This document shows positions 1-64,000 of a DNA stretch of 64,000 bases, one piece after another (the stretch's first letter is position 1; every line of letters begins with the position of its first letter). The notes under the pieces are model-generated. The model saw nothing but the letters and a program-made list of their open reading frames with translations, searched no databases and was not told the origin of the DNA. The DNA is taken from NCBI RefSeq assembly GCF_024713945.1, contig NC_134685.1, forward strand, positions 558,001 to 622,000, written 5' to 3'. A program made the translations under genes and the position numbers. The stretch is from Dermatophagoides farinae. Taxonomy: Eukaryota; Arthropoda; Arachnida; Sarcoptiformes; Pyroglyphidae.

Positions 1-3000
1 AAGCAAAGATTATGACCATCGGTAGAATTGTGGTAGCATCGAACAATAATTTCGACAAATAATATGAGCCACAGGTGTACCAGCCTTTAATTAGAATAGA
101 TTCATTGATTAAAATAAATGAAAAAGAATCCCAAATTGAAAACATACCATTTAAATGTTGAGTTGCAAAAAATTTCAATCCCAATGAAAACAAGTTGATA
201 ATTTGAGCGTCCAATATGAAAAAGAAAATGAAACTTGAAAAAATTACAAAATTAACATTGCTGACAAGACGAAAATCGTTTTTCCATTTATGATCAGTAA
301 AATTCGAACAAACGGCTAAGAAATCATCTTCTATCGATATACAACCGTCAATATTAACTATTTTTTTATCAAAACAATCTAAAAACATGGTTCCTAAAAA
401 TACGTAGAAAATCAGGTATGTCAACCATAATGGCCATTGATATCGGATTGAACAATGGGCTAAACGATGGAATAAAATGGCTACCGATCGCAATGAAAAT
501 CGCATTCGAGGGAACGGTACACCATCCTTTATATGAACAGTATCCAGTAACACCGATGGTGTGATTTTATTGATTTGATTATCAGTTTCTTCGGCTAATC
601 GTTGTACGATTGAATTCGAGTGATCAGTGCACGAATACCGGATAAGTGTTTCAATTGGGAATCGTTTATCTTTATCGATGGAAGATGTTTCACTGAGAAA
701 ACTTTTGATTCGGGCTGGTGGTCCTAAATAGATACCAAGGCCATCGAATGCTAGCACATAGCATAGGTCAAACATGTCCAGCTGTTCGGTACTAGGTTGA
801 TGAATGCTGACCACCATAGTGATATCTGGATGACGAGCAATGAATTGTCGAAGACATCGAAGGACCAACCGTGCCGAATTGGAATCCAAACCACTGACAG
901 GTTCATCAATGCAAATGAGATTGGGCATTCGAACGGATGTCAATTCCATTGCCAGAGCCAGTCGTTTCCTTTCTCCACCGGAACAATTTTGCACCATAGT
1001 GTTGGCCGTGTTGGTCATGTCTAATTCATTGAGCAAATTGTCAGCCACTTGTTCATGATCAATTGTTTGTGTTTCGTGACAATTCTTTAATTTAGAAGCA
1101 TAGACCAAACTTTGTTTGCTTGTCAATCCGGGTATCAAGTGTTTGGATACTTCTTGTTTGATATAGCAAGTCCGAATCGGTACGAATCGACTGAGGTAGA
1201 ATTGAGTCGAACCAGTAAGTTTGGTTTTCATTTTTCCATTGAAAACTTTCAACAATGATGTTTTACCCGAACCGGAGCTGCCCATGATTGCATTCAATGT
1301 TCCAAACTGAAATTGTCCACTGAGATTACGTAATATTAACTTGTCTCCAAAATCATCCAACGATTCAGGTGTAGGACGCAATTCATAGATGGTATCAGTC
1401 GCAAACAATGTCAATTGACGCCATCCAATTATGTAACGGCCAGTACAAAATTGTTGAAATTCATTTTTGGTCATTTCAGGTTCAACATTATTATTATTAC
1501 TATCGAAAATCTGGACAAACGTAGGCTTTTCATGAAAATCGATTTCAATTGCAGGAGTTAGGATTTTTGTCAATATTTCTTGCTTTGTTTCTGATACGAT
1601 TTTTCCATTGTTCACATTGCTAAATGTCCAACGCATCACAATGATAGAAATGATTCGAATCACTATTATTACAATCATCGGCTTTTCTAGGTTTGAATAG
1701 ATATTGTCTGTGTCGACAAAAAATTGTTTCAATATTTGTGAATATTCTGTTTGTGGATCACAACGATCAATACCATAGTATGTATAAAGATAGCCATCGG
1801 CAATATATCGACTACCAAGTAAATGTGATATTGTTCGATGAAATGGTTTGTCCATTAAATCAATGGTAACTATTAATCCATTAGAAGCATTTAATATGAC
1901 CAAGATTACTTGAGATAGAAGAAGAAGTAATTCAAATTGATCGATACACGTTGCGATCAACAAATAACCGAATGATTGACCATACAAGACTATAACTAAT
2001 GTGAATAAAGATCCACTGCCCATACGATACCAATTAATTTGATATTGCTCAACAATGAGAATTCCACAATTCAGATAATAAATCACTATGAATATAACAA
2101 CAATCAATATCGATGTAATCATATCATTCAATTGAACAGGATGAATTAATGATGCATAACTGTACCAACCTGCAAAATGAATGTAGAATTAAAATTATAT
2201 ATTGACCGTTTAATGCTATGAATCTTACCATTACGATATTCGTTACGAAGAATTTTCATAAAATTCACTATCATGATCGAATACATTCCTAAACCAAGCG
2301 ATAATGTAAGTATCATTATCATTATTAAAAGCATCAGACATGTTCCAATTAATCGATCTTCTTTCAATTTTTCTTGACATGTTTGATTGAATTGTTCAAT
2401 ATTGAATGGTAGACAACCACTTGGTATTACCATATCTTTATTAGCGATTGATGTAAGTAAAATAATGTTTATTGTGCTCGATACAATAACCAAAATTATA
2501 TTTCGAACATCTGCCATGAATGTCAAACGTAATAGACGCCGGAATTGTGTCCAAAGATCCGAACTACGAAATTTTCGTGAATAATGAGGAATACCTTTTG
2601 GAATAGAAGCAAATGGACATTCTTCTTTTTCAAATTTACTGAATTGAGATGTAAGTCGTTGATGGTCTTGTTGCACACTTTCTTGTGTTAATTTTCTCAC
2701 TTGTTCATCATTGATGCCATTGCTAGCGATACGAAGATATTCCTGGATCGGAGAATCATCCTCATTCAATGCGATTCCAGTGATTTGATTCAGATGTGAC
2801 CGTAATCCACCCGGTTGATCAGAATAAATGCAAACACCTCCTTTGGCTATGATGTACAATTGATCGAACATATCCAATATATCCGAACTGGGAGCATGAA
2901 TTGACACGAGGACTGTGATGCCATTCTGTGTGGACAATCGTTGTAGACACTTCATGACCACCAATGCTGACTCACTATCCAGACCGGTAGTAGGTTCATC

Positions 3001-3582
3001 GATGAACAAAAACGGTGGTTTCGATTCGATTGACATCAGCTCTTGAGCGATGGCCACTCGACGTTGTTCGCCACCAGAGCAATTTTCGAAACGTGTTTGC
3101 AACACTTTTGGATTTAGCATCAATTCCTGGATCGTTGACTGGATGTGTTGATATGCTCGGCCATGATAGTGAGCAGGATTCTTGAAGCAGAATGCATAAT
3201 ACAAAGTCTCGAGCACTGTGAACCGTCCAAGGATTATCTCATGAACGAATTGTGGCACAAAACTGACCAATGAATTCGATGACTTTGTGATTATTTCACT
3301 GTTGATATAAATTTCAGTGTCGGGTGAAATGTTCTTGGCTGGAACATTGCCAATGAGACAATTTATGAGCGAAGTTTTACCTGAACCGGATGGTCCAAGC
3401 AATGCATTCAAACTGTTCATTCGTACTGATCCATTAAGACGATTAAGGATAACTTTTCGCCGTCGTCGTGGTTGCCAACCATCGACCATAAACCATTCAT
3501 CAACTTCATAACGTAAATTTTTCCAACACAACGAAATTGGTTTTTTGAATTCACAACATACATCTGTTTCATTCGACATCAT
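1..3582 (-). CDS. Full-length ABCG-type ABC transporter (two fused halves), 3' end outside window
   Basis: Exons 2229-3582, 148-2169 and 1-84 (continuing off the left edge) give at least 1,153 residues with no stop. Order is NBD1-TMD1-NBD2-TMD2, the 'reverse' ABCG layout. NBD1 has Walker A GPSGSGKTS, signature CSGGEQRR, Walker B LFIDEP and D-loop GLDSES. NBD2 has GSSGSGKTS, CSGGERKR, LICIDEP and GLDSNS, with an H-loop SIHQPS (SIHAPS in NBD1). Both sites look able to hydrolyse ATP. Each membrane half has the ABCG-like NGWY motif, and each is interrupted by a short phase-1 intron at that motif (2170-2228 and 85-147). ABCG proteins export lipids, sterols or xenobiotics; the substrate here cannot be read. 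Animal ABCGs are normally half transporters that dimerise, so this fused form is unusual. The start is the first of two adjacent ATGs. A separate gene for the second half is unlikely because the frame is open through the linker. Confidence 0.88.
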
Positions 3583-4715
3583 TTTATCAGATTAAAGGCT
3601 TATAATATTGATGAATGATCACCAAATATATATATATGGAGCTTCAAAATTAAAAATGCCATCATCATGATCATCATATGAATAACAATTCTTAGGAAAT
3701 GAAATGAATAAAAAAAAAATTTTTACTGCCATTGATAATGAATGTGCACTAGAAATCTATTTTTTGCATTTATTTCGCAAATATCTGCCTTTCTGATATA
3801 TATAAATGATAATAACAGAAACAACAATAAAAAAAACTAGATTTTACCAATCATTAACCTTGAGCAAAAGGAAAATGTGCATCCTTTGAATGATGATTTG
3901 ATTCCAATAAAAAAAAAATTTTTTTTATAAACTTGTCTGGTAAATTGATAACGATAGATACTAAAATTGATAATTTTAGCAAAAAGGGTTCATTCTATAT
4001 AAACATTTTTTGTTGTTGTTGTTGTTGTTGTTGCGAAAACATTGATTTGCAATCATCAACATTAATTAACCGGTTTGAATGAAAAAAAAGAACAAAATTC
4101 AATATGGCAAATGAAAATAAATACTTTTGATGATTATTTCAATTATCATCATCAATAATTGGTGATTGTTTTATTATCCACAAAATTGGCTGGCTGATAA
4201 TTAAATTGAAAAATGTGATTTTTTTTTCACTCGAAAATTTATCGAATCACCAAATCGCCAAAAAAAAAAAAATCTTTGGATGATAAAATGACTCAAATTA
4301 TCATCCAAAGACATTTTTTCTTTCTGCAAAAACACAAACATTAATTTGCGAAACAAGATCATCATTAATATTTCATTTCATTTTATCGATTGATTAGTTT
4401 GATTGAATGATTCAAGGTTTATTTTTTTTAGAAAAATACTTTTAGCATGAAATTTTTTTTTTATTTATTTAAAATGAACAAAAGAGTTAACATTGGTAGA
4501 ATGTGAGAAAAATGTTGTTAATTAATTAATTAAAAGTTGCGTTTTTTTTTTTGTTTTTTTTTGAATAAAACTTGAATTATTAATCAAATGACGTAAAAGA
4601 AATTCCATCATCCATCCATCCATTCATTATCGGTGATGATTGGAATTTTTATTTTTTTTTTCGTATTTTGTTTTATTATCGTGAAATTATAATTTCGTTG
4701 CAATCAATACATACA
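3583..4715. other. Intergenic, low-complexity AT-rich DNA
   Basis: This stretch separates the 5' end of the ABCG gene from the 3' end of the receptor gene. It holds poly-A/poly-T runs and a (TTG)n tract at about 4009-4033. No coding potential or structured RNA was recognised. Confidence 0.6.
3613..3640 (-). promoter_or_regulatory. Possible TATA element plus initiator for the ABCG gene
   Basis: Read on the minus strand, a TATATATATAT run (about 3626-3636) lies roughly 50 nt upstream of the ABCG start codon. It is followed about 20 nt later by TCATTC, close to the arthropod initiator TCAKTY. The spacing is shorter than the usual 30 nt and AT-rich DNA produces such matches often, so this is only a candidate. 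Confidence 0.25.
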
Positions 4716-5887
4716 TCATACTGAATTATTTACGGTTTCTGTTTGACAAATAATGATACAATAGATACATATTAAACACAATGTATCGAGTAAAAATTCA
4801 AAATCAATACGACAACAATTGAATAGATTTAATCGTAAATAATCCAAATAAACGGCATTCATTTCAAATAATCGTAAATATTGTTGTTGATAATTATCAT
4901 TTGTTGTAAATTTTTTCAACATTTTTCCATCATTCTGTATGTAATGTTCAATTTTTGTAGAAATTTTCACTATTGATAAATCAATCGATACAATGTAAAT
5001 AAGATATATGATTATTGTGATGAAAAAACCAAGTAATGGATAATCCAATTGTTTGGATGTTAATGCCAATACTAGATCCAAACAATTACTAATATATTCT
5101 AGTAGAAATATCCATGAAAATAATTCATTAATATGTTGATTCAGCTGTGCTAATTGGCGAACTGTTTGTATAAGCTGTTGATGGCCAACATTCATATCAT
5201 CATCATTGGTGTTTTGTTTAAATCGTTCAAATTGATATGACAATTGAACACTGGTTCCATATTTAATATAATGATAAATCATTAGATAAGCAAATTGTTG
5301 TATATCTTCACAAAAATATGCAAACACTGCTAATGGATGACCATCTTCAATGATTTGACAAAGAAATCGTAGATAGAATAATGGATATGTTATTATTATG
5401 AATATGATTGTCATAACGAATATTGTTCGTGGCCATCGTATATGATGATAAATTTCATTGAATAAATCATCATTTAATATATCGATCACTTTTGGTCCAT
5501 ATATCAATAAATAGAACATGAGCATTAAACAAATTGTTTCAAAAATATGATCATTAATCAAATGAAATAGACATAGAAATGCATTCTGATAATCATCAAC
5601 TGAATCTCTATTAAATTTTGGTGGATAATCATAAAAAAATGAATAGACCAATATCATAATGATGATCAGGTTCCAAATGAATCTCAATATAGTGGATTTT
5701 TGTTTCCAATCAATATGATGTAATCGCATGCCTAGAAATCTAAAAAATTGAAATTAGTGAAAATCGGTAAAAAAAAAATTTTGCTCATTGATCAAATTTA
5801 CCCGAAAAAATTGCAAAATAATTCCAGTAATAATGATGATCTACCAGTATTGTCATCATGATTATCGATGGTCATCATCATATCCAT
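4716..5887 (-). CDS. Gustatory-receptor-like seven-transmembrane protein
   Basis: Two exons (5802-5887 and 4716-5739, joined across a 62-nt gtaaat...ttttag intron) give 369 residues, the usual size for arthropod gustatory receptors. The first exon supplies a short hydrophilic N-terminus and corrects the start to the ATG at 5887 in good context. The rest is about seven hydrophobic helices separated by short loops, with a longer cytoplasmic-type loop around residues 190-230. The last helix ends IYCIIICQTET, where insect Grs have a TYxxxxxQF-like motif, so the match is loose. The family are ligand-gated ion channels of chemosensory cells. No close neighbour shares the function. It could be another divergent 7TM chemoreceptor; the family is called from architecture and not from a decisive motif. 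Confidence 0.6.
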
Positions 5888-6057
5888 GGCTATCATCAAT
5901 ATGAAATGGAAATAGAGAGAAAAAAAATTGGAAATGAATAAAAAAAAATCGACAAAACGTTTGTTCAATTCAACATTTAAACGACTAATTTAGTAATTAC
6001 ATGTCATTATTGTTTCTGGGAATTGTTTTTTTTTTATTGTACTTTTAATCATAAGAT

Positions 6058-6797
6058 CTAGTTATTGATCTGAATAATAAAATCAATTTGTTTGGGAAAT
6101 ACTTGTTCATTTTTGGTGTTGTTGTTTTCGTTGTTTGTTTGAATATTTGTCGTCAATGTCGATTCGTTTTGTTGTTGATGATCCATTGGTTGATTATTGA
6201 CGGAATTGTTGTTTAAAATTAAATTCGAATGTTTGGTAATAATGTGTTGATACAAATGACGACGTTTGTCGAAATTAAAGTTTTTTTCACAGCATGTGAT
6301 GTGAATAAATTTTTTCCGCAATAATCCATAGTAAAATTGAACAATTGGACTATTTTGATCTAATCTGGTTAGAATTTTTTTCTAAAAAAAAAAATTGGTA
6401 GTCAGAAAGAAATATGAAATTATGAAAGTTCAAGTTTTTGTTGTTGTTGTTTTAATCAAAAAAATAACTTACAGGAATGAATTTGTTTGCAATTTCATTT
6501 GCAAGTTCATAATGAGCAACCAATGATTCTTTTGTTGAGTTGGCAATGATTTCATCATCTGAATCTGTGATAATAGTTTCGATTTTAGCCTGAATGATGG
6601 TAAATTTTTCCTTTATCCATTGCATAATGTCCATAATTGTGAACATAATCGGCCAATTTATCAATCAAATGTTCATAGTAATCGATGATGTAACAATTTC
6701 TGATGTTACCATCATTGATAAATCCATATAAACGATTCAAACGATAACTTATATACAAAGTAAGTTTTTTTTTCGAATTTTTTTCATTCATTTTCAT
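6058..6797 (-). CDS. Unknown small protein with a C2H2-like zinc finger
   Basis: Proposed exons 6645-6797, 6473-6589 and 6058-6381, all phase 0, give 197 residues. The second intron (6382-6472) has clean gtaagt and ttttag signals. The first (6590-6644, 55 nt) has a weak gttcac donor but restores the frame and has the usual local length. The finger is in exon 3: CCEKNF, then HLYQHIITKH, fitting L-x2-H-x4-H but with the two Cys adjacent instead of spaced. The C-terminus is Asn/Gln-rich. Before the finger is a conserved-looking segment (LTRLDQNSPIVQFYYGLL). I do not recognise the family. It lies between the receptor gene and phospholipase D on the same strand. It may be a decaying gene, given the weak donor. 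Confidence 0.4.
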
Positions 6798-7006
6798 TTA
6801 GATAATATTGATCATTATTATATACAAACAAATATCAATTGGTCAAATATCATTTATTGGATGGATTGAAAATCGAATATTCAAAATCAAAATTTCATAT
6901 CGATTCATTTCAATCACATGAGTGGAAGGATATAATTTCGAAATGATCTTTTTTTCTCGAAAATTTTTTTTTTGTTCAAAAAAAAAACACGAAAACCTTG
7001 TTCACA

Positions 7007-7036
7007 CATTGAAAGAAAGTATATATACTTTCAATG
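7007..7036. repeat. Short inverted repeat (hairpin) downstream of the PLD gene
   Basis: Arms CATTGAAAG and CTTTCAATG (9 bp, perfect) flank a 12-nt AT-rich loop. It sits about 110 nt past the PLD stop codon, inside or just after its 3' UTR. It could be a chance AT-rich palindrome or a 3'-end element. Confidence 0.4.
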
Positions 7037-7144
7037 TATAAAATGAAATTTTTTTTATTTTTAAAAATAAAAAATCATCATGATGATGATGATTAAGATT
7101 TGAGTATTTTAATGAAAAGTTGTAATAAAAAGAATATTAAAAAT

Positions 7145-10100
7145 TCATGTCCAAATAATCTGCGGAATGAAACGATCCTGTGCACTATAAATAATTTGTA
7201 TCTCTTCAGCAAGAAATTGCAATGGTAACAAGACTAGATGACCTTTGATCGATGAAAGCATCTCTTCAGCTTTTGTTTCATCGGTTTTATATAATTTTTC
7301 TCGTCCTAGATAGGTGTTTATATCCGATAATTTTTGAACATCATCCGTAGGCATAACCGGGAATACTTGTTCATAGATTTCTGTATTTTCTTTCGCTCTT
7401 GCATTCCAGATTTCATTCCAGAATTGATCGGAAATTGGATCATTAACCAGATCGGTCATTTTTAGCATATCTTCTTTGTTTTCCTTATAAATACCAAGAT
7501 GTTCACGCATCAACATTCGTCTTAATGAACCGGAAAATTTTCCCGATTTATATGGTTTTTCATTCATAAAATAAAAATCATATTCTTGATCTTCAATAAT
7601 GACACATACTTCTGAATCACGATAACCCAACATTGAACGATCATTTATGTTGGCCGAACCAATAATACTGATTTTATCATCTGCTATTAGAATTTTACTT
7701 GAAATTTGAAAACGAAGAAAAAATTTCTACATAATTTTATTCAAAAAACAATGAATGAAAAAACTTACCTATGAATATAGATCAATTCGGTGACCAATCG
7801 TCCATTCAATTTGGTATGATTCCTAAGGCTATAGAATCCAATATATTGACTTGGATCATCAATTTCCAAACTTAATTTCGCCAACAATGAATCATATCCT
7901 TTGACGATTGTTGAATAATTATAATGCATAATCTGTTGAATGGCTGTACCGCTACTGGTGCCAACTTCACCTTCGAATGCTGGTAATAATGGAATGAGTA
8001 TGAATACACGAAATGTATGGCCATTACGAAATGCACGTAATATACGTCGATAAAGTGCTTCGGCTATACGATTTTTAACGAGATCTGTACTTTCCAAATG
8101 AGTTTTTGTTTGTGAAATGAAAAATTGATTTTCAATATAGATATAATGTTCAGCTTGATTGATCACTTCAATGTATGCATCGACAATTGATGCTTCCGTC
8201 TGTCGGATACCGATAGACCATGAACCAACTGAACGTATCTTTTGTGCGTGGGTGAGAAAAAATTCAAATTCAAAAAAAAAATTTTAAATTTTCAAAAAAA
8301 TACAAAAAAAACTTACAGTCTGACAATTAACACGATGAGCACGTGTTAAATAAGCAGGTATTTGATCCATTGGTTTACCATCGACATTCGTTGTTGTTAA
8401 ATCTTTTCGATATGTTTTCGGTATTAGCCATGGATAACGGTCTTTGAATTTTGCTTTCGAAAATTTTGTATGATTCCAACGTTCAATAAAATGACGTGCA
8501 ACATCACGTGCTGCATCACCGATAACGACACATGAAACATCATGCCAAGGCATTCTTGGCGTAGTATTACGATCAATTGAATCTTGAAATGGCATATTTA
8601 GATGAGTAAAATCTTTGACAATAAAATTCGTATAATCTTTTCCGATCCATAGTTTAGCTGCACCTTCCAATTCATCACATGCGATATCAGTTTCATTTTG
8701 AATACGTGGTATACTTTGTTTGAAAAAATCCGGTGTAATCTCCACATTACTATCCTCATCGGTTGATATGATCGATCGTACTTCGGCTTGAGCTGTTCGT
8801 ACATGGCGTCGAATTCGTTTTTTAATCCGCCGTAAACGTGCCATTGCACGTGTCTGTTTTGCACGTAATTTTCTGGTTATTCTGGTTTTAGAGAAAAAAT
8901 TTCCTTTCGTCTGTTGTGATATGACTTTTCGTATTTGTTGTTCTTCATCTACTTCATCATAATCATTCTTTGTTGACGATGTCGATGTTGTTGATGATGA
9001 TCGATCAGCTTCTTGTTGATTTGTATCATTTTCAATGAGAATCTCTTCAACATCAGCTACAGATCTTGTTTCAATGGAATCATCATCAATCACTCTAACT
9101 ATTGGTAGTTCTTGTTTATCATCAACAATAGTATTTACATTACGTTTTTTTCGAATTTTACCACCACCACCACCACTACCAACTGCTTCTTTAGTGGGAG
9201 AACTATCATCAGCTGCTGCAATTGCATCAGCCAGAAATGGCTGTGATATCGAACGATACATTAGACCATTAGGTCTAGTTGAATTACGGATAAGGCTTGA
9301 AAAAAAATCATTATTTTTTTTAAATTGAAAACAAATTTAAATTCATTTTTTATATAACTTACTCATGTTGTTGTGCTTTGAAAAAAATTCCACCTTGATC
9401 AATGAGACGATGTTCAAAATTATCCCAACGACCAAAACAAAGATCAATACCACCAACGAATGCAACCTGTTGATCAATGATCACCAATTTTTCATGATGT
9501 GACCACAATAATGGTCCACCACGTACAGCATCTGGATGTCGTAATACGGCAATATTTTCATGCATTTTCATCAGTGTACGTTTCGTATAAATTGAACTGA
9601 TACTGATTCCGATTTCCATTTCTTTATACAACAATATAAATATTCGTACACCTGAACAAGCTTTTTTCAATAATAACCGATCTAGACGCCAATCAAATCC
9701 AAGACTAGGACGTTGTAAATAAATTTCCGGCGATAACCACCAATCAGTGATGAAAATTTCTTCTTTTGCCATTTCCATAGCTTGGGATACTGCTTCGAAA
9801 TATGCACAACCATCAACAAACCATTGGCTATAAATGGATTTTCGCACTGGTACAAATGAACCAAAACGATTACGTTGAACAAAATCTTTGGCATATATAC
9901 GTGAATGTTCATTTAAATAATCGGCAACTTCTTTTGCACTTTTTGCTGAAAAACATTTCATTACTAGCTGTCTGGACATATTACGTATACGTAAACCGAA
10001 TGTAATACCAGTTTCTTTGATACCAGCATCGGCATAAAAATCTGGATCAAATAACATTACATAACGAATTTTTTTATCTTTTGGTTCCAAATAAAATAGA

Positions 10101-11008
10101 CAAGTATCTTTCACTACTAGCCATCGTTTACGCCAATGGCCAGTAAGATCGGTGAAAAAATTTTCAATACGAACACAATATGTAGCTGAACGAAAACCAC
10201 CGGCACGTTTTTTCACAAAAACTTCTTCACCTTTTAGTCCAAGTTCATCGATAAATGAATATGGGCTGATTGCCAGAAATGTTTGCAATGAAGGATGATG
10301 ACGAAACAGTGAATGGCCAAGCAGAAAACGAAGATAATCTTCAAGAATTTTCTACAATTAGGCAGAAAAAAAAGAATTTAAAAAAATTATTCTGAAAAAA
10401 AAATTTCACATACAATACGACGGCTTATCCCGTCGCCAATATAAAACATTTCAGGAAGAACAGGAAATTTTGGCCATTCAATTTCACCCATTCTTTCGAG
10501 AATTTTACGATTCTGTCTACTATTCTGTGTGGGCAATGGAATGGCCAATTTTGTATAGAACAGCCGGATTTGATTATGTAGTTGACGAAATTGATTGAAA
10601 CGACGTTTAATAATCCAATTGAAATGTCCATGATTCAATTCAATGTGATAAATGTATGGTGAGAAAATGAATGATGTTTCTTCATAATTAATAATTTTAG
10701 CATCGATTGGTAAATCATCCAGATATACGCTATCAATTTTATCAGGAATAAATATCGTTTGATATGGTATTCGTGGTCGTTGTTTTGGTGGTGGTGGACG
10801 AATCGATGAAACATCCGTATAATCTATAGAAAAAAAAACATTCGAATCGATTATCGATTGTTTTGAATGCTATCTTACCTTTTGATAATTTTGATTTTTC
10901 ATGATTATTCTTTTTCTTTTTCACACCACGATTTTTCTTTTTAATCTTCGACATGTTCATCTTTGATTCATCATCATCATTGTTTTTATCATCAATTTCG
11001 ATTTCCAT
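7145..11008 (-). CDS. Pld: Phospholipase D (PLD1/2 type)
   Basis: Hydrolyses phosphatidylcholine to phosphatidic acid and choline at cell membranes. Six exons (10879-11008, 10414-10823, 9363-10351, 8317-9295, 7769-8238, 7145-7697) add up to 1,176 residues in frame. Domains in order: a Lys-rich N-terminus; PX (about residues 85-190, with the basic stretch [16 protein letters not shown]); PH (about 220-340, [11 protein letters not shown]); first HKD motif HHEKLVIID followed by [11 protein letters not shown]; a long, charged, low-complexity loop of about 180 residues; YIENQFFIS; second [12 protein letters not shown] followed by GSANINDRS (split by an intron inside the Ser codon). It ends IIWT, like the conserved C-terminal WT of animal PLDs. 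Both catalytic HxKx4D motifs are intact. The long loop after the first HKD resembles PLD1 more than PLD2. The start is the ATG at 11008. Confidence 0.96.
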
Positions 11009-12415
11009 GATGATTTTGATTGATTTTGGATCAATCAAAATTCATTCGATTCTGTTGAAAATGATAGAAAAAAAAACCGACTATTGTGAAAAATATGTTT
11101 AAAAATATTTCATTTTGAACAGTATTGGTGAGAGAGACGACAACAACAACAACAACAAAAATACAATTCGTACAAGGATTCCGTTAAAGATCATGACTGT
11201 ATATTTTTTTTCGTTTTGTCATTTTTATGAACTCGAATTCAACCTAGAATCCACAAACACACACACACAAGTTATAATGCACTGAAAAAAAACCAACAAC
11301 AATTTGAATCATCATCATGACTTTTGTAAAAAAAAATACAACTAATTCGAATGGAACGAACCGAACAATCAACCGGATATAAAAAATCCGAACGAAAAAA
11401 AAACCAAAACGAATCAAGAATAAAAATCAACGATTTTGGAAATTTAAAATAAACAAAAACATTCTACAGATATTGATGATTATGACGATGATGATGGCAA
11501 CGTTTTGTGTTATGAAATCATCAATCAATGAAAAACACACCCGTTACTGCTCACCACCAAAATAACATCTTTATAGTGATCACAAACAACAACTATTTTT
11601 TAGATTTGCAGAAAAAAAACATGAAGAAAGAGAAAAATCACACTCTCAACAATGTGTAATGGAAACAAAACATTCGAAATTGAATCTACAAAAAAAAAAA
11701 AAAATTTCAAGCCACTGTAAAGAGAAAAAAAAACTTATCGATGATCATCATCATGATTAACCTTGGATAAATTCAATAAAAATTATATATCCTACTTGTA
11801 CACGCACACATCTTATTTGTTTGTATATCATCATTTATCGTTTCTCACATATTCAAATCAAAAAATTTGGCCACCCACTTACGTTTTTTTTTCTAATGAA
11901 GGTAATGATCGATTGATTTTAACCAAAATGCATGCACAAAAAGCGAAAAAAATATCATCATCATCAATTATATTGCAGTATAGCGGCAAACAAAAATGAT
12001 GACAATCATTGATCATTTTTGTGTGTGAACTTCATTTTTCAGGTCAAAGAAAATACATGACAAACGCACCCGGCACTCATACAATGAGTTGACAAAAAAA
12101 ATGACAAACAATCATTTGGCCGATTCTTTTCACTTTTTTATTATAATTATCATCATTGATGATGATGATGATAATGGTAAAATTTAATGTTACATTTCTA
12201 TTTGTTCGATTTTTTGATGAAAAAAATAATGACAATAATCACGAATACATAGACAATGAATAGAAAAAAAATATTCGAAAAAAGCATACAACAAGAGATC
12301 TGGATCAAAATTTGTTTTTCGGTTTTCGTCTTTGTTTTTTTTCGAATTTTAACTCTCAGCTGTTTTTTTTTGTTTTCAATAAAAAAAAGAATATGACACC
12401 AGATGTCATTATTAT
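11009..12415. other. Intergenic, low-complexity AT-rich DNA
   Basis: This lies between the 5' end of the PLD gene and the 3' end of the SPPL2 gene. It contains poly-A runs, short (AAC)n and (CA)n tracts and (ATC/GAT)n runs. The longest open frames have simple composition. No gene was recognised. Confidence 0.6.
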
Positions 12416-14640
12416 TTAGCTACTTATTGATTCATTTACGGTACTATCATTTGACGATGATGATGGTATCTGCTGTTGTTGTTGTTGTTCATTATCATTC
12501 AAAATCAATGATAATGAAACTTTTTCCGGTCCATTCCACAATGAATGGTAATTTCGACGTATAAAGGCAAGAATAAATAATGGAATCAATGTGAATGGTA
12601 CAAGATATAAAAGGGCAGGTTGTGCAGCTCCTTCCATAAAGATTAAAGCTAAAAAATACAAATAGATCGTCTTAATCATCAGTCATCATTATCATCATTG
12701 AAAATAATTACCTGTGAATGTAACAATTAATCCTAGACAATATGAAATTAATGATATGGAAAAATAAAGATGATATGGAATGTTTTCAATACGATCAAAT
12801 GCTGAACAATATGCTATCAACAAGCCTGGTATCATAACATCACCATATCCAAGCATTGAATCTGAACCACGTGTACAAACATCATAAAAATCCGTAGGAT
12901 CATATTGGAATAGTTTCTGTGGTACCCGAAATAACATTGGTAATGTTTCCACTGGTGTACCTTCACAACGATATTCCATATAATTCATTGGTGAATTAGA
13001 TGATGGTCCATTACCACCGGTGGCTACTTCAACCATTATCGATTGACCTGATTGAATTGTTCAAAATAATTTTTTTAAAAAAGGGTGTAAGAAAAAAAAA
13101 TTAAATCCGGAAACACTAACCTTTGGATGTAAACAATGGTGTAATGAAAACGAAAAAAATATCATATAAAAACAGGATGGACATTAAATATGTACAAATA
13201 CGAAGTGATGGCAGCCGTAATGTTCGTAACATGTTGATGCAGAAAAAAAATCCCAATAAATCTTGTAAAAGCCATGCATTTTCCGATTCATGACGTATTG
13301 TGAACCAAAATGCTGGTATTATTATACTTATAATCGCTACAATCATATCCGTAAATTTTAACCGTTGTTCTTGCCACCATAAACAGCTTGGTATCATAAA
13401 TGTTGCCTGTAATAAACGTGATGGAAATGACCATTGTACGAATGATTCTAAACATATAAACATTGATGTCATCGATGTGATCAGAAATAATGCCAAAATG
13501 AAATATACAAGATATTTGTAGAAAAAATACAGCAATAATAATGCTGTTATCATACAGATGACCAATATTATAACTGAACATAGTGATATATTTGTAAATG
13601 CTTGTTCATTTTTATTTCTTGATGATGATGATGATGATCTTTTCGACGACGATGATCGTATCTTGGAATTACTATCTTTTTCATCTGGGAAAAAAAATTC
13701 AAATAGTGGAATTAAGGTTATCAAACATTCGATTCGACTTACGACCACCACCACCACCATTATTAATGGGTAAAATATTTGGCAATGAACATTGATAGAT
13801 TTCATAACGAACTCTGCCACTCCAATATGAACCAATAGATATTGTGATTAATGCAATTAAAAATATAAAAATCATCGGTATAAATGATATAACCGATGAT
13901 TGTTGTTTCGATTGTTTTGGCCATCGTAATTGATTATAATTTTGTAGATTTATATTCCATAATTTATTCTTATTAATCACAGAAATGGTTAGATTATATT
14001 TTTCCATCAATTCAATGACACTAGAGACATTATCGATATATTTATTAGCCAATTATGGTATCATATAGTTTACTTACTTGTTTGTAATATTAAAACGGGC
14101 AGTAATATTCACCTGGCAAGGTGTAACGAATAAAATTCCTGCAGGAAATTCATCATTTAATCCATTCATATATGGTAATAGAAAATTTTCCACTTGTTTA
14201 CTAATAGAACAATCTATACGATAATCAAATGAATGATAACCACCACCAACACCATTGTTTTTATTAAAAATTTTTGGTATCAATCTTGATGATGATGAAA
14301 GTGGATCACAAAGATTATTCAACATATGATGTCGAAATGGTCTATATTCATCATTATCATTGATAATTGACTAGGAAAAAAAATAATTAGACATTAAATC
14401 GAACAAAAAGGATATATAATAAACACCACTTACCAGATTCGATGAAGATGTAAACAGATCAATAGTACAAAGTGATTGTGTTTTTGAATAATCAGTAGAA
14501 TTTCGAACATTTAATACTTTGAATGTTCGATAAAGTATTTCTTTTTTTTGGCCATCAATATTTTCACTGTTTACCATTGAAATTATAATGAATAAAGATG
14601 GTAAAAACAAAGATGATAACGACGACGACGACGACATCAT
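12416..14640 (-). CDS. SPPL2: Signal peptide peptidase-like protease (SPPL2 type)
   Basis: An intramembrane aspartyl protease that cleaves type II membrane protein stubs in ER, endosomal or lysosomal membranes. Six exons (14434-14640, 14078-14370, 13743-14020, 13121-13684, 12712-13047, 12416-12648) give 636 residues in frame. The N-terminus is a signal peptide after a poly-Ser run, followed by a lumenal protease-associated-like region (to about residue 210) with FPAGILFVTP. Nine or so membrane helices follow. The catalytic pair is present: LYDIFFVF in one helix and GYGD in LGYGDVMIPG in the next, plus the C-terminal PALLYLVP motif of the PAL family. A lumenal PA-like domain marks the SPPL2 branch over SPP or SPPL3. 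A Ser/Arg/Lys-rich loop (about residues 265-290) varies from the family norm. It is transcribed away from the F-box gene at 16517, with 1.9 kb between them. Confidence 0.93.
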
Positions 14641-16516
14641 TATTGATTATATTATCAAATTTAAAAACAATAATAAAATGGGTGTTATTATCACTAGTTT
14701 TTGATGGTTGAATAATTTTTTTGTTTTGTTTTGATGAAAACAACATTTGATTCAATTAATGACGATGATGATGATATTTGCAAATCTAAATTAATCAAAC
14801 AGTGAAAAAAAAAATACAAATTGGATTGAAATAGAAATCGAACGTTTTCATTATTTCATATTTGAACCATATACCTTTTTTACCATTTGATTCAATTTGG
14901 TCAACACACATTGGTTAGATTTTGAATGAATGAATCGATCAATCAATCAATCAATCAATCAATCGATGATTGGTGATGTGTAGCATCACATGTCACACAT
15001 ACACAAACACACACACAAAGCCGTTATTTTATTTTTCATCAGAGAAAAAAAAACAGGGTAAAAAAGGCCATTCTATTCTCTTATTTTTTTTTGCATGTAG
15101 ATGTTTAAAGTGAAACAAAACAACAAAAAAAAACGATGACGATGAAAATAATAGCAGCAAAAGTTGTATAGCAACAGGCAAAAGTAAATAGCAAACAAGA
15201 CGACGACGACGACGACGTCATTCAGTGATAAAACTGAGAAAAAAAATTTTTTTTTTTAATGATAAAATCGATAATCATGTGGATTATTATTAACAAACTA
15301 GAAATGATCTATAGAGTGAGTGTGTGTGTGTGTGGGTTGGGGATGTTTTTTTTTTTGGATATATCACACATACACATCAAACAAAAACAAAAAAATCAGC
15401 CCACACGCTATTTTTTTTCTTTATTATTGTTGTTGAGTCAATTTATTATTATTTTTTTGTTTTGTTTTGTTTTGTTTGTTTGTTAAATGTTGACAATACA
15501 CCAATATAATAAACCAAAAGATTGCTAGAAAAATCAAACATCAACAGCAATAAACAAAACAAACACAAAACAAAACAAAAATTGGGCCATACAAAAATCG
15601 ACTGTTCAAACACAACAAATGAATATTTTCGAAAAGTTTTTTCCAATTCAGTTTGGAAAAAAAAGTTTTCGGAAATTTTTTTTTTTTTTTTTTTAGTTTG
15701 ACGATAATCATAACCCTTTAGTAGCTATAACTAGCTATACCGGAACATTGTGATGATGATTTATGTTCATTATTTTTTTTCTTTGATATTTTTCAACTCA
15801 AAAAAAACATCTATTTTTTTTGAATTTTATCACCACAACACATTTGATAATTTACCAACACACAGTGTTGTTTGTGTGTGTGTGTGGTATGTTTGTACCA
15901 ATGTCAGCTGCACCTAAGAAAAAGATGAAGAAAAAAAATATGCAACAGACCATGATGAGATGATATAAAATGAGTGAAAAAAAAGACATTCATCATGATC
16001 ATGATTAAATAAAAAAAAATCAAATATTTTTCTCATATTAAATCTATCTATCTCTCTCTCTCTTTTTTCTTCAGATCTTCAGGCTCTTTCATTGATCATC
16101 ATCATCATCATTAACAACTATTTGTTCGGGAAATACGGTATTTTCTTTTTTCTTCACGTAAACCAACAATTTTACCATTGGTCGAACAACTGTGTTAGAA
16201 AAGAGAGAGAGAGAGAGAGAACATAGTAGTTAGACTTGTTTGTTTGCTTCAAAAAAAAAAAAGTTTGACCTAATAATAAAAAAAAGTGGTGACGATGGAA
16301 TGAACACACACACATTTTTCATCATCATCATCATCATCTTCATTTTGTATCTTGAAATATTTATAAAATAAAATTTAAAGTTCAATCATCAGTTATGTTA
16401 TTCATTCATTGGAAATTTTGACCATGACGACTTGTTTTGCTTCAAAACAAAACTTCATTTTATTGATTATTGATTTTCATCCATAAATAGTGTTTGTTGC
16501 CTGTATATGTGTTAAA
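14641..16516. other. Divergent intergenic region, low complexity
   Basis: This region separates the starts of the SPPL2 (-) and F-box (+) genes, so it must hold both promoters. It contains (ATCA)n at about 14935-14965, a (GT)n tract near 15315-15335, (GACGAC)n near 15200, long poly-T near 15680 and a (GA)n run at 16202-16220. No coding exon was recognised. Confidence 0.6.
16202..16220. repeat. (GA)n microsatellite
   Basis: A pure AG/GA dinucleotide run about 300 nt upstream of the F-box gene start. GA tracts near arthropod promoters can bind GAGA-type factors, but nothing more supports that here. Confidence 0.7.
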
Positions 16517-18557
16517 ATGGCCACAATTTTCAATAATAATGTTGATTGTATAATTGAAATACTATCAAAATTATCATTGAATGATCGTGAACAATGTCGT
16601 CGAATATCACATTCATGGTATTGGTCTGCTAACCGATTGGCTTCAATACAACAAGAATTGTATATTATTGGCCATGATCGTCATCATCGTTGTCGAAAAC
16701 ATTCACATATTCCACAACGAAGAGAAAAAATTATCATTGATGATAATAATGGTGGATCAACAACAGAATTGAATACAATATATTGGCCATATCCATTTAT
16801 ACGTTATCAATGTTATTGTTTAATATTGAAACGTTTTCCAAATTTACGTACCATTGGTTTTGAATCAATAAATCATTGGAATGATCATATGATTGAAGAA
16901 TTGATTATTAATTGTCCACATTTACATTCAATATCATTCATTCAATGTTATGGTGTTGGCCAAAGTCGTATGCATGAATCGAATCATATAAATCTAACAT
17001 ATAATGGTTGGCAAAGATTAATACATTCATATGGTCAACAAATTCATACATTGATACTCAAAGATTGTCAAATTGATGAACGTCAATTGGCCATCATTGT
17101 TGATGGATTTCGACAATTAGTACGATTGGATATAACTGATAATCGTTTGGAACAGGCTACAGCATTGCGTAATTTATCGCCAACAATTCGATCACTTTCG
17201 TTGGGTAATCATTTTGGATCTGAAATGGCCATTCATGATTATCATAATGATATACATTATATACCATTATCATCGATTGTTTCTGGTTCTGGTTGTTATT
17301 CAATAACTGAATTATTTGTCCAAGGTTATCTTGACAATCAATTCCCACGGATTGTACAAATGAAACAATTACAACATTTAACCATACATTTTTGGCGTAC
17401 ATTATTCGATGAACATGATTCCATTCAATGTTTATCATCAATTCGTCATTTAAGCCAATTACAAAGTTTAGAAATCTATCATGTGAGTACATTATAGTGT
17501 ATTGGTAGTTTTTTTTTATTTTTGTAGATCTTAATCATTGTACTTACATTGAATTTATCACAAAATTTTTTTTTCTCTTCATCAATTCCAGCATAATACA
17601 CATGATACATCATTGGCAATGAATAAAGAATTGTTGGAAATATTACGTGGCTGTCCAAATCTTGAACGATTAGTTTTTGATTCAAAAAATGGATTCGAAT
17701 GTCCATTCGATGATCGAATGTTTGAAAGAATGAAATTGTACTGTCCAAAAATGACATCATTGACCATAAATCCTGGTGATTTTTCCACCACTAATTGTTC
17801 ATTACAAACATTGGCAACATTTCCTCATTTGAAACGATTAAAATTGATTGATTTTCCAGCAATAAATTCCGAAGGAATTTTATCATTACTAAAACAATCT
17901 CGTACAATAACCGATCTGATAATCCAAGATTGTTGTTATATTGATCGACCAGAACAATTTATTCAATCAATCATCGATGATGTTCATCGTATTCAAGGTG
18001 ATGGAATTTTTTTTTTTAATTAAACAAATTCTAATGATTGATTTGATTTACAATAGATAATAATCCATTACGTCGTCATTTAAATGTACGAATATCATCA
18101 ACACAAACAATATATCGATTTTTATCATCGAAACCAGAAATTCATTCAATAAAATTAGGTGGCCAAAATGGTGATTCATGTTTAACGATGATTACTATTT
18201 CACAGCCACCACAATCATCATCATCATCCGTATATTCATTATTTACAAATTCATCATCATCATCATCATCGTCATCATCATCATCAATGGCAGCCAAATT
18301 TAACCAATCATCTAGATATCTAAAATATTTTGGTCAATTATTTTATTTATCGAATGAAAATTTTACTAGAACTTTACTATCAATACCGGATATTGTATCG
18401 AATGGAATGAAAATTTTATCAACATTAACCATTATATCATTGGTTTTCATTATGTATTTTTTACAATCAATATTTACCAATTATATGGATAGATCATTTT
18501 CCACCATTCCTTCATCATCATCATCATCGTCGTCGTCGCAGCAATCTTCACCACAAC

Positions 18558-18588
<31 letters not shown>

Positions 18589-18763
18589 GACATCGTTATT
18601 ACAATCATCAGATTCAATAATGAACAAAATAATTTACATATCATCATTTTTGGCATCAATATCATTTTTATATCTATTAATACGTTGTATTTGTTTAGTT
18701 ACATTTGAATCACATTCATTTTTATTGCATTTAACACAAGAATTATTTGAACAAATTCTATGA
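16517..18763 (+). CDS. F-box/leucine-rich-repeat protein with two C-terminal membrane segments
   Basis: Three exons (16517-17482, 17592-17997, 18057-18763) give 692 residues. An F-box-like segment at residues 8-50 (VDCIIEILSKLSLNDRE, then SHSWYW) would bind Skp1 in an SCF ubiquitin ligase. LRR-type repeats run from about 110 to 500, with typical LxxLxLxxC/N units such as IHTLILKDCQIDERQL. After a Ser-rich stretch there are two strong hydrophobic segments (about residues 605-630 and 655-685) separated by a Ser/Gln linker encoded by (TCA)n. A membrane anchor on an F-box protein is unusual and suggests substrates at a membrane. It is a clear paralog of the next gene, sharing GW..LI/LN, ERQL and LDI(T/S)DN motifs. 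The ATG at 16517 is chosen because upstream codons are not ATG. Function is inferred from architecture only. Confidence 0.82.
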
Positions 18764-20752
18764 ATTCGAATCGAATCATTTAGTTTTTGTATGCGGTTGT
18801 GTGTATGTGTCTGTCTCTTTTTCCCTGTGATATAAAATCAAATCCAATTTTTTTTTTGTCAGTACTTCATGTTTCTGTAATTTTAAATCAATTTTGCATA
18901 ATTTCAATGAAAAATCATCATTTGATGTCATTAATAATTTATTTTAATCAATACACACCCATCCAATTACAATTAATTAATTCCAATATATCCATTATCA
19001 GATTACGAAACAAGAGAGAGAGAGAGACAGAGAGAGAAAGGGAAAAATCTGAAATTTTTTTTTCTCCAAATAATTAATTGTCCATTATCAAGCATCATGT
19101 GAATTGTGATTAAAGAGCGATGAAGAAGAAGAAAGAAGAAAGAAGAAAATGAATTTATTCATTCATTCATTCATCATTAAGTGCGATTGTCGCCATTCAT
19201 TTTCTCTTTTTTTTCTTGGAATTTTTTTCTTCTGAATTTATTTTTGTCTTTTTGTTGTTTTTTTTTATTCAATTTTCATAACAAATTTTTTTTTTTTAGC
19301 TTCACTTGATAATACGAGTTTTTGGACTATGAAAAAAAAACAAGTGCGTGACGTTTGTGAATGGCGTGCGCGCGCCCGCGTTTGTATGTTCAAACATGCA
19401 TGCATGCATGCAATTCATGTACAAATTTGAAATGTGAAAAAATCTAAATACAGAGAGAGAGAGAGAGACGATTTTTTTTTCTTCTTTTTTTCTGAAATAT
19501 AAATCCAAATATCTCAATTAAAACTTACGCATTCACCATTAATACGTTCGTTCGTGTGTGTTCATTCATTGGTGATAAAAGAGTTGATTCGACAAAATAT
19601 CCAAAACATTCGAAATGAAATTCAATTTCGGTACTAATTTAACATTGTTGAAACAGTCAAACTCAAAATAGACAAAAAAAATCGAACGTTTGTTGTTGTT
19701 GTTGTTGTTGTTCTTTACACTTTTAAATTCAATCGATCGATCACGATTCAATGCCAATGTTGATAAACATCATCATCATCATCATCGTCATCATTATCAT
19801 GGCCATCAATTGATTGATGGATCAATAATAAATAATACAACGAAACAATAAAAAACAAGGGTTCGTATTTACAACAAAAAAAAAATTTGCCTGTATGTGT
19901 GTTTACATAAAAAAAAGTAATTGGTGGCATTTTTTTTTTCTTCTTCTTCGTATCATCATCATCATTGTTGTCGTCATTGTTTCCCTCCAACCCCTTTTCA
20001 ATATCATTTAAAATTTCACTTTTTATTTCTCTGTCTCTCATTCATTCATTCAAATTCATTTCACATTTGAATCATTTTGTAAATAGTAGCAGCAGCAGAA
20101 GCAACAACAACAACAACAAAAAACGACAAACTACACCATATATATCGTGATTTATTGTCCAATATCCAATATTATTATATTATTATTATAATGATCATGG
20201 TAAGTAAAGGGTGGGTGGTGCTCGTTTGATCATCATTTATTCAAAGACAATGACATTTTGTGAAATGAATGAAATCAATACTCATTTATTTATTTATTTG
20301 GTATAAAATTTATCTAATTTTTTCTTTCTGTTTCATTTGTTGTTTGGTTTTTCCCCGTCGATGTTGTACAACAACAGCAGCAGCAACAACAAAAACCTTC
20401 AAATAATTGAATGAATTTCAATCAATTTAACAATTTGATTGGATTGATATCATCGTCATCATCATTGGTTGTTGTTGTTGTTACCGGAAAAGCAGAAAAA
20501 TATTAATTCCACATTTTTTTTTTGTTTTCATTGCAATCATTTTCATTGAATAATAATAATAATCGACAAGGACATCAATGATTATGCTTCATCGATTTTA
20601 TTGTTATTATCAACATTATTCAATACCAAAAAATACCTGAAAAAAAGTTTCGTCTATTTTTCTCTCTCTCTCTATTAACTTTTTCTTCAACCAAAAACGC
20701 TGGTGAAAAAAAAACAAGACAATTGGAAAAAAACCAGCCAACAAACATAGTT
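18764..20752. other. Intergenic region between the two F-box genes
   Basis: This holds (GAGA)n near 19012-19038, (GAAGAA)n near 19120, a GC-rich alternating tract at 19363-19412, (TTG)n near 19692-19712 and (ATC)n runs. No coding exon was recognised. It must include the 3' UTR of the first gene and the promoter of the second. Confidence 0.6.
19363..19412. repeat. GC-rich alternating purine-pyrimidine tract plus (ATGC)n
   Basis: GGCGTGCGCGCGCCCGCG at 19363-19380 is followed by CATGCATGCATGCATGCA at 19395-19412. Both are alternating purine-pyrimidine sequences able to form Z-DNA. The first is one of the most GC-rich 18-mers in a very AT-rich window. Confidence 0.65.
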
Positions 20753-21980
20753 ATGGTTCATTCAAATTCGAATGTTTTTCATGGAAACGGAAAACGTCCT
20801 TCGTCTGTGACACGAATGTTGAATTGTTCAAAAATGTCATATTCCGATTGTGCACATTATTCTTATGAACGAAAATCAACAACAACAAAAATAATGACAA
20901 TGATGATATTGAATCAAGATTGTCTTATATCAATATTTGAACATTTATCCATGATGGAACGATTAAAATGTCGTTCAGTTTGTCAACAATGGAAACAAGC
21001 GGTGGATAAAATGGCAATTGGAGAGAATTCATTAGAAATATATGCAGTACATCCATATTTAGCTATGGATGCACGACAAAAATCCGGTTTGATTGATCAA
21101 GATGAACAAAATCAACAACAGCAATTAATTAATCAACAAAGAAGATTTAAACCATGGTTTATTGAATATATCATTTATCAATGGTCAAAATTTGGTGAAA
21201 ATTTAATTTCAGTAGAACCGATTGAAAACATTTCCGATGATGATGATAATGATGATACGGACAGTGATGATAATGATCGGATTCAATTTAATGATATCAT
21301 TAATTCAAAATCATATATATGGCCTTATTCATCACCATTTTCAACGAATTTTGAATCATCATCATTGCCTAATCTAAATGATATACTTTCATCACATTAT
21401 TATTGGAATTATGCATTCTGTGCAACATCATCATTATTTTCAACATTTGTGGCAACAAAATCCAAAGAGATTACACATAAATTTTCACATTCATTCTGTC
21501 AATGTCGTTGTAAGAATCGTTTCAAATATTCAATCATTTTAGATCAACAATCATGTTGTTTAATGAAAATGAATAACTTGTTACAAAGATTTCCAAATAT
21601 TCACCATTTACATATGAAAAATGTCAATGAACTAAATGATATAATATTGGCATTGATTACACAACATTGTCATCATTTACGACATTTAAGTTTTGTAAAT
21701 TGTCAACAACAATTTTCTACAATAACAACGACAATTTTAACCGCAAATGATCATCACCAGCCGACACCACCACCACCACCACCATCACCATTATCAATAC
21801 AACAACAGCAACAAAAAGATTCAAGTAACAATCAAAACAATGACAATAGCCTCAATGAACCTCAACAACAACAATGTGAACCATTTTTATCACTCAACAA
21901 AAATTGTCTCATAGGTATGTTTATTTTGTTTTTTTTCCCTCTTTCAAAATGTTGAGATTGATATATATTTGACTTACGCA

Positions 21981-22012
<32 letters not shown>

Positions 22013-23687
22013 ATTATGACGTAATATGCATGTATGCATGCATGTATATCGATAGATAGATAGAAGTCAATTGCATTCGAATTATCTCCAAAAAAAAAAA
22101 TTACAGCCTTCAAAAAGCAACCAAAAATTTTCCATTTGTGTATAGATTGATTGTGTGTATGTGGTATATTCATTATAAGGATACACACTCATTCAGTATC
22201 TTGTCCTCATTTCGTTTTTTTTATCAAGTAAACAAGAACAGCAAAAAAAACAATCATTTCCGTAATCCTATATGTAAATGAATGTCAATCTATAATGGTT
22301 GCTAATTTATGATGTGATGATTGATTTCATATATAATCGAAATGAAACCAAATCGATTTGAATGAACGAGAAAGTGTGTTTCCTATATGTGAAAACCATG
22401 GCCGACATATAATTGAAATGATTTTTTTTTCTTTGTCTATGTTCTAGATTATGGCTGGAAATTATTGAACCGAACATATCCATCATTGCAATCGCTAACA
22501 TTACGACAATGTCATTTGAATGAACGACAATTGACCAATGTGATACAATATTGTTCTTCGGTTAGCTATTTGGATATTTCCGATAATAAAAGGTTGGGCA
22601 AATCGGTTCGTTATTTGGGGGCAAATATCGAATGTCTAATATGTGGTAATCTAGCTGAAGGTGAATCAATTGAAACTATTCTAGCAAATGTTGCATTTGG
22701 CTATGGAAGAAATGTTCGTTTTCTTTCCGTTTTTGGCCCACTTGGTTCATTGAAAGTTTTTCAAGAATTCAACCGACTCACTGAATTGGAATTGCATTTT
22801 CATACTGATGATGATCAAACAACATGGCTATCGGATATTGGCCTGCTATCACTGAATAGTCTTGTATTGGAACAGATTCGTAGCTATGAAAGTCCATCGA
22901 CATTAAATCATCAGCAATTTGAACAAATGTTGAGACGATCAAAAAATCTACAACGATTACAGATAATTGGTGATTTTGATTGGAATCTACGTCTCAATGA
23001 TCTATCATTACGATCGTTGAATGAACAATGCCCAAAGCTCAAAGAGCTCACATTGATCGGTATGTAATAGTTTCATGAATCCACTGGAAATTCTAAAATT
23101 CCTGTTCATTTATAGGAAATGGATCCATCACCGATTATGGTCTGTTGAATCTTCGTCACATTCCATTGACACTGCTAAGTCTGGCATCATTTAATTCGAT
23201 AACCGATTATTCAGTGACAACATTGATTCGACAAATACCAACATTAAAAACAATCATATTGGTCGATATGCCACATACAACTAATCGTGTTATTGATAAA
23301 ACTATTGATATTTGTAATGAACAACCAGATCGAATCGTGGATTTAACATTCAGTGATGAACGAATACATCGTCGTATTGAAAAACAAACTAATGATGATG
23401 ATGATAATAATCGATATCCATCGAATCTACATATTCATTTCGATAGTCATATCTGTGGTAAACAAGTAATCGATTCAGAACCAAGTGATTTACAAATGAT
23501 GATAGTCATTTTAATTTCAACATTAATATTAGCCATGACATTATTGACGACAATTGTTGTAATTCTTGTTCCATTATCAATGTTATTAATCATGGCTAAT
23601 GAATATATTGGCCAAAATTGGCTATCAGTTGTCGATTTAGAAATATTTCGCCGTTTTCTATCAGAATATCATCAAAATCGAAGCTGA
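20753..23687 (+). CDS. F-box/leucine-rich-repeat protein with C-terminal membrane hairpin (paralog of 16517 gene)
   Basis: Three exons (20753-21914, 22448-23059, 23116-23687) give 781 residues; introns are phase 1. The F-box is at about residues 53-95 (LNQDCLISIFEHLSMMERLK, then VCQQW). An acidic Asp-rich insert follows, then LRR units from about 285 onward, interrupted by a Pro/Gln-rich stretch, including LQSLTLRQCHLNERQL and LDISDN. Near the C-terminus is one long hydrophobic block (about residues 718-757, MMIVILISTLILAMTLL onward), long enough for a hairpin or two helices, then a hydrophilic tail. It shares domain order and several LRR motifs with the gene at 16517 and lies 2 kb downstream in the same direction, so a tandem duplication is likely. 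The first intron (533 nt) is unusually long and repeat-rich for this window. SCF-type ligase function is inferred. Confidence 0.82.
21984..22012 (+). repeat. (TG)n microsatellite in F-box intron
   Basis: About 14 TG units inside the first intron of the F-box gene at 20753, followed by ATGCATG-type repeats and (GATA)n. It helps explain the longer intron. Confidence 0.75.
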
Positions 23688-23799
23688 TGTAATAATAATA
23701 ATAATAATAATCATTTTATTTTATTGTGATAAATTCGATATTCATCGATTTTTTTCAAAATTGTGATTAAAAACTACAAAATCAGCCCATCATTTCACC

Positions 23800-24390
23800 A
23801 AGAGCTCGAATAAACCATCACGAGTTGATGGATGAAGCTTTGTTTGCTTCAATCGCCTCTTTAACGAATACCAAATGGGCTCATATCTGGGATTTGCGTA
23901 ACCCACTCCAATTTTTTGATTTTGGACGTTTTAATCCATTCTTGTGACTTTTTCGCCATATGGCATGGCGCTCCATCTTCCTGGGACAAGAAGTTCCTTT
24001 TTGTAACTTTATTTTTTTTTATCACGGAAGATGGGAAATAGTGTGGATTTCAGAATATTGATATATTGCTCACTATTCACTCTATTGGAGCAGAGTCTTA
24101 ACTCTGATCTCCCAATATGCCTATTTTCAAGAAATAATTATTAAAACATGCAAAAAAAAGAAAAAAAATCTTACCATATAGCCCCCCAAACCATTGTTGT
24201 GCTTAACCGTGGCTTGAAGCCTCTTGGCTTGGTATGCCTGATTCTTCTTGCGATATACGAATGTGCGATAAGCATCGTTAAACTGGGAAAATCGACATTC
24301 GTCGGAAAAATTACTTTTTTCCAATAATCAACTGGCATTTCAGCCATTTTATTGGCCCATAAACGACGCTTGTTTTTTGATGATTTAAAA
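23800..24390 (-). mobile_element. Tc1/mariner transposase remnant
   Basis: Minus-strand fragments match Tc1-family transposase from memory: RRLWANK, DYWKK, FSDECRF (first catalytic Asp, about 24302), TVKHNNG followed by MVWGAIW, and QEDGAPCHMAKKSQEW (second Asp, about 23975-23983). The final region reads SPFGIR where Tc1 proteins have NPIENLW, so the third acidic residue is missing. The matching pieces lie in different frames, with stops between and after them, and the N-terminal DNA-binding half is absent. No clear terminal inverted repeats were found. This is an old, inactive copy between a host F-box gene and AGMO. Confidence 0.82.
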
Positions 24391-24470
24391 TTAAAAAAAA
24401 ATGGACGATGATGAAGCAATGAATGATGGAATGAAATGAAATAGAATGAAAAATGAAATGAGATGAAAAT

Positions 24471-24603
24471 AGTTCGAATTCAATTCGAAATTCGAATTTG
24501 GAATCAAAATCATCAAATACATACTCACAAAGGCACACAAAATGAAAACCACGTGCCACATGTATTATCACAATAATCAATTCGAAAAATTCGAATTCGA
24601 ACT
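24471..24603. repeat. Inverted TTCGAA-rich repeats
   Basis: AGTTCGAATTC at 24471-24481 and its exact reverse complement at 24593-24603 enclose about 110 nt, with further TTCGAA motifs just inside both ends. It may be the remains of a small inverted-repeat element or a degenerate end of the neighbouring Tc1 relic. Confidence 0.45.
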
Positions 24604-24775
24604 CTTTCTATGTTCTATTGAATGACTGCACCATCTATTGGATGCAAAAGCTGCAACAAGCTTTAGATAGATAGAATATAGATAAATGTCATATATATTT
24701 ATTAAATGTAGAAATCATTAATTATAAAACTTTTTTGCAAAAAAAAAAAAAAAAAAAATTAATTGGTTAATTGAT

Positions 24776-26801
24776 TTAAAGTTCGATATTGTTGGATGTT
24801 TTGAAAATATTATTACAATGATCGAAACGAAGTGCAAAAATGAAAAACATAAATGTCAATGATATGACCATTGTAACGGCATACAATGCAATTGCCCATG
24901 GTCGTCGTTGATTGATGACATTGATATTGTTACTATAAGCAAATGCACTAATGCATTTATCTTCTTTCAGTAATGTGGATTTATTATCGCTGGCCAGCAA
25001 TAATTCGGCTTTAAATGATTTTGGATTACGGCGTGCATTTCGGAACCAAAGTATCAACCAAACAGCGATCGATACGATATGAATCAATCGGATTAAGCCC
25101 AACATATAATCAATAAAACCATGTAAATGCATCGGTGGTGTCAGCTGTTCAATCCATGGTTGCATAACATATGAATCGAATGGAAAGAATAAAAGACAAC
25201 GTGATGATTCCACTAATGGTCCAATCGATCTGTAAATAATAGATTGTGATTAGATTTACTGATCAATGAAAAAAATTTGATTCAATGTAATTACCGTCGA
25301 TCAAATATGGTGCCAAATGATGTCAATGCAAATAGTACATAGAACATGATGATCATTGCATTCAGTGGTGAATTACGGACCAATGGATGATCGGTGATAA
25401 TATAGAAACCCATTGCAATAATAAAACTATGCAACATAACATAGAATGATTCCCAGAATGATATTTCACAATCATAACGTTCAATTGGTGCATGAATATC
25501 AACAGGTGGAATATCGGACAATAATCCAGTTCGTGGTTTTCCTATGTTCAAAACAAATTGAATCGAATCATCATCATTATTAATGGACATGACAAATGAA
25601 AATAGAGCAAACACATACCTGGTGCCCATCCTGGTCCATAGAATAATGCTTTCATTTTATCACCAAATGAATTCATTGATTTGAATTTTTTCCATACAGA
25701 ATCATAATAATAATAAAAATGCAATGTAATCGTATCGAATGTTTCATATGGTTTTTCTGTGGTGCCAAAAACAATTTTTTCTTCTTCAGCTTGATAGGTG
25801 CCGAATATGCGATCAAAAACCATCAATAGTGCACCATAATTTTTATCAATACACCATGGATTTTTACCATGATGTACACGATGTTGTCGTGGTGTATTGA
25901 TAATGTATTCGATTGGACCTAAATGTGATACAACTTCGGTATGGAGCCAAACTTGATAGATCAATGAAAATTGCATATGTACCAATAGGATTGGTGGCGG
26001 TACAAACAATGCCAATGGTGTTGGGAAAAACTATAAACGACAAAAACGAAACATTATGGATCAATCAATCAATTAATGTAATGTAATCTATGTACATACC
26101 TCATAGATGACCAAATCAACAACTGTATCACGTAATGTAACAGAAACATCAACTTCAACGGCATTATGATGAAATTGATGGCTTGCCCAGAATATATTAA
26201 TTTCATGTAATGAACGATGTACCCAATAGTAGACAAACTCTACCGATAATAATGATATGAACCATGTGGATACACAATTTTTGGGCAAATCAACGATACG
26301 ATAATTATCATAAAGAAAATAGAATAATTTCATCACCACACCCAATAATGCTACACGGACGGCTACAAATATGAGACCAGCACCAATATTGACGATTACA
26401 TCGCTTAAACGTGAAAAACGTTTACGTTGCATTAGACGTATCATTTGTTCAATAATGACCAATACACCAAATATTGGAAATATCTAAACCAAATTTAATT
26501 GAAAATTGAATTGAATTTCAATCATCGTGAAAATTGAATATAACATGGAAACACTTACCTGCACTTCATAATTGGGAACATCATCAACATTCATAAATAT
26601 CGATGAATTTGGTTTAACATAATAAAACATCCAGCCAAGTTGTTCAACAAGACCTTGTGCCATAAGCGATGTACAATGATGAAATGCATCAGTATGATCG
26701 TTAGTGGTGGTTATATTATTATGATTAACAGCTGCAATTGGTGCCGGTATTGAACCGATAATTGAATCACTGTTGGATGATGATGGCGGTGGTACAACCA
26801 T
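24776..26801 (-). CDS. AGMO: Alkylglycerol monooxygenase-like membrane hydroxylase
   Basis: A fatty-acid-hydroxylase-superfamily di-iron enzyme. AGMO cleaves ether lipids in the ER using tetrahydrobiopterin. Five exons (26559-26801, 26100-26483, 25619-26030, 25295-25541, 24776-25229) give 579 residues in frame. The His boxes are complete: HRSLHE and HQFHHN (exon 2) and HRVHHG (exon 3), followed by KNYGALLMVFDRIFGTY, a strongly conserved AGMO segment. Hydrophobic helices precede the His boxes and several more occupy the C-terminal third. The protein is longer than human AGMO (about 445) through a low-complexity N-terminus and an extended C-terminus. A sterol-desaturase-like relative is the alternative, but the third box and the motif after it favour AGMO. 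Confidence 0.9.
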
Positions 26802-28760
26802 GATTGATTTTTATTTATTGATAGAACAAGTACGGATATAGAAATTTATTGAAAAAAAGAAGCTGAAATGGAGTGAGAGAGAGAGAAAAAAGAATTTAGT
26901 GAAAAAATTTCCAGAATTTTCAAAAGTGTATCATGTTTGGTCACATAATTGGGTATTTATCGTTGGAATCAGAAAAAAAACAGAAAAAAAAATTGATTGG
27001 TCAGCAATCCACAATAACTAACGAATGAATGAAGACAACAAAACACAAAAAAAGTGATCAAAGTTTGCAATGTGTTTTTATATAACCTAGTAAACAAGAA
27101 ACAAGTTTCAATGGCAAAGAAATTGATGATGATCATTGATCATGATTCAAGATCAAGATCGATAAATAACACGATGAGAAAGAGAGAGCGAGGATAGTTC
27201 ACATTATGTGGACAGGCTCTTTTTTTAACACTGATGTAATTAATGTGCAGTGGCTAATTAATGAACAAAACAAAAAGGGAATCAACAAGTTTTTTTTTTT
27301 GAACAAAAAAAAAATTTGGAACACCACTTTCATCATGGAGATGATCGTGGATCATTTTTTTTTTTTTGATTTTGATTTCACAAGAGAGAAATTGATCGAC
27401 TGACTGACTGAAATGAAATATTACCATGTTCCAAATTTTTTTTTTGTTTGTTTTTGACACACACAAAAAAAAACAAAATTCCAGACATGCAAAAAAAAAA
27501 AAATTACACTTACCAGACACATGCACAGAATATCCGTGTATATGAAAATAGAATTCCGAACGATAATATTCGTTGGGTAGAATATATTGGAATAAAATAA
27601 AAAAATTCACAGATTTAAAACAACAATGTCAAAATAAAGACAGACCAATAATGATTCGATGATTCGATGGTCAATGGGTATTTATTGGTCACCGTCACCA
27701 CTATCAGCAGCAGCAGCAGCAGCAGTAGCAATAAACCACGAACGAATTAATATTTGCCATGCGTCAAGTTTTTTTTTCTGCTCTGTAATAATATAGAGGG
27801 ATGGTGTTGATAATCTTTGACCATTTAGTTGGCAAAAATAGAGTTAAACATAAGCTGATTAGTGATTATATTACTACAGCACACACACACACATACTAAC
27901 ACCAGTGAAAACTACAATATGGTTCGCATTATGATATTGAATACACACGTATCGTGTTTTTTTTTTTTTTTTTTGTATTTTATTTTTCTTATCATCAACA
28001 TTTTTTTCTTTTGTTTGTGTGTGTGTGTGTGTGTGTCATAGGTCGAATCACGTACACACACACACACTACTCATCAAACGATTGATGATCATGATTTCCA
28101 TCGAACAAACGAAAAAAAAAAACTTTTAGCACATACACACACACACCCAAAAATTATTTTCATTTTTCATTTTTTTAATTAAAACAACGTAATATTATTA
28201 TAATTTATAAACTTGTTTCTCTAGTACAAAAAAAAAATTCGATGATGATGATCAGATGATCCCCAAGGATCTTGATCTTGATCGTTATTTAGTTTTTTTT
28301 TTATTCTCCATTTAATATTAGTCAAGGTCCTTGGATTATAGATGGATAAAAATTCATCATCACTAGGATTATTATATTATTACAAAAGTTCAAGTACAAA
28401 TCAAGCCTAAAGGCAAATGTGAAAAACGAAAAAAAATCATTTGATAATCAGATGATTTCAAATGATTATGGTGATCAAAATAAATGAAAATAAAACAAAC
28501 AACAGCTCAATCCATATTCACCATCATCATTTGATGGCCATCTGATCATGATGATCTGTTTGACCGGATCATCATCAGACATAAATATGTGGAGAGCCAC
28601 CTGATCATCATCTTGTTCATTCGATGTCGTTGTTTGTTTTTATTTTTTTACATACTGTCCTGGATCGATAATCATCATCATCATCAATGATGATATTGAA
28701 TTTTGGTATACAAAAAAAAATTTGAAAATCCATGATGACCTTGAACATGTGTGTGTGTGT

Positions 28761-28773
28761 GGGGGGGGGGGGG
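28761..28773 (+). repeat. Poly-G run after a (TG)n tract
   Basis: Thirteen consecutive G residues directly after TGTGTGTGTGT. Long G runs are rare in this AT-rich window. Confidence 0.8.
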
Positions 28774-29269
28774 TTATTCTTCGATATCGAACAAGCAAAA
28801 TGTTCTTTTTTTTCCAGGGCCAATAAATCCTTTTTTTTTGCATTTTTGTTTGACCACATATCGTTTATTGTCAAACAAAATCTTTGTTTTGTTGTACATT
28901 TCGTTTTTTTTCGGATCATACACACACACACACAAGTTTTTTTAAAAAAAATGTACGATACACACGATATGAAATGTGTCAATATATACAAGATCAATGT
29001 CACGTTGTCCGTTGTCAATCTTTCAGTTCGAGTGGTGATATTTTTTTTTTATTTTTTTTTTTTTTTTGTTTTCTCATACTTTTTTCTCATTCGTCGATAT
29101 GAATCATAATGTCCTACATATATACAAAGTATGATTACGATGATGATGATGATAATAATATAAAAAATTTTTCTATTTTATTTATTTATATCAAAGGAAT
29201 ATATATTTACATTAAGTTGAATAGCATTACAATGAATCTAAAATTACAATTATAAATATGGGTCAGGGA

Positions 29270-29299
29270 ATTGTTATGATTTCGTAAAATCATAACAAT
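29270..29299. repeat. Perfect 13-bp hairpin
   Basis: ATTGTTATGATTT and AAATCATAACAAT are exact reverse complements separated by CGTA. It lies about 320 nt beyond the 3' end of the LINE fragment, in non-coding DNA. Possible MITE end, 3'-end signal or small-RNA hairpin; none is demonstrated. Confidence 0.6.
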
Positions 29300-29621
29300 A
29301 CCGAAAATGGAAATCAAAAATGATCGATTAAACCGATCCGATCATCAAAGGATATGGTGAACACATGAAAATTTAATTTTAATAAATGTAAAACATCCTG
29401 TCATGACTGTAACAAATGACAAAAATTACCAAAATGGTAATGTGGCATTTGAACATCTGAATATGTAAAACAAAACAAATTGTAATTTTGAATTTATTAT
29501 ATAAGCTAATCCAAAATGAATAATAAAACACGATAATTATTGTTGGTGAATTTGAGTGAGAACTGCAATATTGATTTATTTGCTATAAATATAATAATAA
29601 TAATTACATATATGATAGGAT

Positions 29622-30234
29622 TTATCCTGTACATTCCTGAGAGCTACTCAGATCAATCCTTACGCTCTCCATGGTCCTCTTCAGCACCTGACCATGGATG
29701 TACGCTTGGATCTTCTCTGTCAACCCCAGGCTCTCAGCATACTTCCTGAAGTGTCTCGTGACCAGACCATCCCACGTTAGTACAATCGGTACTGTGGTCA
29801 CTTTACTGCCATACATCGACTTCAATTCGTTGTCCAGCAGTTCATATTTTCGACGTTTCGTCGATTCTGTATTCGGGATGATCCTCTTGTTGGTTATTCC
29901 TACTTCCACTAGCATTATCTCGTTCGTTTTCATGTCATGGACCATCAAGTCTGGTTTGTTATTGGACATCATCATGACGCTTTTTGTAATCAAAATTTAT
30001 CATTCCGCCACAATTAGTTGCTAAATGTTCCACACTCATTGTGCCTCTTCGGCAATTCGGGCATCTGATCCGGTTATAGAACACATTTCGATCTTGTAGC
30101 TTGCAAGCCATTGCTTCCTCTTGCGGGGATATATTGCCTTTTCTAAGCCACAAGGATGATTGTTTTGTATCAATATGTCCATCTTCATTTTCATATAATA
30201 TTCGATGCATATTCTTTTCCATGATTCGGTTCAA
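29622..30234 (-). mobile_element. 3' fragment of a non-LTR retrotransposon (LINE) with restriction-like endonuclease
   Basis: Two overlapping frames encode the C-terminal end of a LINE protein. The upstream part has SLWLRKGNISPQEEA, a zinc knuckle CPNC...EHLATNC and INFDYKKRH. The downstream part has NKPDLMVHD then IMLVEVGI, a PD...(D/E)xK-like endonuclease core, and VLTWDGLVTRHFRKY. This knuckle-plus-endonuclease tail is the mark of R2/R4/Dong-type LINEs. The reverse transcriptase is absent, and a deletion with a frame change joins the knuckle to the endonuclease. On its 3' side is an (ATT)n tail at about 29587-29607, as LINE copies often have. 5'-truncated and dead. The exact clade is uncertain. 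Confidence 0.7.
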
Positions 30235-31392
30235 TGATAATATAATAATATTAATAATATTTTATTTTAATTTGTCCCCTAGAACTAGTCGGGAACAACT
30301 AGGGGAAAATGAATTTGCACAAAATGAAATCAAAAAATAAGTAAGAAGAGAAAGAAGAAAAAAAAATGACAAGATGAACAAATGAAAAGAGAAAAAAGAA
30401 AAGAGAAAAAAAAGGAAGAAACAAAGAAAAGAAAAGAAAAGAAAAAAAATTTGCATTACAAAGCTCAGGTAAGGTAATTCTTTTGGTGATATGATGATGA
30501 TGATGGAACAGGATGATATTTTAAATCAAAATTGTTTCCATCTTCTGGCAACAGGTGGCGACATGTGGTCCATTTTTTTATTTAGCAAAAAAAAAAAATT
30601 TCAAAATTGACCATTTCTTCTTTCCATTGGTTTACTGTTGTACATCATGCATCGTTGATTTTTCCATTTCGATTCGAGATTGAATTGTTTACACACACAA
30701 ACAAAAACAAAAACAAAAATTCAAGGATAATGATTTACAACCAGCCAACAACATTTAATAATAATTATATATGATAAAAAACCAGTGAACCAGGACCAAA
30801 AATAAAAAAAAAGAATACAAATAGGATGCCCAAAAATGGAACCAACAAAAAAAAAGAAACAGGTGAATGTGAAAAAAATTTAAAAACATCGATACAATCG
30901 TCCATCCACAATATATCGATAGTATTTCGAATAATTTGAATTCGAATAAAAATCATTTGATTGATTTGTAAACTTTTCACTTTTGTTTTTTTTTTGTTTT
31001 TTTTTTGTTTCTCAACGAAAATTGAAAACAAATATCAAGATAATTTCAAACTTACACTTGACATTTCTTATTATTATTATTATTTTTTTTTCTTCATCCA
31101 AATAACATTTATTTTGACGCAATATCCTGGTCAAACAAAACAAATGAACAGCAACAACGACAACAGAAATCCTTTCGTTTATTGTTTCAAGTTTATTTGA
31201 CAAAGAAATTTTCACACTTTGTTGAACAAACAATGTTATTTTCTCAAATGAAAAATTTACCTAAATATTTTTTTTTTTTTTGGTGTTCACCATGTCACCA
31301 CCATTTCATTGTCATTCTTTATTCGACTTGGATCGATCTGGAGCTTTACTGGATCTATATACTACAGCCATTCATTCATTCATTCATTCATC
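30235..31392. other. Intergenic region upstream of the retinol dehydrogenase gene
   Basis: This starts with AT-repeats at the truncation point of the LINE fragment. It then holds a short inverted repeat (TCCCCTAG at 30275-30282, CTAGGGGA at 30299-30306), a purine-rich A/G tract at about 30335-30455, and poly-T runs. (CATT)n at about 31368-31392 lies immediately before the start codon. No gene was recognised. Confidence 0.55.
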
Positions 31393-32507
31393 ATGAATGC
31401 CAATAATAATGGTTTTTTCTATCGATTCTATCTAATGTTATATTTTCAATTTCAATCTATAATTGAATCACAAGCAAATTTCCTGAACAATATCGGTGTA
31501 TATCGACGAAGACGTGCAAAAATTCCCGATGAACAAAAATTAACTGGCCATACAGTGGTGATTACTGGTGCAAATTCCGGTATCGGTTTACAAACAGCTC
31601 GTGTTTTTGCACGTTTAGATGCAAATGTTTTTATGCTTTGTCGTGATCTTGATAAAGCTCGTAGTGTTCGTAAAGAAATTTTGGATGAACTTCAACAGAT
31701 AAACAATGATGATGATGATGATGAACGAATCAAAAATCAGATAAAATTGATACAATTAGATTTATCATCATTGGAATCAGTACGAAAATGTGCTGAAGAA
31801 ATCAATCGTAATGTTGATAAAATTGATTATTTAATCAACAATGCTGGTATTATGATGTGTCCAGAATCCAAAACAGTGGATGGATTTGAATCACAATTTG
31901 CAACGAATCATCTTGGCCATTTTTTACTTACTAATCTTTTGATGGATAAGATTCGTCGATCATCATCGGCAAGAATTATCAATTTATCATCAATTGCACA
32001 TATACCCGGTACGATTCATTTTGATAATATCAATCTAGATGGTGGCCATTATACACCATTGAAAGCATATGCACAAAGTAAATTGGCAAATATTCTGTTT
32101 ACCATTGAATTGGCAAGAAAATTTTGTGATACAAATATTCGTACTTATGCTGTACATCCAGGCTTGGTCAATACTGAACTTGGTCGTCATCTTAATGGTT
32201 TGGCATTATGTTTACTTAATTTTTTTCGTCGTATGATTCTAATCACTCCAGAATTGGGTGCACAAACCACATTACATTGTGCATTCGATTCAAATATTAA
32301 CGCTGATTCTGGTGGCTATTTTGCGTAAGTATTGATTTTTTATGCTGAAAAATTTCTCGCAAAATTTAATTTTTTATTCCAAAAAAAAAACAAAGAAATT
32401 GCCGCCGAATCAAAAATATGGTGAAAAATGCAACAAACAACAACAATGATGCTGAACGTCTTTGGCAATTAAGCTGTAAAATGTGTGGAATTGAAAATTT
32501 CAAATGA
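31393..32507 (+). CDS. Retinol dehydrogenase-like short-chain dehydrogenase
   Basis: A member of the classical SDR family, closest in pattern to vertebrate RDH11-14 (NADP-dependent reduction of retinal and related aldehydes in the ER). Two exons (31393-32324, 32396-32507; 71-nt intron, phase 2) give 347 residues. A hydrophobic N-terminal segment (residues 8-25) fits a membrane anchor. Cofactor motif TGANSGIG at about residue 58, then NNAG, the catalytic Ser in LSSIAH and YAQSK (YxxxK). The C-terminal exon carries AERLWQLSCKMCGIE, the conserved ending of RDH proteins, and confirms the splice. An Asp-rich insert DDDDDE lies before the third strand. The physiological substrate cannot be told from sequence; mites may use it on other lipids or steroids. 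Confidence 0.92.
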
Positions 32508-32793
32508 TCCATCTGGATCTAAATAGCAAATATCGAACCGGTGGTTCACAAACACAATTCGATTTTTCATTTTGTTTATTTAGTTGTTAATTTATTCTTT
32601 ATTTTATTTTATCTGAAACAAAAAGTTTATCAATGAAATATTTGTTTTGTTGTTGTTGTTGTTGTTGTAAAAAAAATGTCATACAAGTTCAACAACAAAA
32701 GTGAAGAAAAAAAAACAAATTCAAATTACACACTATGGTTGATTGATTATTGTTTGAGGTAAAATTATATATGTCCTATATATATGTTTTGTT

Positions 32794-34699
32794 TTATGTT
32801 TTTTTATATTTCATTAGATTATCATATAATTCATCACAATCTGTTTGTTTAACACGAATTAAAAATGTTACCGTTTGTTTATCAACATCAGCATCATCCA
32901 CTGAATCATTATTATCATTGTTTTTCTTCTTTTTCTTATTGTTGATCATTTCTAATAATGGTGGATTCGGTACACAAGTAATAAGAACACCTTTTCCTTT
33001 ATCGGCTTTACTTATTGGTAATGAATCAATCAATGCAATATTCAATAAAATTGTTCCCATATTTGTATCGGCACGAATCAATAATTGTGATTTACTACCA
33101 CCACTACTGCCATCATCATCATCTTCAGTATTTTTCGGTGTTTTTATGTAAAGAAAACCCAATCCTTTTTCAACAAAATTATCATTTTTTTTATAGTACA
33201 ATTTACACCTGTGCGAAACACAAAAACAACAAATCAATTAATTCAGTCACAAAACGCCACCACCACTTACTTTTTCGTATAAACAGCATCATCTTCATTA
33301 TGTTCAAATGATTGAACTTTAGGTGGCTGTTCGCCATCACCATCATCGCCAGTAGTTTCAGTATTAGAATCTTCCACTTTTTTCACATTACTATCACCGA
33401 ATGATGGAAATGATGTTGAAATCGGATTTGGAAATGTAGTTGGAAATGATAGTTTCGGTTGTTGATCACCATCATTTTTGTTACCGAATGTTTTTATGGA
33501 ATCAAATTTTAATGATGAAAATCCCGTATTATTACCACCACTTTGTTTTCCATCATTATCATCTTTAGCAGAAGAATTATCTGCTTTAATACCAAACGAA
33601 AATAGCTCACTATTTTGATTTGATTTCTTTGTCAATGTCGTAGCGGCTGATGATTGTGATGATGATGACAATGATGGTATTGTAAATGATGATGATTTCA
33701 TGGTTGACTGAGAATCCAATTTTTCATCGGAAACCATTTTTTGATTATTATCACCTTTTTTTATGCCAACATTTTTATTATCCTTTTCTGTATTTTCTGC
33801 AGATGTTTGCCGTTTTGTATCTGATTCCAACAATGACGATGATGATGACATTTCACGAAGTTTTTTACATTTTGCAATATATTCTTCACAAACTAATGTA
33901 AAATCATAGATTGATCTATATATACATTTGATGATGATATATATGAAACATAAATAGAAACAAACAAAAAAATATGAAGAAATGTTTACTCACTTTGGAT
34001 TCGATGTATATTGAGAAATGTGTTCAACAAAACTTTCATTCAATTTATTCAAATTTGCCAAGAAAATTTCCGATTTTTTATCATCATCATTATCATGGTG
34101 ACCATTACTACCACCACTATTACTATTACTATCGGTGCCAGTTGTGGCCGTCATTTTCATTTCAGCTGATGATTTAGTGGTCAATGGAATGGTACTCATG
34201 TTATTACCATTTTGTTTTGTACCCAATCCGTCTTTAGATCCAAATGAAAATGTTGAATTTTTTGTATCAGATTGAGTGATGGTGGTTGTTGCAGCAGCAG
34301 CAGCAGAAGAATCAGCAGCAGTGGTTGTTGTTGTTCCAAAATTGAATGTAAAATTTGATGATGATGATTTTGTATCACCACCAAATGATGTGAAACCTGA
34401 TTGTTTGAGATTAATTTTATTATCCAATAATTTTCATTAGGAATGTATATTTATTTATTTATTATTATACCTTTAAATCCACTAAATACATTCGATGTTG
34501 CCAACGATGATGATGATGATGATGATGAATCTAAATTTCTTCGTTTAGCTTTAATTAATACACGATTTTTCAATACTTCTTGAGTGGCCGTTTGTTTTTC
34601 ATCATCAATTGATGATAATGATGGACAATGATCATGATCATCATCATCATTATTATAATTATCTTTAGTCAATTGATATTCAGATGTTCGTTTGGACAT
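32794..34699 (-). CDS. Nup50: Nucleoporin Nup50
   Basis: A nuclear-pore basket and nucleoplasmic protein that helps importin recycling. Four exons (34471-34699, 33994-34396, 33271-33915, 32794-33208) give 563 residues. The start MSKRTSEYQLTKDN matches the Nup50 N-terminus that binds importin alpha. The middle has scattered FG motifs (TFNFG, FSFGS, FSFG, SFPSFG) in Ser/Thr/Asn-rich, disordered sequence. The C-terminus is a Ran-binding domain: CKLYYKKNDNFVEKGLGFLYIK region, LIRADTNMGTILLN, and a final beta strand TFLIRVK. A Lys/Asn/Asp run interrupts the Ran-binding domain. The gene diverges from APC1 with 741 nt between start codons. Confidence 0.94.
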
Positions 34700-35440
34700 T
34701 ATTTTACAATCAATCACAAACAGAGAAACAAAAAAAATTTTTGGGCAATTTATATATCAAAAACAAATTTCAACACTTTGTGATGAACAACTCAAATCAT
34801 CATCAATATTACAATCTCTATAGAGTGAACCTAATTATATAACTTTCTTCGTGGGATTTCGATTTTTTTTTTTTTTTTTTTTGGTCGAACAACAGAAAAA
34901 AAAACGTTGTGAATCAGTGTTGTCGTCCCAATATATTCAATAAAAATGCCGGCGCCTACACGCACACACACACACACACGCGTTATATTTGGAAAAGACA
35001 GAAGACATGAAAAAATGCCTGTCTTTTTTTCTTTCTTTCTTTGGCCTCGATTTTTTGATTTTGATGGTTGGATGTTGCTGCTTGTGCAAGCCATGCATAT
35101 TTTTTTTTTTTTATTATAAAAAACAGCCTTGTTCTGTTCATAAACAATGTATTTTACCCTGTTTTCACAATTATGTACTAATGGATTTGTTGTTTGCTTT
35201 GAATGATAATCTAGCTGTTCATATAATACATAATAATGTTATGCGTGAAAAGAATTCAGGAATCTAAATTCTTGTGATAATAGGGTAGAACTTTTTTTTT
35301 TTTTTTTGCATTTGTTTTTTTTTCATTTCTCTCTTTTTTTCATATTTGACACATGTTAGTGGCGGTTTATTTTTATTTTTACAAATCTTATTAGCTTAAA
35401 TTCAATTCGATTCGATTTGTCATTCATCATCAAACAAAAT
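34700..35440. promoter_or_regulatory. Divergent promoter region, Nup50 / APC1
   Basis: The 741 nt between the two start codons must hold both 5' UTRs and promoters. It contains poly-T runs, a (CA)n tract near 34962-34978 and a short GCCGGCGCC patch near 34948. No TATA element or conserved motif could be assigned. Confidence 0.5.
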
Positions 35441-38400
35441 ATGGTCATATCGTTGGATAATGAAATCTCGCCATATGAACCGTTTGGTCGTTCAATTATC
35501 GAATCGATACCGAATCCAAATTTAACATCACGTCAATCAAAATCTGATCGAAATAATTCATATGATGATAATCTAGTGTCCGATAATGGTGAAAATTTTG
35601 CCTTTAACAATGATTTTATTACTGCCGAATTAGATCAATGTAGAGATTTATTTCGATCAATCAATGAAACCTATGATGGTTCATCATCCAAAACGGCCAC
35701 AAATATAACGGATCGATTTCCAATGGTGAGTTTTTCAGTAATAAATTTCATCCAAAAATTAATAGATTCGAAAATTAATTAGACTGATTTTTGGCGGCTA
35801 CGAAAAACTCCCAAAGGTGAAGAGGAAATCTATGTCAATTTAAATTCATTGATTCTTAGCCATCGTCCATCGAATAATAATGGACAATCATTTTTGGATA
35901 AATCATTAACATTACCGGATAATATTATCGATGCTTTATGGTGTGATTTCACAATCACCGACGATAATAATCTAGCCATGTCGTCATCGATTGGTAATGA
36001 TCATCAACGTCATCATTACAGTAGAAAAAGGATGAAAATACTGAAAACATTATGCATATTGGATGATCATTATCGTTTACATATCCTATCAGATAATGGT
36101 GATTATTATCAAAAACATTTACCATTTCGTGTGGGAAAAATGGTGGCCACTATTGATCATGGTCTTTTATTCGAAAGAATAATTGGTTCAGAATCTCGAG
36201 AAATGCCAGATTTTCCGGCCATTTATTCATTATCAAATCCATTGAATGATTTATCACCAGTTTTGATGATCATGCCCAAATCATCATCATCATCATCATC
36301 AACAGCACAATCGTTTTCGAATCAGCAACTAAAACTAATCAATATTATTGTGGAAAAAAATTTAGCCATTTTTTATTGTTCCCATAATAATTGTCATCAA
36401 ATATATCAATTTCGTTCAGTAAAAGATAGGGATATTCATCAATTATTTCTACATCATCATTATCAACAGCAGCAACAACAACAACAAAATTATTTGAATA
36501 TTTCGAATAATCAAAAATCTGTTGATAATAATAATCATATGATGGTAACACCGGAAAATCCTTGTAAAAGACAACAGCAATTTACTAATTTTGGTATTAC
36601 ATCATCAATAAGTCGATCATTAAGTAATAATCTTATACAACAAATGGTACAAAAACAAGGTTCATCCACATCATTAACAACAACATCGGGTGGACTTTTA
36701 CATCATCATCATCATCATCATAATAATCGAAATTCATCATCACCACTTTCAACACAATATCATTCACCATTACGTCATTCATCATCTTTAATGCACCATC
36801 ACCACATTCTTAATAAAATGGATGTAATAGATATACCACGTACACCATCACCATCTGTATTAATGTCAAATCTAATAACGAGTCGTATGGATTCACCAAT
36901 ATCACCAAATCCATTAAATATTTATCATACAACAAATCCACGATTAACTGATCTAGATATTGAAATGTATCTAGATTCAAGCCGTAATACAACATTGATG
37001 ATTGATTCACCAAATTTAAATAGAATTTTTCAACCAAATTCTCCATTGAATATGACCAATCAATCATTGGCAGCACAATCCTCACCGTCATCATCACTGA
37101 TAGTGAATATGAATGGAACGATATCATCATCGATCAATACAAGTCGAACTATTGATCAATCGCCATCAACTATTGAAAGATCATCAGCTAGATTTTTGCC
37201 AAATGAATTTGAATTGGCTATGGAACATATTTGGTCCGAAACATCGATCCATCAGAGGTCATCAAACACAATCATCACATTCGATGGCAACAAAAGTTTT
37301 TATTACAAGGGATTTTCTTGGCCAAAATTATCTTGGTTTAGTCATCAATACAAATAATCGATCCAATGTTAATCTGATGTTATCATCATCGGATTCTGCA
37401 ATAAATAATAATTCATCAATATTGAAACTTATACGATTTGATCAGGCTTCAACAACCAATGAAGACTCAACAAATAACAACAGTGATGAAAAAATGAAAT
37501 TTAAATACATTTTTACAGCAACTAAAATATTTACAGTTAAAGATGCACAGCCATTACCATCATTAAGTATGATCATTGTTGTTGATGAGACCAATACATT
37601 GATATTATATAGTGGTGTTTTTAAAGTTGCCATCATACATTTACAACAACCCACAATGTCATATCTAATGTTACAATCATCAATTCCAATGGAATCTTCA
37701 TCATCATCAACAACAACACCTGCAAAATTATCATCATGTCATATTAGTTCTACCAATGCAACAACATTATTAAGAAATTCATTAAAATTTCAAACACCAA
37801 CAACAAGTCCATTAATTGTAAATACTAATAATTTTACACCAGAATTAAGTGAATTATTGGAATTTTCACCACCATCATCATCTACAAATAACATTACTGG
37901 TCAAACATCTCGTCTTTTGCATTCATCACCATTTGATTATTCCACACAACAACAACAGCAGCAACAGCAACACCAGAATCATCATTCACAAAAAATTTCA
38001 AGCGATTTTGTTTTCATTCAACCACAATGTCCAGGACAATTTGGTAAAATTATTGGACTTTGTGATTCGATTGATAATCGTGTTACAATTGTTCAACGAT
38101 CATCATCAGCTAAAGACAAAGATGATTACCGTTTATATCGTCTATCATTTCCATTAATGGCATCCACATTTTTAGTTGATAAATGTTTAGCCGCTTTACG
38201 TCAATTATTGCCAAAAGATCAGATTATACATCTATTAGCAGCATGGTATACATATCGTAATTCAACAAATAATGAAGAAGATATACCGGAATGTATCCTA
38301 TTCAAACTTTGTCTATTTTCATCCATTGGTTTCGATAAAGAACGTTTGAAACAATATTATCATTGTAAAAATGAAATCATATGTTCATCATCGACAATGA

Positions 38401-41400
38401 TGGCAAATTCAAATCTTACATTTAATCTTAGCACATTCAATGATGACCAACAACGTTCGAGTAGTAATAATGATTTATCACGAATGGAAAGTAGTAAAAA
38501 AATTCGTATCGATAATGATATTGATAATAATGGTAATGATGATGATTTCTATCAATTAATGGCTGAAAATAATATCGATTGGATTGATAGACCACCACCA
38601 TCATCATCAGCATCCATATTAAATAAACAACAATCATCATCATTATTATTATCATTAAAATCTGAACATTTTACCTGTCCAGGATTTTTATATCCATATA
38701 CAGCACATATATTGTATTCATTACATCTTGTATATGAAGATTTGAAATTAGTTGAAATGAATTGGCCATTATGTCGATCATTAGTGGATCTATTATATTT
38801 ATTAGCCGCTAATCTCAATCTATCCGCTTATTTGGATCATTATTATCGAGATTTTTCAGAAATTTGTATGGAAATATCATCTGATTCTAATCAACAATTT
38901 AAACAACATACAGATAGAATTATTTATCCACCATATTTTTGTACACGACCACCATCTGTTTATAATACATTGTATACATTGTTGAATAATGAAGAAGATC
39001 AAACTACTACATCTGCTGCTGCTTCTGCTGCATCAATATTATTTCCATATCTTGGATCGGCAACAAAATTATCACCAAAATCATCAACAACAACAATGAT
39101 TGGTGAAAATTCAAATGTAGTAACACCAAATATATTCAATATGATATTGTTATATTCAAATCTAAATTGTAAACAATTGATACATCCACAATTAGTATTA
39201 CAACATGTTGGACATAATAGTTTTAATTTTGATTCAAATCCATCGGCATTTGTGAATATGAAAAAATTTGAACAAATTATTGAACTTTATGATGATCAAC
39301 AAAATGATGATCGAAATAGTAGATCGAAAGATTCAAAGGAAAAAATTCTTCTATTAATGTCAGCATTGGATATTACACGTGAATATATTAAACGATTACC
39401 ATTTGGATTAGCATTACCACTATGGAATATAGTCTATCATTTTCGAGATAATCCAAAAAAAGATTGGTGTTCATCAATTTATTCACTTATTGATCGGCCA
39501 GATTTATCGGCATTAGAACAACAGCAACCATATTGTTTTGCCCGATCATCAGCATCATCAAACGCTATGGCAAAACAAATGACAACAAATGAAATATTAA
39601 CAACACAAACAATAAATATGAATGAAGAATTGGAATATTTTGACCTGTCCGTTTTGCGATTATTATTTCCAAATGATCAACGATTACATGAAGCATATCG
39701 AATGTTATTGTCATCGAAACCAATGATAATCGATATAAAACAAGAACCTGGCGTACCAGATAATGAATTTGTTGAAGAACAAGAAAAACATTTGCTTGCA
39801 TTATCATTTCGTACAATGGCTTTGCCACTTGGACGTGGTATGGTTACATTACGATCATATAGTCCAACTGTTATTGAACGTTTTCCAATACCACCATTGG
39901 TATTACATGGTAAAGTTCCACCAAGACATCTAATACATTTAAGTCATATTGATGTACCACCAAATATGAATGTATGGCCATTATTTCATAATGGTGTATC
40001 GGCTGGTCTACGAATCTCTTCGGCGCCCAACAGAATGGTTGATTCATCATGGATTTTGTATAATAAACCATCCAATAATCAATCAGCTGATGATCATTAT
40101 GAACATGCCGGTTTTCTACTTGCACTAGGTTTAAATGGTCTTTTGGATAATCTTTCCATAATACATCTACATGATTATCTTTCCAAAGGAAATGATCTGA
40201 CTAAAGTGGCAATATTGCTTGGATTGTCTGCATCTCGTCGTGGAACAATGGATTCAACTGTATTTGCTTTACTTGGAATTCATCTTGAAGGACTATTACC
40301 ATCAACTAGTACTGAATTAGATGTTTCACCAATTGTACGAGTAGCTGCGGTTCTTGGAACCGGATTATTATTTCAAGCAACCGGAAATCGTTATATAGCA
40401 AAAGTAATGCTTACTGAAATTGGTAGACCGCCTGGTCCAGAAATGGAACATTATATTGATCGTGAATCATATGCATTATCCGCTGGTTTAGCATTTGGTT
40501 TAGTAACACTTGGTCGTGGTAATCAACTGATAAATGTAACAACATCGGATGGAATATCAATACCGGATCAATTGAATCATTATATGTTGGGTGTACATAA
40601 GAAAATGTCTACATTACAAAAAGAAAAGACTAAAACACCTAGTTATCATATACGTGAAGGTGATTGTATTAATGCCGATGTAACAAGTCCTGGTGCAACT
40701 TTAGCATTGGGTATGATGTTTTTTGATACTGGAAATGCAGCTATCGTACAATGGTTAGAAGTGCCGGCAACACAGAATTTACTTGAAATGGTACGGCCAG
40801 ATTTTCTTCTTTTACGAGTTTTGGCAAAAAATTTAATAATGTGGTCAGCAATACGACCAACAACCGAATGGATTGATTCACATATACCGACCATTATCTA
40901 TGATAATGCATTTCAACGTAATACAAACGTTGAAAAAGGATTGGAAAATGAAATGATGTTCATTGATGATGTTGATTATGAAACAATGACACAATCATAT
41001 TGTAATATTATTGCTGGTGCTTGTTTTGCTTTAGCTCTACGATATGCTGGCACGGCTAATGATCAAGCTTTTCAGGTGGTCTATAAATATACTTCTAGAA
41101 TGGTTACGCTAAGTCAGAAAGGCACGAATACCCAGATTGAACAAGCTGGCCGTTCAACTATTGAATCCTGTGTAAATGTATTGATCGTTGCTTGTTCAAT
41201 AATTATGGCCGGAACTGGAAATGTTGATATTATGCGTATATGTAGATTCTTACGTTGTCGTGTGAATCAAACACATGTTTTATATGGATCATTCATGGCT
41301 ATTCATTTGGCACTTGGTTTATTGTTTCTTGGCGGTTGTCGAATGACATTGAATTCATCGCCAGAATCTGTAGCGGCTTTAATCTGTGCATTTTTTCCAA

Positions 41401-42448
41401 AATATCCAATACATACGAATGATAATCGTTATCATTTACAAGCATTTCGCCATCTATATGCATTGGCAAGTCAGCCAAGACTATTGATACCAACTTGTAT
41501 TGATACAGGCGTTTCACTTTATGCACGAATACGTTATACATTTAAAACCGATTATGAACAATCATCAGTTGCTGCCGTAGTGGAAAAAACTGCACCATGT
41601 CTATTACCGGATCTTAACCGATTAGAAACAGTCGAATTAATCGATTCAAATTATTGGCCAATTGAATTTGAAAATGGAAAAAATTTTATCAAACTTGAAC
41701 ATTGTCTAGCATCGAATGGTGGCCATCTTTACATTAAAAGACGATTAAAAGGTTTTAGCTACAATAAAGATTTTATCTATGATAATAGCAATGCTAAAAT
41801 TCATGGTGGTGGCCGATTATCGTTGTCAAATGGACGACAATTAAATCAAAAGGTATGTTCTAACATTTGATTGGTGTGACTGTTTATTTTTTAATCGATA
41901 AATTGTTTTTGTGTTAGCAGAGTTTCACACTGTTTGATTTTACCAATGAAACCATATTGAAAACATTTTTCAAGATTTTCAATCAAACCGGTTATCATAC
42001 TGATGGTGAATTACGAATGAAGAATAAGATTAATTCAATTCTATATGATTGTGCAGAAGATGAACGTTTGGATTTGTTCATACCATCCATACAATTGATT
42101 GCTTCTTGTATAGCTATTGTTAGCCGTCGTCAACAACAATCACCGATGATAATGATGATGATGACAGCAAATAATGTTGGTAGTAGTAATGGTGGTGCGA
42201 ATTGGTTGAAACCAATCACAGAATATAAAACGAATAAATCATTAATATTATGCCAGATACGTATTGCATCAAATTATCTTAATAAGCATCGTTCCATACG
42301 ATCAATGATGTCAATATACCGCATGATTGAAACAATTCGTTTTCAATTGGAAGATCATATACGAACAAATGTCAATCTAAGGAAATTATCTGAATATATT
42401 CGTGGACAATTATCAATACAACAGATATGCCATACTACTACTAACTAA
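35441..42448 (+). CDS. ANAPC1: Anaphase-promoting complex subunit 1 (APC1)
   Basis: The largest scaffold subunit of the APC/C cell-cycle ubiquitin ligase. Exons 35441-35725, 35783-41852 and 41921-42448 give about 2,290 residues, against about 1,944 in human. The extra length is mostly Ser/His/Gln/Asn-rich inserts. N-terminal matches include EPFGR, FWRLRKTPKGEEEIYV and ALWCDF. The C-terminal half holds the proteasome/cyclosome repeats: GFLLALGLNGLL, VAILLGLSASRRG, AAVLGTGLLF and SAGLAFGLVTLGRG. The reading frame changes by +1 between about 37240 and 37290, just after EHIWSE and before KVFITRD. No good intron explains it, so a sequence error or real shift is likely. A second +1 change near 42402-42440 would extend the C-terminus to 42647 (ending CDIWKNS). 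Start is the ATG at 35441. Confidence 0.93.
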
Positions 42449-42762
42449 TAATAATAATGGTGATGATGAATCTTTAATTGAATCAATTGTATATTTTAAC
42501 ATTATGCCATTCACTAATGATCAATCAACATCATCGGTGGATGACAACGTCGTCACTGGTAATATGAATACATTTAATCTAATCAAATGGCTGAAACGTT
42601 CAAATCAATCAGCATTATTCTTATGTGATATATGGAAAAATTCCTGATTATGATGCTATTTTATTTTTATCATTGTGATTGTCTTCAAACTCAAATAAAA
42701 ATTTTTTAAAATAAAAATTGAACTTAATGTTGTGTGTGCCTATACTTTGTCAATTAAATTCA

Positions 42763-43019
42763 CAATTTACTTTTTTCTGAACCAAGTGCTGCCATCTATC
42801 AATATAAATAACAACTAATTTCCGAGGTAGCGAATGTGGCGACGCCTAGCGGATTTTTACTGAACTAAAATTTTACGAAAAAATGACAAAAAATGACAAA
42901 AAATGCGAAAAAATTAGTTCAGTGAAAATCCGCTAGGCGTCGCCACATTCGCTACCTCGGAAATTAGTTGTTATTTATATTGATAGATGGCAGCACTTGG
43001 TCCAGAAAAAAGTAAATTG
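42763..43019. repeat. Foldback element with 106-bp inverted arms
   Basis: Left arm 42763-42868 and right arm 42914-43019 are reverse complements over 106 bp with no gaps and two mismatches seen. The 45-nt loop is A-rich with AAAAAATGAC repeats. The arms carry a GC-richer core (GGTAGCGAATGTGGCGACGC) unlike the flanks. There is no coding capacity and no obvious target-site duplication. It looks like a young MITE or foldback transposon placed between the convergent 3' ends of APC1 and atlastin. Confidence 0.88.
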
Positions 43020-43422
43020 ACATTTACAATGTAAATTTTACATCGACAATTTAATCTTATTTTTTTCACAATTATTTTAAAATTAAAATCATCAACTGAT
43101 TAAAAACTGTTTTCAAATGGAGAATTAAGAAATCTATATAATCAGTTTTTTTTATTTCGTTTTAATTGAAAAAGTTTATTTGATAAAAAGAGTATGGGAA
43201 GGATTGTGTGTTTGGAGTATCATTAAAAATTATTATTAACTAATTATCATCATTAATTGATTTGAATAATTTGAATGGAAATTGTACGATTCATATTCAT
43301 CATATATTCAGTTCGAAGGTTTTTACATTTTTTTTTTTTTTTTTTTTTTTGGTTGCTGCTTGTGGTTGGTTGGTCGAATGTTTTCCCCATCTGATTATCA
43401 TATGTACGATTCAAATATATAA

Positions 43423-46081
43423 TCAATCTTTCCGCGTTTTTCGTTTATGTAATTCTGTTTGTAATTGATGGCTACCACCACCACCACCACTACTACTACC
43501 TGTACCACCAGCCCAACCGGATGATGAGGTAGTATTCGTTTGATTGGTTGAAAAACTTCTAGTCATATTTACGGCTGCTGAAGTAGTTGATGTTACATTC
43601 AAACCGGTAGCTTGTGTTATAGATGATGCTGTATGTGATTGTATGAATGTTTGTAGCTTATCCAATAACTATAGAGAAAAAAATAAATATCAATTTGTAA
43701 TCGATAATTGAAATTGAAAAAACAACTTACAAATAACCAAAGCTCTTCGGAAAAATGATCAATAATCGATACGAAACTGGGATAATTACCCGAATAACGA
43801 CCAAAGACATATGCAATGAATATAGCCAAATCTATCGTACCAATTGAAACAAATATGTTGGCCACTTTTTGGATACCGAAAACTTCAATGATACGTGCAG
43901 TCATGAAACAAATGAAACAGGCCATTAACAGGATTAATGGTGTACCAAACAGGCTGTGGTGAAAAATAATATTTATCATTAAAAAATGGAATTTGATTGT
44001 AAAATGAAGACTACATACCCGAAAACATTTTTACTTTTATTTTGTATGGCAAAATGTTCGAATGCTTGACCCAGCTCTTCTTCAAGCCGTTCACGATATG
44101 ATACAGAATATTCAGCACCTCCCATCTTTGGAATAGTATCAAATTCATCCATACATTTGACCAGTAAGTCAGCATGTCGTTGTTCCAATGTTGTCGGATT
44201 TATATACGGTTGATTACCACCACAAATGGCTTCCATTTCATTCGTATACATATCCTTAACAACGGCCACGGCATTCAGATTATTTGCTTCAGCCGTCGCT
44301 TCCAACATGGTTTTCGGTTCAGGCATTGTATCACCAGCAAATACATTGATATAAACTTTGAAATATTCCAACAATTGTCGTCCAGTTATTGGACGGCCAC
44401 CGATTTCTTTGGGTATAATTCGGCTAGGTGCCAACAGGTTTGGAACAAATTGACGAAGATGATGAGCAAAATCCTGATCATAATCACCAAGACGACCATC
44501 AAAATTCTGTGCAGTAGCAACACGAGCACCAGGATGTGGCATAAGGAAACAGCCAATCTCTTTGAAACATTCACGAATTTTACGGCGAACCCGTTGTAAT
44601 TGTTCGGGCATGGTTTCTTTAAGTTCCAATTTCTTTTCTAATAATCTATGGCCACCATCAAATCCATATGGATGTTCATATGGATATGACCAATCACGTA
44701 TGAGAAACACTAATTTTTGAAATGGTTTTTCATGTACAGATTCCAATGCAAGACGGCCATATTCAAGGAAAATTTCCAATACCTGTAGATTATCCTCTTG
44801 TAGATTGTGCATTATATTGAAAACTTGTATCGATGATGTCATCGTTGACAATGCAAATACAGTGGCCGAATCTTTTACAGTATATTCACTATCAAAGGCA
44901 CCCTGTGTATCCATAAGAATGACAGCCACTTCTTTATCATCCGATGTACGAACAAGAAATGGTTCAGACCACATAAGTATACCGGTTGTATCACGTTGAC
45001 ATCCACCACGCCATGAAAATCCTTTCAATGGTGCTGTTGGATCGGCTAACCAATCATCATTTGATGGTGATAATGATGATGAACCATCATTTTGACCATT
45101 ATTATTATTATTATTATTATTATTATGATTCGAACTATTTGCTTGTAGATAGCCAAGAAAATGATTCAACATAAATGATTTTCCTAAGATAATCAAAATA
45201 AGAAAAAAACAATTATTATTATACAACAAATCTATAATATTAAAAATATACAATTGGGTAAATATTTGAAAAACAAAACAATCGTAAATGTCAAAATAAT
45301 CGTCAAAAAAAAAAGATTTTCTATTTGCTATTTGATATTATTGTTGACTGTTGTCGTCGTTGTTGCTGAGATTGATTTATGTAATCTACACTATGATCTG
45401 CTCAGTTGTACATATGTAAGACGTACAAGTACGTACAATGACAATTACGGTATCATTAAAATGAAATTTTCCTTTTTTTTCTTCTAAGCTAACAAATTAT
45501 CGATCAATCAATCAATCAATCAGTCCTATTATCTTTTTACAAATAAAAAGAACCCAAAAAACTGGAAAATGGATTTCTTTGTTTTTATAAAACATTCTTT
45601 TTTTGTTCATAATTCAGATTGATATCATATCGCAATTGATTTACAAGATCTATAATCGATGATCGACTGTGTGTATCTATTCATGTTGTATGTGTACCTC
45701 TTTCTCTCAATGTCTCTATGGCTGTAATGTAAATATAAAATTTTTTATGATGATTAATTAGCTTTCAAAAAAATCAATCATCAATAATCAATAAATACAA
45801 AATATAATTAATCAATAATTACCTTTACGAAAATCACCAGCAATCGATACAACAACAACGGGTGTATCACGAATTGAATCTCGTAATAGAATTGAACCAA
45901 GTGCATCAACATCCAATTCAAATTTACGTTCATCAGTTACTTTTACAATCTGTATTGGCTGTCCAATTAATTGTTCCATTGGATTGGTAATCATTTCATA
46001 ATCACCATTTGTTGATGATGTCTGCGATGATGTTGATGATCCATTATCATTTATTATTGCAGTTTCATGTCGATCACCCAT
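43423..46081 (-). CDS. atl: Atlastin (ER membrane-fusion GTPase)
   Basis: A dynamin-superfamily GTPase that fuses ER tubules. Five exon pieces were considered and four are supported: 45823-46081, 44019-45183, 43731-43953 and 43423-43668, giving 630 residues. The G1 loop GDFRKGKS is split by the 639-nt first intron, one of the longest here. G3 is DTQG in [13 protein letters not shown], and the atlastin G4 RD is in [15 protein letters not shown] three-helix bundle follows, then two closely spaced hydrophobic segments (about residues 478-530) and an amphipathic-type C-terminal tail. A poly-Asn insert after the G1 loop and a Ser/Gly/Thr-rich C-terminal extension make it longer than the usual 540-560. 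Divergent from Caf1-55. Confidence 0.95.
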
Positions 46082-47579
46082 TATATATACAATTTATTAA
46101 TTTTTATAAATAACAGAATAATAATAATAACAACAACAACAAAAGGAATGCTGAAGAGGGAGAGATTGGTTGGTAAAATTAAGAAAAAAAAACAACAGGC
46201 AAACACAACAACCACCACCACCAATTGCACCAAGGAAGAAAAATTTCAATCAATAATAAAAACAAGAATGAAAAAAAAATCGTCAATGTTAATGATGGTT
46301 AATTTAAGAGAGAGACGAATAAAAAAATTCAATTAATGTTCATCATCATCATCATTGTAGTATAATTTAGCCAAAATAAAAATTCTTTTCTTAGAATAAA
46401 AACTAGATAAAAATTCTTTCCATGCACACAAACACAGACAAATACAGTTGTTGAAAAATGAAATGAAGAATTTTTATTATTTGGCCTTTATTATTTTCTT
46501 TTCACTCACGAAGAATTCTAAATGTTGAACGCGTGTCACTATACTTTCTCTCCGTATGATGTATGCAAAGGGAATAAAAACACGAAACACAACACATACA
46601 CATACACACAGACAAACAGAAACAGCAAAAACAAAAATATAAATGAGAAACAAAATCTGTATAATTTGGTCTTGAGATCACCACCACTTGTGATGGATAA
46701 TCCAATGATTTTCGATTTTTTTTTCTGTTGATTATGATGTCTTTGAGTAGTAGCTGATAGTGATGGTAGCTGATGATGATGATGATGATCGAATTGAATT
46801 GAAACTCAAATTATAGAGGATGCTATGGAAAACAACAACAACAACAACATCAACAAAAGAGAACAAAATTTTATTTGATGAGAAATGGTGGTAGCAAAAG
46901 AGATGACGATGATGAAAAAAAAAATAATTTTCAATCATGTCAACAACGCACATACACACACACACACACAATTTTACATGCAGCAAATAACGCGTTACAT
47001 GGCCTGAAAAAAAGCAAACAAATCAATTTACAGATCGACAATTTTTTTTTGCTATTATAATAATTTCACTTAAATAAGATATGATAACAGAAAAAAAAAA
47101 TGAAATTGGATTTGACAATTTCCTACATGCAACTTTTTTTTCACTTGCTCAATTTTATACTTGACAACAATAATAATTTTTATCCAATTGAACATTTTTG
47201 GTTAAACGTTGTTGTTGTTCACGTTCGAATGATGATGATGAAGAAAAAAAAAATATTCGATAACGTCATTTATGAATTAGGCAATTTTTTTTTTTTGGTT
47301 ACAATACTGTCGCTAGGTGGCCTTACGGATTATATATTAGCATTTATGTTTGAGCTTTTGTTTGCCGCTCGAATTTTTTTTTTTTGTTGGATGTGCTTTG
47401 CTGATGTGCTGTGTGTGTGTGTGTGCACATGCTGTCAAAGAGTTTACAATTTAAGTTTTCAAAATTCAAAAAAAAATCTAGTAAATTCATTTTCTTCGGA
47501 TTTGTTTTGAAAAAATTTTTTTTTCTTCGCATAAATTAAATTTTGATCATCGATCGTTGTGACAGTATTGAAAGAAAAA
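46082..47579. promoter_or_regulatory. Divergent intergenic region, atlastin / Caf1-55
   Basis: This lies between the two start codons and must hold both promoters. It contains (CA)n near 46590-46610 and 46950-46972, (GT)n near 47411-47423, (AAC)n near 46832, (GAT)n and poly-T. No exon was recognised. Open frames on both strands have low complexity. Confidence 0.5.
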
Positions 47580-49084
<1,505 letters not shown>

Positions 49085-49789
49085 TATGAATGAAGGAATG
49101 AAAACCACATTACATACACATCGGCAACATTTATTCAATCCATTTTCAACGTTGATGTTGTTACACACCCATTTCTTTTTTCTTCTTATGAACAACATGA
49201 AACGATGATGATTTTTTCATTATTCCAAAAAAAAAGATTTGTAATTTTCATCTTCATCCTATTTGAATTAAATTGAAAAATAGATTTTTTTTAAAAAGAA
49301 AAAAAAATATTTGAAATGTATCAATTTATAAACTTACAGAATATATATCTGGAAATTAAATTTTGACCAAACAACAAACAGAAAAATTTCATTTTCTTTC
49401 TTTTTTTTCGTTAATTTTAATTCAATTTTATTTTACCATTATGTTTTGGCAAACAAACAAACAAGCAACAAACAGTTTGATTTTTGTTTTCAATACACAG
49501 GCAATAAATGGCAATGTGTTTTCAAGGTTTATGTACCGTTTATGAGGTGTTTTCAGTGTATTTGTTTTTTTTTTTTTTTTTGGTTTTTTTTCACAGGTTA
49601 ATTTGATTTTTTTTGTTGATTTTTTTCTTTTTAGGATCTTTTGTATTTTTTTTGGGGGGGATTTTTGTTTGCCATTGGTGATGCTACTGCTGATGCTATT
49701 GTTGTTGTTGTTTGCTAAATGGAAAATAAAATTCATTTAAAAACAGTATTGGAAACGGAATTGGCAGGACGGCAATTTTGATTTTACAC
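49085..49789. other. 3' intergenic region between convergent genes
   Basis: Caf1-55 (+) and the TENT4-like gene (-) converge here. Poly-T/poly-A runs, including a T-rich stretch around 49560-49660 with an 8-G run, fit overlapping 3' UTRs. No gene was recognised. Confidence 0.55.
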
Positions 49790-52467
49790 TCAACGTCCAT
49801 CAGCATCATCATCAGCACCGCTGACATGATTTGAACAAGTAAAACTTGTATCCATTGATGATGATGTAGTAGGCGTTGTGGTTATGATTGTAGCTATTGT
49901 CGACGACTGAAATTCATCATGTTCGATGTCATTATCGGTGGACGTTGTTGTTGTTGTTGTTGAAGTATTTTTCTTGAATGAATTTGGATTCGTGAGTTGT
50001 TTTTCATTATTGATCATCATCATATCAGGATCTTGTTGTTGTTGTTGAATATTATCAGTAAACAAAGGATTAAAACCGGTTTTATTTCGTTTATTATTGG
50101 TACGTCTTGGACCAAAATTGAAATTATTCTGTAAAAATGATTGAACATTCGATGTTGTGGTGGTGGTGCTAGTGGTGTTGTTTGCTCGAAATCTATTTAT
50201 TTGGATGAAAATAGAATCGAATGTTAATGGTGTGATGAATATATCGTTTGATAATCTTACCTATCGAATGGTTGATGGATCATTGACATGTTACCATTAT
50301 TATGGTTAGTTTGGTTATTCATTTGATGATGATAATGTCGATTTTGATTATGATTATGATAATTATTACGATGATGATTATAATGATGATGATGATGATT
50401 AAAATGTGCAGGTCGTTGATGATAATGATGTTGTTGATGATTAATAATGTTAATTGGTTGTCGATTTTCAATATCATCATCATAATCATCATCATCATTA
50501 TCATTATCAAGATCACAATCAATGAATAGATCATAGCTACCAGATCTTGTATTTGTCGCCGTTGTTGAACGATTCATTGATGAATGTGGCAATGGTAATG
50601 ATTCAAAACGAAATTCCAATGATTTATCCTCCAAATACGTTTGTGTAAATGATAGATTTTGTTTATGAAATATTCGTCTTTTTTCAATAAATTCTTGAAA
50701 TTTTGTTTTACTCGGATATTTACCTGAAAGATATTCTTTCACGTCATAATCATCAAACCATTTTCGGAATAGATACAACAATAGATTACGATATTCAATG
50801 AAACTGTCGACAACATATAATACTTGGCCAAGCAATGATTTTGAACGACTTTTATCAGCTTTCATGAATTTATCATGAAGATATTGGAAAATCTTTAAGA
50901 ATTTCAGCTGAATTAAATGAACCATAGCTTACATCATTCCATGGTTCAATATGATCTTTGATACGTAATATTGATGATTTTTTCTCTGAATTTGAATGTC
51001 GGCCAACACTACCACCACCATTACCACCACCACCATGATGATGATTATGATTAGTATCATTAAGATAATTACATTCAATATAATCACCATCATTATGAAC
51101 GGAAATTATATGATTTTTGAAAAAATTTACATCACCAAAACGTTCGAAAAATCCCATTAATAGATAGCCAAGAATGGAATTTTGATAAACATTTTCATTA
51201 CGTACTAATTCTTTGACAGATTCTTCTTGAAAAAAACGAATAACCATCAATGCTAATGCATAAGAACCGATACCGCCATAGAATACTTGATTCGTACCTT
51301 TTGATAAAAGATAATATTTAAGAAAGAATAATAATTTCATCTGATGTGAATTTGGACGAATATGTTCCTTAATATATTGTGAACGTTCCATAACATTTTT
51401 TGTATTCAACGTAATGTTTATCGGTAAACCGGTTAATGAATCATTAAATTTCAACAATGGTATTCGTGATAATGGAATAATGTTGAAACGATTTTCAATA
51501 ATGCCATCATATGCTAAACGTTCGGCAATCAAAAACAGTGTTTGTAATTCATCATTGACAAGATTACAATAGACAACCAGATCGATATCGCTTACAGGCA
51601 GATAGGTTTTTGAACTATAACTACCATAATATTTTACCTGTGTGTAAAAGTTTTATAATTTTCATTATTATATTAATTAATAAAATCAAACCATCATACC
51701 TGTTTAACGAATGAAAGTTTTTTAATTGAATCGGCTAAACAGAAAAATGTTGCTTTTCGCATTATTTCATCCTCTTTCAGTGGTTTAATAAATGAATAAA
51801 AATCATTCAATTCGACATGAATTTTTTCATAAATTGTTTCATAACAATCTTGTTGTTGATGGCCAGAAGATTTTATCAACTGATTTTCATGATTACTATC
51901 ATTATCGTTACCATTATCATCATCATCGTGATGATCATTTGTTGATGATGATGAACGATTTATAAACCATAATTCACCTTTATATTTATATATCTGACAA
52001 AGATTACGTACAACACAATCGGGAAATTTCAAATTCTTAACATAGAATACATTATCCTTACAGGATATACATTCATTATGGCGGCCATTTATTTCGAATG
52101 ATCCTTTATTCAATGATGAACGTTTTATGAAACTAAAATAATTTGGATGTTTTCGTCGCTGTAACTGCTGCTGCTGTTGCTGCGGTTGATTGTTCGATTG
52201 TTCATGCTCATTATTGGCAATAATTGTATGATGATGATATGAAGTTGATGATCTTGGCCGTTGTTGTTCGTTAATTATTTCCGATTGTTCCATAAATAAT
52301 CCATTATTATTATTATTATTATTTGGTAACGATAATATGATCGATGATTGTCGTAAATGATAACCACTTTGATGGCCACGTGTTGATGATGAGGACGAAG
52401 AAGATGATGATGATGATGATGAGGATGATAATCCAGAACCAATGCAATGTCTTGTTTCTTCAATCAT
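49790..52467 (-). CDS. TENT4: TENT4/Trf4-type non-canonical poly(A) polymerase, third catalytic Asp replaced
   Basis: TENT4 (PAPD5/7, Trf4) adds A-rich tails to nuclear RNAs. Exons 51700-52467, 50261-51637 and 49790-50192 give about 848 residues if one base is skipped near 50893. A Ser-rich, disordered N-terminus precedes the nucleotidyltransferase domain, with GSYSSKTYLPVSDIDLVV (Asp 273 and 275). The central domain has GGIGSYALALMVIRFFQ and the PAP-associated segment NDVSYGSFNSAEILK. The third catalytic carboxylate falls at Asn 330 (LPINITLN, codon 51416-51418) where TENT4 enzymes have VDISFN, so activity may be lost. After AEILK the frame moves +1 to IFQYLHDKF. The C-terminal third is His/Asn/Asp/Thr-rich low complexity. 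The ATG at 52467 is the first in frame. Confidence 0.87.
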
Positions 52468-53547
52468 ATTTTTTTTTTCTTGTTTCGAATTGTTATTCAA
52501 ACACTATTTTTTTTGAATTGAAAGAGAAAGAGAACGATAGCGATTATAATGATGATGATGATTCAGAAAATCGAATCAAAAAGCAAGAAAAAATCAAAAT
52601 GAAACAATTTTAAATGATTGTCTTTAAATAAGCGAAAAAAAAATCAAACCATCGATCGTAAATGTTCAAAATCGGAGAAAAAAAAAGAACAAAACATAAT
52701 GGTCAACAACAATATTGGTGAACTTACCATCAGTCAAAGAGAGTTTTTGTGTGTGTGTGTGATTAATCGGTCATTTCATCATCAAAGTGGTGGCAAACAC
52801 ATCATTTATGCACATGAATCGATTAAACAGATCCACACATCATGGTGAAAAAATTTTTCATTTGATATTTTCATATAAAACATATATAGAATTTTATTAT
52901 ATTTGAATTAAAATAATAATAATCTTTTTTTTTGTTCAAATTCACAATTTTTCAATCAAATAATTAGCATATAATTTTTTTTTCACAATTTTTCATATAA
53001 TTGAAATGAAATTTTTTTTTTCGTTTTTTTTTTGTTTTGTTTTGTTCAAAACACAATTGTCACAATTGATTAATTGATGATGATTGGATTGATGAATAAA
53101 TTTTTCGGATGTATATGAATTTTCATCCACTGGTTTGTTTGATTCTCTTGTTCGATTCTTGTTTTTTTTTATATTTACATTTTGTTGTTGTTTGTTTGTT
53201 TGTTTTTGGATTCCGGGATTTCGAACATCCAAATCTAGACAAAAAATTTTCCGGAAAATTTTTCTCAAAACTAAATGTATTTATATTGTTGGGAAATTTC
53301 TTCCACCAACGATTGATTGTTGTCCAATTTTTGCACAATCTACTTTTGTATCGTTCCAACGATTTTAATAAAGATGATGATGATGATGATGATGATGAAA
53401 AACAAATTCAAATGAAATATCTCAGTTTGTGTGTATATGTTGTGTTGATGCTTGAATGGATTCAGCTCTTTCGTTGTGTGTTTATTTTGGATGATTAATT
53501 GACTGATGACTGTGTATGTAATAAATTATTGACTCTCTTTGCTTCTT
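52468..53547. other. Intergenic, low-complexity region
   Basis: Between the TENT4-like gene's 5' end and the calmodulin-like gene's 3' end. It has poly-A/T, (GAT)n near 53373-53397 and (TTTG)n-like runs near 53025-53050 and 53185-53205. No gene was recognised. Confidence 0.55.
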
Positions 53548-54320
53548 TTAGGTTGCTTTTGGTGGATTCAAAACGGTCACAAATTCTGTAATGTAAATTT
53601 TCGAAAAAAAAGGAGAAAATTTCATAGTGAAATTCAATAAATCAAAAGAAGAAAAAGAAAAGAAAAACACACCAATATAATTAACAAGACCATCGCCATC
53701 AAGATCAGCTTCACGTATCATATCTTCGACTTCTTCATCGGTTAATTTTTCACCCAGATTTGTCATGACCAACCTTAATTCGGGTGCCGATATAAAACCA
53801 TCACCATTACGATCGAATACACGAAATGCTTCTTTTAGTTCTTCTTCTTTATCAGTTTCTTTCATTTTTTTCGACATCATATGTAAAAATTCATTGAATT
53901 CAATCGTACCATTACCTTTTTGACATAACATAACATCCAAATATTGACATTCAAAAAAAAATAATCATCATCATCATCATCATCACTTACCATCCTGATC
54001 GACCATGGTGACCATATTTTTCAATTCAGCATCCGATGGACGTTGTCCTAATGAACGCATTACAATACCTAATTCAGTTGCCGTTATACGGCCATCCAGA
54101 TCTTTATCGAATAACATGAATGCCTCTTTAAATTCGGCTACTTGTTCATCTGATAGTCCATATTCGGCCTTGAATGATTTAAGATTCAAAGAAAGAGAAC
54201 GACAATATATAAAAAAAACCAATTTAGAATGTTACACGACAATAATATAACAACAAACAACAAACAAAACTTTTCCATCAATCAATTGAATCGATTGAAT
54301 GAGATAAATGTCCTTACCAT
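53548..54320 (-). CDS. Calmodulin-like four-EF-hand protein
   Basis: Four exons (54318-54320, 53991-54168, 53673-53915, 53548-53585) give 153 residues. The first coding exon is only the ATG, as in many animal calmodulin genes. The next exon begins [20 protein letters not shown], close to the calmodulin start. All four calcium loops keep acidic residues at positions 1, 3, 5 and 12 or accepted substitutes: [48 protein letters not shown]. It differs from true calmodulin in many helix positions and in its tail, which ends [12 protein letters not shown] in place of EFVxMMTSK. So it is a calmodulin paralog and not the main calmodulin. Targets are unknown. It faces troponin C head to head across 7.3 kb. 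Confidence 0.9.
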
Positions 54321-57300
54321 TTTTTTTTTATATTTTATTTATTTATATTTTAAGAATGAAAATAAACGATGTTGATGTTTATAGTGGACACAGAAACAAA
54401 TGATGAAAGTTTATGTTTGTTTATAGGATAGGATAAATTATTTAAACAAAGATATGAAAGCTTTTTTTTGAAAATAAAAATAAAGTGATGCTTTTTTGGA
54501 GAAAAAAAATTGAAACCAATCAACACGGACACGGCGATGAAACAATATTATCCGTTTCCGTCGTTGTACTAGGTTGTAGATGAAAAAAAAAATATTTTTT
54601 TCTGGTCAAAAAAAAGTGTTAATGAACTAATATCAACAACAACAACACACGCACACACTTGGTGATTGATGATTGATTGATTGATGGGTATTTGTATGTG
54701 TGCTTGTGTGAATGAATGAATGTCACGATTAATCGATCAATCACCGATTAATTTAATCATCAGGTTTTTTTTCTTTGCTAAATGAAAATTTGTCAATTGA
54801 TTAAAATTTTGAATAAAATTGTATTCTGAAAATGAAAAACAAAACAAAACATAAAGATAGAAAAATTGAATTGATTTTTTCCCTGATGTCAAATTTATGT
54901 CAAATGATGATGATGCTGATGATGATGATGATGATGATGCTGACTAGCGATAAACGATGAAGATGATCTTCGAGGTTATTCTTTTTTTTCGAAGGTTTTT
55001 TTCAACTTTTTCTTCCTCGATAAACACCACCACCACCAATAACAACAACGAAAAAAAAAATATTCAAAACAAGCAAAAGATGGAAAAAAACAAAACAAAA
55101 TTATAGGATTTAATTTCACAGCTACAAAAACAACTGAGAGAGAGAGAGAAAATATTCAATTTTCAATTGTCCTCAAAATGATATTTACGTTGAAAAAGTT
55201 AAAAAACAAAACAAGATGAGATGATGTCTGATGATGATGAAGATTTCAACTACCGATATTATTGTTGTTGTTTATGTTGATGGTGATAGTGATAGTGATG
55301 ACGACGAAGACGACAATCAACAATCATCATCATCATCATCATCATCATGAATGATGACAATGGATATATAATGATAATATCAATGTCTTCAACATTACAT
55401 AGACACACACTAATATAAACAAAGAGACATACATACACACCTACATTATGTGTGTGTGTGTGTGTATGTATGTGTGAATTCAATTTTTAGAATAAATCAG
55501 ATATATTTTTCTTTTTTCTTGGATGATTTCCATGTACACACATCATCATCATCATCATCGTCAATTGCATTGTATACCATAATAATGCATTGTTAATACT
55601 GTATATACAGATACATGATATTTTTTTTTTTACCACTGACAACTGATGAATCTGTTGTTTTTTTTTCGTTGTTATTGTTGGTAGATTGGTTGGCTGGTTG
55701 ATTAATGTTTGGATATTTTTTTTTTTTTTTTTGTATTCAAACATCCACATTGATCTTATTGTTTGTTCATTTGTTGGCGATGATGTAGGCGCTATGAAAT
55801 TATCATCATATGGTTGCCAATATAAAAAAACCGTTTTTTCTTTCGAAAATGATTCGAAAATTTGACGAATTTTAGTATGCTTTGTAGTCGTTGTTGTTGA
55901 TTCATTTGTTCATTCATTCAAAATAGCAGTATAAACTGTTGCGTGTTTTTTTTTTACTTCTTCCAATTCGAATGGAGAAAAAAAAACCTTTGAAAAATCT
56001 CCTGGTAACCAATCATTATTATAAACATACAGACACAAACACACACATCGAAACATGAAAACTGTTTTTTCTTCTCAAAATGAATGTCATATGAATAGAA
56101 TTTTTATCAGATCATTGAGTTTCTAGTAGTAGAAGTGAAATAAAATAAAAATTAGTCACCATAAGAATAAAATAAAATGATAATGATAATTACGATGTTG
56201 ATGATGATCATCAGTGTTTATAATTATATTCATCGTCGTCGTCGTCGTCTTCGTAATTAAAGAATTGGAATAATTTTCAAAAATTATCATTATTATATGT
56301 TGACAATGAATATTCCTTTTTTTTCTTGATAATAAAATGCTTGAAATGAACTGAACTGAAATAAAATGAATGAATGAACATGGATACAATTCAATTCAAT
56401 TCATTCATTCATCCATTCTATTCTTATTCTAGATTATTGGCAGCAAATGTTTTTTTTTTGTTGTTGTCTGGAATTTTCTTGTTCAATGATTTTTTTTAAC
56501 AGTAGGTAGGTGTTTTTCAAATTCCGAATTTTATATATTGTTGATGATAATAGGTTGTCGTTGTTGTTGTTGTTGTTGTTATCGTTGTTAAAATTCTTTG
56601 TCACATTCCAAATTCCTATTGTAGAAATCAAATAAAAAAAATAAATTATGATTTCCCCAGAGTGATCCCAAATGATGATGATGATCGTAAATTGATGAAT
56701 TTGAATAGTTGAAATTTTTTTTTTCTTTAAAAAAATGCCAATAAAAGATTTCTTGTTCTAGTCGTCGTCGTTGTTGTTGTTGTTCAATAAATTCTTTTTT
56801 TTTTGAAATGATCACCGATAAAAATGAAATATCTTAATTTGTGTATTGAAAGAAAATGAAAAAAAGTATTTTAAACTTTTACGGCTGTCGGGCAATAAAT
56901 TCGGATAAATACAGAATCAATGACAGTGTGAATTGTTGAGAATGATGTTGAAAAAAAAAATTTTCTCGAAAGAATCGAACATAAAATATCGAAATCTAAT
57001 AGAGAGACAACAAAAAATTAGGAATCAGAATAGTTTGAATTTTTTTTGTGTTTTGACCTTTTCGCAGTTTAAAACGTGAATGATGATGATAATGAAACAT
57101 ACCTTGTTTCGTTTTTATTTCGATTTTTATTTTCTCGTTTGGTCGTTTCTGGTCGTAACGAGAAATGCGCCGTCGTTGTTGCATAGAATATTCTTATTCA
57201 GGAGTACACACACACACACACATATTACATAGGTAAAATGAAATTCGTCGTCTGTTATTTGCCTGATCCAAAAGAACAAAAAAAAATGTTGTATTGTTCC

Positions 57301-60300
57301 AGAATCAGAATCATCATCATCAGAATAAATGTATGGAAATTTATGGCTTACCGATAATCAAGGTGAACAACAGCAACAGTAACAACAAAAAAAACTGGTA
57401 GCAGTTCAAGGTAGTATAGTAGATGTTTGTGCAAATGCAATGATTTTGGCCAATGCCAACCATTTTTCCATTATTATTTGACTGGAAAAAAATAAAAGTT
57501 CAGAAATTCAAAACTTTTTAGTGTTGAATTTTTTTCTCGTTTTTTTTGATTAACCAGGACAGGGCAAAAGGAATGAAATGAATTTTCCGATTTCAAGTTT
57601 TGATTGTTTCTGTTGTTGTTGTTGTTGTTGTTTTCTGGAAAAAAAATTGAAATTTTTCCGAAATATTTTCTTTTTTTCTTTCTTTATTTCAAACAATACA
57701 CAAGAGAATTTCCGTCGACACATCATAATCCATGACGGAAATGTTTTTTGTTTTATTTTCACATAATTTCGCCATACATTTGAAACCGAAGAAGAAAATC
57801 CCAATTATTTGTCAACAAAAAATAATGTTGTTGATGACGATGATGATGAGATCGAAATGTCAATGAGAATAGAGAGGAGAAAATTGTCGATTTGTAGAAA
57901 ATTAATCGGTGTGCAAGAATAAAACCTGTAATTCTCTTTTTTTTATGATTCTCGGCTGTTGTTGTTGTTGTTGTCCTCGTTTCGGATACGATTCAAATTT
58001 GGATTTTTTTTCTGTTTGTTTGTTTATCGGTCGCTGTATCCTTGGTGGTTCGATCCTGGATTTGATTTGATTATTATGTTTGTTTATTTTTCTGTCGAAA
58101 TTTCCATTTCAATGGAAATTGTTATTTCATTCTATTCTATTATCATTTTTCGAATGGGATTCATTCGTTTGGAAAATGTTTTTTTTCCCACATACACCAT
58201 CATTCTTTGTGTGCAGTATGACATTGGTGGTTGTAGTGGTAATTTTTTTTTTTTTTTTTGATGGTGTCTTGTTGTTGCTGTCATCGTTGTCTGTGCAATC
58301 AGAATCAATGGAAGAAAAAAAGTTTCAATTTCATTTACCAAAAAAAAAAAAAGAATCGATATGAAAAAGTCATACATGGCAGAAGACGACGACGGGTGAT
58401 GAAAGTTTTCATTTTAATTTTGTTTTTCATTTGAAATGTTCAACATAGTGAAAGATGAATGAAGACTTTAAATTGTTGAAAATTAAATTGTAATAATAAA
58501 AAATTGATTGAATTTGAAATCATACACATATGTAATTAGAATGAAGAACAAAACAATGAATATCATACAAATTTATAATGATGATGACGATGGTCGAATA
58601 TGATGAAACAAAAATCAAAAAAAAAAAAAATTCTTGCAAATTCAAGATTCAATTCTATCTGTAGGTGTGTGTGTGTGACAGATGAGAATTGTTGGTTCTT
58701 TTTTAGATTTTTTCTTTCTTTGTGGTATCTTTCTGGTGTCTACCGGTTTTTCTTCTTTAGTCATTCAATGGTTTCGATTTCGATAATTTCTAAGGAAAGA
58801 AAAAAGAAAAAAAAATTAGAAATGGAACATTTTACAATGGTAATGGAAAGTCGAGGGTGGGTGGTGGGTTGATATCAAATGTGCCAAAACCAGCCACCAC
58901 CACACACACCGTGTAACGAACAAACTGATTCTTTCGTGAAAAATTTTTTTTTGTGCTGATTCAATTTTTGGAATGAATGAATGAATGGAAAAAAATGAAA
59001 ATGATTCATATGAAATTCATTCATTCATTTATTTTTTTTTTTTCGTGTTTACATTACCGATAATATCAGGTGCACAAACACACACACACACACACCATCG
59101 ATAGAAAGTACATACGTAGAAACCTTTTGTGTTTGTGGTATTATATTATCATTTTTATTTCGATTTTCTTTTTTCGATGATATCAAAATTTGATGATGAT
59201 GATGATGACTAATGGAGCTCATATCGTGATGACGATCGATTGTGGTTTTCCATTTTTTTCGATTGTATTTCTTTGCAAAAAAAAATTTCGTTTTTTTTTC
59301 ATCATCATTTGATAATTTGATGATCAAATGATGAAAAAAAATTTCATTCGATTTTTTCTTTTGCCGGGAATATTTTTTTTTCTTTTAAAACTTTCAATCA
59401 TGTAAATTTTCCGAAAAATTTTTTTACATCATCATCATTTTTTTGTTTGTTTGTTATACATTCGATTCTCGAACCTATAATGTAGGTGTGTTCCAAAAGT
59501 AAATTCTTGGCTTTTTCTCTCTCTCTCTTCACTTCGAAGTGATTCTTTAATAATAATAATTATTATATTTTATCCATTATATATTGTTTTTGTTTCCATA
59601 TTCTTTTTGCTTCATCATCATCATCATAATAATAAAGTCTATCATCATTGAATTAGATGATGATGATAAATAAATAGAAGAATCACAGAATCTATTATTT
59701 AGTGTTTGTGTTTATATTCGTAAGTGTTTTGTATATTCTATATATATATATTGAAATTATTATCATTGTTTTATTTTTTCTATTTGTTTCAGGTGATGTC
59801 CTGGTACACACACACACACTACAGACACATTGAATTCTATCTGGTGTTTGTTCAACAACAACAACAACAACAACTACCAGTGTCATCATTGAAGATAAAG
59901 ACTTTGAACAATAATCATCATCATCATTATTATCATGATGATGATGATAAAAAATTAATATAGTAAATGTAAATAATTCTTTTTGAATATATTCTTCATT
60001 CAATATATACAAATATATATTGAGCGCATTAACAATGATGATGATGATGATTAGTGAGTGAGTATACTGTTTCCATGTATTTATATTTGTTTATGTTTTA
60101 ATAATAATGACTATGACGATGATGACAACGATGACGACGATGGTGGTGGTGGTGGTGGTGCTGGTGGTGGTGATGATCATTGATGTATGTACATACATAC
60201 ACACACACAAAAAAAAACTAAAGAATTCTATAAATAAACCATCATCATCATATTCTTCTTCAAGTGTGTTTCTGTGTTGGTAAGTTATTTCTTTTTTTTT

Positions 60301-61619
60301 CACTTACCATCATCATCATCATCGTCGTCGTCGTCGTCGTGAAATGAATTTTGTATTAAGATTCACATTTTCTTTATATATTGAAATATAGGTATTATAA
60401 ACGAAAAAACAAATCTAAATAGTTTCAATATCAAATTCGACGACCTGATTCTCAGACACACACACACACACACGAATCAGCATCACATGGCCAAAAAAAA
60501 GAAAAGAAAAGAAAGATTTTTCATTATATAGAATTGAATTGGAATATAAACAAAAATTTTTCACTGTTTCTCTCTCTCTGTTTTTTTTTTCTTATTTTGA
60601 ATTTAGACCAGATCTTGTACACACACACATACAACCTAATATGATGATGTTGTTGTTGTTGTTGCCAAAAAATCAAAAATGATTTTGTCATGTTTTTTTT
60701 TAAACAAGAACACAAGATATCTACTGTTGCTGAATTCTTGTTTTTTTTTGATTATAGAATTTTTTTTTTGTTAGAATCCAGAAGCCGACAAAAGGAATTG
60801 ATCATCATCATCATCATCATTATCATTGGTTGAAAAATGGATGCCAAATGTTCTGTATATATATACATTTGCTTTTACCGAATATTCGTTTGTGCAATAA
60901 TAAGAAAAAATCTCCAGAATTTTTTTTTCTGAGGCGACCATGGAAACATCTCGTACATTTCCTTTTTTTTTTTTTTTTCTTGTTTTTCGCCATAAGTAAT
61001 ATTATTATTATGAATTGCATTTATTTTTGTATGTAATTTTTTTTTTCTTTCTTCTTCTTCTTCATTTGCTTCATTTCAGGGATTTTTCTTTGTAATGCTA
61101 ACACACACACACACACACACACAAACACAGAAACAAAAAGAAGAAAAATTAACCATTGAATTTTATAGCAATACGGGCGTGTTGCCATCGTTGATGTTGT
61201 TTTTGTTTGCTCTATTTGTATATGTAATGTTTTCGATATATGTGGTTGCCAAAAATGGTTCGATATTCTGGGCACTAAAATTTCCGAATTTCGGTGTTAT
61301 GTGTGTGTGTTACACATTGGAATTATAATATTATTTCTCTGCTACTGCTATTTTATTCTTGATAATAATAGATTCTCATTCTACTTCTTTTGGGTTTATA
61401 GAAAAGAGGAAAAACAAAATTCTTTCGAATCTTTTTCATTTTGTTTTGTTTGATTTAGTTTGTTCGTTTTTTTTTCTTGTTCATTCATTTCACACATCAT
61501 TCAATTCAGATATTCAGATTCGAATCCTTTAATTTGCCTGTTTAGTTCATAACCAAAAGAATTGTTTCTCTTGCAACAACAACGACAACAAAAAAAAAGG
61601 AATCCAATAGCAATCCAAA
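54321..61619. other. 7.3-kb intergenic region, low complexity, no gene recognised
   Basis: The longest gap in the window, between the calmodulin-like (-) and troponin C (+) start codons. It is full of poly-A/T, (CA)n/(TG)n (for example 61101-61122), (ATC/GAT)n, (GAC)n and (TTG)n tracts. Open frames on both strands are simple-sequence. One non-repetitive patch at about 57095-57190 reads on the minus strand as a possible non-coding exon ending in a gtatgt donor. I could not connect it to a gene. Long 5' UTR introns or muscle enhancers are possible. Confidence 0.5.
61101..61122 (+). repeat. (AC)n microsatellite
   Basis: Eleven AC units about 500 nt upstream of the troponin C start. It is one of several dinucleotide tracts in this gap. 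Confidence 0.75.
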
Positions 61620-62169
61620 ATGGTAAGTAATTTTTTTTTCTTCTACTTGGTTTCATCGATTCAATTATTTTCGATCATTTTTTTTTTGTCAATAAATTCT
61701 TTGTTTTTTTTCAATTCATCTTTGTTAATGTTGTATGGATTCTGGGAATTGTTTCATTAGTCTGTGGAAGAATTGACCAAAGAACAAGTGCAAAGTAAGT
61801 TTCTAACTATATATATCTTCTTCATCATTATTGATTAATTATAATTGATTAAATTTCAATCAATGAATTATCATTAATCATTGAATTCAGTGTTGCGCAA
61901 AGCATTCGATATGTTTGATCGTGAGAAAAAAGGCCATATCCACACAAATATGGTATCAACAATTCTAAGAACATTAGGTCAAACATTCGAAGAGAAAGAC
62001 TTACAACAATTGATCACGGAGATTGATGCAGATGGTAAGTATATATTATATTATTATTATTATTATTAATCATATTTCATCATTCTTTAATCGATTATTT
62101 GTACACTCATTCATTCATTCATTCATACAAATGTGTTTTAATATCAAACAATCAATCAATCGATTAATC

Positions 62170-62204
<35 letters not shown>

Positions 62205-62598
62205 TTATTGATCATTTTTTTTCCTTACTCACTATTTACTCACTACTAGGTAGTGGTGAATTAGAATTCGATGAATTCTTAACATTGACGGCTAGATTCT
62301 TGGTAGAAGAGGATGCAGAAGCAATGCAAGAAGAATTACGTGAAGCTTTCCGTATGTATGATAAAGAAGGTAATGGTTATATACCAACAAGTGCATTACG
62401 TGAAATTTTACGTGCACTTGATGATAAACTTACCAATGATGAATTGGATGAAATGATTGCCGAAATTGATACCGATGGTTCTGGTACTGTTGATTTTGAT
62501 GGTAAGTAACAAAAAACAAAAACCACTCAGAAACATAAATTGCCAATAAAATTTTGTTTTGTTTTGTAGAATTCATGGAAATGATGACTGGTGATTAA
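61620..62598 (+). CDS. TnC: Troponin C
   Basis: The calcium sensor of the thin filament in striated muscle. Five exons (61620-61622, 61761-61794, 61891-62034, 62250-62501, 62570-62598) give 153 residues. The first exon is the ATG alone. EF loops II ([12 protein letters not shown]) and IV ([12 protein letters not shown]) are intact. Loops I ([12 protein letters not shown]) and III ([12 protein letters not shown]) lack the position-12 Glu. Sites II and IV alone binding calcium is typical of arthropod troponin C. It ends EFMEMMTGD. The phase-1 intron after nucleotide 181 of the CDS is at the same place as in the calmodulin-like gene. Troponin C is a named allergen in several astigmatid mites (known from the literature, not from this sequence). 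Confidence 0.96.
62170..62204 (+). repeat. (ATA)n microsatellite in troponin C intron
   Basis: About 11 TAA/ATA units within the third intron of troponin C. It is part of the reason that intron (62035-62249) is longer than most. Confidence 0.75.
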
Positions 62599-63251
62599 AA
62601 AACAAAAATAAAAATAAACGGCGAACACACACTCACATGATAATAATGGTAACGAACCACATCCAATTATACAACAAATCAAAATCAAATCGATCGATCG
62701 ATGAACACATGTGCTTATTATTATTCAAAATTGGAGATAAAAGGGCAAACAATGGATGATGATGAAAATTATTGATTATTGATTATTAATTTAATAATTT
62801 TAATTATTAATAATAAAAAAAACCACATCAGTTATTTATTTGAAAACTAAATGAATGAAAAAAAAAACAAATTGAATTGTGAATCATCGTCGTCGTCGAG
62901 AAAAAGAGAGAGTGTCTGTTTGTTCGCTGTACAAAAAAAAATTGAATTGAATTGAATTTTGTGCAAATTTTGAACACAGATTGGATAAATTGGCAAAATG
63001 CAGAAAAAAAATTTTCAAGTGTGTGTGTGAACAAACAATTTTATAGGTAAATTGACAAAAAGAAAAAAATTATCAAAAAATATTTTTTTTTTGTTTTTTG
63101 TTTTATTCGACACGGTTAGAACATTGCGTGTGTGTGTGTGTGTTGATATAGTCTCATGTTTTTTTTTTTTTTTTTTGGTGTATAAATAGATAGGGTATTT
63201 CAAAAAGAAAAGAGACAATTTCCGTTGATGTCATTGATTGAAGATGATTGA
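62599..63251. other. 3' intergenic region between convergent genes
   Basis: Troponin C (+) and the perlecan-like gene (-) converge. AATAAA-like signals occur right after the troponin C stop (about 62605-62617). Poly-T at 63159-63176 and (GT)n at 63128-63142 also occur. No gene was recognised. Confidence 0.55.
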
Positions 63252-64000
63252 TTATTCATCGCATGGCACTAAATTTCGTGATTGTTTTGAGCTATTTACA
63301 ATGTTTATGGCATCAGAATCACCAATACCAATATCAATTAGACAACCATGAAATCCATGACGGTAAATACCATGTGTCATTGTTTGAAAATCTGGTAAAC
63401 CACCGAAATAAATATCACCATCAGCATTCAATGTATTTTTGTTACCAGGTGATTGTCCATAATAAATATTTTCATCGACACGTAAACTACCTTCTTGATC
63501 TTTTAAACGTAAAACAACGTGATGTAATTCACCATCATCGATTGGATAATCACTATGTACATGACCTTGTCCACTACCCAAATCAAATGTCATCTGTACA
63601 TGGCTATCATTTATTAAAGCGGCCAGAAAATCCGAACGTAAGCCTAGTGAGTAATCTTCATAATTTTCTGATGGACCATAAAATACTAGCAAAGCATTTC
63701 GAACAAATGTACGTAATTTGAATCGTATTTCAATTAGCGTAGGTTGATGATGATCCTCTTTAATGATGATCGATTGAGTAATGAATGATCGATCAAATCG
63801 TACATATGATTGACCATTCATACGAACTGAACGTGGATTGGCAAATTGTAACGGATGTTGACAACGTGTACCCGAATAGCCTACTGGACAATGGCAAAAA
63901 TAGGAATCCTGTTTATAATTTTCACATTCACCATTATTTTCACAAGGCATGGTATGTTCACAGATTCCCTTGATACGTTCACAATGTGGTCCAGTATGAT
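63252..64000 (-). CDS. trol: Perlecan-like heparan sulfate proteoglycan, C-terminal EGF-LamG end (5' outside window)
   Basis: Only the last exon region is in the window, about 249 residues with an open frame at the right edge. It begins inside an EGF repeat (GPHCERIKGICEHTMPC), then a full EGF module (CENNGECENY, CHCPVGYSGTRC), then a C-terminal laminin G domain. LamG features include SLGLRSDFLAALI, DLGSGQGHVHSDYPIDDGE, GSLRVDE and GDIYFGGLPDF, ending with the HGCLIDI...LVPC disulfide pair. The order EGF-EGF-LamG at the C-terminus and the PI(D/N)DGE...DGDIYFGG(L/A)PD pattern fit the last LG domain of perlecan (endorepellin LG3). Agrin is the alternative and cannot be excluded without the upstream domains. 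It is a secreted basement-membrane protein. Confidence 0.8.
   Translation of the reverse strand, partial: HTGPHCERIKGICEHTMPCENNGECENYKQDSYFCHCPVGYSGTRCQHPLQFANPRSVRMNGQSYVRFDRSFITQSIIIKEDHHQPTLIEIRFKLRTFVRNALLVFYGPSENYEDYSLGLRSDFLAALINDSHVQMTFDLGSGQGHVHSDYPIDDGELHHVVLRLKDQEGSLRVDENIYYGQSPGNKNTLNADGDIYFGGLPDFQTMTHGIYRHGFHGCLIDIGIGDSDAINIVNSSKQSRNLVPCDE

Follow-up and report, generated by a model that had tools for sequence, protein, structure and literature searches.

A family of putative full-length ABCG transporters in a house dust mite, probably fused independently of the PDR proteins

This locus of the house dust mite Dermatophagoides farinae raises the question of whether an animal genome can encode a full-length ABCG transporter and, if so, how such a protein arose. 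Metazoan ABCGs are stated to be half-size in the accessible portions of PMC3724490, PMC4649718 and PMC4587908. The portion of PMC4247197 consulted words this as half-size "in most metazoan species" and has one sentence, citing others, on "several ABCG full transporters" of oyster and shrimp. A preliminary description of the window, i.e., the whole 64,000-nucleotide stretch analysed here (C9:558001-622000 of a 62.4-Mb assembly of 22 contigs), had proposed a full-length animal ABCG with its own origin of the PDR-like architecture. Model scores, a tree of NBDs and an alignment of the two halves all favour this reading at the level of sequence, the independent origin being likely rather than proven. 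We consider it highly probable that the window gene encodes a true full-length ABCG of the house dust mite, in which one half-gene was duplicated in tandem, fused independently of PDR proteins and then multiplied.

Gene model and ATP-binding motifs

The window gene (model L031) lies on the minus strand, on which the preliminary description is silent, has three exons and encodes 1331 aa once spliced. Exon 1 (2229..3582) holds the start codon, NBD1 and the beginning of TMD1; it covers codons 1-451 plus the initial base of codon 452, as given by the open frame, a GT donor and the spliced model. Intron 1 (2170..2228; 59 nt, GT-AG, phase 1) splits the Gly codon of the NG/WY motif in TMD1. Exon 2 (148..2169) is free of stops and holds the rest of TMD1, the linker, NBD2 and the first part of TMD2. 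Intron 2 (85..147; 63 nt, GT-AG, phase 1) lies at the NG/WY motif of TMD2. Exon 3, which encodes the end of TMD2, runs from window position 84 to about C9:557465, 536 nt past the window start and thus outside the window. The preliminary description had seen one uninterrupted coding frame, which is incorrect, as both introns interrupt the coding sequence. Because the length of intron 2 is divisible by three and no stop falls in it, it reads as coding, and the frame therefore seemed unbroken. That description had also placed all four domains within 1..3582. NBD1, TMD1 and NBD2 do lie there, but part of TMD2 lies beyond the window edge. The gene models here and below are homology-guided from a single query and have approximate ends; the aligner allows no frameshifts, so small ones may hide as gaps or introns.

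All of the domains are on the minus strand. NBD1 (2782..3546; tblastn place C9:560782-561546) was delimited by Pfam ABC_tran and motif inspection, and NBD2 (689..1438; tblastn place C9:558689-559438) by motif inspection. TMD1 (1616..2547) spans intron 1 and was recognised from hydrophobic blocks and from ABC2_membrane (PF01061), whose best stretch covers residues 347-582. A linker of about 59 residues (1439..1615), open and in frame, joins TMD1 to NBD2, and TMD2 occupies 1..493 in the L031 model. Over the whole protein, ABC_tran and ABC2_membrane are each found twice by Pfam, the latter at 56.2 bits against a cut-off of 26.9. A hydropathy scan gives five hydrophobic blocks in each half; known ABCGs have six helices per membrane domain.

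In both halves the NBD is N-terminal to the TMD, the reverse order that is a trait of the ABCG subfamily and is shared with the animal half-transporters of the White type, such as ABCG1. An ABCG half-transporter has one NBD and one TMD per polypeptide, whereas the gene model has two of each. White-type half-transporters are single NBD-TMD chains that need to dimerise, while the predicted mite protein has both halves in one chain. The order NBD1-TMD1-NBD2-TMD2 in one polypeptide is that of the full-size PDR proteins such as Pdr5 and CDR1, although the mite protein is shorter than these (1331 aa versus 1501-1511 aa). Two different ABCG halves are also known to work as one pump in the obligate heterodimer ABCG5/ABCG8. 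There the halves are separate genes and chains, whereas the mite halves are covalently joined, with both ATP sites apparently complete and their pairing as one pump presumed. Membership of ABCH was ruled out, since the window protein is without PF12698 (ABC2_membrane_3), which we take to be the ABCH-type TMD. A scan of two other ABC open reading frames of this genome found PF12698 in L005 and not in L004.

The claim of intact ATP-binding motifs in both NBDs holds in the spliced model, and can be extended to the switch His. NBD1 has Walker A GPSGSGKTS, a Q-loop, the signature CSGGEQRR, the Walker B and catalytic Glu segment LFIDEPTTGLDS and the switch His in SIHAPS. NBD2 has Walker A GSSGSGKTS, a Q-loop, the signature CSGGERKR, the Walker B and catalytic Glu segment ICIDEPVSGLDS and the switch His in SIHQPS. 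Thus, all of the inspected motifs are kept on both sides.

A family of paired loci and the relationship of the two halves

The preliminary description treated the locus as a single gene, and this view has to give way to a family of 30 paired loci. Searching the genome by tblastn gave 113 matches to NBD1 (135 of 135 candidates scored) and 106 to NBD2 (134 of 134); the census was built from first-look candidates, and its counts are lower bounds. Every one of the 30 NBD1-type loci in the 62.4-Mb genome is followed downstream on its own strand by an NBD2-type partner, a 39-residue fragment being set aside. The spacing from start to start is 1.1-3.3 kb, mostly ~2.1 kb. That fragment (C6:3646687-3646803) is the sole unpaired piece noticed. 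The loci are spread over contigs C3 (11), C4 (2), C6 (4), C7 (4), C8 (2) and C9 (7), and include a tandem array of six genes at C3:5.614-5.644 Mb and a near-copy of the window gene at C9:545908-550015, on the same strand ~7.5 kb off with other open reading frames in between.

The window protein was aligned to all 30 loci, its own included, by a splice-aware method, and a rule for intactness was then applied. Twenty-five models of 1268-1337 aa are intact and without a stop. Of the other five, L055 has two stops, L056 has extra introns that are implausible and likely mark frame breaks, L057 has a 1232-nt gap in TMD1, C6_4506k has a deletion that leaves 958 aa, and C3_814k is open over 1444 aa but has lost its ATP motifs. 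Walker A Lys, catalytic Glu and switch His are present in both NBDs of all 25 intact models, and the SGG signature in 25 of 25 NBD1s and 23 of 25 NBD2s. The Q-loop of NBD1 lacks its Q in L050. Intron 1 occurs in 23 and intron 2 in 24 of the 25 intact models. Some of the models are rough: L050 has a 36-nt intron away from the usual site, L051 has intron 2 one codon further on in a different phase, and C8_337k has an intron of 120 nt within its linker.

The relationship of the halves was analysed with a tree of 72 NBD rows (LG+G4): 29 NBD1s, 29 NBD2s, eight half-transporters of the mite itself, ABCG1, AtABCG25 and four PDR halves. The PDR rows are fungal; the tree holds no plant PDR, insect ABCG, ABCA or ABCH rows. 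C6_4506k is omitted, while L055, L056, L057 and C3_814k are kept, although none of these is among the 25 intact models. Five other ABC loci of the mite (L003, L015, L019, L022 and L025) fell to a motif filter or score cut and so did not enter the tree, and some of the half-transporter NBDs that did enter it are incomplete (199-260 aa). The NBD1s form one clade (100/99), as do the NBD2s (100/100). These two clades are nearest each other and are jointly split at 100/99 from the half-transporters, ABCG1, AtABCG25 and the PDR halves, among which the tree program flagged the joining of long branches.

Within the window protein, the two halves share 27% identity over 449 aligned positions. When 25 N halves and 25 C halves were aligned with five half-transporters, all five non-intact loci being excluded, the Gly codons split by introns 1 and 2 fell in one shared column (664), and both introns are in phase 1. 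By our own estimate, the chance of such agreement in site and phase over ~640 codons is ~1 in 2000. The shared column and phase indicate that one half gene, already carrying the intron, was duplicated in tandem and its copies fused. None of the eight modelled half-transporters has an intron at the NG/WY site; in L008 there is one in phase 0 a few codons before that site. Thus, the progenitor has probably been lost or changed. YG-x-x-RC-like and NGWY-like motifs are common to the fused halves and six half-transporters of the mite. L009, L007, L023, L006, L001 and L008 score alike at 112-166 bits, with no single closest relative standing out.

The alternative that survives best, though we regard it as very unlikely, is that the fusion was inherited or transferred from a full-size ABCG of the PDR type in fungi, plants or protists. 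The domain order is identical, and PDR chains rank first by total bits among PDB matches for NBD1, NBD2 and the N half, partly because the two domains of a PDR chain add up; ABCG1 ranks first for the C half. Single-clade AU tests also leave room for PDR kinship, since the trees in which all mite NBDs are forced with PDR NBDs (p 0.22), NBD1 with PDR N halves (p 0.227) or NBD2 with PDR C halves (p 0.121) were not rejected. This origin, however, needs the joint tree, in which NBD1 groups with PDR N halves and NBD2 with PDR C halves, and that tree was rejected at p 0.031, uncorrected, in a test run after the three single-clade ones on one alignment with two fast-searched trees and fungal PDR rows.

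Scores for the separate domains and models also argue against a PDR ancestor. The White-type model TIGR00955 matches the two halves at 180.4 and 162.2 bits along almost all of its length, with its cut-off of 736.35 far above, and the PDR model TIGR00956 at 104.7 and 91.7 bits over an NBD only, with its cut-off of 1959 far above. White type is the best NCBIfam model for the gene, below cut-off, and the gene's best-ranked PDB matches are ABCG and PDR chains. By per-domain score against PDB chains, NBD1 gives 99.4 with AtABCG25 versus 75.4 and 39.5 with the CDR1 halves, and NBD2 gives 98.7 with ABCG1 versus 59.3 and 54.9. ABCG1 chains match the N half across both NBD and TMD (residues 18-633), and their best stretch in the C half is the NBD only. 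In the PDB match sequences, the N-half NBDs of the CDR1/Pdr5 type lack the Walker A Lys (GSGCTT), the catalytic Glu (WDNATRGLDS) and the switch His (AIYQ), and the PDR C-half signature reads LNVEQ. A degenerate first NBD of this kind is found in none of the 25 intact mite models, whose NBDs are both catalytically complete by motif. The single intron site shared by both halves also speaks against a PDR source. Taken from the sequences, it is likely, but not proven, that the mite fusion arose independently of the fungal and plant PDR proteins, and the independent origin claimed in the preliminary description stands at that strength. A scan of a prokaryotic genome contig collection found no relatives of NBD2.

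Continuity across the linker

Slightly less probable again is that two adjacent half-transporter genes have been misread as one, with an RNA that stops short of NBD2, either by ending after TMD1 or by splicing into a hidden stop there. Mites do have ABCG genes that lie next to each other, with seven side by side in Tetranychus urticae according to the part of PMC3724490 consulted. The linker does have an in-frame Met (EPEMTK), an ATTAAA at window position 1895 lies in exon 2 inside TMD1, and one intact model, C8_337k, has a 120-nt intron modelled in its linker. Against this reading, no stop, AATAAA or ATTAAA is found on the coding strand of the linker at 1439-1615. The stretch 1440-2170, which the preliminary description singled out for an RNA check, lies in the stop-free exon 148-2169 save for its last base, which belongs to the intron. 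Elsewhere on the coding strand, AATAAA occurs at window positions 571, 2442 and 2473 and just beyond the gene end, and ATTAAA also at 91, 1091 and 2214. A linker of 41-65 aa is in frame in all 25 intact models. In L042 (C3:3473226-3477259), NBD1, TMD1 and NBD2 lie in a single intron-free open frame, and the first intron comes only in TMD2. Apart from the 39-residue fragment, domains of the two types were not seen alone in the genome search.

As a gauge of selection, dN/dS was taken for the window gene against its close paralogs L032, L041, L043, L054 and L057, the last of them broken. Across these five, the values are 0.06-0.25 for the NBDs, 0.26-0.66 for the TMDs and 0.34-0.73 for the linker, which is relaxed. 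Against the distant L044 and L045 the values, where computable, are 0.12-0.16, 0.26-0.48 and 0.23, respectively, two segments being saturated in the L045 comparison. The linker value is below 1 wherever it can be computed. Together with the in-frame linker, this is the pattern of one coding unit, in which the membrane domains and linker change fastest. Going by the gene models, we infer that both halves are in one polypeptide in vivo. The near-copy differs from the window gene by a dS of 0.05-0.12 in the NBDs and 0.23-0.27 in the TMDs. Since dS is lower in the NBDs, gene conversion may homogenise these segments between the two genes.

An artefact of assembly or contamination has next to no probability, with no supporting point found: the 30 loci are spread over six contigs, which also makes a collapsed junction very unlikely, the introns are short, and the assembly has a group-2 allergen open reading frame identical to PDB Der f 2 at 119 of 120 residues, with Der p 2 matching clearly less well, so that the genome belongs to D. 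farinae or a very near relative.

Proposed function and meaning for mite biology

We suggest that the progenitor would have been one ABCG half-transporter gene with a phase-1 intron at the NG/WY site of its membrane domain. Tandem duplication would have given two copies that fused head to tail, and the fused gene would then have multiplied; its loci now number at least 30, of which about 25 are intact. In one chain, the halves may act as the two subunits that other animal ABCGs bring together as dimers. ATP would be bound as NBD1 and NBD2 close around it, at two composite sites that each have a full set of catalytic residues and are thus presumably competent for hydrolysis, and the two membrane domains would move a hydrophobic or amphipathic substrate. 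Since the NBDs are conserved and the TMDs change fast, the sequences suggest that the family is a panel of pumps with different substrates. As to what is carried, our guess, held with about even confidence, is the export of dietary or environmental chemicals, which takes in the xenobiotic export raised as a possibility in the preliminary description. Export of cuticle or sterol lipids is a more doubtful guess.

No description of a full-length ABCG in mites was found in the literature searched, which mostly leaves out subscription papers, and an earlier mention elsewhere is possible. An RNA-seq expression table of Psoroptes ovis, in the part of PMC12364353 consulted, names two genes "ABC transporter G family member 20" with the architecture not stated. 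The family combines ABCG chemistry and a PDR-like layout with a probably separate animal origin and a large radiation.

About 25 intact fused ABCG genes in a common allergenic mite contradict the half-size rule for animals as worded in the parts of the surveys consulted. An independent replay of the transition from half to full transporter offers a way to study why fusion is favoured, and the fixed pairs with two ATP sites complete by motif are a contrast to the asymmetric PDR pumps. We see an even chance that a single homofusion early in astigmatid mites founded an animal-only class of full-length ABCGs, whose ~25 pumps, each having two functional ATP sites and TMDs that evolve fast, would serve as an arsenal for chemical defence or lipid export in a PDR-like role. 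The fused genes may stand in mite gene lists simply as "ABC transporter G family member". Their recognition would change the reading of mite ABCG gene counts and of acaricide-response data.

The pair of near-copies and its surroundings

The fused full-length ABCG gene of the window (L031) and its same-strand near-copy (L032) together span C9:545908-561582. In pairwise comparison, their NBDs are 98-99% identical whereas TMD1 is only 70% identical, and dS is likewise lower in the NBDs. Because of these differences, the NBD segments look as if they have been gene-converted while the membrane domains are diverging.

Between the two genes, beyond the window edge, there are plus-strand ORFs (L031:2393-4401), which by resemblance give the impression of an alkylglycerol monooxygenase or a sterol-desaturase-type lipid enzyme. 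Inside the window, a hydrophobic ORF of 337 aa lies beside L031 (window 4716-5729, minus strand). A Pfam scan of this ORF gave no match; its product gives the impression of a multi-helix membrane protein, perhaps a chemoreceptor. Minus-strand ORFs at window 7145-10288 resemble phospholipase D exons, and include HHEKLVIID, which we take to be a phospholipase D motif. A GBP-domain GTPase (PF02263 match; window 43979-45253, minus strand) is probably atlastin-like.

Membrane-domain motifs in half-transporters

The membrane-domain motifs YG-x-x-RC and (N/H)(G/K)WY are common to both halves of the fused family and to six half-transporters encoded in this genome, L001, L006, L007, L008, L009 and L023. 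In the same comparison, neither motif was seen in half-transporters L002 and L012, which we have the impression are White-like.

Degenerate and broken family members

L059, another fused family member (C3:812826-817394, minus strand), gives a 1444-aa model without stops. Motif inspection of this model showed that both NBDs lack the ATP motifs, with Walker A and signature degenerate. L059 may be a gene copy in decay, or else a full-length ABCG that has lost catalysis. The locus adjoins L050, a member that is intact under the intactness rule.

Apparently broken copies (L055, L056 and L057) are clustered at C9:2022746-2039550, where the spliced models contain stops, likely frame breaks and a 1.2-kb gap. 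The intact L054 lies near this cluster, and the arrangement suggests birth-and-death turnover.
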